Of a DNA stretch of 64,000 nucleotides, positions 1 to 64,000 are shown piece after piece (position 1 is the stretch's first letter; every line of letters starts with the position of its first letter). The translations under genes and the position numbers were made by a program. This DNA comes from an uncultured Alphaproteobacteria bacterium (lineage in GTDB: Bacteria > Pseudomonadota > Alphaproteobacteria > UBA11222), in the NCBI GenBank assembly GCA_947258435.1, contig CAMYID010000023.1:186001-250000 (forward strand). The letters run 5' to 3'. The notes under the pieces were generated by a model. That model ran no database searches. It saw only the letters and a program-made list of their open reading frames with translations, and was not told the DNA's origin.

Positions 1-393
1 GGCGGATGTAAAACAACCGGGCAAAATGCAAAATAACCGGGAAACGTGGTGAATTTGCAACCAAATGCAAAAATTTCTGATCTAAACCGATACAGCAAAC
101 GATCGGCTTGTGTCATTTGTCAGCAACACTAACGTGATATCGGCGTTTTCCGTCTTGAATAGCTGGACCGGAAAGCAAACAGCATGAACAGGAATGTAAT
201 TGCGCTTTAATTGCATTGTCTGTTTCAGAGATGGCCTGAATATTTCCGGCCCCGATTACATACGCTGACAGTTCATGACACACAGGTTCCATGAAGCCAG
301 GGTTTCATGACAAAAGGGTTCACGATTTACGAACGCAGACGCCCTGCATTTCCTGCAAAAGTACTGCGGCAAAGTAAGGTTTGATAGGAATTT

Positions 394-1791
394 ATGGGTT
401 TTTCCAGTCTTGGTCTCAGTTCGCAATTGTTGCAGGCAATTTCCGACGCAGGTTATGAGCAACCAACCCCCATCCAGGCAAAAGCCATACCGGAAGTCCT
501 GAACAGGAAAGATATTCTGGGTATTGCCCAGACCGGCACGGGCAAGACCGCCTCCTTCACACTACCGATGATCGACATGCTGGCCGCGGGGCGCGCCAAA
601 GCCCGTATGCCGCGCACGCTCATTCTCGAACCCACCCGCGAATTGGCCGCTCAGGTTGCGGAAAATTTCGATACTTACGGCAAATATCACAAACTTTCGA
701 TGGCGCTTCTGATCGGTGGCGTATCTTTCAACGAACAGGCAAAGCTGATCGATCGTGGTGTCGATGTGCTCATCGCGACGCCGGGACGGCTTCTTGACCA
801 TTTTGAACGCGGCAAACTCATGCTGCACGGGGTTGAGATTCTGGTGATCGACGAAGCTGACCGGATGCTCGATATGGGATTTATCCCCGATGTCGAGAAG
901 ATCTGCAGTCTGCTGCCAATTACCCGGCAAACCCTGTTCTTTTCAGCAACCATGCCCGCCGAGATCGAACGGCTGGCCGACCGCTTCCTGCATCTACCCG
1001 TTCGTGTGGAAGTGTCCCGCCCTGCCTCGGCTGCGGAAACCGTTTCGCAAGCGCTGGTCGAGGTTGCTCCGCGCCAGAAGCGCAAGGCGCTACGCACGCT
1101 CTTGTCCGAACAGGACGTTGCGAACGCCATTATCTTCTGCAATCGCAAACGTGAAGTCGACACCCTGAATGAAAGCCTGAAGCGACACGGATTCAGCTGC
1201 GCCGCCTTGCATGGCGATATGGAACAACGCCATCGGCTGGATGTACTTGAACGCTTCAAGACGAATAACGTTCAACTTCTGGTGGCCAGCGATGTCGCAG
1301 CCCGCGGCCTGGATATTCCAACCGTAAGCCATGTTTTCAATTTCGACGTGCCGGTGAATTCAGATGACTATATTCACCGCATTGGACGAACCGGACGCGC
1401 CGGCCGCGAAGGCCATGCATTTATGCTCGCAACCGATAAAGACGACAAATATCTCGACGCGATCGAGAAAATGCTGGGCAATGCGATCCCGAAAGTCACA
1501 CTCGAAAAGCTTGAAAAGGGTGACGCCCAACCCACAGAAACAAAGCAATCGCGCCGCAACAAAACGGAATCTGGAAGAGAAGACGGCAAGCAGAAAACAC
1601 GAAGCGGCAACCAGAAGCAGAAAAGTTCGAAAGAACCGTCAAACGACCAACCGCAAAGCGCCCGGCCTAAAAAGAATCAGGGACGCGATACGCAGGTTGT
1701 TGGCATGGGAGATCACGTTCCCGCGTTCATGCTGCGCCCCGTTGTCCGGCCAGCCAAGGCCGCCAACCCGGCGAATAACGATATAGATTGA
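394..1791 (+). CDS. DEAD/DEAH-box ATP-dependent RNA helicase (RhlE-like)
   Basis: Motifs AQTGTGKT, PTRELA, VIDEADRMLDMGF, SAT, HRIGRTGRAG; basic C-terminal tail. Confidence 0.95.
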   Translation: MGFSSLGLSSQLLQAISDAGYEQPTPIQAKAIPEVLNRKDILGIAQTGTGKTASFTLPMIDMLAAGRAKARMPRTLILEPTRELAAQVAENFDTYGKYHKLSMALLIGGVSFNEQAKLIDRGVDVLIATPGRLLDHFERGKLMLHGVEILVIDEADRMLDMGFIPDVEKICSLLPITRQTLFFSATMPAEIERLADRFLHLPVRVEVSRPASAAETVSQALVEVAPRQKRKALRTLLSEQDVANAIIFCNRKREVDTLNESLKRHGFSCAALHGDMEQRHRLDVLERFKTNNVQLLVASDVAARGLDIPTVSHVFNFDVPVNSDDYIHRIGRTGRAGREGHAFMLATDKDDKYLDAIEKMLGNAIPKVTLEKLEKGDAQPTETKQSRRNKTESGREDGKQKTRSGNQKQKSSKEPSNDQPQSARPKKNQGRDTQVVGMGDHVPAFMLRPVVRPAKAANPANNDID

Positions 1792-1989
1792 ACATTTTGC
1801 GCGGGTTAGCAGACACTTAACCCCTTTAACTGCAATCATATTTTCGCCGCAATTAGCACTCAATCTATAATGATGCGTAAACTCACCTTGGAATTTGCAC
1901 CAAGTTACGTTAGAAAACGCGGCTGGTATGGTAGCTTGCGCGAAGAACGCGGACTGAACCACTTTAATTAATAGGGAGAAAAGCGCTTC

Positions 1990-3366
1990 ATGTTTCTCAA
2001 AAATTTAGCGGTTAGCACCTCGGTAGCGATGTGCTTTACAGCAACCGCCGCCATCGCGGGTGTACCGGCGGACGTCGCTGACCGCCTGGAAAAAGACCTT
2101 AACCCGATGGGTGCGCAAAGAAGTGGCAATGCCGCGGGAACCATTCCTGAATGGACCGGCGGTCTTTCGCAGCCCCCCGCAGACGCAAACTACAAGATTG
2201 GCGACCGGCATCCCGATCCTTACGCGTCTGATCCGATTCTGTTCACGATCAATTCTGCGAATATGGATCAGTATGCGGATAATCTGACGGAAACTTCAGC
2301 AGCCATGCTGAAGACCTATCCCGACACCTACAAGATGAATGTGTATAAGAGCCACCGCTCTTGCGCACAGCCGCCGGCCATTTACGCGATTACCAAGCAG
2401 AATGCGCTGAATAGCAAGCTGATTTCCGGTGGCGATGGACTGGAAGGCGCAATTCGCGCAACGGCGTTCCCGATTCCGTCCACGGCCCAGGGGATAATGT
2501 GGAATCACAAGCTGAAATTCCGCAACTTCAAGCTGACCCGTCAGTTTGCTGCAGCTGCACCGACCCGGGGTGGTAACTACACGCTTGTGACCGTGCAGGA
2601 TGAAGTGCTGCAGAATTATTCCGACCCGTCGAAGAACGACGTAAAGGAACTTAACAATATTTCGCTGAAATATATCGCGAATACGATCGCACCGGCCCGT
2701 CGTGCGGGAAATGTGGTATTGGTTCACGAAACAATTGACCAGCGGAAAGGCAACCGTAAGGCATGGGTGTACAGCCCGGGCACACGGCGTGTCCGTCGCG
2801 CACCGAACATCGCCTATGACAATCCGGGAACCAATTCGGACGGTCTGCAGACAACCGACAGCTTCGGCATGTTCAACGGTGCGATGGACCGGTATGACTG
2901 GACTTATGTCGGCCGGGGCGAATATTACATGCCCGCCAACAGCTATGCGATGGCGCAGCGGGACATCCAGTATGATCAGATTTTTACTCCTGGCGGGCAC
3001 ATTAATCAGGATCTGCCCCGTTACGAGCTGACCCGTGCCTGGGTGGTTGAAGCCAATCTGCGCAACGATACCCGTCACATTTACAAGAAGCGTAAATTCT
3101 GGGTCGAACCGGATGCATGGCTGGTGCTCAACACAAGCCAGTATGACAACCGTGGCGAGCTGTGGCGGCTGCAGGAAGCTTATCCGCAGACCTTCTATGA
3201 AGTGCCTGCCTGCCTGCGTGTGGGTGAAGTCACATATGATCTGAATGCGGGCCGCTATCTTGCGCGGACCTTCATCAATCAGGAAACGCAAATCAACTTC
3301 TTCGCCGATGAGCTGAATGAAGAGCGTTATACGCCGGACGCAATTCGCCGCCTTGGCGTTCGCTGA
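1990..3366 (+). CDS. DUF1329 domain-containing secreted protein
   Basis: Signal peptide; 'LNPMGAQRSGNAAGTIPEWTGGL' and 'RRVRRAPNIAYDNPGTNSDGLQTTDSFGMFNGAMDRYDW' are typical of DUF1329. Confidence 0.88.
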   Translation: MFLKNLAVSTSVAMCFTATAAIAGVPADVADRLEKDLNPMGAQRSGNAAGTIPEWTGGLSQPPADANYKIGDRHPDPYASDPILFTINSANMDQYADNLTETSAAMLKTYPDTYKMNVYKSHRSCAQPPAIYAITKQNALNSKLISGGDGLEGAIRATAFPIPSTAQGIMWNHKLKFRNFKLTRQFAAAAPTRGGNYTLVTVQDEVLQNYSDPSKNDVKELNNISLKYIANTIAPARRAGNVVLVHETIDQRKGNRKAWVYSPGTRRVRRAPNIAYDNPGTNSDGLQTTDSFGMFNGAMDRYDWTYVGRGEYYMPANSYAMAQRDIQYDQIFTPGGHINQDLPRYELTRAWVVEANLRNDTRHIYKKRKFWVEPDAWLVLNTSQYDNRGELWRLQEAYPQTFYEVPACLRVGEVTYDLNAGRYLARTFINQETQINFFADELNEERYTPDAIRRLGVR

Positions 3367-3390
3367 TTGCACTGCGCATAACCCGATTAG

Positions 3391-3422
3391 ACCGGCCGCT
3401 TCCTGCAAGCGGCCGGTTTTTT
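3391..3422 (+). terminator. Rho-independent terminator after the DUF1329 gene
   Basis: ACCGGCCGCTT-CCTGC-AAGCGGCCGGT perfect stem followed by a T run. Confidence 0.85.
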
Positions 3423-3520
3423 ATGCGCCCCTCTACTTCCATGTTGCGGGCGCACAGGCTACAAGGAAAATCAGCAGTTTTTAGTGACTCGCAAATTCAG
3501 GCGAATTGCGGAGTTATGAG

Positions 3521-3961
3521 ATGGCGAAACACACAATTCTGGCTTTGAACGGGCCGAACCTGAATCTCCTTGGAACACGTGAGCCTGAGATTTACGGTTC
3601 AACAACCCTTGATGAGATTGCGCAGGCAATGCAAAACGCTGCCAGTGCAAAGGGGTGGCACATTGATTTTCGCCAGTCCAATCACGAAGGTGAACTTGTT
3701 GACTGGATTCAGCAGGCCCGCGACAGTGCGGATGCCATCATTTTGAATGCTGGTGCCTATTCCCACACCTCGGTTGCGATCCTGGACGCGCTGCACGCGG
3801 CCGAGAAACCGGTTATCGAGGTTCATCTGTCAAACCTGTTCAAGCGTGAAACATTCCGTCATCATTCCTATATCAGCCCTGTAGCCGTCGGACTGATCTG
3901 CGGATTCGGCGCGAAGGGTTATCTGCTGGCGCTCGATGCGCTGGAAGACTGTCTGAACTGA
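3521..3961 (+). CDS. aroQ: Type II 3-dehydroquinate dehydratase
   Basis: [36 protein letters not shown] motifs; ATG at 3521 preferred over the ORF-track start. Confidence 0.96.
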
Positions 3962-3970
3962 TATCTACCC

Positions 3971-4012
3971 CTGAACGACAATCGCCTGAACGACAATCGC
4001 CTGAACGACAAT
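3971..4012. repeat. Three tandem copies of a 15-bp unit (CTGAACGACAATCGC; third copy truncated)
   Basis: Direct reading of the aroQ-accB intergenic region. Confidence 0.9.
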
Positions 4013-4044
4013 ACGATTATGCCAAAGCCAAGCTGGAACGCTGT

Positions 4045-4488
4045 ATGACAGAAAGCAATTTTGACAAAGACGTGATCCGGGCCCTTGCCGAGCTGCTGGA
4101 TGAAACCAACCTTACGGAAATCGAGATCGAGCAGAAGGGGTTTCGCCTGCGCGTCGCACGTCAGGGACAGCCCATGCCTTCGGTCGCTGTTCCGGTGCCT
4201 GCCACAGCCGCATCCCCCACTGCCGCTGCCGCCTCAGATGAGGCGGGCGTACATGCCGGTGCGGTCACCTCCCCCATGGTGGGCACGGTGTATGTCGCAC
4301 CCGAACCGGGCGCCACACCATTTATAAAACAGGGCGATAATGTAACCATCGGACAGACCCTGTTCATTGTCGAGGCAATGAAGACAATGAACCCTATCGT
4401 TGCGGACAAGGCCGGCAAGGTTACACAAATCCTTGTTCAGGATGGGCAGCCGGTGGAGTTTGGTGAACCGCTTGCGATTATCGAATAG
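4045..4488 (+). CDS. accB: Acetyl-CoA carboxylase biotin carboxyl carrier protein
   Basis: Biotinylation motif VEAMKTMN; Pro/Ala-rich linker; adjacent accC. Confidence 0.96.
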
Positions 4489-4533
4489 TTGTCAGCCCTC
4501 GCCACGCCACATGCCAGCCGGCCGGAAATGCCT

Positions 4534-5877
4534 ATGATCAAGAAGCTGCTTATCGCAAACCGGGGTGAAATAGCCTTACGTATTCACCGCGCCTGTCAGG
4601 AGATGGGCATCGCTACCGTGGCCGTGCATTCAACAGCCGATTCGGAAGCGATGCATGTCCGGCTTGCCGATGAGAGTGTGTGCATCGGTCCGCCGAATGC
4701 CGCGCAATCCTATCTGAATATCCCCGCGATCCTGACCGCGTGCGAAATCACCAATGCCGATGCCGTTCATCCGGGATACGGGTTTCTTTCGGAAAATGCC
4801 GGATTTGCGGAAATTCTGGACGCGCATGACATCACTTTTGTCGGCCCCAGGGCACAGCATATTCGCGATATGGGAGATAAAATAGCTGCCAAGCAGCTCA
4901 TGCGGGCTGCCGGCGTACCGGTTGTTCCGGGCTCCGATGGCGCGGTCACCAATGACGATGCGCCCGCAATCGCCGGGGAAATCGGCTATCCCGTCCTGTG
5001 CAAGGCTGCTGCCGGCGGCGGCGGACGCGGCATGAAGGTCGCCGAATCCGCGGAAACTTTGCTTGAGACCCTGGCCACCGCACGGGCGGAGTCACGTGCC
5101 GCGTTTGGCGATGATGCGATGTATATGGAGAAATATCTCGGCACGCCGCGCCATATCGAAGTGCAGGTCATGGCGGACGCCCATGGCGGCGTCGTCCATC
5201 TTGGGGAGCGGGATTGCTCCCTGCAACGCCGACATCAGAAAGTACTCGAAGAATCCCCCTCTCCCATTCTGCCGGCCGAGGAACGGGAGCAGATTGGCAA
5301 TATTGTAACAAAGGCCGTCAGGGAGTTCGGTTATCTGGGCGCGGGCACAATCGAGTTTCTCTATCAGGACGGTCAGTTCTATTTCATCGAGATGAATACC
5401 CGGCTGCAGGTTGAGCATCCGGTGACTGAAATGGTCACTAATATCGACCTGGTGCGCGAACAGTTGCGGGTGGCCGCCGGACTGCCGCTCAGCTTCTCGC
5501 AGTCCGATGTTACCTTTTCAGGCCATGCGATCGAATGCCGGATCAATGCGGAAGATCCGCGCAGTTTTGCGCCGAGCCCGGGCAGGATCACCCAGTTCCA
5601 CCCCCCTGGCGGGCTTGGTGTGCGCGTCGATTCGGCCGCCTATGCGGGCTATGCCATTCCGCCCTATTATGACAGCATGATCGGCAAGCTGATCGTACAT
5701 GGGCGTGATCGTCAGGAATGCATCATGCGGCTTCGCCGCTCGCTGCGGGAATTTGTCGTCGATGGGGTCAAGACAACGATCAATCTGCATCAGGAGCTGA
5801 TCGAACAACCCGATTTCCAGTCCGGCAGTTATGATATCCACTGGCTTGAAAAGTATCTGGCCAATCAGAAACCCTGA
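4534..5877 (+). CDS. accC: Acetyl-CoA carboxylase biotin carboxylase subunit
   Basis: MIKKLLIANRGEIALRI, GGGGRGMK, FIEMNTRLQVEHPVTE; ATG at 4534 preferred over the TTG at 4489. Confidence 0.95.
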   Translation: MIKKLLIANRGEIALRIHRACQEMGIATVAVHSTADSEAMHVRLADESVCIGPPNAAQSYLNIPAILTACEITNADAVHPGYGFLSENAGFAEILDAHDITFVGPRAQHIRDMGDKIAAKQLMRAAGVPVVPGSDGAVTNDDAPAIAGEIGYPVLCKAAAGGGGRGMKVAESAETLLETLATARAESRAAFGDDAMYMEKYLGTPRHIEVQVMADAHGGVVHLGERDCSLQRRHQKVLEESPSPILPAEEREQIGNIVTKAVREFGYLGAGTIEFLYQDGQFYFIEMNTRLQVEHPVTEMVTNIDLVREQLRVAAGLPLSFSQSDVTFSGHAIECRINAEDPRSFAPSPGRITQFHPPGGLGVRVDSAAYAGYAIPPYYDSMIGKLIVHGRDRQECIMRLRRSLREFVVDGVKTTINLHQELIEQPDFQSGSYDIHWLEKYLANQKP

Positions 5878-5912
5878 CGGGATGGCTCTCGCCGGTCGCG
5901 TTGCGGGAAATA

Positions 5913-6578
5913 ATGAGTGAATTAAGCCCTGAATTGTTGCTGGCAGCTTATGCCCATGGCGTTTTTCCCATGGCAGAAAGCCGCGATGACCCGACCCTTT
6001 ACTGGCTTGATCCCGATGAACGCGGAATACTGCCACTCGAGTCCTTCCACCTTTCCCGGCGGCTCAGACGAACGGTACGGTCTGACCGCTTCGCAGTCCG
6101 CATCGATTCCGCTTTTTCCCGGGTCATTGATGCCTGCGCGGCGCCGCGACGCGGTTCCGCCGACAGCTGGATCAATGACGAGATCAAATCCCTCTATACC
6201 GACTTGTTCAATCGCGGGTTCTGCCACAGCGTCGAATGCTGGCGGGAGGAACGGCTTGTCGGCGGGCTTTACGGGGTCAGTATCGGCGGTGCCTTTTTCG
6301 GTGAAAGTATGTTCAGCCTGGAACGCGACGCCAGTAAAATTGCGTTGGTGCATCTTGTTGCCCGGCTACGCGCAGGCGGTTTCGTACTTCTTGATACGCA
6401 GTTTGTCACCGATCATCTGACACAATTCGGCGTTATCGAAATCTCGCGCGAAAATTATCAGCAAAGGCTGCGACAGGCCATAATGATCGATGAGGCAGAT
6501 TTTTTTGCGCTACCGGATGGCGTCACTCAGCGTTTGTCCGGTGAACTGGCAATACAGTCAATTACCCAGACATCATAG
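5913..6578 (+). CDS. aat: Leucyl/phenylalanyl-tRNA--protein transferase
   Basis: LLLAAYAHGVFPM, LYWLDPDERGILPL, GGLYGVSIGGAFFGESMF motifs. Confidence 0.95.
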   Translation: MSELSPELLLAAYAHGVFPMAESRDDPTLYWLDPDERGILPLESFHLSRRLRRTVRSDRFAVRIDSAFSRVIDACAAPRRGSADSWINDEIKSLYTDLFNRGFCHSVECWREERLVGGLYGVSIGGAFFGESMFSLERDASKIALVHLVARLRAGGFVLLDTQFVTDHLTQFGVIEISRENYQQRLRQAIMIDEADFFALPDGVTQRLSGELAIQSITQTS

Positions 6579-7396
6579 ACCGAATGCTCAAGCGCCGAAA
6601 TTGCGGGACTTGATGCAAACATCCAACCGGAAAAAACCTGCCTTGCGCCTTCTTCGGAAATCAGGACCGCACGCTGACCTTCAGTCAGCAGGTCCGACTG
6701 ACCCGCAAGCCCCACATCGTTGATTTCGAGAAAAGCGCTGATTTCAGGTGTCTCCTCAGGCGGTGCCTTATGACAATCGCGCGCGGTTATCCGCAACGAA
6801 CCGAACGCGGTGGGAGAATTGACCGGCAGATCAAGCGGCACAATACGGCCTGTAATCTTATCGAGCCCGCGCAGCAGAACACGTTTGTTGCGAACCGGCT
6901 CAATTGTGCGAGGCGCGGGTGTGGCGCGAACCACCCCCTGCCCCGCGGGTAGCTGTCCCGCATCCGATCCAGCTTCGTCACTGCGCATATCAGAATCGGG
7001 CGCTTGCAACTCGTCTGGCAGGGGCAAGGGGAACGCTTCAACCGCACCGTCAATGATGGCGGTTCCTGGCGCTTCGGTGGTCTCCCTCTCGGACGGCGCT
7101 TCTTTTTCTGAAACATGATCTGAAACCGCCGCACCGTCCGGAGCGGTATCGGGCTGCGCCTGATCGGACTGCCCCAGTTCCTCCGCCAATGAAGGAAGCT
7201 CAAGGCGATAGGGCGCAACCGGCGCCTGTTCCTCAACCGGTTGCGCAAGGCCAGTTGTCGCACCACTTACGGCGGCGAGCATGGCGACCGCACCAGGAAC
7301 GGGCACCGCGGCAAGAGCCCCCGCAATTCGCCAACATCCCGCCTTACGTCTGAAAATATGGCTGCGCACCTCACTTGCCATTCTTCTGCGCCGCAA
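6527..7396 (-). CDS. DUF2155 domain-containing protein
   Basis: C-terminal 'VLLRGLDKITGRIVPLDLPVNSPTAFGSLRITARDCHKAPPEETPE...SGWMFASSPAISALEHSVYDVWVIDC' typical of DUF2155. Confidence 0.88.
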   Translation of the reverse strand: MRRRRMASEVRSHIFRRKAGCWRIAGALAAVPVPGAVAMLAAVSGATTGLAQPVEEQAPVAPYRLELPSLAEELGQSDQAQPDTAPDGAAVSDHVSEKEAPSERETTEAPGTAIIDGAVEAFPLPLPDELQAPDSDMRSDEAGSDAGQLPAGQGVVRATPAPRTIEPVRNKRVLLRGLDKITGRIVPLDLPVNSPTAFGSLRITARDCHKAPPEETPEISAFLEINDVGLAGQSDLLTEGQRAVLISEEGARQVFSGWMFASSPAISALEHSVYDVWVIDCIASSPDKR

Positions 7397-8141
7397 ACCG
7401 TACCCTTACGTAATCGGCAGTCCAATTGCCGCCGTCATCGCAGAGCGAAGGCTTGATCAGCGATATCACCTGCCGCCGCACCGCGTTACGATCCTTTTCA
7501 GGAAATTGCGCAAAAAACGGGGCGCGGAATGTTTCAAGCCACCCCTCGATACCGGTTGCAAGCGGCGTCGGTCGGGGAATAAGTTCAATATAATTCACCG
7601 TGAAACCGCCATTCTCAAGCCGTTGACGATATTCATCGACAGTCGGGAAATACCAGGGGCAGACAGAAGCCTCGTCATAGCCCCAGGCCCGCGCAACCGC
7701 GCGCATCGCGGTCAAAATTGTCGCGACGCAACCATGACCACCAAATTCGGCAACAAAACGTCCATCCGGCTTCAGAACTTCCCTGACCGCCCTGATCGCG
7801 CGATCCGGGGTGTCTATCCAATGCAGCACCGCATTGCTGAACACCGCATCGAATCGCGGCCCGAACGGCAGGGCGCAGGCATCCGCCCGCACCGTCCTTA
7901 TTCCTGCTGCAAGGGCCGCACGGACCATGGAGGGACTCTCATCCACACCGATGACAGAACCGCCCCGATTTGCGATTTCGCATGTCAGCGCCGCATCGCC
8001 ACAACCAAGATCAAGAATTTCCTCACCCTGTTGCGGGGCCAGCAGATCGACCACCGGTAAGGCAAGCGCGGCAACGAATCCGGCGTGACGGGCATAGGAT
8101 TGGGCCTGCCATTCCTGCCCCTTTTGCGGAGCTTGCCGCAT
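7371..8141 (-). CDS. Class I SAM-dependent methyltransferase
   Basis: EEILDLGCGDAALTCEIANRGGSVIGVDESPSMV, FDAVFSNAVLHWI. Confidence 0.88.
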   Translation of the reverse strand: MRQAPQKGQEWQAQSYARHAGFVAALALPVVDLLAPQQGEEILDLGCGDAALTCEIANRGGSVIGVDESPSMVRAALAAGIRTVRADACALPFGPRFDAVFSNAVLHWIDTPDRAIRAVREVLKPDGRFVAEFGGHGCVATILTAMRAVARAWGYDEASVCPWYFPTVDEYRQRLENGGFTVNYIELIPRPTPLATGIEGWLETFRAPFFAQFPEKDRNAVRRQVISLIKPSLCDDGGNWTADYVRVRFAAQKNGK

Positions 8142-8143
8142 AA

Positions 8144-8596
8144 TTATTCAGAATCGCCGGTGGCTGCGAAAATAGCCTTGCCAATCAAACCCATCAGATC
8201 GACGGAACCCTGGGTAAAGCGGATTTCAGCCCCTGGCTGCAACATATCCATGCTTCCCCCCGCTTCAAGCGACATATAGGTATCGCCCAGCAACCCGTCG
8301 CTTGTGATTTTTGCTGACGAATCATCGGGTAATGGAACATTTTTATCGATATCCATCCGCACGATCGCAAGATAGCTCTCTTGATCAAGTTCCTGTCCCA
8401 CGACAGTGCCGACCTTGATGCCCGACATCCGGACATCGCTGCCGACGACAAGACCATCAATACGATCAAATTTGGCAATCAGCGGAAACCCGCCATTGCT
8501 GCCGACATTTGTCGTCGAATAGCCAAATGTCAGAAACATGACTGCAACAGCGACCACAGCCGCGCCGATCAGGGTTTCAACAATATTTCCTGTCAT
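8144..8596 (-). CDS. mlaD: MlaD-type MCE-domain lipid transport protein
   Basis: N-terminal TM; MCE core 'FPLIAKFDRIDGLVVGSDVRMSGIKVGTVVGQELD'. Confidence 0.88.
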   Translation of the reverse strand: MTGNIVETLIGAAVVAVAVMFLTFGYSTTNVGSNGGFPLIAKFDRIDGLVVGSDVRMSGIKVGTVVGQELDQESYLAIVRMDIDKNVPLPDDSSAKITSDGLLGDTYMSLEAGGSMDMLQPGAEIRFTQGSVDLMGLIGKAIFAATGDSE

Positions 8597-8675
8597 GAAT
8601 TCCGCTAATCCAGAGTTTATTTATTTCAATAAGTTAAAGTCTGTTCCTGCATTTTTTCCTCAGGGCAAAAACCGC

Positions 8676-9053
8676 CTAAGGGGACCAGGCCTCATAGTCG
8701 CCGGTTGCCTTGGGGCGCTCGCCGGTCGACAGAATGCTGCCCTCGGGCCGGTAGGCTGCCGGAGTGCCGGTCAGGTTGGGCTGATGCGGTTTTTCAAACT
8801 GCTTGCGCGGATGCGCTGATTCTGTTGGCAGTTCATCCACCGTATAATGCAACCAGCCATGCCATTCCGGCGGCACGCGGGACGCATCGACAGGACCGGC
8901 GTAGATCACCCACCGCCTGCTGCCATTGCGTTCACGATAATAGCGGTTGCCTTGTGCATCTTCGCCGACCAGTTCGCCCTTGCGCCACGTCCACAGGCGG
9001 GTGCCCGCCGTCTGACCGTTCCACCATGTAAAAAGCTGCTTGATTAGGCTCAT
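8676..9053 (-). CDS. NADH:ubiquinone oxidoreductase subunit NDUFA12 family protein
   Basis: FTWWNGQTAGTRLWTWRKGELVGEDAQGNRYYRERNGSRRWVIY...PPEWHGWLHYTVDELP. Confidence 0.93.
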   Translation of the reverse strand: MSLIKQLFTWWNGQTAGTRLWTWRKGELVGEDAQGNRYYRERNGSRRWVIYAGPVDASRVPPEWHGWLHYTVDELPTESAHPRKQFEKPHQPNLTGTPAAYRPEGSILSTGERPKATGDYEAWSP

Positions 9054-9521
9054 CGACCCAAACGCCTTTCGTTATTGCCGTTGCTGCTGCGGGCCATCGG
9101 CCGCACAGACACCTCTAGGGTGACTTGCGATGAATTATGCGTCAAATCCGCTGCGAATATGGCACTGGTCATCCCGTCCGTCCAGCCTGTTGGACCGCGC
9201 CTTGCGCAATTCGCCAGCAGACAGAAAAATTATCCCCGGTCAGGCAAGATCAGAGGAAATTATAACAACATGCTGATCAAGCGGGCAAATATGGCCATTC
9301 CCCTGATCTATCCCAGATCTGCGAATCCACACCGCATCGCGCGCAAGCCAAATATTTTCCAATTTTCCCTTGCGCTCAATCGCATTTGCCCTAGTCTTTG
9401 TGTCCACGTTGATGTGCAATACAAGATGTTGAGGGATTGGGGCGATCTGATCATGTCGCATTTGCGGGTAGCGGACACGTCAATTCAGTCACATACAGTT
9501 TGCACAAAGCAACGGTAGTTA

Positions 9522-9550
9522 TGCGCCGCCAATCATTGTGTATTGGCGCA
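9522..9550. repeat. Imperfect inverted repeat upstream of nrdJ
   Basis: TGCGCC(gcc)AAT...ATTGGCGCA. Confidence 0.6.
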
Positions 9551-9592
9551 GCAACGGCCAGTCGGAAATTTAGCTAAGCGGATTTGAAACGC

Positions 9593-12500
9593 ATGCGCGT
9601 AGAGCGTCATTTTACCAAGCAGGGGCAGTCACCATATGCGGATATCGCGTTCCGCAAGACGACGAGCGAGATCCGCAACCCTGACGGATCAGTCGTCTTC
9701 AAGCTGGAAGGCATCGATGTGCCCGCCGGATGGAGCCAGGTGGCCTGCGATATTCTGGCCCAGAAATATTTCCGCAAGGCGGGCGTGCCCAAGGAGTTGC
9801 GCCCGGTTGTCGAACCGGATGTACCCGCCTGGCTGTGGCGCAGCGAGCCAGACGATGCAGCCCTTGAACGCACCGACCCGAGCAAGCGCTTTGGTTCGGA
9901 AATGGCGGCTGTACAGGTATTTGACCGGCTGGCCGGCACCTGGACTTACTGGGGCTGGAAAGGCGGCTATTTCGACGCCGAGGAAGATGCCCGCGCCTTC
10001 TTTGACGAGCTGCGTTACATGCTGGCGCATCAGATGTGCGCACCAAACAGCCCGCAATGGTTCAATACCGGCCTGCACTGGGCCTATGGCATCGACGGCC
10101 CGCCCCAGGGCCATCATTATGTGGACCATGAGAACGGTGAGGTCAGAAAATCCGACAGCGCGTATGAACGGCCCCAGCCCCATGCCTGCTTCATCCAAAG
10201 CGCCGCCGATGACCTGGTCAATGAAGGCGGCATAATGGATTTGTGGGTGCGCGAGGCGCGCCTGTTCAAATATGGATCGGGCACGGGATCGAATTTTTCC
10301 GCATTGCGCGCGGAAAACGAGGCGTTGTCAGGCGGTGGCAAATCATCCGGCCTGATGAGCTTTTTGCGCATTGGCGACCGCGCGGCAGGTGCGATCAAAT
10401 CGGGCGGCACCACCCGGCGGGCGGCAAAAATGGTGATCGTCGACATCGATCACCCCGACATCGAAGCCTTCATCGACTGGAAAATGGTTGAGGAGCAAAA
10501 GGTCGCAGCGCTGGTTTCGGGCTCGAAACTGCTGGACAAGCATCTGAATGCCATCATGCGCGCCTGCCATAATTGTGAAGGCGATGGCGATGACTGCTTC
10601 GATCCGAAGAAAAACCCCGCATTGCGGCGTGAAATCCGTAATGCGCGGACGGTCATGGTGCCCGAAAATTATATTCAGCGGGTTATTCAGTTCGCCCGCC
10701 AGGGTTATCAGACGATCGATGTCCCGACCTATGATACGGACTGGGATTCAGAAGCTTATCTGACCGTTTCGGGACAAAATTCCAATAATTCGGTCCGTGT
10801 GACCGACGAATTTCTGCGCGCGGTGGAAAGCGATGCGGAATGGTCATTGCACCGGCGTACAGACGGACGGGCCGCAAAGACACTTCAGGCACGCGATCTG
10901 TGGCAGAAAATCGGAGAGGCGGCCTGGGCTTCCGCCGATCCGGGGCTGCAATATCACACCACCATCAATGACTGGCATACCTGCCCCAAAAGCGGGCCGA
11001 TCCGGGCATCCAATCCCTGCTCGGAATATATGTTCCTCGATGACACCGCCTGCAATCTGGCATCGCTCAACCTGATGCAGTTTCAGCGCGAGGATGGCAC
11101 TTTCGATGTCGGCGCCTTCTCCCACGGGGTCAGGCTGTGGACGATCGTGCTTGAAATCTCGGTGATGATGGCGCAGTTCCCGTCTGAAAAAATTGCCGAA
11201 CTTTCCTATGCCTACCGGACGCTTGGTCTGGGCTTTGCCAACCTTGGCGGTCTTCTGATGGCCTCGGGCCTGTCCTATGACAGCATCGAAGGCCGCGCAC
11301 TCGCCGGCGCAATCTCCGCGCTGATGACGGGCGTTTCCTACGACACCTCGGCCGATATGGCAGCCCAGCTCGGGGCATTTCCCGGTTATGCGCAGAACGC
11401 CCCGCATATGTTACGCGTGATGCGCAATCACCGGCGCGCAGCCCATGGAGAGGCAGCCGGCTACGAAGCTCTGAACACCTTGCCCGTACCGCTTGATATT
11501 GCCAATTGCCCCGATGCCGCACTCACCCGGGCGGCGGCGGATGCCTGGGACAGAGTCGTTGAAAAAGGCACAGAGCACGGTTTCCGCAATGCGCAGGCAA
11601 CGGTGATCGCCCCGACGGGCACCATTGGTCTGGTGATGGATTGCGACACGACGGGCATCGAACCTGATTTCGCGCTGGTCAAATTCAAGAAGCTGGCAGG
11701 CGGCGGTTATTTCAAGATCATCAACCGGACCGTCCCGCAAGCCCTGACAAAGCTTGGCTATAACAGCGCGCAGATTGAAGACATCATTGCCTATGCCGTG
11801 GGACATGGCACCCTGCGCAACGCGCCGGGGGTCAGCCATGATGCGCTGCGCGAACGCGGCTTCGGCGATGCCGAGCTCGAAGCGATCGAGGCAGGCCTTG
11901 GCGCGGCCTTCGACATCAAATTTGCCTTCAACAAATGGACCCTGGGCGACGAATTCTGTGAGCAGATATTGGGCCTGTCGGAAGCACAACTGACCGACCC
12001 CAGTTTCGATATGCTGCGTGCACTGGGCTTTAGTGCGCTCGACATCGAAGCGGCCAATCTTTATTGCAGCGGCGCGATGACCCTTGAGGGTGCGCCGCAT
12101 CTTAAAGCGGAGCATCTGCCCGTATTTGACTGCGCCAATCCCTGTGGCCGGATCGGCAAGCGCTATCTCAGCGTTGACAGCCATATTGAAATGATGGCTG
12201 CCTGCCAGCCATTTATTTCCGGTGCCATCTCAAAAACCATCAACATGCCCAATGATGCGACTGTCGATGATTGCGTCGCCGCCTATACAAAATCCTGGCA
12301 GCTTGCGCTGAAGGCCAACGCACTTTATCGCGATGGCTCGAAGCTGAGCCAGCCGCTGAATGCGCAATTGCTCGGCGACGATCTGGACGATGCGCAAGAG
12401 GCGGTCGAGGAAATCGCCCACGCGCCTGCGGCGGAAAAAGCGCAGGCCGTCGTCGAACGTATTGCGGCCCAACAGCATTCGGAAAACGAGCTGGGCGAAT

Positions 12501-13270
12501 CTTCGCGTGGCACGCGCAGAAAGCTGCCGCATCGGCGCAAGGGCTATACCCAGAAAGCGGTTGTCGGTGGCCACAAGGTATATCTGCGGACCGGCGAATA
12601 TGAAGATGGTAGTCTGGGGGAAATTTTCGTCGATATGCATAAGGAAGGCGCCGCCTTCCGAAGCCTGATGAACAATTACGCCATTGCTGTTTCAATCGGT
12701 CTGCAATATGGCGTGCCGCTTGATGAATTTGTCGATGCCTTCACCTTCACACGGTTCGAACCGGCCGGCATGGTGACCGGTAATGACGCGATCAAGAGCG
12801 CCACATCCATCGTTGATTACCTGTTCCGGGAACTTGCGATTTCATATCTTGATCGCACCGACCTTGCGCATGTCGAACCGGATGAAGTCCGGTTCGATGC
12901 GGTCGGCAGTGCGGCGGAGGAAGTCTCCGGACAGGTTCAGCGAGTGGCCAGTACAGGTTTTGTCCGTAACAAGCTTGTGGTACTGGCCGGCGGCGCATCG
13001 CGGGCAGCCGCAAGCGCGGCGGAAGAAATTGTCGCCGAAACAGCCAATGTTGTGGCCGAAATGGGGGCCACGACCGACCTGCTTGCAGTCAGCTCCACAA
13101 CCGCACTTGCCGGAGGCAAGGGCGGCACCACGCGGACCGATCTGATGGTGGAAGCCCGAATTCGCGGCTATGAAGGTGAGAATTGCGGGGAGTGCGGCAA
13201 TTTCACCCTTGTCCGGAACGGCACCTGCCTGAAATGCGACACATGCGGCGCGACAAGCGGCTGCTCATGA
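9593..13270 (+). CDS. nrdJ: Vitamin B12-dependent ribonucleoside-diphosphate reductase
   Basis: Class II RNR architecture: [34 protein letters not shown]-terminal [31 protein letters not shown] 9593 preferred over the TTG at 9584. Confidence 0.95.
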
Positions 13271-13426
13271 ACACAGGCTGTTGTTATTTCGTTATCCGGT
13301 CAGGATCGGAGTGCTGCGGCAACCAGATAGGGAAATGCTACACAAGAATATGTAGCGGCGTCATCGCCAGTTAGTTGCGTTGCGTACCTCCGAGAGAGTC
13401 ATCATCGGAGTCTTCCCTGCTGAACT

Positions 13427-13456
13427 GGGCCGCTTTAACAAGCGGCCCTTTTTTTT
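13427..13456 (+). terminator. Rho-independent terminator downstream of nrdJ
   Basis: GGGCCGC-TTTAACAA-GCGGCCC followed by eight T. Confidence 0.88.
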
Positions 13457-13538
13457 ACCATCGGAAAACAACGAAATCCTGCTGATTTGCATCGCACGGG
13501 TTAAGCCTTCATTCATCAAACTCCCCGATGCTCTGCAT

Positions 13539-14765
13539 ATGGGCGCGCAGAAGGATACCGGACCGCGGTTGCAGGTCTTCATGGCCCGGGACGATGCTGC
13601 CCGGGATCGGGTATTTGCGTTTCGCTATCGGATATTGGTGGAAGCATCCGGCCTTGAGCCGAATTATGCGGACCATAAGACAAGAATGGTCCGCGAACCG
13701 CTCGATCACGGGGCATTGCAGATCTATGTCACGGATATGGAAAGCGGGGAGACAGCCGCAGCCCTGCGGCTGAATGCCGGCGCACTGGACAGCAAGATCA
13801 GCGATATCGGCAATCTGGACGGTTTCGGACCCTTCAGGGAATTTGGTGCAAGCGCGCTGACAATGACAAGCATGCTTGTCATTGCACAGAAATACCAGAC
13901 AAGCTCCGCCGCATCGCTCGCCATTAGCGCGGCCTATAAAATGGCCCGCAAATGCGGCAGCCAGTTCGATTTTACCCAATGCGTCCCTGAAATGCTGCCG
14001 CTGTATCAGAAGCTCGGTTACCGCAAGTTCCGCGAAAATTTCATGGATGATGCGCTGGGCTATCAGGTGCCGCTGGTTCTGGTGACGCAGGATTACGGAC
14101 ATCTGACATTTGTCCGCTCGCCGCTGGGCGCTATTGCACGCAAGATGGATAACTCATCTGAAACCGCAAGCTGGTTTATCAGGAATTTTCCCGATTATGC
14201 CAATGTCCCCATTGAATCGACACTGAATGACGAAGATTTCTGGTATCTGCTGGCGCGCAAGCTGAACCAGTCACCCTTGGCGGGCATTACGTTGCTCGAC
14301 GGGCTGACCTATAGCGAAGCCATCGAATTCATGCGCGCGGGCACTGTTCTTGATTGCCCTGAGGGCGGGCAGATCATGAAAAAGGGTCAGATCGGGCGGG
14401 AAATGTATGTTATCCTGTCAGGCGCCGTGAAAGTTCTGGCGGGTGAGGATAATGCGGTCGTCGCCACCCTTGAAAGGGGTGAATTGTTCGGCGAACTTGC
14501 CTATTTGTCCGAAGCGCCACGCACTGCGGACATCGTTGCGGCCGAAAATGTCGAGCTGCTCGTCCTTACCCAGAAAATGATGGAGAAGGCACTTGCGGAC
14601 ATGCCCGCGATTGCCGCGCGCATCCTGTTCAACCTTTCGCTGATCCTGTGCGGCCGACTGAAGCATTCAACAGACGAACTTGTTTCAGGAGCCCGCGGAC
14701 AGCCCCCCGGGGAACGCGCGGAAGAAGAGCTTCAGCCACCGTCTGAAACCGCCATGGCCGGCTAG
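13539..14765 (+). CDS. GNAT / N-acyl-amino-acid-synthase-like domain fused to a C-terminal cyclic nucleotide-binding domain
   Basis: N-terminus 'VFMARDDAARDRVFAFRYRILVEASGL' acyltransferase-like; C-terminal CNB with phosphate-binding-cassette-like FGELAYLSEAPRTADI; ATG 13539 lies after the terminator. Confidence 0.8.
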   Translation: MGAQKDTGPRLQVFMARDDAARDRVFAFRYRILVEASGLEPNYADHKTRMVREPLDHGALQIYVTDMESGETAAALRLNAGALDSKISDIGNLDGFGPFREFGASALTMTSMLVIAQKYQTSSAASLAISAAYKMARKCGSQFDFTQCVPEMLPLYQKLGYRKFRENFMDDALGYQVPLVLVTQDYGHLTFVRSPLGAIARKMDNSSETASWFIRNFPDYANVPIESTLNDEDFWYLLARKLNQSPLAGITLLDGLTYSEAIEFMRAGTVLDCPEGGQIMKKGQIGREMYVILSGAVKVLAGEDNAVVATLERGELFGELAYLSEAPRTADIVAAENVELLVLTQKMMEKALADMPAIAARILFNLSLILCGRLKHSTDELVSGARGQPPGERAEEELQPPSETAMAG

Positions 14766-14832
14766 CTGCGCCGGACGCACGGGTGGGTTACCGCAACCAA
14801 ACCGAGACATCCCCCCCGCCCGCCACGCAGGA

Positions 14833-16647
14833 TCAGCTATCCTGCTTCTTTTCAGAAGCCGGTAAAGCCAGCCGAATATGCAACTCGCGCAACTGGTGCG
14901 CGGAAACTTCTGCCGGTGCGCCGACCATCAGATCCTGCGCCTGCTGGTTCATGGGGAACATGATAACCTCCCGGATGTTGGGTTCATCGGCAAGCAGCAT
15001 GACAATCCGGTCAACCCCAGGTGCAATACCGCCATGCGGCGGGGCACCATAACGGAATGCCGAAATCATCCCGCCAAACTCACGCTCGACCGCATCCTTG
15101 TCATATCCCGCGATCCCGAACGCCTTATACATAATATCCGGACGATGGTTCCGAATGGCGCCGGAGGATAATTCGATCCCGTTACAGACAATGTCATACT
15201 GATAGGCAAGGATCGATAGCGGGTCTTCAGCATCCAGAGCGTCAAGCCCACCCTGCGGCATTGAAAACGGATTATGACCGAACTGGATGGAGCCGTCCGT
15301 TTCATCCTTCTCAAACATCGGGAAATCAACGATCCAGCAGAAGCGGAAAATATCTTTCTCGCAAATATCGAGCTGTTCCCCGATTTTCACCCGTGCAGCA
15401 CCGGCCAGCGCTGCGGCGGCATCAACCGTATCGCAGGCGAAAAACAACGCATCGCCCGGCCCGACACCGGCCTTGTCCGCCATCCGGGCCAAAATGTCAG
15501 CCGGAATAAACTTTGCGATGGGGCCCTTGCCCTGCAACTCATCGGCTTCGCCTTCGAAGATGACATAGCCCAGGCCCGGCGCCCCCATATCGGAGCGGGC
15601 CCAGTCATTCAGCTTGTCAAAGAAGCTGCGTGGCTGCCCCCCTGCGCCCGGCGCGGGAATGGCCCTCACCGCGCCACCTGCCGCAATCGGTTTCTTGAAG
15701 GCATTGAATGTCACTTCATCCAGCGCGAAGAATTCGGTCACATCGCAGATTTCGATCGGGTTGCGCAAATCCGGTTTGTCAGAACCGTATTTCAGCATTG
15801 CCTCGCGATAAGGAATGCGCGGAAATGGCAAAGGCGTTACCGCGCGGCCATCGGCAAATTCCTCAAACACCCCGTGCAGGACCGGCTCAACCGCCGCAAA
15901 AACATCATCCTGGGTGACAAAGGACATTTCGATATCAAGCTGATAGAACTCGCCCGGCGAACGGTCGGCGCGGGCATCCTCATCGCGGAAACAGGGCGCG
16001 ATCTGAAAATAGCGGTCAAAGCCCGCCACCATGATCAACTGCTTGAACTGTTGCGGCGCCTGCGGCAAGGCATAGAACTGCCCCGGATGCAGACGGCTTG
16101 GCACGAGAAAATCGCGGGCGCCTTCAGGGCTGGAAGCGGTGAGAATCGGCGTCTGAAATTCGGTAAATCCTTCTGCTTCCATACGTCGACGCAAGGCGGC
16201 GATTATCTTGCTGCGTAAAACGATATTGTTGTGCAGCGTCTCGCGCCGCAAATCGAGATAACGATAGCGCAACCGGATATCTTCAGGGTAATGCGGTTCG
16301 CCAAATACCGGCAGCGGCAGCTCTTCGGCCGCTGACATCAGTTCGCATGCATCGATGCGCACTTCCACCTGGCCTGTATCCAGCCCGGGATTTACCGTTT
16401 CCGCATCCCGCGCCATAACCCGCCCGGTTACCGTAATCACACTTTCGGCGCGCAGATGCTCGACAGATCCAAAAGCATCCGCATCAGGCTCGACCACGCA
16501 TTGGGTTAAGCCAAAATGATCGCGCAGATCGATGAACAGCAAACCGCCATGATCGCGCTTGCGGTGAACCCAGCCGGACAGGCGAACCGTCGATCCAACA
16601 TCGGATTCGCGCAGTTGGCCACAATTATGTGTACGGAACTCGTGCAT
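14833..16647 (-). CDS. aspS: Aspartate--tRNA ligase
   Basis: [46 protein letters not shown]; class II motif [14 protein letters not shown]. Confidence 0.97.
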
Positions 16648-16761
16648 TGTCTCCTATTCCCTTATGGCTGGCGGAGAAGCGCATGGATGATGACGCCTGT
16701 CAAGCCTGCGCCGTCGCTTTTCACGCGACGAAGGCGTCCTGTTCAGGTATAGCTTGCTGCC

Positions 16762-17919
16762 ATGCGTGTGATTACCGATACCGCAGCCTTGAGTGAATGC
16801 TGCAACAGACTGGCCAAAGCTGAATTCATCACTGTCGATACGGAATTTATCCGGGACAAGACCTACTGGCCCCGGCTGTGTCTTATTCAAATCGCCGGTC
16901 CTGAAGACGAGCTGATTATCGACCCGCTGGCCGAAACCATCGACCTGGCGCCATTTTACTGGCTGATGGCGCAAGAGTCAGTGATCAAGGTCTTTCACGC
17001 CGCCCGTCAGGACGTGGAAATATTCTTTCATGAGGGACAGACAATTCCCGCCCCATTGTTCGATACACAGGTCGCCGCCATGGTATGCGGCTTTGGCGAT
17101 TCGATTGGCTATGACAATCTGGTGCGGAAAATTCTCAACCGACGGATCGACAAGAGTTCGCGCTTCAGCGATTGGGCGCGCCGCCCGCTGACCGAGCGGC
17201 AGCTCAATTACGCCATTCAGGATGTCACGCATCTGCGCCAGGTCTATGAATGGCTGCGTGAGAAGCTGGACGAGAACGAACGCGCACATTGGCTGCAGGA
17301 AGAAATGGCAATTCTCACAGCCCCCTCCACCTATGAGATGCGCCCGGAAGATGCCTGGCTACGGATCAAGGCACGCGGTGCCAATCGCCGTTTTCTGGGG
17401 GTCCTCAAGCATGTAGCCGCGTGGCGCGAGCAAGCGGCGCAGGACCGGGACATTCCGCGCAACAGGGTATTACGCGATGAAGCACTTGTGGAAATCGCCG
17501 GGCACCCGCCCAAATCGATCAAAGAGCTTGGCAATCTGCGCAATGTTCCCAAGGGTGTTGCCGAAGGCCGGCTCGGTCAGGCATTGCTGGCGGCCATTTT
17601 TGAAGGCGTGGCTCTGGATGACGCGGAACTGCCGGCCCTGCCCAGAAAACCCGTTGCGACAGCGAATAACGGTTCGCTTATCGAACTGATGAAGGTGTTG
17701 CTGAAACGACAATGTGAAGATGCCGGGGTCGCGCCCCGGCTTGTCGCGAATGCAGCAGATCTTGAACTGATTGCCGCCGATGACAATGCGCCGGTGCCGG
17801 CATTGTCAGGTTGGCGCAATGAACTGTTCGGGCAGGCTGCACTACGCCTCAAACATGGCAAACTGGCACTTGCGGCGGATGGCAAGACGGTACGGCTGAT
17901 ACCGCTTGATGCCGAATAG
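16762..17919 (+). CDS. rnd: Ribonuclease D
   Basis: FITVDTEFIRDKTYWPRLCLIQIA, DTQVAAMVCGFGDSIGYDNLV; HRDC region. Confidence 0.95.
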   Translation: MRVITDTAALSECCNRLAKAEFITVDTEFIRDKTYWPRLCLIQIAGPEDELIIDPLAETIDLAPFYWLMAQESVIKVFHAARQDVEIFFHEGQTIPAPLFDTQVAAMVCGFGDSIGYDNLVRKILNRRIDKSSRFSDWARRPLTERQLNYAIQDVTHLRQVYEWLREKLDENERAHWLQEEMAILTAPSTYEMRPEDAWLRIKARGANRRFLGVLKHVAAWREQAAQDRDIPRNRVLRDEALVEIAGHPPKSIKELGNLRNVPKGVAEGRLGQALLAAIFEGVALDDAELPALPRKPVATANNGSLIELMKVLLKRQCEDAGVAPRLVANAADLELIAADDNAPVPALSGWRNELFGQAALRLKHGKLALAADGKTVRLIPLDAE

Positions 17920-17945
17920 GCCACGGCACACCCCGCGCCAACCGC

Positions 17946-19481
17946 TCAGCAAATATCGATGCGCGGTGTAAGATCGAGAGCCTGTGCCAGCTGACGCAGC
18001 CGCTTCTGCAGCACTTCCCCGTTCAGATCGGCAAATTTTTCGGGAATGCTGAGGATCAGCTCCGCATCCCCGACAGAAAGCGGACAGTCGCGCAGAACAC
18101 CGGCCGTCCCCCCTGACAGGGTATGCGCGAGCCGCAGCGCGCGCCCCAATATACGCGCGCCCGACGCCGCCTCCCCTGCAAAATCGAGATAGGCGCTGAT
18201 CGGCCCCTCTGCCGGTTCGGTCTTATAGCGGAAATATATCGCGATACCGAGCAAAGCCCGCCCCAGATGATTGATTCCGACAAAGGGCGAATTCATCACC
18301 TCTGCCATGCTGTGATCGGCCCGGTGGTCAGGATGCACACGCCAGCCAATGTCCGACAGCAGACACGCACAGCGTCGCAAACGTTGTGAGGAGTCGCTTT
18401 CTTTGGCAAAAAGGGGATCGGTCCAGCTGATGATTTCATCCGCATGCTCAGGAAACCGGCCCAAAGCCACGCCCTTTTCCTCGCATGCGGTCAGCAACGG
18501 ATCACGCTCGCGCACCCTGGCTGCAAGCTGATCGAACAACAGGCCTTCGCGCAAGCCGTAGGATGAAAAGACGATCCGCCGCACACCCGTGATTTTCAGC
18601 AAACGGTTCAGAACCAGCGCACCTGTCGCCGCAGTTGTTTGTCGCGATTTCGGCAGCCCCTTGATCAGCCCGATCTGGCCTGGATCCATATTGGAAACCC
18701 GCTCCGTCAAACGCATCGCATCCTGCGCCAGCACGTTATATTCGTGGATAACCCGGATCGGGTGGTCGATTGCCGCCATATGCGCCTGCGCAAGCGCGCG
18801 CCACGACCCGCCGACCGCATAAAGGGTCTTGCCCTTGAAATTTTTCAGCCAGCGTTGCTTTGCAAAAGACTGCGTCACGCATTTCCGGCGCGCGCGAACA
18901 GAGCCGTCAAACTGCGCCTGCAGCCGAACCGGACCGAGCGGCAATGTGATTGCATTGCCACATTCGGCCTCACCGATGCCCACAAGTTCCAGACTGCCAC
19001 CGCCCAGATCGCCAACAAGCCCCGAAGCCCGCGGATTACCCGCCAACACGCCAAGTGCCGCCAGGCGCGCCTCATCCAGCCCTGAGATCAACCTGACATC
19101 AAAGCCGCTTTCGCTACTCAACTTCTTGACGAATTCGGCACCATTTTCCGCATCACGCACCGCTGCAGTGGCGACTGCCTGTACCTGATCGACCTGCATG
19201 GCATCAAGCAGCAATGCAAACCGGCGCAATGTCGCAACCGCCCGGTCTGCGGCTTCCTCATCGATCTTACCGGTCGCAGAAACACTCCGCCCCAGCCCGC
19301 AAAACACCTTTTCGTTGAATAGCGGCAAGGGCGTACGCCGTAACCCGTCATAGACGACAAGACGGACCGAGTTGGAACCGATATCGACAACGGCGATATG
19401 GTTCCGTGTATCAGGGGAGTTCAACTGCGGCGTTACACCCGCCGCACTCACCATGGCCAACTCACGCGCCACACTAATCAT
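17946..19481 (-). CDS. ppx: Exopolyphosphatase / Ppx-GppA phosphatase
   Basis: [29 protein letters not shown]; downstream of and overlapping ppk. Confidence 0.93.
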
Positions 19482-21678
19482 TCTTTACGGAATCTCCGAA
19501 CAATGCCAAGGGCTTATCCCGCGCAATCGCCTGCCCGCGCCCTGACAGGCTTGGGTTCGTCATAAAGTAGTTATGCGCGGTAAATGGCGCCTCCCCTTCC
19601 TTTGGGGTACGCCGAACATAGCTGTCGTCAGACATCAACACCCAGCTCTGCATATTGTCTTTCAGATTTGCCATCATCACCTGATCAAGGATCTGCCGGT
19701 GAACGGTCGCATTCTCAATCGGCACCAGGGTTTCAACGCGGAAATCCAGGTTACGCGGCATAAGGTCCGCCGATCCAATATAGATTGCCGCCTGGTCGGA
19801 CGGCAATCCATAGCCGTTGCCAAAACAGAAAATGCGTGCATGCTCAAGATAGCGGCCAACGATACTCATGACGCGAATATTATCCGACATACCTGGAATA
19901 CCGGCACGCAGACAACATATGCCACGGACCATCAACTCGACCTTAACGCCTGCCTGCGAAGCACGGTAAAGCGCCATAATCACCTGCGGGTCCACAAGCG
20001 AGTTCACCTTGATCCAGATGGCAGCCGGCTTACCCTGCTTCGCAAGTTCAATTTCTTTCCGGATATGGTCCATGATCTGCTGACGCAGATTGATGGGTGA
20101 AATGGCAATCTTGTTCAGCCGTGTCGGCGGCGCGTAGCCGGTGCAGTAATTAAACAGCTGCGTGGCATCGCGGCACAGTACAGGGTCAGCGGAAAATAAT
20201 GACAAGTCGGTATAAATGCGCGCATTAATCGGATGATAATTGCCTGTCCCGAAATGCACGTAAGATCGCAGTTGCTTGCTTTCGCGGCGTACCACCAGGC
20301 TGACTTTCGCGTGGGTTTTCAGGTCCATAAATCCAAATACGACCTGCACACCGGCCCGTTCAAGTTCGCGCGAAAGCTGAATATTGGCAGCCTCGTCAAA
20401 GCGTGCCTTCAGCTCGATCAGCGCGGTGACCGATGTACCGTTTTCCGCCGCCTCGATCAGCGCCTTGACGATGGGCGATTCCCGGCCTGCGCGATAAAGT
20501 GTTTGCCGGATCGCGATAACATTCGGGTCTGCCGCTGCCTGACGCAGGAACTGCACCACAACATCAAATGACTCATAAGGGTGATGGACCAGAATGTCCT
20601 TTGCCCGGATCGCGGCAAAACAGTCGCCGCCATGATCCCTGATCCGTTCGGGGAAGCGCGCATTGTAAGGCGGGAAAAGCAGATCACGGCGGCCGTCGAC
20701 AATCAGCTGCTGGGTATTTGCCAAACCCAGCATGCCATGGACATTGACGATACGAGGATCATTGACTTCGATTTCACGTACCACGAAATCACGCAGGGCC
20801 TTCGGCATGTCGGCCTCGATTTCAAGCAGTACGACATTGCCGCGCCGCCGCCGGCGCAATGCGGTTTCAAAGTTCCGCACCAGATCTTCGGCTTCTTCGT
20901 CAATTTCGATTTCGCTGTCCCGGATGACCCGGAACGCCCCGCGCGCCAGCAGTTCATAGCCCGGGAACAACCGGTCAAGGAACAGCTCAAGCATCTGCTC
21001 AAGCGCCAGAAAGCGAAACCTGCCCCGCTCCTCGCCCCAGGACGGCAGGCGGATAAAACGCGGCACTTGCTGCGGCAGCGGCAAGAGCGCGGCCATTTGC
21101 CACCCATCCGATAAACGGCGCAGCTCCATCATGATGCAGAAGCCGAAATTCGGGATGAAAGGGAATGGATGCGCGGGATCAATCGCCAGCGGGGTCAGGA
21201 CAGGGAAGAAATTCGACAGGAAAACATCTTCAAGCCATTCGCGGTCCTGCGCACTTAACTCGTCCCGCGTCAGCACAACGATTCCGGCTTCGCGCAATTC
21301 GCTCTGCAAACGTTCCCAGCTTTCAGCCTGCCCGGCCATCAGGCTGGTTGCCCGGGCGTGCACCTTGGCAAGCTGTTCCGCAGGCCCCAGCCCGTCCTGG
21401 CTTAACTGCTCAACGCCGGCCTTGACCTGCGCATGCAGCCCGGCGACACGAACCGTATAGAACTCATCCAGATTCGATGCGGAGATAGACAAAAAGCGCA
21501 GCCGTTCAAGCACCGGGTGATTGGTGTTATTGGCTTCCTCCAACACGCGCTGATTGAACGCCAGCCAGGAAATCTCCCGATTGATGAACAGCTCCTCAGG
21601 CTCCAGTTTCGACAAGTTCATCGGCTTGGCCAGAACCTTGCCACCCTTGCTATCTGACTGTTTTGCAACCTCGCTCAC
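19474..21678 (-). CDS. ppk1: Polyphosphate kinase 1
   Basis: [62 protein letters not shown]. Confidence 0.97.
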
Positions 21679-21873
21679 CCCGGGCTCCTATCTCGCATAT
21701 GCTGGTTTTTGCCATCATAAGTCGGTTTAGTGAATGCAAAATGACAAACATCACAGATCCGACGCCCGGCAATCAGCCCCGAAAGGACAAATGCCGCCCC
21801 GACACCGGTCGGGCACTGAAACACCAGGCCCTGTCAGCTCGAAGCCTGTAGCGCGCTTCAGGCCTGTATCACG

Positions 21874-22650
21874 CTATAGCGTGCCGCGGAAATCACCGCC
21901 ATCCATGACCAGGTTCTGACCGGTAATGAAGCCTGCATACCGGCTGCATAAAAAGGCACAGGCGGCCCCGAATTCATCGGGATCGCCGAACCGGCCCGCC
22001 GGATTTGCCGAAGCCGCCGCCGCTGCAACCTCATTTATATCCTGCCCCGGTTGTGTCCGCGCCAAAAACCCGCCGCGCAGCCTGTCGGTATCGAACGGGC
22101 CGGGCAGCAGATTATTGATCGTCACATTGTGCCGCACCGTTTCACGCGACAATCCCGCGACAAAACCGGTCAGCCCCGCCCGCATACCATTCGACAAGGC
22201 AAGCGCGGGAATGGGATTTTTCACAGCCGCGCTGGTAATATTCACGATCCGACCGAATTTTCGTTCGATCATGCCGTCAACGGTCTGCCGGATCAGCTCA
22301 ATCGCGCTGAACATGTTGCCGTCAAACGCGCCAAGCCAGTCATCGCGATCAAATTTGCGAAAATCCCCCGGCGGCGGACCACCGCTGTTGCAGACAAGGA
22401 TATCAGGCTCGGCACAGGCTGAAAGCGCATTTGAACGGCCTTCGGCGCTCGCCATGTCACCGACGGCGATACTGACCTCAGCACCGGTTTCATCGCGAAT
22501 TGCCTGCGCTGTCTGGCTCAGGGTTTCTTCCGTCCGCGCAGTAATGGTGACGATTGCCCCTTCGCGTGCCAGATGCGTGGCGCAGGCACGGCCGAGCCCC
22601 TTACTGGCTGCACAGACAAGCGCGCGCTTTCCCTCAACACCTAGATCCAT
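21874..22650 (-). CDS. SDR family oxidoreductase
   Basis: Rossmann GRALVCAASKGLGRA-type N-terminus and typical SDR C-terminus GAACAFLCSRYAGFITGQNLVMDGG. Confidence 0.88.
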   Translation of the reverse strand: MDLGVEGKRALVCAASKGLGRACATHLAREGAIVTITARTEETLSQTAQAIRDETGAEVSIAVGDMASAEGRSNALSACAEPDILVCNSGGPPPGDFRKFDRDDWLGAFDGNMFSAIELIRQTVDGMIERKFGRIVNITSAAVKNPIPALALSNGMRAGLTGFVAGLSRETVRHNVTINNLLPGPFDTDRLRGGFLARTQPGQDINEVAAAAASANPAGRFGDPDEFGAACAFLCSRYAGFITGQNLVMDGGDFRGTL

Positions 22651-22697
22651 TTCACCGGTTCCTTCCCCGTTTTCGCGGCCAGGCCGCGTGTTGCATC

Positions 22698-23381
22698 CTA
22701 ATCGGCCCTGCCTGCCGACAGGTCCTCCAATACACGCCGCGCAAGGGGTACGGTCAATGCCCGCTGCTCCCCCAGCGCCTGTGCATCAAGGGCGGCTGCT
22801 ACCCGACCCGCTGCCGCATATGAGCGCTCGATTCGGGCGGCGACATAGGCGACAACATCCTTTGACGCCCGGATCTGCCGATCGGCCAGCAGCTTCAGCA
22901 ATACAGCCGATAACAGCTGATCTTCAGGCTCCGAAATCGCTACGGCCTGAATAGCGCCCAGTCGCGAGCGCAGATCGGCCAGCTCGACAGGCCACAGCGA
23001 AGGCGCCTGGCGTGCCAGCAGTAAAATCGTGTGCCCCTGCTCACGCACGAGGTTGAGCAGATGCAGCACCAGTTCCCAGTTTTCCGGCCGGCTCACGCGT
23101 TCGACATGATCAAGCACGACATGCCCCGCCCCTGCCCGGACAATTTCATTGTCCGATAATTCATCCGCCTGCAGCAGACACGCATCGCTGCGCCGCCGCC
23201 AGATCGCCGCAAGGTGGCTCTTGCCCGACCCTTGCGGCCCGTAAAGGATGAGCGCACGGTTGGGCCAGTCCGGCCACCGATCGAGCCAGGACAGCGCCTC
23301 TTCATTGCTTTGGGCAATGAAGAAATCCTCAACCCCGCTCGCCTGCTGGATCGGCAGATCAAAGGTCAGCTGATCGCCCAT
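22698..23381 (-). CDS. hda: Hda-like DnaA regulatory inactivator (DnaA/Hda AAA+ family)
   Basis: GDQLTFDLPIQQASGVEDFFIAQSNEEALSWLDRWPDWPNRALILYGPQGSGKSHLAAIW; start trimmed to the internal Met. Confidence 0.88.
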   Translation of the reverse strand: MGDQLTFDLPIQQASGVEDFFIAQSNEEALSWLDRWPDWPNRALILYGPQGSGKSHLAAIWRRRSDACLLQADELSDNEIVRAGAGHVVLDHVERVSRPENWELVLHLLNLVREQGHTILLLARQAPSLWPVELADLRSRLGAIQAVAISEPEDQLLSAVLLKLLADRQIRASKDVVAYVAARIERSYAAAGRVAAALDAQALGEQRALTVPLARRVLEDLSAGRAD

Positions 23382-24471
23382 CGCCCCCTGCCCTGGCTGA
23401 CGGCGACGATGTTGCCATGTCCCCATAAAGGCTGCTTTCACGATATTGCGTAATACCAAATCGGGCCAGCACGCCGACCATGGCCGCCATCGGCAAGGCC
23501 AGCAACATGCCCAGGAAACCAAAAATCGCTCCAAATGCCAATAATGCAAAGATCACCCATAGCGGATGAAGCCCTACCTTGCGGCCGACCAGCCGCGGCG
23601 TGAGAAAATTTCCCTCAAGCACCTGACCTGCCGCAAATATGGCAGCAATCAACGCGATATGGAGATAGTCGGGCCAGAACTGCATCACGGCGACAAGCAT
23701 GGAAGCAAGCAGACCGACAAACGCACCAACAAAAGGAATAAAGCTCAACAGACCCGCGATTAATCCAACCAGCAATCCGAAATTCAAACCTGCAAGCGTC
23801 AGTCCGGTCGCATAAAATATCGCCAGCAGCAGACAAACCGTGAATTGCCCGCGGACAAACCCTGAAAGAGCGACATTCATCTCGGTCGCCAGTCTGCGGA
23901 TCGTTGCCGCATGGCGGCGTGGCAACAGCGCATCGACACGCCCCACAAAATTGTCCCACTCCAGCAGGAAATAGAAGGACACGACCGGTGTCAGGAATAT
24001 CAGGCTCAGGATATTGAACAGGGCAAGCCCGCTACTCACCGCCCGTTGCAGAACATTGCCGCCCCAGTCCAGAACATTACCGAACAGATCGGACATCGGG
24101 CCGTTTCCGTCGACGGCCCGCCCATCGAGCAATTCGCGCAGCCGGCCGCCACCGGCGGAATCGATGAATTCGCGGGTTTGTTCGATATAGCCGGGGAGAT
24201 TTCTGGCAAATGCCACAAGCTGCGTTTCAACCACCGGCAATAACAGCATCACACCGGTGATCAGAAGCAGGAAAAATCCGGCGGTAATCAGGATTGTCGC
24301 CGTAATCCGCGACAGACCATGCTTTTCCAGCCAGTCGGCCAGCGGGTCGAGCAAAAAGGCAACGGCCATCCCGGCGACGAACGGCAATAATACACCGCGC
24401 AATACATAAAGGGTCAGCCCGGTCACAAGAACCACGGCCAGCCAGATCGTGATTTGCGTGCGAGGCTTCAT
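23359..24471 (-). CDS. AI-2E family transporter / PerM-like permease
   Basis: Multiple TM helices; PFVAGMAVAFLLDPLADWLEKHGLSR, LVGLIAGLLSFIPFVGAFVGLL. Confidence 0.92.
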   Translation of the reverse strand: MKPRTQITIWLAVVLVTGLTLYVLRGVLLPFVAGMAVAFLLDPLADWLEKHGLSRITATILITAGFFLLLITGVMLLLPVVETQLVAFARNLPGYIEQTREFIDSAGGGRLRELLDGRAVDGNGPMSDLFGNVLDWGGNVLQRAVSSGLALFNILSLIFLTPVVSFYFLLEWDNFVGRVDALLPRRHAATIRRLATEMNVALSGFVRGQFTVCLLLAIFYATGLTLAGLNFGLLVGLIAGLLSFIPFVGAFVGLLASMLVAVMQFWPDYLHIALIAAIFAAGQVLEGNFLTPRLVGRKVGLHPLWVIFALLAFGAIFGFLGMLLALPMAAMVGVLARFGITQYRESSLYGDMATSSPSARAGGDGRSADL

Positions 24472-25040
24472 TCGCCGCTATCGTCCTGCCGGTCCAAATC
24501 GGATTCAGCAGCGCTCATCACGCCAACCCAATCGACAATATAAGCACATCCTGAAATCGCCGTTGTAATTGCTGTCAGATACAGCAAATAAAACACGATC
24601 GGCTCGAGAAATGCGAGGGACAATCCAAGCTGCGCAAGAACGAGCCCGGCCAGGGTGATTTGCGCGACCGTATTGGCTTTGCTGATCATCAGGGGCTGCA
24701 TGGCAAGCCTGTACCCCAGGGTGAAAGACAGCAGAACACCCCCAACAATAAGCAGGTCGCGGCTGACGACCAACATTACAAGCCAGCCCGGCAGACCGCC
24801 GATCATCCCCAAAGTCACATAGATACTCACAAGCAACGCCTTATCCGCGATCGGGTCGAGATAGGCGCCAAGCTGCGTCGCACGATCAAACTGTTTCGCA
24901 ATCAGCCCGTCCAGCGCATCCGACACCCCGGCTATAACAAACAGCCAGAACGCCCAATGGATCTCGCGCTCCAATATCAGCCAGATGATCACCGGCGTCA
25001 GGATCAGGCGGCACAGCGTGATGAAATTGGGAATACTCAC
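24468..25040 (-). CDS. CDP-alcohol phosphatidyltransferase family protein
   Basis: CDP-OH-P motif DALDGLIAKQFDRATQLGAYLDPIADK. Confidence 0.93.
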   Translation of the reverse strand: MSIPNFITLCRLILTPVIIWLILEREIHWAFWLFVIAGVSDALDGLIAKQFDRATQLGAYLDPIADKALLVSIYVTLGMIGGLPGWLVMLVVSRDLLIVGGVLLSFTLGYRLAMQPLMISKANTVAQITLAGLVLAQLGLSLAFLEPIVFYLLYLTAITTAISGCAYIVDWVGVMSAAESDLDRQDDSGE

Positions 25041-25048
25041 AAATCTGC

Positions 25049-26386
25049 CTATTGCCGGGGCGGTGCCGACCGTTCGGGCCGACGCGGGCTCAGAAACCAG
25101 TAATTGTCATATTGTTGCAAATTCAGATCCCGCTGCGCCAATTCAAACTGCAACTGCGCGATGTCACCATGATACTGTACCGACAACTGTGCAAACTGCA
25201 CCGAAAGCGCAAGCAGCTGGATTTCACGCACCCGGTAGATCGACTCCAGCTGGCGGCGCAACGCATGCCATTGCGCCAGCGACTGTGTCCTGGCATTCAG
25301 GGTAATCCGGCCCAGTTCGCCAAACTCAATCCGGGTGCGTCGCTTCCAGTCCTGCTGCAACCGATCCACAAGCTGCCGCGCCGCCCGGTCAAACAGCAAT
25401 TCAATATCCTGGGACTGCGGCACCGCGAACTCGATTGTCGCCAGATCGGTTTGCATGTTCTGTTCGCGCGGACTGTAGGGTTGCGCAACGACTTGCAGAC
25501 GGATTTCGCCATTCGCCGGGTCACGCGTCAGCCCCGCTCGGGCGACGAGCACATCCAGCCCGGCATAATTATGCGAAAATTCCGCCAGCCGCGCCCCGTC
25601 TGAAAGCAACACGTCACCGATATCAAGCGCCATCTGATCCGCCACATCGCCGCGCGGCAGACGCAGCGGACGCAACCCCTGCAGTGCCATCGGCTCCTCT
25701 GCAATCGCGGAAACAAGCGCGTCCCGCCACCGATTGCCCGGCTCCCACAGCAAGCGGGTGCCATCGATATCCGCAAGCGGCACGATTATGAGCGGCGCGG
25801 CGGCTGTTTCGCTGAACCGCACATTATTCCGCCGCAACAGGGCGCGAATGGCATCGGGATCAAATCGTACCGTAAAATCGGCGAGATAACGCGTAACGCT
25901 GCTTTTCTCCCTGGCCACTTCAAAGCCAGTAACCAGTTGCGCAATTTCACGGTCCGTCAGATCGTAAGGTAAATTGGCGATATCGTCGTCAAGGCTCAAC
26001 CGCCGGACGAGCTGCGCAAATGCCATCTGCCGCGCACGGGAAATGGCGCGCTGCCGCGCATCGGCCGCATTCTCCGCACGTTCGTCAATAGCAATATCGG
26101 TGACTGTGTATATTGCCGCGGTGGACGCAATCCCGTTAAAACCGCTGAACAGCGCACGCTGCTCGGCCGCCGAAAGCGTCTGTCGGGCATCAGGCACCGG
26201 TTGCCCCGGCACCGCGCCTGCAAAAAGCATCTGAGCCAGAAGGCAGATATGAACAGGCGCGATAAGGCGAAGAACTACCCGAAGGGTCACCGAGCTAAAA
26301 CCACCCCATAAAAACGCGGAAAACCGGGAATATACAGCAATCGGCGCTGACCGATACCGATACATGCCCTGCCCGGGGAAATTCAC
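25049..26386 (-). CDS. DUF2066 domain-containing protein
   Basis: 'YTVTDIAIDERAENAADARQRAISRARQMAFAQLVRRL' matches the DUF2066 pattern; start codon uncertain. Confidence 0.8.
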   Translation of the reverse strand: MNFPGQGMYRYRSAPIAVYSRFSAFLWGGFSSVTLRVVLRLIAPVHICLLAQMLFAGAVPGQPVPDARQTLSAAEQRALFSGFNGIASTAAIYTVTDIAIDERAENAADARQRAISRARQMAFAQLVRRLSLDDDIANLPYDLTDREIAQLVTGFEVAREKSSVTRYLADFTVRFDPDAIRALLRRNNVRFSETAAAPLIIVPLADIDGTRLLWEPGNRWRDALVSAIAEEPMALQGLRPLRLPRGDVADQMALDIGDVLLSDGARLAEFSHNYAGLDVLVARAGLTRDPANGEIRLQVVAQPYSPREQNMQTDLATIEFAVPQSQDIELLFDRAARQLVDRLQQDWKRRTRIEFGELGRITLNARTQSLAQWHALRRQLESIYRVREIQLLALSVQFAQLSVQYHGDIAQLQFELAQRDLNLQQYDNYWFLSPRRPERSAPPRQ

Positions 26387-26421
26387 TTCAGCCCTCCCCG
26401 GGCGGTCATGAGCGTACGCGA

Positions 26422-27219
26422 CTAGCCGCCCTTCATTTCCGACAGCAACTGAATTGAAACATCATAGCCCGCCTCTTCGGGGATTTTCAGGAACGGCCCC
26501 TGATCGCCCTTACCCATCTCCGGCAGAACGGTCACGATCTTGCTGCTTTTGGCCGTGTTAACGGCGTCGACAACCGACGCGGACCGGCCCAGCTTCATCA
26601 CATTCATACGAGTGGGGAAAATCACTGTACGGCGGCCGGCGTCGGCCTCTTCGATCACTTTCGACGGCTTGATCCATACCGAATCGACCGATTCATGCCC
26701 GTCATGCACGGCGATATGATCGGCCGGCGCTTCAATGACAAAGAAATGCGTATCAAACCGCTTTGGCACCATGGGCGGGGTAATCCAATGGGCAAAATGC
26801 ACAAGATTATCCAGCACAAGCACGAGGTTTTCAGCCTCAAGCATGTCAAGCATGCCAAGTTCGTTCTTCACGAGCTTGTCGCGGTAATGTTCGAGGCTTT
26901 TCAGCCGTTCCCCCGAAACAAGCCCGCTCCCGCCCGCTTCATGGGCCAGCAAGACGCCGCATTCCTCAAACGCTTCGCGGATACCGCCGACGCGCAGCGC
27001 AAGCGCATCATCATCAAGATCCGCTGCGTCTTCACACCGGGCGCGGATACCGGGCGCATAATCGGCGTCGTCCACTTTGCCCCCGGGGAAAACCAGCGCT
27101 CCGGTAGCGAAGTCGATCTGGTGATGCCGCTCGACCATAAAGACCTCAAGTCCGTCGTCACCATCACGGACCAACAGGATGGTTGCGGCAGGCACGGGCG
27201 TTACAGGTTCTTTAGCCAT
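26422..27219 (-). CDS. NUDIX hydrolase
   Basis: ATILLVRDGDDGLEVFMVERHHQIDFATGALVFPGGKVD...IREAFEECGVLLA. Confidence 0.92.
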   Translation of the reverse strand: MAKEPVTPVPAATILLVRDGDDGLEVFMVERHHQIDFATGALVFPGGKVDDADYAPGIRARCEDAADLDDDALALRVGGIREAFEECGVLLAHEAGGSGLVSGERLKSLEHYRDKLVKNELGMLDMLEAENLVLVLDNLVHFAHWITPPMVPKRFDTHFFVIEAPADHIAVHDGHESVDSVWIKPSKVIEEADAGRRTVIFPTRMNVMKLGRSASVVDAVNTAKSSKIVTVLPEMGKGDQGPFLKIPEEAGYDVSIQLLSEMKGG

Positions 27220-27554
27220 GTTATTCCTCAACTTTCTAATGGATTGATTATGGTCTTAATATATCGCTTTGCGCCGTTCCTCTAGCGTCATGCGCATTAA
27301 ACAGCGTTTTTACGGCACAGCCGGTCAAAATGAACGCTTTTCAGGTTTGCGCACTATGCCTGACGCCTAACATCTGATGCCCGATGCTTGGGGCGTGCCT
27401 GTTTCAGCTTACCGTGATCAACAGGCACAAGTAAAACCGGCAAACCCGAAATTGAGCTGTGCGGGTTCCCTTGCGGTCTCCCGCGCCGCCGCGTAGCCTG
27501 CCTAATCGCACAATGGCAAAATTCGAGATCGGCGAAATACGGGGAGGAACAGGT

Positions 27555-28382
27555 ATGGACGCGGTGGTTACCGAAGATCTGGGAGACGGAGTCTTACTTG
27601 TCCGAATGAACCGCCCCGATCATCTGAATGCCATGAACACGGCACTGCTATCGGGCCTGTATGACGCGTTTGCGGCGGCGGAGAAGGACCCGGCCGTGCG
27701 TGTCGCGATTCTGACCGGCGCAGGGCGCGCCTTTTGTGCCGGGCTCGACTTGCGCGAGGGGGTCAATCCGCCCGGCACCGATGGCGGCCCGGAAGGGTTG
27801 GCTGACGGGCTTGGCGGGCCACAGCGCGGGATGCAGGTACAGCAATTCATTGCAGATCTGATGATTCGCATTCACCGTTTGCGGCTTCCCGTCATCGCGG
27901 CAGTCAACGGCGCTGCATCGGGTGGCGGGCTGGCGCTTGCTTTGGCAAGCGATATTCGTATCGCTTCGCAATCGGCAAAATTCAACGTCGCCTTTGTCAG
28001 GATCGGCCTGTCTGGATGTGATGTCGGTGTGAGCTGGTTTCTGCCGCGCATCTTGGGCGCCAGCCTGTCGCAGGAAATGTTATTGACCGGACGCTTTATG
28101 TTGGCGGAAGAGGCCGCCCGGACAGGGCTTGTATCACGCACCGTTCCCGACGATCAGTTGCACGACGCCGCCCTTGAAACCGCAAGGCAAATCGCGGGCA
28201 ACAGCCCGTTCGGTGTATGGATGACCAAAGAGGTATCGACCGCCAATATGGGGCCTGTCAGCCTTGAGACGGCAATCGATCTGGAAAACCGCACACAAAT
28301 TCTGACAACCCATACAAAAGATCAGAAAGAAGCCGTGCGCGCCTTCCTTGAAAAAAGAAAACCTGTTTTTAACAATCGCTGA
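27555..28382 (+). CDS. Enoyl-CoA hydratase/isomerase family protein
   Basis: VRMNRPDHLNAMN, GAGRAFCAGLDL, AVNGAASGGGLALALASDIRIAS; GGGGAGG ribosome-binding site before ATG 27555. Confidence 0.95.
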   Translation: MDAVVTEDLGDGVLLVRMNRPDHLNAMNTALLSGLYDAFAAAEKDPAVRVAILTGAGRAFCAGLDLREGVNPPGTDGGPEGLADGLGGPQRGMQVQQFIADLMIRIHRLRLPVIAAVNGAASGGGLALALASDIRIASQSAKFNVAFVRIGLSGCDVGVSWFLPRILGASLSQEMLLTGRFMLAEEAARTGLVSRTVPDDQLHDAALETARQIAGNSPFGVWMTKEVSTANMGPVSLETAIDLENRTQILTTHTKDQKEAVRAFLEKRKPVFNNR

Positions 28383-28548
28383 ACAAATCCGCCCCCACCG
28401 GCTGGGCGAACAGGTGCAAAACAACAGCAGTTGCATCAAAACCACTTAATAGAGTGGACAATTGCAACTGTTTTCGTTATGGCTAGCCCCTCGTCGGTCA
28501 CCAGTCCGGCGCCATCACGTCATCGATAACAAATTGGGAACCGAATAG

Positions 28549-28755
28549 GTGCAGGTTGTTGTTCGCGACAATAATGTCGACCAGGCGCTGAAAGCGCTCA
28601 AAAAGAAAATGCAGCGCGAAGGTGTTTTTCGTGAAATGAAATTGCGGAATTTCTACGAAAAACCCTCGGAAAAGCGCGCGCGCGAAAAGGCCGAGGCGAT
28701 CCGCCGCGCCCGTAAGCTGGCGCGTAAACGCGCACAGCGCGAAGGAATGCTCTAG
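28549..28755 (+). CDS. rpsU: 30S ribosomal protein S21
   Basis: [57 protein letters not shown] start. Confidence 0.97.
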
Positions 28756-28770
28756 ACATTTCCATTTAAA

Positions 28771-28800
28771 GCGCTTTCATTTTAAAGCGCCGCCATTTTT
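28771..28800 (+). terminator. Possible terminator after rpsU
   Basis: GCGCTTT-CATTTT-AAAGCGC stem, but the T tract is separated by CGCCA. Confidence 0.45.
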
Positions 28801-29002
28801 ATGCATTTCTGTTTTGCCGGGTGGCGCAACTTAGCTGCGCCCCATATCTGGCGCTGCCATCAGTGACAGGCAGAAAGTCAAAGCCGGGCGGTGCTGAGCC
28901 GCCCCATTTTATATTATGCTGTATTGCGCGCGCCTATTCGCCCGCCAATTACATGATCCGCGCAGGCGCCCCCGCCTCAAGCGCAGGAAACGTCACAGCA
29001 TC

Positions 29003-30796
29003 CTAGGGCGAAGCCAACAGATCAAAGACATCCGCATTGGGTGATTTACCCATCATATGCACCTGATGCCACACAGCGTAGAACAACAACGCCCATGCGG
29101 CATTTCCCGCGCGTTTAGGTGCCTGCCCCCGTGCCAGCGCTGCAAACAACGCTTCAACGGCGGCAGGCTTGCATATTTCCGCAATCCCCGGCTGCGCGGC
29201 AATCAGCGGCCCTGCTTGCCCAGCCTCCTGCGCAAGCCATTCGGCAACCGGTACGGTAAACCCCCGCTTGGGTGAAAACGGTTCGGCCTGCGGCAGATGT
29301 TTTTCGAGCCATCGTCGCAGTAGATATTTCCCTTTGCCCCGACCTTTGCCCCTTTGCCGCCCGACCTTCAGATGATCGGGCAGACAAAAGGCAAGTTCCG
29401 CCACAACAGGGTCAAGCAGCGGCGTGCGCCCCTCAAGCCCGTGCGCCATCAGACAACGATCGAGCTTGATCAGCAGATCATGTGGCAACCAATCTGCGCA
29501 ATCAACCGCCTGGGCCTGTTGCAGACGGCTATACCGCGAGGTCGACACGCGCCCCTGCGCCGCGGCAATGCCATCGCGCCAATTCGGGGTTTCGTGCCGC
29601 AAGACCCCCAATCCATCCATGATCCCCCGCGCGCGCATGGTTCGCCCGCCGAACAGAAGAGGTCGCAAGACACTGCGATAGCGCCCATATCCGGCAAACA
29701 GCTCGTCGCCCCCCTCACCGCACAACACGACCTTCAATTCCCGCGCAGCCTCTGCCGCCAGAATATAGGTGGGCAAAATTGCATAATCAGCAACCGGATC
29801 ATCCACAAATGCTGCAATTTCGGGCAGAAGCTCCCACAGATGGCGGGATGTCACCTCCACCTCGACATGCTCTGCCCCGACCTGGCGTGCCAAATTACGC
29901 GCATGCGCCCGTTCGTCATGAACACCGGTGCCGGGAAAGCCGGCGGTGAAGGCACGTACCGGCTGATCATTGAGCCGCGCCATACAGGCAAGGATCACAG
30001 ATGAGTCAATCCCGCCGGAAAGAAACAACCCATAAGGCACATCGGACCGCTGATGAACCATCACACTATCCATCAATGCCGCATCCAGTGCCTGCAGTGC
30101 CGTCGCCTCATCCCGCGCAACAATGCCTTTTTCGGGAAGCGCGGGCCGAGAGGTCCTTTCAACCACGCTCCCTTCCGAAACAACCAGCGTTTCACCGGGC
30201 ATCAGGCGATTTATCTGTGTAAAGACCGTATTTCTGCCGGTGGTAAACTGCAGCTGCAGCAATTCCTGCGCCTTGTCCTCCCGCACCTGAGGCGAGACCA
30301 GCCCGGTGGCAATAATCGCGCCCGGTTCGGAGGCAAACAGAAAACCCTGCCCGGTCTCCGCATAGTAAAGCGGTTTTATGCCAAACGGGTCGCGTGATAG
30401 TAAAAGCCGGTTTTCATTCGGATCATATAATGCAATGCCAAACATGCCGCGCAAATAGTCCGCATAGTCGGTACCGAAAGCGCGGTAGAGGAAAAGCGGT
30501 GGTTCGCAATCGGACCGTGTCTGCAAGGGGAAATCGGGAAACTGCGCAATCAACTCGCGGTAGTTGTAGATTTCACCATTGGCGACGAGCGCTGCACCAT
30601 CGGGTTCATAAAAGGGCTGATCCCCGGTCTCAAGATCGATGATTGCAAGCCGGGTGTGCACCATACCCAAACCCGCCGCACGGTACCGCCCCTCGCCATC
30701 GGGACCGCGATGCCCAAGCGCATCGATAAGCGCGCCCAGCACTGCTTCAGACGGTGCGCTGCCATCGCGTGTCATCATGCCGCCGATACCGCACAT
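29003..30796 (-). CDS. asnB: Asparagine synthase (glutamine-hydrolysing)
   Basis: MCGIGGMM N-terminal Cys Ntn domain; LSGGIDSSVILACMA PP-loop. Confidence 0.94.
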   Translation of the reverse strand: MCGIGGMMTRDGSAPSEAVLGALIDALGHRGPDGEGRYRAAGLGMVHTRLAIIDLETGDQPFYEPDGAALVANGEIYNYRELIAQFPDFPLQTRSDCEPPLFLYRAFGTDYADYLRGMFGIALYDPNENRLLLSRDPFGIKPLYYAETGQGFLFASEPGAIIATGLVSPQVREDKAQELLQLQFTTGRNTVFTQINRLMPGETLVVSEGSVVERTSRPALPEKGIVARDEATALQALDAALMDSVMVHQRSDVPYGLFLSGGIDSSVILACMARLNDQPVRAFTAGFPGTGVHDERAHARNLARQVGAEHVEVEVTSRHLWELLPEIAAFVDDPVADYAILPTYILAAEAARELKVVLCGEGGDELFAGYGRYRSVLRPLLFGGRTMRARGIMDGLGVLRHETPNWRDGIAAAQGRVSTSRYSRLQQAQAVDCADWLPHDLLIKLDRCLMAHGLEGRTPLLDPVVAELAFCLPDHLKVGRQRGKGRGKGKYLLRRWLEKHLPQAEPFSPKRGFTVPVAEWLAQEAGQAGPLIAAQPGIAEICKPAAVEALFAALARGQAPKRAGNAAWALLFYAVWHQVHMMGKSPNADVFDLLASP

Positions 30797-31830
30797 CAGC
30801 CAGCCACCTTTTCGAAAAAGCGCACATACCGGTCGACGACCATATCCTCAGTAAACTGAGCCATATAGGATTGATAACCGCGGTCCGCGATCTGTCGTGC
30901 AAAATCCCGATCGTCAATCAACCGGCCGATTGCACGCGCCAATGCCGGTGCATCTTCAGGCGGCACCAGCAAACCGTCTTTTCCGTCCGCGATCAGGAAT
31001 TGCGGTCCCGCCGCACGCGCGGCGACAACCGGGCAACGCTGCGCCCAGCCCTCAATCACCACATTGCCGAGCGGCTCTATCCGCGAGGGGCAGACAAGAA
31101 TATCGGCGGTCGCACGCAATGTGGCACCATCTTCGCGCCACCCCAGAAAGCGAATGCGGTCAGCCACGCCCATGGATTGGGCCTGTTCCTGCAAGGTTTG
31201 TCTTTCGGGGCCCTCGCCCGCGATCCACAAGAAGCTGCCGGGCAAATCGACCATTGCCGCGATCAGGACATCGAAGGCCTTGTTCTGATGCAGCCTTCCC
31301 ATCGCAAGCAGCAAAGGAACGCCGTCAGGGGTTGAAAATGTGCTGCGCGCCAGCGGGGGCGCGGTTTCGGCATTCACGAAATTCGGCAGATAATGTGCCT
31401 TGTTTTCAGGGCAGCCCGCGCGCACAAGATAATCAACGATATCGGGTGTGTTACCGATCAGATGATCGCATCCGCGGTAATATTTGAGCGGATAATACCC
31501 CCCAAGCCGCGCGCAATAGACAGGTCGCGCATCCACAGTCTTGCGCGGTAATTTATCGCTCGCACGGCTCATCCAGCTTAACACGATATCGGGATCAAAT
31601 GCGGTAAGCTGGCGCCGCAAAGCGGCGCGCGTCCGAAAATCAAGCTTTCCGCCAAACGGTAACTCCGCCACCGTCAGCCCTTCCGCGCATAGTCTGGCCG
31701 CGCGTGCTGCATCCTTCCTGATCGCCAGTTGCTGCGTCATTCCCCGGCGCGCCAGAGCAATGGTCAGACGCTCGAAAAAAAGCTCTGCCCCGCCCTGCGA
31801 ACTGCCCGCCATTACCTGAAAGATACGCAT
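30796..31830 (-). CDS. Glycosyltransferase, GT4-like
   Basis: N-terminus 'MRIFQVMAGSSQGGAELFFERLTIAL' and 'ADILVCPSRIEPLGNVVIEGWAQRCPVVAARAAGPQFLI'. Confidence 0.93.
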   Translation of the reverse strand: MRIFQVMAGSSQGGAELFFERLTIALARRGMTQQLAIRKDAARAARLCAEGLTVAELPFGGKLDFRTRAALRRQLTAFDPDIVLSWMSRASDKLPRKTVDARPVYCARLGGYYPLKYYRGCDHLIGNTPDIVDYLVRAGCPENKAHYLPNFVNAETAPPLARSTFSTPDGVPLLLAMGRLHQNKAFDVLIAAMVDLPGSFLWIAGEGPERQTLQEQAQSMGVADRIRFLGWREDGATLRATADILVCPSRIEPLGNVVIEGWAQRCPVVAARAAGPQFLIADGKDGLLVPPEDAPALARAIGRLIDDRDFARQIADRGYQSYMAQFTEDMVVDRYVRFFEKVAG

Positions 31831-31836
31831 GCGCGG

Positions 31837-32610
31837 CTAGCGCCCCTCTTCTTCAGCAATTTTCGCTTTCAGATAGGACACCAGAGGATAAGTTGCTGAA
31901 AACAATGCAAGAAGCAGCCCGAAATGTTTTTCACGATAGCCCTTGCGGCTGATATAGGACTTCCAGAAACGCGAGATGATGCGGCGCAGATTATTCGCAA
32001 GCGATCCGATCTCCCCCGACGCCCGCAGATCGGCCGCACGCGCCGTCGTATAACGGTCAAAGCGCGCAATCATGTCGGAAATATCGTCATCGACAAGATG
32101 ATCGATCGGCGTTTCAAGCCATCGGCGCGGCCCGTCCAGCGCAATCTTGGGGTGTACAAGCTGATCGCCCCAGTGCTTCGCCCCCTTTGTGAACAGTCGC
32201 GGGCCAGCGCTTGCGCCGTTATAGGCGCCCCAGCCATAACGCACCAGCCGATCGCCGATATAATTGTCGAACCTGATCAGAAAGTAACCCGGTGCGGCGG
32301 AGGCAATCACACGCCTCACCTCTTCGGCCAGCGCATCGGGCACCCTTTCATCTGCATCAACCTCAAGCACCCACGGCCCCGCGCAGGCCGCAATCCCCGC
32401 ATTCCGCCGCGGCCCTTCCAGCGGCCAGGCCCCTTCCACGATCCGGGCACCGGCGGCTTGCGCAATGTCACGGCTTTTATCTGTACACCGATCAAGAACG
32501 ACAACCACTTCATCTGCAAACTGCAACCGCGCAAGACAGTCGGGCAAATGCGTTTCTTCGTTATGCGCCACAACAAGCGCACTTATTGCCGCTGCGTTGC
32601 CGTCACTCAT
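31837..32610 (-). CDS. Family 2 glycosyltransferase (LPS core type)
   Basis: ALVVAHNEETHLPDCLARLQFADEVVVVLDRCTDKS...GPWVLEVDADERV. Confidence 0.93.
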   Translation of the reverse strand: MSDGNAAAISALVVAHNEETHLPDCLARLQFADEVVVVLDRCTDKSRDIAQAAGARIVEGAWPLEGPRRNAGIAACAGPWVLEVDADERVPDALAEEVRRVIASAAPGYFLIRFDNYIGDRLVRYGWGAYNGASAGPRLFTKGAKHWGDQLVHPKIALDGPRRWLETPIDHLVDDDISDMIARFDRYTTARAADLRASGEIGSLANNLRRIISRFWKSYISRKGYREKHFGLLLALFSATYPLVSYLKAKIAEEEGR

Positions 32611-33653
32611 CGGGCAACCTGCGCATGCGTATCTGTCGCCGAAACGGAAATTTTTTCAAGCAACTCGGAAACCGCCGCTTCAACCCGTTCAACCGGCAGC
32701 GAAGTCATATGGCACTGATCCGACAGATGGTTATAGCCCGGCGCGCCGATAATTTCCCCAAAACTCTGCGTACCGCGCACGGCCATGGCATATGTGCCCC
32801 ATGGCCCATAGTGATTTTCACGGCTGGGCCCGAACAATCCGATTGTCGGCACACCTGCGGTCGCCGCCAGATGCATCAGCCCCGAATCATTGCCGATATA
32901 GAGCGTTGCGTGCCGTAAACAGGCATAGGCGGTCAGCAGGTCAATCTTGCCGACAAGATCGATGACCTGCCCTTTGGGTAACGCATTGACAAGCGGCGCG
33001 GCCATCGCCTGTTCACCAGGGCCGCCAAAAATGGCAATGCGTGCGCCGCTGAACGGCCCGGAGGACGCGATCAAACGCTGCGCAAGTGTAACAAAGCGGT
33101 CTATGGGCCATTGTTTGCCTACCCAGTTCGCCGTCGGTCCCAGGGCCAGCAGTGAACCGCCTTCCGGGCATAGTTCCGCAGCTCTGGCAATCCGTTCCGC
33201 ACCGCACCAAAGCCGTGGCTGGGGCGGCGCATCAAGGTGATAAGCCAAGCCGATCTGCACCACTTTATGCGCATCGCTTTGTTGTGAGCGATGAACCAGC
33301 CGCCTTTTGCACGAAAGCAGCCAGGCAATAGCCGAACCGCGCAAATCGACAATAATATCCCAGCGATGCAACAGGCATTGCAGCCAGAGCTTGCGCCAAT
33401 GCCCGGCAAGGGGGCGTTTATCAAGTGCAATAATCCGGTCAAGCCGCGGCATATCCTCAAACAAGGGCGCCGCTGCCGGCCCCGCCGCAACCGTAAAACG
33501 CGCGGTGCGATACTGATCCGCAAGCTGCGCAAGCAGGCCGCTCGATAAAATCGCGTCGCCAATCCGGTTGGAAGTGATAAAGAGAATTTTCATGCCGCGC
33601 TTACATCCTGCTCTTCTGACAGAAAGCGCAGGCTTTTGTTTGGTTGCAATCAC
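32607..33653 (-). CDS. Family 9 glycosyltransferase (heptosyltransferase-like)
   Basis: ILFITSNRIGDAILSSGLL, YIGNDSGLMHLAATAGVPTIGLFGPSR; start probably at an internal Met. Confidence 0.92.
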   Translation of the reverse strand: MIATKQKPALSVRRAGCKRGMKILFITSNRIGDAILSSGLLAQLADQYRTARFTVAAGPAAAPLFEDMPRLDRIIALDKRPLAGHWRKLWLQCLLHRWDIIVDLRGSAIAWLLSCKRRLVHRSQQSDAHKVVQIGLAYHLDAPPQPRLWCGAERIARAAELCPEGGSLLALGPTANWVGKQWPIDRFVTLAQRLIASSGPFSGARIAIFGGPGEQAMAAPLVNALPKGQVIDLVGKIDLLTAYACLRHATLYIGNDSGLMHLAATAGVPTIGLFGPSRENHYGPWGTYAMAVRGTQSFGEIIGAPGYNHLSDQCHMTSLPVERVEAAVSELLEKISVSATDTHAQVAR

Positions 33654-33751
33654 GCTTATCTGTTAGCAAAGAATATCAGCCTGATAGTAAGGCACCGATT
33701 GCTGAAACCGAATCTTGTCTTACAATCAGTTTAGCACATGCAACCTTTTAA

Positions 33752-34717
33752 ATGCGCGATGAACCAGAGCGGACGGCGATGACAGCGATGATATTTTGCA
33801 CCCTGAAAAATCGCGGTGTTCTGGAAATTTCCGGTCCCGACGCACGCGACTTCCTGCAGGGCATCATTTCCAATGATATCACCTCGCTTGGTCCGGACCA
33901 TGCCCTTTATGCCGCGCTGCTGACACCTCAAGGCAAATTTCTGTTCGACTTCTTTCTTATGGAGACAGAGGGCGGAATACTGCTCGATGGGGAACATGAC
34001 AGGATCGCTGCACTGGAAAAACGCCTCAAATTCTACAAATTACGGGCGGATGTCACGATTACCGATCGTCGTGATGAATATGACATTTATGCGCTGTTCG
34101 GCGACAATGCGGCCGATCTTGTTGGCTTGACGGACAAACCCGCCGCCGCGACTTCCGACATGGCGGGGCCGCGCTACGTTGATCCCCGGCTTGCGGCCAT
34201 GGGAGTGCGCTTTGCCCTGCGCCGTGACAGGCTAGCTGAGCTACAGGCAACATTCCCCGAACTGCCCGCGCTGCGCGCCGATGATGAGGGGTTGGCAGCC
34301 TATGACGCGTGGCGTATCACGAACGGCCTCGCCGATGGCAGCCGCGACATCGCCGTTGAAAAATACTTTCTGCTGGAGGCGAATTTCGACGCGCTGGCCG
34401 GCGTCGACTTCAAAAAGGGGTGCTATGTCGGGCAGGAACTCGTATCCCGAATGAAGCATCGCAATGCGGTGCGCAGACGCATTCTTCCGGTCAGCACCCA
34501 AGGCACGCTGCCAGCGCCACAAACACCGATTGTGACACAAGACGGGCGCGAGGCCGGCACATTGCTTACCGGTTCGGGCAATCGGGCACTGGCCTATCTT
34601 CGTCTGGAAAAGCTCGATCAGCCGCTTGCCGCGGGCGACGCATCCCTATGCGTTGAAATTCCCGCATGGCTGCGCCCCTTCATTGCCGACAGCCAGAATG
34701 GCGGAAGCGGCCAATGA
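33752..34717 (+). CDS. ygfZ: YgfZ/GcvT-domain folate-binding protein
   Basis: ISGPDARDFLQGIISNDI and the YgfZ signature KGCYVGQELVSRMKHR. Confidence 0.94.
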   Translation: MRDEPERTAMTAMIFCTLKNRGVLEISGPDARDFLQGIISNDITSLGPDHALYAALLTPQGKFLFDFFLMETEGGILLDGEHDRIAALEKRLKFYKLRADVTITDRRDEYDIYALFGDNAADLVGLTDKPAAATSDMAGPRYVDPRLAAMGVRFALRRDRLAELQATFPELPALRADDEGLAAYDAWRITNGLADGSRDIAVEKYFLLEANFDALAGVDFKKGCYVGQELVSRMKHRNAVRRRILPVSTQGTLPAPQTPIVTQDGREAGTLLTGSGNRALAYLRLEKLDQPLAAGDASLCVEIPAWLRPFIADSQNGGSGQ

Positions 34718-35289
34718 CACCGATCCGATGCCCCTGGCCGGGCCAGGACCCGCTTTATCTTGCCTATCATGATGAGGAATGGGGCGTGCCGGAACGGGAT
34801 GACCGGGCCTTGTTTGAAAAGCTGACGCTTGATGGATTTCAGGCCGGCCTGTCCTGGATCACGATATTACGCAAGCGTGAAGGTTTCCGGGCAGCCTTTG
34901 AAGGGTTCGACCCCGAGCTGATTGCCCGTTTCGACGCACAGAAGGTCACTACATTGCTGAATGACGCGAATATTGTCCGCCATCGTGGCAAAATCGATGC
35001 CACGATCGGCAATGCACAGGCCTATCTGAGGTTGATGGAAGGGGGCGGTTTTGCAAATTATCTGTGGCGATTTGTCGACCATCACCCCATACAGAATCGC
35101 TGGAAATCCCTGTCGGATGTGCCGGCGGCGACGGATTTGAGCACGGCCATCTCGAAAGATCTGAAAAAGCGTGGCTTCCGCTTTGTCGGCCCAACCGTCA
35201 TCTATGCCTTCATGCAGGCGGTCGGTATGGTGAATGACCATCTGGAAAGCTGTTTCCGCCATAAAGAATGTGCAGCGCTTGCCCATTGA
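34714..35289 (+). CDS. tag: DNA-3-methyladenine glycosylase I
   Basis: RCPWPGQDPLYLAYHDEEWGVPERDDRALFEKLTLDGFQAGLSWITILRKRE; ATGA overlap with ygfZ. Confidence 0.96.
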   Translation: MTPIRCPWPGQDPLYLAYHDEEWGVPERDDRALFEKLTLDGFQAGLSWITILRKREGFRAAFEGFDPELIARFDAQKVTTLLNDANIVRHRGKIDATIGNAQAYLRLMEGGGFANYLWRFVDHHPIQNRWKSLSDVPAATDLSTAISKDLKKRGFRFVGPTVIYAFMQAVGMVNDHLESCFRHKECAALAH

Positions 35290-35365
35290 GCAGGCCGTGC
35301 CACATAAACATCTGAAACGTGGCAATATCTGAACCGCAGCCAGATCCCACCAGCAGTTGTGGGCG

Positions 35366-36241
35366 TCAGGCAGCAACTTCGGGCGGAATGGCGTCCAGCG
35401 CTTCTTCAAGCTCAGCAAAGCTTGGCTGGATATGGCTTGGTACGCTGCCACGGCCGATCTCAACAGAAATCTGCGGTGCATTGCCATGCAGATGCGCAAC
35501 CAGCATATCGCGGATGATGTGATAAAATTGCGCGTCTTCCTCTTCGACCTGCGTCAGGCGCGAGGCAAACGGTCCGACAAACCCATATGCCAGAAACACC
35601 CCGAGAAAGGTTCCAACCAGCGCGCCACCGATCATCTTGCCCAGAACCTCGACCGGCTCATTGATACTGCCCATTGTCTTGATCACGCCAAGCACCGCCG
35701 CAACAATCCCGAGCGCGGGCAACGCATCTGCCATATTCTGCACAGCATGGGCAGGGCCATGCGCCTCATGATGGTGTTTTTCGATCTGCTTTTCGATCAT
35801 ATCCTCGACCTGATGCGGATCTTCAAGGTTCATCGTAATCATCCGCAAGGTGTCGCAGATCAGATCAAGCGCGAAATGATCCGCCATAATCTTGGGATAA
35901 TTTGAAAAAATAGCGCTTTCATGCGGGTTTTCGATATGCGACTCGAGCGCCATGGCACCCTTTGTCTTCATGGTTTTGGTCAACAGAAACAGCAGACACA
36001 GCAGATCGCGATAGTCATCCTCGCTCCATTTCGGACCACCGAAGATTTTCCCGAACCCGCCAGCCGTTTTTTTGATGATATCCATGCCGTTACTGATCAG
36101 AAAGGCGCCGACACCGGCACCCAGAATCATCATCAGTTCAAAAGGTGCGGCCTGCAGAATCGGCATTAATTTGCCGCCCGCCAGCAAAAAGCCACCGAAA
36201 ACCATCACAAACACGCAGACGATGCCGCCAATCGCAAGCAT
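35366..36241 (-). CDS. motA: Flagellar motor stator protein MotA
   Basis: MotA/TolQ/ExbB-type TM helices; 'ADALPALGIVAAVLGVIKTMGSINEPVEVLGKMIGGALVGTFLGVFLAYGF'. Confidence 0.94.
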   Translation of the reverse strand: MLAIGGIVCVFVMVFGGFLLAGGKLMPILQAAPFELMMILGAGVGAFLISNGMDIIKKTAGGFGKIFGGPKWSEDDYRDLLCLLFLLTKTMKTKGAMALESHIENPHESAIFSNYPKIMADHFALDLICDTLRMITMNLEDPHQVEDMIEKQIEKHHHEAHGPAHAVQNMADALPALGIVAAVLGVIKTMGSINEPVEVLGKMIGGALVGTFLGVFLAYGFVGPFASRLTQVEEEDAQFYHIIRDMLVAHLHGNAPQISVEIGRGSVPSHIQPSFAELEEALDAIPPEVAA

Positions 36242-36348
36242 AATTCACCGCTTAAATTACCGGGCCAAAATCAAGCCCATCCATATGCCACCCCCGCTAG
36301 CAGGGCATGGCATATGGTTAAGGGTGAATGCCTAATATTCGGCTAACG

Positions 36349-37197
36349 TCAGCTCTTGATCAGATCGCCAAATTGTTTGGCCATGGATTCCCCTATCCGG
36401 CCAACGCCCTGGCGCTGCTCGCGCCCGGCTGTCAGTGCGCCATCCACGGCAATCGCCTGACCGCTGACGAAGGTCGAATCATCGCTGGCCAGAAACAGCG
36501 CTGTCCTGGCGATGTCGGAGGGTAGTCCGGAACGCTTGATCGGCTGAAACTTGTCGAGCACATTCTCCATCAGCTTGGCACTCTGATCGGCAAGCTGCGT
36601 CGGCAGCCCCATACCGCGCCCGAAAATCGAGGTCGCAATCCCGCCCGGACAGATCGCATTGACGCGGATGTTGTCCTTGCCCAGCTCAAGCGCGACCGAC
36701 TTCGTCAGATGCACGACAGCCGCCTTGCAGGCGCTGTAAATATGCGGGCCAAACCCGCCTTGCAGTCCGGCTACGCTGGCGGTGCTGATGATACTTCCTG
36801 ACTTCTGTTCCTTCATGATCGGGGCGGCATATTTCATCCCGAGCACCACACCCTTCAAAAGGACCCCGACAGTCTTGTCGAATCCTTCCATATCAATTTC
36901 CTGAATTTCACCGGACACACCGCCAATGCCCGCATTATTGAAAATGCAGTCGAGCCGGCCGAATTTGGAAACCGCCAGATCCACGGCGCCCTTCACCTCT
37001 TCCTCCACACTGACATCTGTATGGTGATAAGCGAGATTGGAACCAAAATCGGCAGCCATCTGCGCACCTTTTTCATCCAGGATATCCGCGACAACGACTT
37101 TCGCGCCTTCTTCGAGAAAAAGCTCGACCGTTCCACGGCCCATCCCGCTTGTACCGCCGGTGATCACGGCAACCTTGCCGGCCATTCTTCCTGACAT
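36349..37197 (-). CDS. SDR family oxidoreductase
   Basis: KVAVITGGTSGMGRGTVELFLEEGAKVVVADI, YSACKAAV. Confidence 0.94.
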   Translation of the reverse strand: MSGRMAGKVAVITGGTSGMGRGTVELFLEEGAKVVVADILDEKGAQMAADFGSNLAYHHTDVSVEEEVKGAVDLAVSKFGRLDCIFNNAGIGGVSGEIQEIDMEGFDKTVGVLLKGVVLGMKYAAPIMKEQKSGSIISTASVAGLQGGFGPHIYSACKAAVVHLTKSVALELGKDNIRVNAICPGGIATSIFGRGMGLPTQLADQSAKLMENVLDKFQPIKRSGLPSDIARTALFLASDDSTFVSGQAIAVDGALTAGREQRQGVGRIGESMAKQFGDLIKS

Positions 37198-37313
37198 ATG
37201 TCCTGCTCCCTTGTGTCAATTTCAATTTGCCGTACCTTATCAGCTTGCATCCTAAAGTCAGAGTGCAATCAGCGCCGCAAACCAAACGCCATGAAGAGGG
37301 AAAATCCACCGTG

Positions 37314-37658
37314 ATGGGATATGACGAACCGCGCTTGACCGCCGCAATGTGGGTCAGCGCCCATATAAGGCGCTGCATGTCGGTCGGCATCCCGGCGGTG
37401 CTTGTGCAGCGGGGCGATGATCAGGCCGGCACCGTTCTGATAAAATGGAACCGGTTTTCAGGCGGCTGTCAGGTGTTGACCCCGACCCGCGACAGCGATG
37501 GGCGACGGATCTGGATTCGCGGTACGGGCGAGGATGCGGTCGATGAACAAACAGCCGATGCCTATGTCGCCCGGCAACTGAAAAACGACCCGGATCTCTG
37601 GGTGCTTGAAATTGAGGATTTCGACGGTCGTTACGAGCTTGGGGAACCAATCAGATAA
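37314..37658 (+). CDS. DUF1491 family protein
   Basis: RLTAAMWVSAHIRRCMSVGIPAVLVQRGDDQAGTVLIKWNR; ATG at 37314. Confidence 0.88.
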   Translation: MGYDEPRLTAAMWVSAHIRRCMSVGIPAVLVQRGDDQAGTVLIKWNRFSGGCQVLTPTRDSDGRRIWIRGTGEDAVDEQTADAYVARQLKNDPDLWVLEIEDFDGRYELGEPIR

Positions 37659-37689
37659 CAAGTAATAGCCGCAGCCGGCGGCCAAAAAT

Positions 37690-38517
37690 GTGTGGGAACC
37701 GATCATGGATCTAGGGATTGCAGGAAAAACAGTACTCGTCACCGGCAGCAGCCGCGGCACGGGAGAAGCGATTGCACAGGGCTTTGCCGCTGAAGGCGCG
37801 CATATACTGGTGCATGGGCTCGCGCGCGGCGATGCCGAACCGGTTGCCGCCGCCCTCAATGAGGCGGGCCATAAGGCAAGCGCCATCGGTGGCGATATCA
37901 CGACCGAGGCGGGCGCCGCCGCGGCGGCGGAAGACGCGCTTGCCGCCGCTGCGGGCAGGATCGATATCCTGATCAACAATTACGGCACGGGAGAGCGCGG
38001 CTTCTGGTTCGATGAAAGAACAGACAGCAATGCCTGGATCGATGTTTATCAGAAGAATGTTCTGTCGGCGATGCGTATGATCCGCACACTGACACCGCAG
38101 ATGAAAATGCGCGGATGGGGCCGCATCATTCAGCTTGGTACCATCGGTTCAACCATGCCAAACGCCCGGATGCCGCACTATTATGCCTCCAAAGGCGCGC
38201 TGGCGAATATGACCGTCAGCCTGATGCTGGAATTGGCGGAAACCGGCATCACCGTGAATACAGTCAGCCCCGGCCTGATCAAAACCCGCGAAGTCGAAGC
38301 CATGTACCGCAAAATTGCGGCAGAGCGCGATTGGGGCGATGACTGGCGCGAAATTGAACGGCATGTGATGCGCGAGTTCATGGGCAACCCGACAGGCCGC
38401 ATCGCGCTGACGTCGGAAGTCGCCGATCTTGTCCTTTTCCTTGCCAGCGACCGTGCCGCGATGATCAACGGCATGAATATCCGCATTGATGGCGGCGGCG
38501 CACGCATGGTGAGCTAA
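37690..38517 (+). CDS. SDR family oxidoreductase
   Basis: GKTVLVTGSSRGTGEAIAQGFAAEGAHILVHG, YYASKGAL. Confidence 0.94.
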   Translation: MWEPIMDLGIAGKTVLVTGSSRGTGEAIAQGFAAEGAHILVHGLARGDAEPVAAALNEAGHKASAIGGDITTEAGAAAAAEDALAAAAGRIDILINNYGTGERGFWFDERTDSNAWIDVYQKNVLSAMRMIRTLTPQMKMRGWGRIIQLGTIGSTMPNARMPHYYASKGALANMTVSLMLELAETGITVNTVSPGLIKTREVEAMYRKIAAERDWGDDWREIERHVMREFMGNPTGRIALTSEVADLVLFLASDRAAMINGMNIRIDGGGARMVS

Positions 38518-38524
38518 CCGCAAA

Positions 38525-39184
38525 ATGAAGGAGACGACGATGCTCACAATCTGGGGGCGGCGTAATTCCTACAATGTTCAAAAGGCGTTATGGGCTGCGG
38601 ACGAACTGGCACTTGAATACCGCCATGTCGATGCGGGCGGCGATGCCGGGCTACTCGACACACCGGAATTTCTGGCCATGAACCCGCATGGGCGCGTACC
38701 CGTTATTCAGGATGGGGATAACATCGTCTGGGAATCCCATTACGTGGTCCGTTATCTTGCAGCGAAATTTGGCAATGGCACACTGTGGGCTGAAGATCCG
38801 GGCGAACGCGCACAGGCCGAACAATGGATGGACTGGACGGTCGCAACCCTTGAACGCGAAGTGCTGGGCATATTCTGGCGGCTTGTCCGCACACCCGCCG
38901 ATATGCAGGACCAAAAAGCAATCAATGTGCATGTGGCAAACAGCGCGCGCTGTTATGAATTGCTTGATAAACGGCTGGACGACCGGGACTGGCTTGCCGA
39001 TTCCCGGTTCACAATGGGCGATATTCCGGCGGGCACAACGCTTTACCGCTATTTTGAAATGGAGATTGAGCGGCCAGCCATACCCAATGTGCGCAGCTGG
39101 TACGAAAGATTATCCGAACGCCCGGCCTATCAGAAAAATGTTATGCGGCCGTTCGACGAACTGCGCGGTAAACTTTCTTTCTGA
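38525..39184 (+). CDS. Glutathione S-transferase family protein
   Basis: LTIWGRRNSYNVQKALWAADELALEYRHVDAGGD...NPHGRVPVIQDGDNIVWES. Confidence 0.94.
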   Translation: MKETTMLTIWGRRNSYNVQKALWAADELALEYRHVDAGGDAGLLDTPEFLAMNPHGRVPVIQDGDNIVWESHYVVRYLAAKFGNGTLWAEDPGERAQAEQWMDWTVATLEREVLGIFWRLVRTPADMQDQKAINVHVANSARCYELLDKRLDDRDWLADSRFTMGDIPAGTTLYRYFEMEIERPAIPNVRSWYERLSERPAYQKNVMRPFDELRGKLSF

Positions 39185-39252
39185 ACCGGGGCAAAGTCAG
39201 ACCAAATCAAGCACGCAATAAGGGCTGCCGCTGACCGGCAGCCGGTTATTGT

Positions 39253-40272
39253 TCAGTCACCAACCGTCCAGGTATTACCGTCCCTGAGCAGGTTGTTAAG
39301 CTGTGCGCCCGGGTGCCTGCTTTCTTCGGCCTCGACCTGCCCCAGAAGACCGCTTTCATAGCTTTCCACCGGATCGCAATAGAGCACGCCAATGGCCACC
39401 GGGAATTCCGGCGCGCTCATCCGAGCGAGCAACCCGGCAATGATACGGTTCTTTTCGTCATGGACGAGAATGTCATCTTCAGTGACGCCGTTCTCTCCGA
39501 TCGTGACGACTTCCAGGGTCAATGTCTTGGGATCAAGACGAAGCCCCTTATCCTTTTCTTTTCCGAACAGAAGCGGCTTGCCGTCTTCCACCGCGATCTG
39601 GGTTTCAGCAGCCGTTTTCTTTGCGGTGAATTGCTCGAATGCGCCATCATTATAAACGACGCAATTCTGAATAATCTCCACCATCGACGCCCCTTTATGG
39701 GCATGAGCGCGGGTCAGCACTTCCGTCAGATGTTTCTGCGAAATATCGATACCCCGGGCAACGAAACGTGCGCCCGCGCCAAGCGAGAACTGCAACGCAT
39801 TGGCAGGCTGGTCAACCGAACCCTGCGGTGTGGAAGGCGAACGCGTACCAACCCGCGATGTGGGCGAATACTGCCCCTTTGTCAGGCCATAAATCTCGTT
39901 ATTGAACAGCAGATACTGCACATCCACATTCCGGCGCAGCAAATGGAACAGATGGTTCCCACCGATGCTGAGCGAATCCCCATCGCCCCCGACGACCCAG
40001 ACATCGAGTTCGGGATTGGAGAGCTTAACGCCGGTCGCAAATGCCGCTGCGCGTCCATGGATCGTGTGAAATCCGTAGGAGTTCACATAATAGGGGAACC
40101 GCGCGGCGCAGCCGATGCCGGAAACGAACACCGTGTTGTCCGGCGAGGCACCAATATCGGCCAATGTCTTCTGAACACCTTTCAGAATGGCATAGTCACC
40201 ACAGCCAGGGCACCAGCGCACCTCCTGATCGGTCGCAAAGTCGGCGGGGGTTAATTTGGTCGGGGCGTTCAT
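39253..40272 (-). CDS. korB: 2-oxoacid:ferredoxin oxidoreductase subunit beta (KorB-like)
   Basis: RWCPGCGDYAILKGVQKTL, GIGCAARFPYYVNSYGFHTIHGRAAAFATG, TPP motif GDGDSLSIGGNH. Confidence 0.92.
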   Translation of the reverse strand: MNAPTKLTPADFATDQEVRWCPGCGDYAILKGVQKTLADIGASPDNTVFVSGIGCAARFPYYVNSYGFHTIHGRAAAFATGVKLSNPELDVWVVGGDGDSLSIGGNHLFHLLRRNVDVQYLLFNNEIYGLTKGQYSPTSRVGTRSPSTPQGSVDQPANALQFSLGAGARFVARGIDISQKHLTEVLTRAHAHKGASMVEIIQNCVVYNDGAFEQFTAKKTAAETQIAVEDGKPLLFGKEKDKGLRLDPKTLTLEVVTIGENGVTEDDILVHDEKNRIIAGLLARMSAPEFPVAIGVLYCDPVESYESGLLGQVEAEESRHPGAQLNNLLRDGNTWTVGD

Positions 40273-40355
40273 CTACCTCAAGCTCCCTATTCGCACTTCT
40301 TATAATTTCTTTCGGCAGCCGCGCTCGGCACAGCGGCGCGGACACATTACATCGC

Positions 40356-42245
40356 CTATTCGGCGGCTTTCGCCTGCGGCAGGCTTTGCTGAATAGCCTC
40401 TTCGATCTCAACGATCTTGAGCGGCTGCCCGGAAACCTTGTTCAGCCCTTCGGCCGGCACCAGCAGTTCCGCACGCAGCAATGTCCGCAGTTGACCTGTA
40501 TTCATTTCCGCAACGATCACCTTGTCATAGCTACGCAGAAGCTCACCCAGATTGCGCGGCAACGGCCAGATATAGCGCAGATGAATATGCGACACGTCAT
40601 AGCCCTGATCGCGCATGTTCGATACGCCGCGATTGATCGGCCCGTAGGTCGATCCCCAGCCAACGATGGCAAGCTTGCCGCCTGGCGCGCCAAGTTCCAC
40701 ATCCTGCTCGGGAATATCATCAGCGATCTGGTCGATCTTCTGATGCCGCGCATCCGTCATCTTCTGATGGTTGGCGGGCTCATAGGAAATATTGCCGCTG
40801 TCATAGTCACGCTCGATCCCGCCAATGCGGTGCATCAGCCCCGGTGTGCCGGGCACCGCCCAGGGGCGCGCCAATGTTTCAGGATCGCGCAGAAACGGGT
40901 GGAATCCTTCCGGATCGGTCCGCTTTTCCTTCGGGAACGGCGTATATGTCGTCATATCGGGGATCAGCCAGGGTTCTGCCGCATTGGCGATATAACCGTC
41001 CGACAATAATGTCACGGGCGTCATATATTTGGTTGCGATACGCACCGCCTCGATTGCTGTGTCAAATGCATCACCGGGTGAGCGTACAGACAGCACCGGC
41101 ATCGGCGCATCGGCATTACGTCCGTAAACAGACAGATAAAGATCCGACTGTTCAGTCTTCGTCGGCATGCCTGTGGACGGCCCTGCCCGCTGCGTATTCA
41201 CAACGATAAGCGGCAGTTCGGTTGCAATCGCAAGGCCGATGGCTTCAGTCTTCAGAGCAACACCGGGACCGGAACTTGCGGTAATGCCAAGCTTGCCTGC
41301 ATAGGAACCGCCGATCGCCGCGCAAACGGCCGCGATTTCATCTTCCGCCTGAAAGGTAACGACGCCGAATTCCTTCAGTCCGGCCAGCACATGCAGGACA
41401 GGCGATGAAGGCGTAATCGGATAGGAAGCAAGCAGCATTTCAAGCCCGGCAAGCTGCGTGCCCGCAAGCAATCCCCAGGACAGCGCCTCGCTTCCCTGTA
41501 CAAGCCGGTATTCCCCAGGCTCGATCTCCGCCTGACCGACGGTGAATTTAGTCGCTTCGCCACTGATTTCGGCGGTTTCGCCAAAGGCGTGACCGGCTTT
41601 CAGCGCGGCGATATTGGCTTCGGCCACTTCGGGTGCCTTGCCGCCGAATTTGCCCTGCAGCCAATCGACCGTAGGTTGCGGATCGCGGTCATACATCCAG
41701 TAGACAAGACCAAGCGTCCACATATTCTTGCAGCGCAGCGCCTCTTTCTGCGACAGGCCAAGCGGCTTCGCCACATCCAGTGTCATGCTGGAAATATCGA
41801 TTTCCATCAGCTGATACTGCGCCAGCGAACCATCCTGCCGCGGATCCGCCGCATAACCTGCTTTCGTCAGGTTACGTTCGGTAAAGCTGCCCGAATCGAG
41901 AATAACCAAACCGCCCTCGCGCAGATTGGCAATGCTGACTTTCAATGCCGCCGGATTCATCGCCACCAGCACATCATACTGATCGCCCGATGTCTTGATC
42001 ACCCGCGAGCCGAAATTGATCTGAAAGGCAGATACGCCAAAGGTCGTACCGACCGGCGCCCTAATTTCAGCCGGAAAATCGGGAAATGTCGCCAGATCGT
42101 TGCCAGCCAGTGCCGCTGCCGAAGAAAACTGGCTGCCGGTCAATTGCATGCCATCGCCTGAATCCCCGGCGAACCGGACCACGACGGAGTCGATCTGCTT
42201 CCGCTGACTATCGGGGGAACCCGAACTCGCGACTGAACCTTCCAT
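40356..42245 (-). CDS. korA: 2-oxoacid:acceptor oxidoreductase subunit alpha (fused gamma-alpha, KorA-like)
   Basis: VVRFAGDSGDGMQLTGSQFSSAAALAGNDLATFPDFPAEIRAPVGTTFGVSAFQI, YPITPSSPVLHVLA. Confidence 0.92.
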   Translation of the reverse strand: MEGSVASSGSPDSQRKQIDSVVVRFAGDSGDGMQLTGSQFSSAAALAGNDLATFPDFPAEIRAPVGTTFGVSAFQINFGSRVIKTSGDQYDVLVAMNPAALKVSIANLREGGLVILDSGSFTERNLTKAGYAADPRQDGSLAQYQLMEIDISSMTLDVAKPLGLSQKEALRCKNMWTLGLVYWMYDRDPQPTVDWLQGKFGGKAPEVAEANIAALKAGHAFGETAEISGEATKFTVGQAEIEPGEYRLVQGSEALSWGLLAGTQLAGLEMLLASYPITPSSPVLHVLAGLKEFGVVTFQAEDEIAAVCAAIGGSYAGKLGITASSGPGVALKTEAIGLAIATELPLIVVNTQRAGPSTGMPTKTEQSDLYLSVYGRNADAPMPVLSVRSPGDAFDTAIEAVRIATKYMTPVTLLSDGYIANAAEPWLIPDMTTYTPFPKEKRTDPEGFHPFLRDPETLARPWAVPGTPGLMHRIGGIERDYDSGNISYEPANHQKMTDARHQKIDQIADDIPEQDVELGAPGGKLAIVGWGSTYGPINRGVSNMRDQGYDVSHIHLRYIWPLPRNLGELLRSYDKVIVAEMNTGQLRTLLRAELLVPAEGLNKVSGQPLKIVEIEEAIQQSLPQAKAAE

Positions 42246-42598
42246 TAGTCTTAACTACCCTGCGTACCGCACGTTTGAGACTTTCTATGGCCCCAATAAC
42301 CGAGCTGTTATCCATCACAGAACCAGGTTCCCGTCGCCCGGAAACCGGCGCTTCCTCCGTTCCTACTATACGTGCTTTGCACGCCGCTACCGCAACGATT
42401 TTTCCGGCATAGGGACAGATTACTCATTTATGAGCATTTTATGCCATCTCGATGACATTTGCACATAACTAAGGCAGCAAATAACAAGCGAAGGGCCGGT
42501 TTGCAACCAGGCGATTCGCAGAAGCGGCGCAAAACCGCCTGACCTGCAACAGCGCAAGCTGCATTGAGAAAACGCAACCTGCCATGACAGGCTCCGGA

Positions 42599-42823
42599 TC
42601 AGGGGCGCATAAAGACCTGATCGCCATCGGGATCGAGATTATCGATATGAAACTGCAGCTCGCTGGCGATATCGGCGAGGGGCCGGTTCTTGCGGTAGAG
42701 ATTCAAAACCTCTTCAAGAAATGCACGCCCCAGCACATCGGCAGGAATTCTGTGCACCTGCGCCTCGCTCAGCGCCGCTGTCATTTTCTGCCGGGCAATT
42801 TCATTTGCGCTGGCCATGGCCAA
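42599..42823 (-). CDS. Small conserved-looking hypothetical protein
   Basis: Short ORF in a gap between same-strand genes; no recognised domain. Confidence 0.45.
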   Translation of the reverse strand: MAMASANEIARQKMTAALSEAQVHRIPADVLGRAFLEEVLNLYRKNRPLADIASELQFHIDNLDPDGDQVFMRP

Positions 42824-42938
42824 GCTCCGTCAGATTCCGCACTAAAGATCGCCTTTTTGTGCGAGAGCCGCGCGGCAAAGGCAATCGGGCATTAAGCCGC
42901 AGCAGCCGATAAACCCGAAAGTTGCTGAAGCGCTGCCG

Positions 42939-44231
42939 TCAGTCGGCAAAGGGATCATGCACCAGTATCGTGTCGTCACGTTCGGGGCTTGTCGATAACA
43001 GTGCAACGGGCGTCTCGATCAGCTCTTCAATCCGGCGAATATATTTTACCGCCGTTGCGGGCAAATCAGCCCAGCTTCGCGCGCCTTCGGTGCTTTCGGA
43101 CCAGCCCGGCATGGTTTCATAGACCGGTTCGACCCGCGCCTGATCGCGCTGGGTGCCAGGCAGATAATCAATCTCCTGCCCATCGATACGGTAACCGACG
43201 CAGACCTTCAGCTCGGGCATACCATCCAGCACATCAAGCTTGGTCAGCGCAATCCCGTGCACCCCGCCTGTCTGCAACGCCTGCCGCACCATTACCGCAT
43301 CGAACCAGCCGCAACGGCGCGACCGTCCTGTAACCGTGCCGAACTCATGGCCGCGTTCGCCAAGCCCCCTGCCGACATCATTGTCCTGTTCTGTCGGAAA
43401 GGGCCCTTCGCCGACGCGCGTTGTATAGGCTTTGGTGATCCCCAAAATATAGTCGAGCGCATCCGGGCCGATGCCTGCGCCGACCGCCGCCTGGCCCGCC
43501 ACCGTATTCGACGAGGTCACAAACGGATAGGTGCCATGATCGACATCAAGCATCGTACCCTGCGCACCTTCAAACAGAATCCGCTTGCCCTGACGGCGCG
43601 CATTCCCCAATGTCCGCCAGACCGGTTTCGCGAATGGCAGGATTTTTGGCGCGATCGCAAGCAATTCGGCAATCAGCGCCTCGCCATCGACTTCAGCCTT
43701 CCCCAATCCGCGACGCAGCGCATTGTGATGCGTCAGCAGTGCTTCGACCCGTATGGCAAGCACTTCCGGATCGGACAGATCGATGACCCGCAGCCCCCGG
43801 CGGCCGACCTTATCTTCGTAGGCGGGACCAATCCCCCGCCTTGTCGTGCCGATTTTCGTGCCTGAATTACTGTCTTCACGCGCCGTATCCAGCTCACTAT
43901 GCACCGGCAGGATCAGCGCCGCATTCTCCGCAATCTGCAGACTTTCGGGCGAAACGGACACACCCTGGCTGGCGATCTGCTCGATTTCCCTGAGCAATGC
44001 CCACGGATCGATTACCACCCCATTGCCCAGAACTGACAGCTTCGATGCGCGCACAACGCCCGAAGGCAGCAGGCTCAACTTATAGGTCGTGCCATCGATG
44101 ACCAATGTATGGCCGGCATTGTGACCGCCCTGAAAACGCACCACGACATCGGCCCGCTCAGACAGCCAGTCCACAATCTTGCCCTTGCCCTCATCACCCC
44201 ATTGAGAGCCGACCACCACTACATTTGCCAT
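42939..44231 (-). CDS. purA: Adenylosuccinate synthase
   Basis: [44 protein letters not shown]. Confidence 0.98.
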
Positions 44232-44335
44232 ATCAGTCCTCTAGCTACACTCGGTGCGCGCCGAATTCGGGCGCGCCGCCCACTATATCGCAGCCGCGCC
44301 CTGGCCATGCAATCCCGATCACGGTTTTCGCCGCT

Positions 44336-45934
44336 TCAGAATTCAAGCGCCTTTGCCTGCCGCACCATCGGCAGTTCACGGACTTTTGCCAGGACTGCAT
44401 CAGGAATTTTTTCATCCACTTCGACAAGCGCAATCGCATCACCATGCGGCGCGTTTCGCCCCAGATGGAAGGTTGCGATGTTCAGCCCGTGATCACCGAG
44501 TACAGTGCCCAGCTTACCGATAAAGCCCGGCTTATCGTCATTGGTGACATAAAGCATATGACGACCGAGTTCAGCCTCCATATCGATGTCTTTCACCTGA
44601 ATGAGCCGTGGATTGAGATCGGAGAACAAGGTGCCTGCGACGCTGCGGCGCTGCTTTTCGGTGACGACTGTCAGCCGCATATAGGTATGGTAGGCACCTT
44701 GCTGCGGCCCTTTGGTTTCGCTGACGCGGATGCCGCGCTCTTTCGCGATATTGGGCGCACTGACCAGATTGACGCTCGACAGAAGCGGCGTCAGAAGCCC
44801 GCACAAAGCCATCGCGGTCAAGGCCTTGGTATTGAGATCGGCGACAACCCCCTCATATTCGATTTCGACTTCCTTGATACCGGTTTCGGTCAACTGACCG
44901 GCAAACAGACCAAGCTGTTCAGCAAGCCGCATATAAGGTTCAAGGGCCGATGCCTCTTCCGCACTGACAGAGGCCATGTTCAGTGCATTACGCACAGCGC
45001 CCTCAATCAGGAAGTCTGAAATCTGCTCGGCCACCTGCAGTGCCACATTCTCCTGTGCCTCGCTTGTTGAGGCCCCAAGATGCGGCGTCGCCACGACATT
45101 CTCATGCCCGAAAAGCGGGTTATCGGTGGCCGGCTCCTGCTCGAATACATCAAGCGCGGCTGCCGCCACCTGCCCGCTTTCCAGCGCCGCCAGAAGATCC
45201 TTCTCGACGATCAGGCCGCCACGGGCGCAATTGACGATCCGCACACCTTTTTTCATGCTCGCGATGGCCTTGGCATTGATGATATTGCGCGTCTGATCGG
45301 TCATGGGTGTGTGCAGCGTAATAAAGTCCGCACGCTTGAAAAGTGCAGGCAGTTCAACCCGCTCGACCCCCAACTCCCGCGCACGCTCGGGCGACAGGAA
45401 CGGATCATAGGCCACAACCTTCATCCGCAGACCGATGGCACGGCTGGCCACGATGGCACCGATATTACCGCAACCGATAAGCCCCAGCACCTTGCCGGTC
45501 AGCTCGACCCCCATGAAGCGCGACTTTTCCCACTTGCCGGCTTTGGTTGATTCGCTTGCCTGCGGGATCTGGCGGGCAATCGCAAACATCATCGCGACCG
45601 CATGTTCTGCCGTCGTGATTGCATTGCCGAACGGCGTATTCATGACAACAATACCGCGCGCCGTTGCGGCCGGAACATCGACATTGTCGACGCCGATCCC
45701 GGCGCGGCCAATGACTTTCAGATTGTCGGCGGCGGCAATAATATCGGCCGTTACTTTGGTTGCGGACCGGATCGCAATCCCGTCATATTCACCGATAATT
45801 TCGCGCAGCTCCTCAGGCGAAAGGCCTGGTTTCACATCTACTTCCACACCCCGTTCGCGAAAGATTTCCGCCGCACGCGGGCTCATCTTGTCTGAAATCA
45901 AGACTTTTGGCATTACAATACTCCTCAGCCGCAC
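44336..45934 (-). CDS. serA: D-3-phosphoglycerate dehydrogenase
   Basis: VIGRAGIGVDNVDVPAATARGIVVMNTPFGNAITTAEH; NAD motif GLIGCGNIG; C-terminal ACT region. Confidence 0.96.
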   Translation of the reverse strand: MRLRSIVMPKVLISDKMSPRAAEIFRERGVEVDVKPGLSPEELREIIGEYDGIAIRSATKVTADIIAAADNLKVIGRAGIGVDNVDVPAATARGIVVMNTPFGNAITTAEHAVAMMFAIARQIPQASESTKAGKWEKSRFMGVELTGKVLGLIGCGNIGAIVASRAIGLRMKVVAYDPFLSPERARELGVERVELPALFKRADFITLHTPMTDQTRNIINAKAIASMKKGVRIVNCARGGLIVEKDLLAALESGQVAAAALDVFEQEPATDNPLFGHENVVATPHLGASTSEAQENVALQVAEQISDFLIEGAVRNALNMASVSAEEASALEPYMRLAEQLGLFAGQLTETGIKEVEIEYEGVVADLNTKALTAMALCGLLTPLLSSVNLVSAPNIAKERGIRVSETKGPQQGAYHTYMRLTVVTEKQRRSVAGTLFSDLNPRLIQVKDIDMEAELGRHMLYVTNDDKPGFIGKLGTVLGDHGLNIATFHLGRNAPHGDAIALVEVDEKIPDAVLAKVRELPMVRQAKALEF

Positions 45935-46007
45935 CCGTCCGACCGGGGCGTCAAATCATCAGTAAAAGGGAATTTTCGCACATCGTTCCGTGCCGGCACG
46001 GTAAAGG

Positions 46008-47294
46008 CTACGCCGCCGTGGCAGAACGGACTTCCGCCCACGCCCAATCAAGCCAGGAGGTCAGGGCAAACAAGTCTTTCGTTTCCACCGTTCCACCGCC
46101 CCACAGACGCAATCCAGGCGGTGCATCACGATAGGCATCGATATCATAGGCAACGCCTTCCGCCTCCAGCAATGCACCGATCTTTTTCGCGGTTGCCGCC
46201 TGTTCTGACTTCTCAAGTCCGGCAAACCACGGATCGGTGATCTGCAGGCAAATCGATGTGTTGGAGCGGGTTGCAGGATCGATCGCAAGGAAATCCACCC
46301 AGTCGCTTTGCGCCACCCAATCCGTGATTACCTGAAGATTGGCGTCCGCCCGGCCGATCAATGCGGGCAAACCGCCCATCTTTTCGGCCCAGCTCAACGC
46401 GCTCAGATAATCCTCAACCGCAAGCATCGATGGTGTGTTGATCGTCGCACCCTCAAACAAGTCCCCGGTCAGCTTACCGTTTTTCGTCATGCGGAACAGC
46501 TTGGGCAGCGGCCAGGGCGGCGAATAATTTTCAAGCCGCTCCACAGCACGCGGTGACAATGCCAGCATGCCATGCGCCGCCTCGCTACCCAGCACCTTCT
46601 GCCAGGAAAAAGTCACGACATCGAGCTTTTCCCATGGCAATTCCTGCGCAAATGCCGCCGAGGTCGCATCACAAATGGTCAGCCCCTTGCGGTCTTGCGC
46701 GATCCAGTCTCCATCGGGCACGCGAACCCCCGAAGTCGTCCCGTTCCAGGTGAACACAACATCGCGATCCGGATCGACCGATGCAAGGTCGGGCAGATCG
46801 CCATAATCCGCCTCAATTACCCGCACATCATCAAGTTGAAGCTGCTTCTTCACATCGCTGACCCAGCCCGCACCGAACGATTCCCATGCCAGCATGTCAA
46901 CGCCCCGTGCACCCAAAAGCGACCAGAGCGCCATTTCAACCGCCCCGGTATCGGAGGCAGGTACAATGGCTAAACGGTAATCCTCAGGCATGCCAAGCAA
47001 ATCACGGCTTTGCGTGATCGCAGCCAACAACTTCGCCTTCCCCGCCTTCGAGCGGTGCGAGCGGCCTAAACATGCGTCCTGGAGGTTTTCAAGGGACCAG
47101 CCCGGGTGCTTTGCACAGGGACCAGATGAAAAAAGCGGATTCTCCGGCCGAACCGTTGGCCGGGGATTTTGATCTGCGGCAACCATTGGCGCCATCCTTC
47201 TGTAAAGCTTCCCGTTGGGAGGAAGCGGCCCGACGCCCGTATATGACGGTGACAACAGCCTGTCAACCACCATATTGCTGCGCCGCACAATCAC
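46008..47294 (-). CDS. serC: Phosphoserine transaminase
   Basis: [42 protein letters not shown]; next to serA. Confidence 0.92.
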
Positions 47295-47325
47295 TTGTGC
47301 AAAGGATCGGACAGCGCCCGACAGG

Positions 47326-48204
47326 TCAGTTCATTCTGAGAATTTGTCGCGTCTCTTCCGGTGTTGCGACCTCGCGCCCGACGGATTTCGCGACATCCGC
47401 GAACATCGCAACAAGCGCGGCATTTGTCGGGGTACCGACCTCCTGATAGGGGTAATCCCCCAACCCCACCGAAATGTGACCGCCCGCCGCAATAATCTTC
47501 TCCGCCAGGTTCAGCAGATTGCCGCCATAATTATAGACCGTCCATTCAATCGGCACATCGTCAGGCAGTAGATTGAGATAGGCATCAAGTCCCGCCGGGC
47601 TTGCGGGGTGTCCGGCTGAAATCGGCCCTTCCGTCAGGGTCAGACCAAGATAGAGCGGCTCATCCAATAGCCCCATTTCGTGGAAGATCAGGGTCTCGCG
47701 CAGATAGGAAATATTCCATGCCACAGCACAGGGTTTCAGCCCCGCTTTCCTGATGGCATCGGCGAAATAAAGCAGCGTCTCTGTCGTATTGACATACATC
47801 TGATCGGTGGTCAGATATCTTTTCTGACGGGGGTCGAAAATATCGATATTCGTACTGCCCATATCCATTGGCGCAAGATCGGGCCGGGTTCGCGGCTCCT
47901 TCGCCATTTCCAACACGTGAGCCAGCCGGCCCTCGGGCGAAGCTTCCAGTGTATTCGCGCCCAATGTGGGGTGGATCAGCAAATCGCAAGCCTCATGTAC
48001 CCGCGCGACCGTTTCGGCATAGCGCGCCTCATCATGACAGGGCGCACCATTTTCCTGCCGCGCATGAAAATGCAGGATGCTTGCCCCCGCTTCGCGCACA
48101 GCCGCGGCATCCGCGGCAATCTCCTCGGATGTCCAGGGCACATGCGGGTTGCGCTTGCGCATTGCATATTCATTGACCCGCGCCTCGATAATCAGCTTTT
48201 CCAT
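47326..48204 (-). CDS. 3-keto-5-aminohexanoate cleavage (BKACE) family protein
   Basis: [52 protein letters not shown]. Confidence 0.9.
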
Positions 48205-48298
48205 TCATTTCTCCCCTGCGGATATATCCGGCCACCTGTTTGGTTGTTCTTGCGCGGCCGGACTTGTTGTGCCCTACACCTCGGGAATGTGCGGCACC

Positions 48299-49291
48299 TC
48301 AGGAATGGGCGCGCACAAATTCGCCAATCCGGTCGATCGCCTGGCTGGCCTGCGGCAGATAGGGAGCGAAGAGATGCCAGACATGCGGCATATCATCCCA
48401 AACCTCAATCTCCGAAACGACGCCCGCCGCTTTCGCCTTCTCATGACAGCGGCGGCTGTCATCGAGCAGGGTTTCCGCATCCCCCACATGAAACAGCAGC
48501 GGTGGCAGACCGGAAAAATCCCCGTAAAGCGGCGAACCCAACGGCGTTTCCTGTGGCTTGCGCCCCTGAAGATAGGCCATAACCAGCGCATCCATCGCAT
48601 CACCGCCAGCAATCGGGTCGACATCGGCGCGGGTTTTCATGGTTTCACCCGTATGAGCCAGATCGGCCCAGGCAGAGATCGGAATAGCAGCGGTTGGCAG
48701 CGGATCGCCCGCATCACGCAATGCCATCATCGTGGCAAGCGTCAGACCGCCGCCAGCGCTGTCACCGGAAACAAAACTCTTGCGCGCGGCGGAAGGTCCG
48801 CTCGGCCCGTTCTGCAGCATCCATTTAAAGGCTTTGGTCGCATCTTCCACCGGTGCCGGAAATGCATGTTCGGGCGCCAAACGATAATCGACCATCAGAA
48901 CCGCGCAGCCCGTCGCCTTCGACAGGCGCGAAGCAAGTGCCCCGTGGCTGTAAAGCCCGCCAGCCATATAGCCACCGCCATGCAGATACATCAGCCGCCG
49001 GTCCTCATCACTGTCAGGGTGGCTGTGCCAGGCGCAGGGCACCCCGTCGACAGTGATATTCTCAACCGTGCCGCTGACCTGCATCGTCTCTTCTGAGACT
49101 TTTGCATAATCGTCGAATGACGTCCGCAAATTGGCTATCGGGTCGTCGCCGCCCCCTGCCCGCATCACTTTCCGGATATGATCGCATACTGCCTGAGTTT
49201 CCGCAGAAGGCATCCTGTCTCTCCCTGGATTGTTTTGTTGGTTTGTTTGGCGCTTATGTTGACGGATGTACGCCCCCGTCCGCAACGACAA
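48299..49291 (-). CDS. Alpha/beta hydrolase (HSL family)
   Basis: YLHGGGYMAGGLYSHGALASRLSKATGCAVLMVDYRLAPEHAFPAP, GDSAGGGL. Confidence 0.95.
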   Translation of the reverse strand: MSLRTGAYIRQHKRQTNQQNNPGRDRMPSAETQAVCDHIRKVMRAGGGDDPIANLRTSFDDYAKVSEETMQVSGTVENITVDGVPCAWHSHPDSDEDRRLMYLHGGGYMAGGLYSHGALASRLSKATGCAVLMVDYRLAPEHAFPAPVEDATKAFKWMLQNGPSGPSAARKSFVSGDSAGGGLTLATMMALRDAGDPLPTAAIPISAWADLAHTGETMKTRADVDPIAGGDAMDALVMAYLQGRKPQETPLGSPLYGDFSGLPPLLFHVGDAETLLDDSRRCHEKAKAAGVVSEIEVWDDMPHVWHLFAPYLPQASQAIDRIGEFVRAHS

Positions 49292-49444
49292 ATCGCCCCC
49301 GCAGCCCTATTTACCCGCTGACACAGCAGATCATCGCCCCCGGAAATGAAACAGGGTACCCCGCGAATTTGCGCGATACCCTGATTGGTCGGGCAAAAGC
49401 CCCCGACTGGTTTCAGACGCGCCGCATGTGACGGCACGGCAGGA

Positions 49445-52400
49445 TTAGTTGGGTATCGGCTGACTTTGCAAATCCATCGGCAATCCCAGCGCACCAAGCT
49501 TGCGCCGCGGGCCCGCATCAGGTGCCTGATCCGTATCATCGCGGCGCGCTTCGGGACGCGGCTGGAACCGGTCCTGCTCCACCTCATCGGTCACGAAATA
49601 AGGATTGCCATCGGGCCCGATATAAAGCCGCTTCTGTTCTTCAAGTGTGAAGGGGCGCGAACCGAGCCGTCCGAAAACCGCGATCTGCCCACCGGTTTCA
49701 TCAACGCCCCGATCCCGGTCAAGCCCCTTGGACAACGACGTCGCCGGCCAGCGTGTTTCACGCCAGGCAATCAACTCAGGCTTGGGTTCGGGACTGAAAC
49801 CGTAAAAGCGCGGCTGACTATCGGGCGATGTCAACTGAATGACCTTAAGGCCATTCACCCCATCGGCGACATAGGCAAACAGTGACGCATTGGTCGATCC
49901 GACCACCACATCACGGGCATCGCTTAACGCACCGTCGGCGGTGTATTTCTGGTAGACCGTGGGCTTTTCGGCATTTTCGATATCGATGATCGCCAGCCCT
50001 TCGCTGCCCGCCGCCACATAGGCATAAGTCCGGGCAAGATAGATCCGCTGCGCATCGGCCAATGGTGCCAGCGCCCCGTCAACATGGCGCGGTGCCTGCG
50101 GGTCCGTTACATCGATAACCTCAAGCCCTTTTGCCGTACTGACGAACAGATAGCGGAACTGCAGCGCGGTTGCACGGGGATCCTGCATCGGGATCTGCGC
50201 AACAAGCTGTGGCTTCAGCGGATCAAACATCGACAGCACAACGATATCGCGCGGCGTTGCGATATAGAAATAACTGCCTGCAATCGTGATATGGCGCGCG
50301 CCGTCAAGCACACCGTTCTCATTCCAGGTAAGCGCGCGTTCAAAGAAATTATTGCGCGGCTCCCCGTCAGCCAGCGTTGTGACATCGACAACGATCAACC
50401 CTTCCTCGCGGTCGGTGATGAAAGCATAGCGATAAATTTCGTGCATTTTCTGCTCCTGATTTGTCTTCAGGATCAGATCGCCCTCATTGAGATCGATGTT
50501 GATATTCTGATTGGTCGGCAGTGCAACGCAACTCGCATCGCGCGTTTCCAGATGGGTGTCGTGCCCTGGCGCAGCAAATGGCGCGGTGATGATGCGATCC
50601 GAAAAGCCCTTATTGGCAATCGCATTCACATCATAGGCCTGAAAGCCGTTTTTGCCTTCGGCGATGAACACATATTCACCGCGCAACATCAGACACCCCA
50701 CATTGCCCGCTTTCTGGGTGTAGGCTTCGGGTAGATTGCGTTGCCGGTCCAGATGCTGCTGGTACCAGTCGGGATAGGCATATTTGTGCAGATAGCTGCC
50801 CAGTACCGCCTGCGGTTCGTCCCACTCGGTCACGCGCACCGCTTCAAAGCCGCCTTCCGCGCCGACATAGGCGTTGAAACCGACAAGATTCACGAAATTG
50901 GTCCCGTGCAGCATAAGCTGCGCCATGATCGCATTATTGTCGTTGGCTTCCGACAAATGACAATCGGTGCAGGTCTTTGTTTCCGTCTTCCGCGCGGTAT
51001 GCGGGAAATGCGGCGCAAAAGCCTGACTTGAATAGCCCGAAGCGGCAATCGGCGGCTGCTGAACGTAAAGACGTTCGCGATTGATATTGGTCGAAGACAG
51101 TACCAACGCAGAGGACGACCGGATCGGAGCGATCGTGTTGCCTTTCACCGTTGCATTAATCCCGAGCTGGAACATCTGATCACGGACAACCTGCGGATTA
51201 TAGGTCGCATAGTTCCGCGTTTCCCCGCCTTCAAAGTGATTGCGCGCGGTTTTCCAGTTTGCCTCGATCGGCAGATGGCACCCGGCGCAGCTCGTCGTCC
51301 AGGAGAGATGGCAGGTAAAACACTCCATCTCCTCATCCTTGTGGGCAAGGTTCTCGGGCGACACACCGGGCCCCCAATCGAACGGCGCATCGGCGGTGCC
51401 CAATTTCGACATCAGCTTGGCGCGTGCCGCCTTGGCATTGAATTCCTTGTGTCCGGGGTCAACGCTGTCCTTGACGAGCGACAATTCCCATTCCAGATCC
51501 CCGTCAAGCATCGAGCGCTGATAGAGCTTGCCATCCACCCACTGAAAGCGGCGCTTGCCGAACGGCGTATAGCTCAGCGACAGATCCTTGCCTTCACCTT
51601 TGGCGGCCGGTCCGCTGGTCCGCAATGAGGGATAACGTTGCGCCGTGCCGTGGCAATCGTCACAACGGATTTCAATCGCCGCTGCCGCCTCGCCATACAG
51701 ATGCCCGTCGCCGTGCACATCCTGCTCGAAATGGCAATCCACGCAATGCATGCCCTTTTCCAGATGGATAGATTTCATATGCACCGCTTTCTGGAACTTA
51801 TCGGGATCGTCGGGATCAACGATATTACCTTCCGCATCCAGCAGATTGCCCTTGCGGTCCTTCTTGAAAATCGCGCGGAAATTCCAGCCATGGCCGTGAT
51901 AGTCGGCAAATTGCGTATTCTTGAGCTGTGGATTAAGCAGCGACACATCCTTAAGGAAATCCGGATCGGACCATTTGCCGCGGATTACCGCCCCTTCAGG
52001 ATTGCGTTCAAGCGCTTCATGCTGCTCCGCATTTGTGGGATAGCGCTGCTCCTCAGGCCACATGAACGGCGCATCGGATTCATAGTCCCACATGGTGTAA
52101 CCAAGATAGGAATTCACAAAGATATTCGGCTGATGCATGTGGCAGTTCATGCATTGCGCCGTCGGAATGGCGCGGGTGAATTCATGCTTGAGCGGATGCC
52201 CGGGCTCATCCTTGGGGATCGTCGGATCAACCGTCTGCGTCAGCCCTGTATTGCCATATTGCGCATAGGGCCCGGAATTATAGGGATCGCGGTCATTCGC
52301 ATAGGGCACATGGCATGCACCGCAGCCCGATGTGCGGAAATCGCCCGGATTATCATTTGTGCCCAAAAACCACATGAAGGGGTCATTAAGCCGGGTCTTG

Positions 52401-53329
52401 TGAATATTGATAAGCGGCACCGCGATACGCAGCCCCGTTCCCGGTCCCCGCATCGACTGGCGCAGATCGGGGCGGCCGGGCTCCTCCAGCCGCTGAATAA
52501 GGCCAAGGGAGTTTGGAATCGCAATTTCGGGAAACTGCGTGACGATATTGCGCCCGCCGCGTTCAAACACCCGGAAGATATCAGCCGGCGGCGTGACCTC
52601 CCAGGCCGGCAACGGCAGCAGGAAGGGGCGCACGCCACGTGCCTCCATTTCCGGGGTGACAGGACCAAGAGCGGTAATTTTCGCCGCCGTACCGTCCATG
52701 TCATACGCTTCGCCAAGGATATAATTCTTATATGGCAGGATACCGTTGTTATAGGCCGCCCCGCCCCACAACAATGCGCCTGTCGCCATGATCGAGCGTT
52801 TGGCTTTGGCGATAATTTCCGCATGGCAATTGCCGCAGGCCAGATGCGCAATACGGTAATCGCTGGGATTGACGAAACGCACATATTCCGATGCTTCCGC
52901 ATTCAGCAGCGTAAAGCTGCCCTCCGGATTGGCGCTATCGGGATAGTGCCAGGTCAGCGGCAGGGTCGGGCGTACATGGGCGCGTTCCTGGGCCGCGAAA
53001 TATTGCGTATCGCCCTGATGCGATCCATCCGGTTTATAAATACTGGCATCGCCCCCATGGCAATCCGCACAGCCGATGACTACTGCGGGATTGCGGTGCA
53101 TCGTTGCCGCATCTGTCGCGGTATGACAGCTTTCGCAACCTGCGCTTTTCTCTGCGGCCTCCTCACGGGTTTGCCGCGCAGGAGCAGGCGGATAGTCGGG
53201 ATAATCGATCTTCTGCGGCTTTTCACCCCCTGCCGCAAAGACAGGATCCGCAGCAAGCATGCCGACCCCAAGCCCGAGCAGCAGGGTCAAAAACAGCCAA
53301 TTCGTCTTTCGCAGCAAGGGCATGATCAA
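49445..53329 (-). CDS. Secreted decaheme c-type cytochrome fused to a C-terminal LVIVD-repeat beta-propeller
   Basis: Signal peptide (AADPVFAAGG); ten CxxCH motifs (CESCH, CADCH, CGNCH, CGACH, CMNCH, CVDCH, CDDCH, CFTCH, CAGCH, CTDCH); about six LVIVD-like repeats (e.g. KGLEVIDVTDPQAP, EGLAIIDIENAEKP). Confidence 0.88.
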   Translation of the reverse strand: MIMPLLRKTNWLFLTLLLGLGVGMLAADPVFAAGGEKPQKIDYPDYPPAPARQTREEAAEKSAGCESCHTATDAATMHRNPAVVIGCADCHGGDASIYKPDGSHQGDTQYFAAQERAHVRPTLPLTWHYPDSANPEGSFTLLNAEASEYVRFVNPSDYRIAHLACGNCHAEIIAKAKRSIMATGALLWGGAAYNNGILPYKNYILGEAYDMDGTAAKITALGPVTPEMEARGVRPFLLPLPAWEVTPPADIFRVFERGGRNIVTQFPEIAIPNSLGLIQRLEEPGRPDLRQSMRGPGTGLRIAVPLINIHKTRLNDPFMWFLGTNDNPGDFRTSGCGACHVPYANDRDPYNSGPYAQYGNTGLTQTVDPTIPKDEPGHPLKHEFTRAIPTAQCMNCHMHQPNIFVNSYLGYTMWDYESDAPFMWPEEQRYPTNAEQHEALERNPEGAVIRGKWSDPDFLKDVSLLNPQLKNTQFADYHGHGWNFRAIFKKDRKGNLLDAEGNIVDPDDPDKFQKAVHMKSIHLEKGMHCVDCHFEQDVHGDGHLYGEAAAAIEIRCDDCHGTAQRYPSLRTSGPAAKGEGKDLSLSYTPFGKRRFQWVDGKLYQRSMLDGDLEWELSLVKDSVDPGHKEFNAKAARAKLMSKLGTADAPFDWGPGVSPENLAHKDEEMECFTCHLSWTTSCAGCHLPIEANWKTARNHFEGGETRNYATYNPQVVRDQMFQLGINATVKGNTIAPIRSSSALVLSSTNINRERLYVQQPPIAASGYSSQAFAPHFPHTARKTETKTCTDCHLSEANDNNAIMAQLMLHGTNFVNLVGFNAYVGAEGGFEAVRVTEWDEPQAVLGSYLHKYAYPDWYQQHLDRQRNLPEAYTQKAGNVGCLMLRGEYVFIAEGKNGFQAYDVNAIANKGFSDRIITAPFAAPGHDTHLETRDASCVALPTNQNINIDLNEGDLILKTNQEQKMHEIYRYAFITDREEGLIVVDVTTLADGEPRNNFFERALTWNENGVLDGARHITIAGSYFYIATPRDIVVLSMFDPLKPQLVAQIPMQDPRATALQFRYLFVSTAKGLEVIDVTDPQAPRHVDGALAPLADAQRIYLARTYAYVAAGSEGLAIIDIENAEKPTVYQKYTADGALSDARDVVVGSTNASLFAYVADGVNGLKVIQLTSPDSQPRFYGFSPEPKPELIAWRETRWPATSLSKGLDRDRGVDETGGQIAVFGRLGSRPFTLEEQKRLYIGPDGNPYFVTDEVEQDRFQPRPEARRDDTDQAPDAGPRRKLGALGLPMDLQSQPIPN

Positions 53330-55776
53330 TACGCCAGTGTCAGGTTCGCAAGGATTGTGTAGAAATGCTCGTCATCGGTCTGATAGAGCGCTTTGAAGCC
53401 GTCATCGGCAATCAGTCCGGCATAGGACAGCCGGAAGACGATATTCTGGCTCATCAGCGGGCGATAGATTGCCGACGCGGACAAATCCCAACCGATCCCG
53501 GTATCGATTTCACCCTGGTTTCGGACAGTCTCCAACACATCGGGTTCATTGAAATCAAGCCGGTTGAAGTTCGTCGAAATCCGCAACTGTGGCAGAACGT
53601 CAAAATCGGTCCCGATGCCCAACAGGCGTATACCGGGGTTAACGAAATTGGACTGCCCATGCTCCTTCGAAGCCCGCAAATCAGCAAGCAAGCCGTTACG
53701 TGGTGAAAGCGTTACCCCACCGCCCCCGATAAGCGGGATGTTCTGGCGTATCCAGAAGCTTGTGTCGGCGCCGGCAAACTGCGGATTTTCAAAGATCGCG
53801 GAAAAGCCTTCCGAACGCTGATCAAACGGATCGTCATCGCCGCTTGCATAAAGCGCCGAACCGCGCAGCCGCATCCAGCTATAGTCAATCGAGGGTTCCG
53901 CCGCCAGGAAATAGGCGCGGATGTCACTATCCTCATCGGTAAAGGACGAGCCACGCTCTTCACCCAGCGCGTAATAGCCCGAGACCGACAAGTTCAGCCG
54001 GCCGAAATGGCCATCGCCATTATAACCCAGATAGGTCACGTCATATTCACGCGGCCGCTCAAGCCCCAGTGACGCCGGCCGCTGAATGAAATCGTTATCA
54101 TCGAAGAAGAAGCTTTCCTCGCGATTACGATTATAGGCAATCGTTGCCTGACTGACGAAGCCCAGAACAGGGAAATCCTGATAGTACAGGTTCGCAAGGA
54201 AGGTATCGTCCTCGCGATTGTCCTCGCTAATATCGTTCAGGCCGCTATTGGTGTCTTTCTCCAGCCGCCTGATCCAGGCCAGATTATACTGGAAGATGTT
54301 ATTGTTCCGCGTACCAAAGAAGCGGACGCCAAACTGATTGTCCTGGAACAGGAAACCACGGAAATCAAAGTTGAAAGGCTGAATTCCGACACGGATTGAG
54401 TCAAAGTCATAACGATCCGACACATTGCGGATATGGTAATCGACAAATGCTTCCTGCAACCCGATATGCTTATCCGAACGGTCGGTCCCGCGATCAGGTG
54501 CGCGCTTGAGAATGCCAAGCTCTTCGACTTTCACATAATTATAGTTGAAAACGGGTGTCAGCCGGAATTCCCAATCCGGTGGCTTATAGGCGGTGTTGCC
54601 CTTGACGATCGTCAGGTTCGTAATCAGATTCTGATTGAAGACAGTCTGATCCGGATCACCGAACAAGTCGTTCCGATCCCGACGCTTTGTCGTCGCGATC
54701 CCGAGCGGCACCGGGAAGGCCCGCGGTTCGTAAATCGTATCTGAAATAATGTTCAGCAGCACAAACCAATCATCGAAGATCGGCTTATCCCCCTTCAGAA
54801 CATTATTGTTGTACGGATCGTACCATTTCCCCTTGATGCCCAGCCCCTCAAGCAGGCGCCAGCGATCAGGTATCGGCACCAGATCAACTTCCCGATTATC
54901 GAGATAGCGCATCAGATCCTGAAATGTCCGCGGCAAACCCGATGGCGGCGCGATACCTTCACGCGCACGCGCATCCCGATCTTCGGGGACCGTACCGTCA
55001 AGCTCATCTGCGCCGCTCTCTCCGGGTCGGCGGCGCGCCTGCGCCAACTGATCTTCAGCACGGCCGATATAAGGGTTATAGCCCGGCACGACGGTGAATG
55101 GTGGCTGATAGCTTGCCACCGGTTGCCGGTTTGGAGCGGTATCCGCGGCCCCTGACTGTGCCTGCAGAAATGCCGGCGCTTGTGCCACGGCTGCCGGCCG
55201 TGAACCAATCGCGCGCGCCCAGTCGGTATTGTCCGGCTGTGCCTGCGGTGCCGTGACGATCGGCGCGGGGGGCATGGCCGCAACCGGCATTTCTACGGGC
55301 TGCACGGGGGCTGGTTGCACGGGGTTCGGCTGCGCATAGCGCGGTATCTGTTGAACATATGCCGGCTGGCTGTAAGTCGGCTGGCTGTAAGTCGGCTGGT
55401 TATAGGCTGGTTGCGCCTGCTGGCCGTAATAATTATTTGCCGCCGGATAAGCTGTTGCCGGAGACGCATCGTAGGGATTGTATCCGGTCTGCGGCGCATA
55501 GCCTTGCTGCTGCGTATAGGCCGGCTGTGGATATCGTGCCTGTGGCGCGGGTGGGGAGTAAGCCTGCGGTGCAGGTACGGCACCGCGCGAATAGCCGGAG
55601 TTGTACCCCTGATAAGCGGCACCACCCTGATAACCGGCCGCCTGCCCCACGCCCGCTGGCGTACCGGCAGTTACCGGTACGCCATATTGATTGAGTGCTT
55701 CCTTACCCGCAAAAACCGGCTGCAGTGTGCCGACCAGAATTGCCGCAATACCAACCGACGCGCTGAGGGATTTCAT
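53326..55776 (-). CDS. Outer-membrane beta-barrel (porin-like) protein with Q/P/Y-rich N-terminal extension
   Basis: MKSLSASVGIAAILVGTLQPVFAGKEA signal peptide (ATG 55776, 16 bp after the upstream stop); alternating amphipathic strands; C-terminal NLTLAY; ATGA overlap with the downstream decaheme gene. Confidence 0.75.
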   Translation of the reverse strand: MKSLSASVGIAAILVGTLQPVFAGKEALNQYGVPVTAGTPAGVGQAAGYQGGAAYQGYNSGYSRGAVPAPQAYSPPAPQARYPQPAYTQQQGYAPQTGYNPYDASPATAYPAANNYYGQQAQPAYNQPTYSQPTYSQPAYVQQIPRYAQPNPVQPAPVQPVEMPVAAMPPAPIVTAPQAQPDNTDWARAIGSRPAAVAQAPAFLQAQSGAADTAPNRQPVASYQPPFTVVPGYNPYIGRAEDQLAQARRRPGESGADELDGTVPEDRDARAREGIAPPSGLPRTFQDLMRYLDNREVDLVPIPDRWRLLEGLGIKGKWYDPYNNNVLKGDKPIFDDWFVLLNIISDTIYEPRAFPVPLGIATTKRRDRNDLFGDPDQTVFNQNLITNLTIVKGNTAYKPPDWEFRLTPVFNYNYVKVEELGILKRAPDRGTDRSDKHIGLQEAFVDYHIRNVSDRYDFDSIRVGIQPFNFDFRGFLFQDNQFGVRFFGTRNNNIFQYNLAWIRRLEKDTNSGLNDISEDNREDDTFLANLYYQDFPVLGFVSQATIAYNRNREESFFFDDNDFIQRPASLGLERPREYDVTYLGYNGDGHFGRLNLSVSGYYALGEERGSSFTDEDSDIRAYFLAAEPSIDYSWMRLRGSALYASGDDDPFDQRSEGFSAIFENPQFAGADTSFWIRQNIPLIGGGGVTLSPRNGLLADLRASKEHGQSNFVNPGIRLLGIGTDFDVLPQLRISTNFNRLDFNEPDVLETVRNQGEIDTGIGWDLSASAIYRPLMSQNIVFRLSYAGLIADDGFKALYQTDDEHFYTILANLTLAY
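55364..55405. repeat. 15-bp tandem repeat (GGCTGGCTGTAAGTC) encoding the YSQPT/YSQPA unit
   Basis: Direct reading; two exact copies plus a partial third copy. Confidence 0.85.
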
Positions 55777-55792
55777 AAAACGATTTCCCACC

Positions 55793-57832
55793 CTATTTCC
55801 CCTCACATACGTTCTGCTCACGGGACCCGAGGAATGGCGCGAACGGACAGCTGACATAACGCAGGCGCACCCCGTTCGGTCGCAAGCCATCCGCCCTGAC
55901 CGCCGAGGGCGCATTGCCGACCCCGTTAGCCAGCGCCACACCGGCATTGTGCAGACCGAGGAAAGAGATCATATCATCCTGGTCGACGCCATCGCCCGAC
56001 ACACCGATCCCACCGACAAGCACACCATTCTTGAAAATCGGGACACTGCCGGGGAAGATCTGCAACCCGTTCGCCAGCGGATTAAGCCCCGAGGTTACCG
56101 ACCGGATCGGCGAACAGCCAAACCCCGTATCATTGACAAACCCGTCCCCGTCGGGATCGAAATCCGGCACACCGTCACCGGTAATATCAATATTCAAATT
56201 CAGCACAAACAGAATGTGATTGAGGATGTTTGGCACAACCAGATCAAGCTGCATACCGGTCGAGAACGGGCTCCAGTTGCCAATCGGCCGGCTGAGCGGC
56301 CCCGGTCCGTTCGTATCCACCCCGTCTGGGAAGAAGGGCCGCGACAGGTTGCCGCCCGACCGGTCGGCAAAGGCGATTCCATCACGTAATGCATTCGGAC
56401 CGATGAAGGCCTGCACCTGGCGTACATAATTCGGAATATTGTAATTATGCCCCGGGATAAGCCCGTTCAGCGTATTTGCGGTGAGCTGAATAACAGGGAA
56501 AACCTGCGGGTTCTCAAGATTTGCTGCCGCATTGGGGCTGGAAATCAAGGCCGCAGTCCGTGCCTTCTGCAGTGACACATCGATGCCGAATAATGGCCCG
56601 TCCGGTGTCCTGGCCTGACCAAGCACCTGCCCTTCGGCATCCACGACCGATACGGTGACCTGAATGAAGCTCTGTAACGGCCGCCGGATCTGCGCACGAC
56701 CGCTAAACGCTACCCGCAGCGCATGGCCGATGATCGTCGACACGTCATTGACCGTCAGATTCTGACCGCCATTTGGCGCACCGGCAATAATCGGGAAGTA
56801 AGGGACATCCGCCCCGCTGACCAATAAAAACGGATTAACCCCGGTGATGTTGACGACATTTGTATAGGCCGCGCCGTCAGTGGCGGTATTGATCGCCCGG
56901 ATACCGGATGCAGAAGTACCGTAAACCTGCCCGGCAATCGGCGCGCCATCGGTGTAACCGGTGACAGCGACGAAGTTCGCAGGCGTCGGTGCGGGCGCCG
57001 TTGCCGGCGTAGTTACCAATGCGCGTGTATCCACATCGGTGTAGCGGAAAGACTTTCCTTCGACGAAAATTCTGTCGGCGCGAATATTGCGCGGCGCGCC
57101 GAACCCGACCGTCCCCGCAATTGCAATGATTTCATCGGGATTACTGTCGATATTGCTGGTTACAGTATCCAGGCCGTAAATGCCGTCTGCCACGATGCCG
57201 ATACCGCCAACCGGCACGCCGCCCTTGTAAAGCGGCAATCCACCCGGATCGGCAGACAGCCCCAGGGGCGAGCGCTTGGGTCCGCGGAACTGATCCGCCG
57301 GAACCGGTGCCGCGGCATTGATGAAACGCCGGCTCAGATCCGAACAGGGCAACTGACTGAACTGCACACCGAACAACGGACCGCTTGGCGCAAAATCTTC
57401 CCCCGGATTGAAATGCTCCTGCACGATCTGGCTTGCCGTGCGGGTCGTAAAGGCATTGCCCCCTGACGACAGATAGGCCCCGGTAATCGCTTTTGCGATT
57501 GCCCCAAGGCTTGCGGGCACAACCCCGGCCAGGCCGTCAATCCCGGTACCGATTGCCCGGCCTGACGTGACTGTTACCGTCGCCGGGGCGCCCGGCATCT
57601 GATACACCGCCAACACATTACCCACACGATCGACAACCGCGATTGTCGCGGGCAACCCGCGAACATTGGCTTCCTGCTGCGCCTGCGCGACGATCTGATT
57701 GACATCGGCAATGGTCAGATTTTGTGCAACTGCCTTGTCTGTCGCGGCCCAAACCCCGCAGACAGCCAGCATGACCGCGACAAAGCCAAGCGCACGGCCA
57801 GCCAGGGCGGAGATAGAACTGAGCTTTTTCAT
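55793..57832 (-). CDS. Secreted protein with two GlcG/HbpS (DUF336) haem-binding-like domains
   Basis: LTIADVNQIVAQAQQEANVRGLPATIAVVDRVGNVLAVYQMPG and LTVNDVSTIIGHALRVA...VTVSVVDAEGQVLGQARTPDG; N-terminal signal-like segment; ATG 57832 or 57844. Confidence 0.82.
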   Translation of the reverse strand: MKKLSSISALAGRALGFVAVMLAVCGVWAATDKAVAQNLTIADVNQIVAQAQQEANVRGLPATIAVVDRVGNVLAVYQMPGAPATVTVTSGRAIGTGIDGLAGVVPASLGAIAKAITGAYLSSGGNAFTTRTASQIVQEHFNPGEDFAPSGPLFGVQFSQLPCSDLSRRFINAAAPVPADQFRGPKRSPLGLSADPGGLPLYKGGVPVGGIGIVADGIYGLDTVTSNIDSNPDEIIAIAGTVGFGAPRNIRADRIFVEGKSFRYTDVDTRALVTTPATAPAPTPANFVAVTGYTDGAPIAGQVYGTSASGIRAINTATDGAAYTNVVNITGVNPFLLVSGADVPYFPIIAGAPNGGQNLTVNDVSTIIGHALRVAFSGRAQIRRPLQSFIQVTVSVVDAEGQVLGQARTPDGPLFGIDVSLQKARTAALISSPNAAANLENPQVFPVIQLTANTLNGLIPGHNYNIPNYVRQVQAFIGPNALRDGIAFADRSGGNLSRPFFPDGVDTNGPGPLSRPIGNWSPFSTGMQLDLVVPNILNHILFVLNLNIDITGDGVPDFDPDGDGFVNDTGFGCSPIRSVTSGLNPLANGLQIFPGSVPIFKNGVLVGGIGVSGDGVDQDDMISFLGLHNAGVALANGVGNAPSAVRADGLRPNGVRLRYVSCPFAPFLGSREQNVCEGK

Positions 57833-57913
57833 GCCACGATTCATCCTGCTCTCACTTGCCCTCGCATCAAGATGATGCATTCCGTTCCTCGCTTCACTGA
57901 CGATCCCCATCGG

Positions 57914-58366
57914 CTAATTCCTGCGAAACACGTCAAAGCTGCCGAACTTCAACACGCCGGCCGCGCGATAATAAACAGTCACTTTGATCGGAAAATTACT
58001 GGCCGACAGATCCTGATTGAGAACCTGAAACTGCAGATTATCCCCTGCCGGGACAAAGCCGTTATCGGGCAATGAAGCAAGGTCGCGGTCCCAGGGCTGA
58101 AACAGCCCCGCATTGTCGCGCAGCAAGGGCTGGCTGCCCGAAGACTGAATGACCACATGGGTCGCGGTCGGTACATCCCCTCCCAGAGCGATCGTCTTGT
58201 TGACGACACCAGCGGTGACATTCGCCAGCACAACCGGCGTCAGCACTCGCCCATCCACATTCAGATCAGGCTCCGCCAGAGCAGGAGTCGCCCCCGCCGC
58301 CAGCACAAACAGCGCCAGAAGATTCGTCGGCCGTAAACCGGAAATAAACCGCAACACCCGCATCAT
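57914..58366 (-). CDS. Small secreted protein of unknown function in the cytochrome operon
   Basis: Signal peptide ALFVLAAGATPALA; directly abuts the FHA-cytochrome stop; no recognised domain. Confidence 0.7.
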   Translation of the reverse strand: MMRVLRFISGLRPTNLLALFVLAAGATPALAEPDLNVDGRVLTPVVLANVTAGVVNKTIALGGDVPTATHVVIQSSGSQPLLRDNAGLFQPWDRDLASLPDNGFVPAGDNLQFQVLNQDLSASNFPIKVTVYYRAAGVLKFGSFDVFRRN

Positions 58367-60139
58367 CTAACTTCCATTATCCCCTGTTCCGTATTCCGCA
58401 TCGCGTTGCCCCGCCGGCATGTCCGGCCCTGTCCAGGCCGCTGCGGCGACCGGTTTCATCATCGGCTCACCGTCCAGATGATAATCATGACAGGTCACAC
58501 AGTTCGACGGCACCTTGTCTGCGGCATTCTCACCCGAGTGACAATCCTGGCAAATTTCGATTTTCGGCAACAGGACGTCGGTTGCAAGATGCGATTTGTC
58601 CGCAGCGTGACAATTTTCACAGGCGACGATCTCAAAATGGCTCTTATGGTCATAACGCCCGCCGGGCAGCCAGCGGTTGCTAACCGATGCAGGCACCACA
58701 GACCAGTTGAGCGGCCCGGCTCCTTCGCCGGTCATCACCTCGTGACATGTCCCGCACATGGTACGGCCAAATGCCTGATCGGCAACTTTCCGCGCCTGCT
58801 GCTCGGCCCATTCCTTGGGATTGGCCTTTACGACTTCCTGTCTGACGGGCTCCGACCCCGGACGGCGGCGGCTGATCAGCTCTTCCCGGCCGCCCGCATC
58901 TGAGACACCGCCGCGCAGGGCAAAATCACTGTAGAACTCGCGAATAAGCAATTGCGCGTTATCAACCTGCCCGTGCGGCAAAACACGGTCCGGCCGCCGC
59001 GGCTCGAACTTGAGCTGATGGCAGCGCTCGCATTGCGCCTCCATCTCTATCGGGAAGAAACTCGCACCCGATGGTTCGCTGACATGACAGGATTCGCACA
59101 CAAGTTCTTCGCGTCCCTTCGGGCCACGAATACCGTCTTTCTTCAGATGCACATCATGCGGAAAACGCAGCCCCGAACGCTCGACAAGCTTCTCGGGCTC
59201 GTTCAGCGAAATTCGCTTACTCTGCTGCGCAAGGGGATCAAGCATGACCACGGGGCGGAATTCGGGGTGTTCTTCCTCGAAATTCGACGCATTGAGCAAA
59301 TTCGTGTCCGGCGCCGCCGCTTCGATATCCGCATGGCAGTCCGCGCAGAAGCTGTCCTGCATGATGGAAATCGCCGCATCGCCATTATGTTCTTTATGGC
59401 AACTCTGACAGGCGCTTGCAGCCGCATCCTGATACAGCCCGACCTCCGCAAGCTCGGGCGCCTGCGGGTCAAAATGGTGCGTTATTTTCTCGTGGCAGGA
59501 AAAGCATGCCTCATCCTTCACCTGCACAAACGCTTCCTCATGACACACGTTGCACTGCATGCTGATGAAACGGTGCGCTGTCGAAATCGTGCCGCTGTCC
59601 CAGGATTGGTCAAGCCGAAAGGCAATTTCGCTGCGCGGCTTGGGTTCCTCATGCTGAATGAAGAATACAATTGGCGCGACCAGAAACAGCGCGATAATCG
59701 CCAGCGCCCAGCCCCAGGACCAGGCACGTTTGCTGACACCGCGATCAGCAAGGTTTGTAACGCTTCTTGCGGCGAGCGCCTCGTAATCATCGCCAAGCGG
59801 CCGCACGAGTTCGACATCGATTGCGACATCCTTACCCTCAGGCGCCTCGACCACCGTCACGTCATAGGGGCCGATACCGATGACGTCGCCAGCATCCACC
59901 GCGCGGGCAGGCACGGAAATGCCATTGACCCGGATATCGGCATCTTCCTCCGCCTCGACGAACAGGCCGCCGGGACGATGGTGTATAACGGCATGCTCCA
60001 GCCGGACGCGCGGATCCGCCAGATAAACTTCCGCATTGGTGGCACGGCCAAAACGCAATGTTTCGGCTTCAAGCTCTTCCGGCTTGCGCGAGACCCCGCC
60101 CCTCGACAGGCGTGTCAGATATGTAACAACAGCTTCCAC
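58367..60139 (-). CDS. FHA-like domain, single TM helix, decaheme c-type cytochrome
   Basis: N-terminal LRFGRATNAEVYLADPRVRLEHAVIHHRPGGLFVEAEEDADIRVNG; TM WGWALAIIALFLVAPIVFFI; ten CxxCH (CNVCH, CFSCH, CQSCH, CADCH, CESCH, CERCH, CGTCH, CENCH, CQDCH, CVTCH). Confidence 0.88.
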   Translation of the reverse strand: MEAVVTYLTRLSRGGVSRKPEELEAETLRFGRATNAEVYLADPRVRLEHAVIHHRPGGLFVEAEEDADIRVNGISVPARAVDAGDVIGIGPYDVTVVEAPEGKDVAIDVELVRPLGDDYEALAARSVTNLADRGVSKRAWSWGWALAIIALFLVAPIVFFIQHEEPKPRSEIAFRLDQSWDSGTISTAHRFISMQCNVCHEEAFVQVKDEACFSCHEKITHHFDPQAPELAEVGLYQDAAASACQSCHKEHNGDAAISIMQDSFCADCHADIEAAAPDTNLLNASNFEEEHPEFRPVVMLDPLAQQSKRISLNEPEKLVERSGLRFPHDVHLKKDGIRGPKGREELVCESCHVSEPSGASFFPIEMEAQCERCHQLKFEPRRPDRVLPHGQVDNAQLLIREFYSDFALRGGVSDAGGREELISRRRPGSEPVRQEVVKANPKEWAEQQARKVADQAFGRTMCGTCHEVMTGEGAGPLNWSVVPASVSNRWLPGGRYDHKSHFEIVACENCHAADKSHLATDVLLPKIEICQDCHSGENAADKVPSNCVTCHDYHLDGEPMMKPVAAAAWTGPDMPAGQRDAEYGTGDNGS

Positions 60140-60147
60140 GCCAGCCC

Positions 60148-60981
60148 CTACCAGTAAAAGAAGACCGCCACGATATGCGTCGCGAGCGCTGCAAGCAGCG
60201 CAAAGGAAATCGGCACGTGAATATACAACCAGACGTCAAGCAGTGCCTTATAGCGGACATCGCGCCGCGCCCGGCGCACCAGTTCCTCTTTCCGCGCCAT
60301 CAAAGCAATAAGCCCGCGCAGATTCTCGCTCTGTGCGGTTGAGGCGGATGCGGCCAGGTCCTGCAATTGCCGATTGGCGGCGATCGTCGGGCAATCCGCA
60401 TCGCGCCCGGAGAGCTGCTGACGAAAGCTTCCGCCGATCACCGTATCTTCCGCCGCATGCAGAACGATCTGGTTGATTTTATCGCCAAGCGACATCGCCA
60501 TATCACGGCACTGCGCATCAAGCTCGGCGATATCCTGCAATATCTGATCGAGCGTCGCACCACCCCGGTTACGGGTCATCAGATCGGGCACCCGCAGATA
60601 GGCCACCAATCCGAACACGCCGCTGCCAATGACAAAAATCATCAGCGCATAGGCCAGCGTATGAACGTTCCAGCCGAACTGAAAACCGGTATGGAGGGTA
60701 GCGACAAAAATCAGCGCCAGCCCGAGATAGACATGCGCGCTCAGCCAGTCTTCGACCGACAGGCTGGCAGCCCCGTAGCGACGCTTGCGAATACCGAACC
60801 ACATCAGCCAGACAATCAGCAGCGCCCCGATCGTGCCCAATCCATATCCAAGCCAGGTCCCCCCATTCGCAACGCCATAGGCGGGATCATGCAGAACATA
60901 CAGACCGATCGCCACCGCAACGACCAGCAACGCCCACTTCAGATATAAATAATTCCTGAAAACCAGGATGGATTGATGCAT
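60148..60981 (-). CDS. Integral membrane cytochrome b-like protein
   Basis: About five TM helices; two His pairs each spaced 14 residues (HVYLGLALIFVATLH and HVPISFALLAALATH). Confidence 0.65.
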   Translation of the reverse strand: MHQSILVFRNYLYLKWALLVVAVAIGLYVLHDPAYGVANGGTWLGYGLGTIGALLIVWLMWFGIRKRRYGAASLSVEDWLSAHVYLGLALIFVATLHTGFQFGWNVHTLAYALMIFVIGSGVFGLVAYLRVPDLMTRNRGGATLDQILQDIAELDAQCRDMAMSLGDKINQIVLHAAEDTVIGGSFRQQLSGRDADCPTIAANRQLQDLAASASTAQSENLRGLIALMARKEELVRRARRDVRYKALLDVWLYIHVPISFALLAALATHIVAVFFYW

Positions 60982-61144
60982 GTCTGCCCCTTATTCGACC
61001 GCATGGCGCAACGCCACCCGGCAACCCCTCAACAATCCCTGTTTTATCTTCTTCGACCAGACGGGGGCCAAGATCCGACACACCGCCACACAACTGATTC
61101 TACACTGTTTTTGCCTGCCGCCCCCGGCTGGCACCGCACAATCT

Positions 61145-64000: not shown

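Follow-up and report, generated by a model that had tools for sequence, protein, structure and literature searches.

The window analysed here is a 64,000-nucleotide stretch of contig CAMYID010000023.1 (positions 186,001 to 250,000, forward strand) from an uncultured alphaproteobacterium. On its minus strand lies a gene with a GTG start (58367..60139), whose 590-residue product was identified as an FHA-TM-decahaem cytochrome c by ORF, Pfam, AlphaFold, and Foldseek analyses. The protein is composed of an N-terminal FHA domain (residues 1-112; 59804..60139, minus strand; Pfam, pLDDT, and phmmer), a single transmembrane (TM) helix at about residues 143-162 (59654..59713, minus strand), and a decahaem region predicted to be periplasmic (residues 196-551; 58487..59554, minus strand), in which Cytochrome_C7 and Cytochrom_c3_2 profiles matched. 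Hydropathy analysis revealed exactly one TM segment, and the first cysteines of the ten CxxCH motifs are residues 196, 212, 244, 265, 348, 370, 462, 507, 530, and 547, confirming the one hydrophobic helix and ten CxxCH given in a preliminary description of this DNA. Because no N-terminal signal sequence was present and c-type haem is attached in the periplasm, a predicted N-in/C-out orientation follows, with the FHA domain in the cytosol and the haems in the periplasm, where that description had placed them. A weak positive-inside bias was observed flanking the TM helix. An MtrA/DmsE-type decahaem identity was rejected, since the DmsE-family model gave 16.7 bits against a cutoff of 192. A chance fusion or frame artefact was also rejected because the whole architecture was found again in dozens of homologues, down to ~30% identity. 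The fusion of a cytosolic FHA domain, one TM helix, and a ten-haem cytochrome is confirmed as real and not a one-off. Promoter and terminator scans gave scores little different from those of shuffled sequence.

The Pfam FHA profile matched residues 29-90 with 22.8 bits, above its cutoff of 20.7, and Yop-YscD_cpl, an FHA-fold family, matched residues 22-97 with 25.7 bits, under its own cutoff. In an AlphaFold2 model for which 57 homologues served as input, residues 1-110 were all-beta with pLDDT values of 87-96 per ten-residue block, mostly above 90, followed by a helix at residues 137-162. In a Foldseek comparison with the PDB, FHA-superfamily domains ranked highest, Rv1747 FHA-2 and GarA foremost among them, and the YscD structures 4d9v and 4a0e were among the matches. 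The proposal that the N-terminal 110 residues form an FHA-like domain with the GR and NG positions kept was therefore supported by profile, model, and structural alignment. The domain retains G31, R32, N72, G73, H49, and A50, and a phmmer alignment with Rv1747 FHA-2 (E 1.9e-4) placed the serine of the SxxH motif at R46, in agreement with the previously suspected replacement of this serine by arginine. In the alignment, 55 of the 57 homologues have R32, 39 have N72, and 47 have G73. Serine was found at position 46 in none of them (Leu in 25, Arg in 10, Pro in 9, and others), showing that its loss is family-wide, and position 47, normally Arg, was Leu in 49. By contrast, the serine was present in all 11 ordinary FHA domains drawn from two genomes as controls. 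The homologues share a family-specific DPRVxL motif (D42 and P43 in 49/57, R44 in 48/57, and L47 in 49/57).

Beyond the preliminary description, the gene appears from sequence comparison to belong to a conserved electron-transfer cluster. One neighbouring gene (60148..60981, minus strand) encodes a predicted di-haem b protein of the inner membrane with five helices and 277 residues. Its sequence contains SGVFG and a pair of WX3HX13H motifs, and 50 of 50 orthologues likewise have the motif pair together with SGxxG. Another (61145..63538, minus strand) encodes a predicted cytosolic FAD/NAD(P) flavoprotein of 797 residues with two CNB domains and four [4Fe-4S] motifs, assigned from Pfam, conserved cysteines, and CNB cassettes. 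Sixteen cysteines were conserved among 50 flavoprotein sequences, the number for four [4Fe-4S] clusters, and the CNB cassette residues E417, R426, and E542 were found in all 50 and R551 in 48. A thioredoxin/bacillithiol reductase was considered and rejected: the best NCBIfam match, YpdA, was far below its cutoff, and CxxC is absent from the first 600 residues, so the flavoprotein is not a thioredoxin reductase. Four nucleotide-cyclase matches were found in the window genome, so cyclic nucleotides may be available in the cell. In a planctomycete relative (L123/L145), the CNB-CNB-Fe-S segment matched inside a different, NuoG-like frame.

The other neighbours, all on the minus strand, suggest an outer module. 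A small predicted exported protein of 150 residues with no Pfam match or assigned family (57914..58366) is encoded between the decahaem gene and that of an HbpS-like protein of a haem-binding family; its homologues were found at 33 loci, about a third. The HbpS-like protein (705 residues; 55793..57910) matched PF03928 with 82.9 bits and is a conserved neighbour, as is a predicted outer-membrane barrel (53326..55947), which matched DESULF_POR1 with an E-value of 4e-6, below the cutoff, and whose true start is probably inside this ORF. The last gene (49445..53329) encodes an LVIVD-repeat cytochrome of 1294 residues with ten CxxCH (LVIVD, 61.3 bits), which scored 80.6 bits with ExtM of a selenite/tellurite reduction operon, below the cutoff of 800. 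With its beta-propeller-type region and ten haems, and conserved with the cluster, this cytochrome is a candidate outer-membrane terminal cytochrome. Just past the window end, a CcmH/CycH-like TPR protein for cytochrome c maturation is encoded.

We examined 91 loci from Alpha-, Beta-, and Gammaproteobacteria, a set that contains some duplicates between collections; the cytochrome was matched at 87, the b-haem protein at 85, and the CNB-flavoprotein at 81, and the usual gene order was flavoprotein, b protein, and decahaem. All full-length homologues keep ten haems. Among genomes sampled from the class, 27 of 296 had a homologue, as did 15 of 399 in a sample of the phylum. The relatives include Desertibaculum subflavum, Oceanibacterium hippocampi, and Croceicoccus ponticola, as well as marine and lake Alphaproteobacteria and MAGs of Beta- and Gammaproteobacteria; some contigs bear the labels of other phyla (Nitrospira, Marinimicrobia, and Mesoflavibacter), apparently through mistakes in binning or naming. 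The inner module is followed, in the window as in most relatives, by the HbpS-like protein, the outer-membrane barrel, and the ten-haem LVIVD cytochrome. At two other loci (L081 and L108), the inner module instead occurs with a porin-like protein and cytochromes with 5 and 4 haems. In the window genome, a 4-haem homologue is located on contig C5, outside the cluster, and no 5-haem homologue was detected. On gene content, the same inner-membrane module thus appears to combine with two different outer modules.

We consider it reasonably probable that the FHA-decahaem protein relays electrons at the inner membrane within a conserved conduit across the cell envelope, its FHA domain serving as a phospho-independent dock. 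Electrons would pass between the cytosolic protein carrying NAD(P)H, FAD, and four [4Fe-4S] sites and the five-helix di-haem b protein, then between the b protein and the membrane-anchored decahaem region, and between the latter and the outer-membrane barrel with its second multihaem cytochrome. By analogy with the FHA-fold cytosolic domain of YscD/SctD, the FHA domain would dock without phosphate and most likely hold the CNB-flavoprotein beside the b-haem protein and the decahaem region; both the formation of such a complex and the binding partner of the FHA domain are what we infer from the cluster. The conserved edge of the domain would fit the binding of a different, likely unphosphorylated, partner, and R32, H49, and R44 could still bind an anionic ligand. 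We also infer that electrons flow outward from NAD(P)H, because their export from this donor is thermodynamically favoured, being downhill to most external acceptors.

The opposite direction has somewhat less than an even chance. In an electron uptake conduit, an external donor such as Fe(II) or Mn(II) would be oxidized and electrons would travel inward through the decahaem region and the b haems to quinone, with the flavoprotein working at the quinone or NAD(P) end. However, the cytosolic partner encoded in tight linkage is a flavoprotein of the NAD(P)H type, and the reduction of NAD(P)+ by Fe(II) is uphill unless energy is supplied. What argues for uptake is the agreement of the component set and the b-protein signature with PCC4, a putative porin-cytochrome conduit described as containing a porin, multihaem cytochromes (MHCs) with 4, 5, and 10 haems, a conserved inner-membrane protein, and an Fe-S protein (He et al. 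2017, PMC5566968). In that study, the two WX3HX13H motifs and SGxxG of the PCC3 and PCC4 inner-membrane proteins were read as two b haems, and both conduits were proposed as an inward electron route; its main text does not mention FHA (PMC5566968). Also consistent with uptake, Table 1 of a study on Gallionellaceae lists cytochrome cluster 403, a 'Forkhead-associated protein' with 10 CXXCH, in 27 of 87 iron-oxidizing genomes (PMC10734462). The cluster is placed under 'Other' with no analysis at that entry, and it is likened to the window family by annotation and haem number alone (PMC10734462). This table entry was all that a literature search for FHA-multihaem or LVIVD-multihaem fusions returned (PMC10734462).

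If the conduit is regulated, the input would come through the paired cyclic-nucleotide domains of the flavoprotein and not through the FHA domain. The intact regulatory-looking sites, a point beyond the preliminary description, appear to be the CNB cassettes of this adjacent protein, and a signalling input seems more plausible there than at the FHA domain. We tentatively raise the possibility, rather unlikely in its full form, that the conduit is gated by a second messenger, with cAMP or cGMP on the two CNB domains controlling how electrons flow, and with the FHA domain, repurposed and blind to phosphate, clamping the flavoprotein to the periplasmic decahaem wire.

It is less probable still that the FHA domain has degenerated into a remnant whose role is purely structural or in folding, tolerated as the rest of the cytochrome works without it. 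Relatives without FHA do occur: in Ferrovum MAG contigs, the decahaem is again encoded with the b protein, but only a short N-terminus comes before its helix, and a planctomycete relative encodes a version with nine CxxCH beside a b protein whose motifs match those of the window protein. FHA was not found anywhere in the Ferrovum genome, in which the full CNB-flavoprotein is present; since Ferrovum keeps both the flavoprotein and the b protein, the FHA domain is dispensable for partnership with them. The FHA columns are also variable on average (mean entropy, 2.13 bits). Against a remnant, the profiles were found in most of the 57 homologues (Yop-YscD_cpl in 49 and FHA in 45), and the ligand-edge loops are among the best-conserved parts of the domain, despite the family-specific motif. 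The tree did not separate FHA gain from loss, its basal branches being long and unresolved.

In phosphothreonine-binding FHA domains, the SxxH serine touches the phosphate. Canonical phosphothreonine reading by the decahaem FHA is therefore judged unlikely, because none of the 57 homologues but all 11 controls have this serine, and because no Pkinase match was found in 8 of 22 gene-carrying genomes, three of those 8 being listed at 100% completeness. Among the 18 gene-carrying genomes of good quality, 6 were without a Pkinase match, and the gene thus seems to occur without requiring a Ser/Thr kinase. The doubt about phosphothreonine reading voiced in the preliminary description is strengthened by the homologue and control counts. 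Its idea of recruitment or regulation from the cytoplasm stands in part: the FHA domain is predicted to be cytosolic and docking is favoured, but the specific signalling idea gained nothing, as no Ser/Thr kinase was found near the gene. The window FHA is the sole FHA match in its genome. The only Pkinase protein of the genome (L002:394-2388, contig C8) has an apparent PP2C-like phosphatase half at its N-terminus and a C-terminal TM helix, and its gene adjoins a ZnuA-like gene. A phospho-switch, in which a Ser/Thr kinase phosphorylates a partner that the FHA domain reads through R32 and residues other than the serine, could draw on the largely retained G31, R32, H49, N72, and G73 and on this one PP2C-like Pkinase protein, but is highly improbable given the missing serine, the genomes without Pkinase, and the location of the window genome's kinase on a different contig. 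A dock is the better reading of the domain than a phosphothreonine reader, and its FHA annotation should not be taken as a sign of phospho-signalling.

These observations tie an annotated but ignored protein type to a widespread predicted electron-transfer cluster, in which one inner-membrane module would serve two outer-membrane modules. The favoured docking role yields a testable idea, namely that a cytosolic redox protein is docked to a periplasmic haem wire, possibly under cyclic-nucleotide gating.

Among known systems, the protein resembles YscD/SctD of type III secretion in having a cytosolic N-terminal domain of the FHA fold, a single TM helix, and a periplasmic C-terminus, and the YscD profile matched 49 of the 57 homologues. 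The periplasmic part of YscD/SctD consists of secretin-ring domains, whereas that of the window protein is a multihaem cytochrome, and no secretion genes were seen in the cluster. With MtrA/MtoA and CymA/NapC-type proteins, it would share the role of a periplasmic multihaem relay from the inner membrane to an outer-membrane conduit. It differs from them in that MtoA is embedded in a porin, whereas CymA acts as a quinol dehydrogenase of small size. The likeness to PCC4 extends in the window to a ten-haem MHC, a five-helix inner-membrane protein with the motifs, and an Fe-S redox protein. The outer module of the window differs in having a different barrel, the HbpS-like protein, and the ten-haem LVIVD cytochrome, with no 4-haem or 5-haem MHC in the cluster, and its barrel-like protein matches the porin model only weakly. 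By contrast, L081 and L108 contain exactly the porin and the 4-, 5-, and 10-haem cytochromes, the 10-haem cytochrome being the FHA protein. Since this set is the composition published for PCC4, the FHA protein, likened by that component description, is probably the ten-haem component of PCC4.
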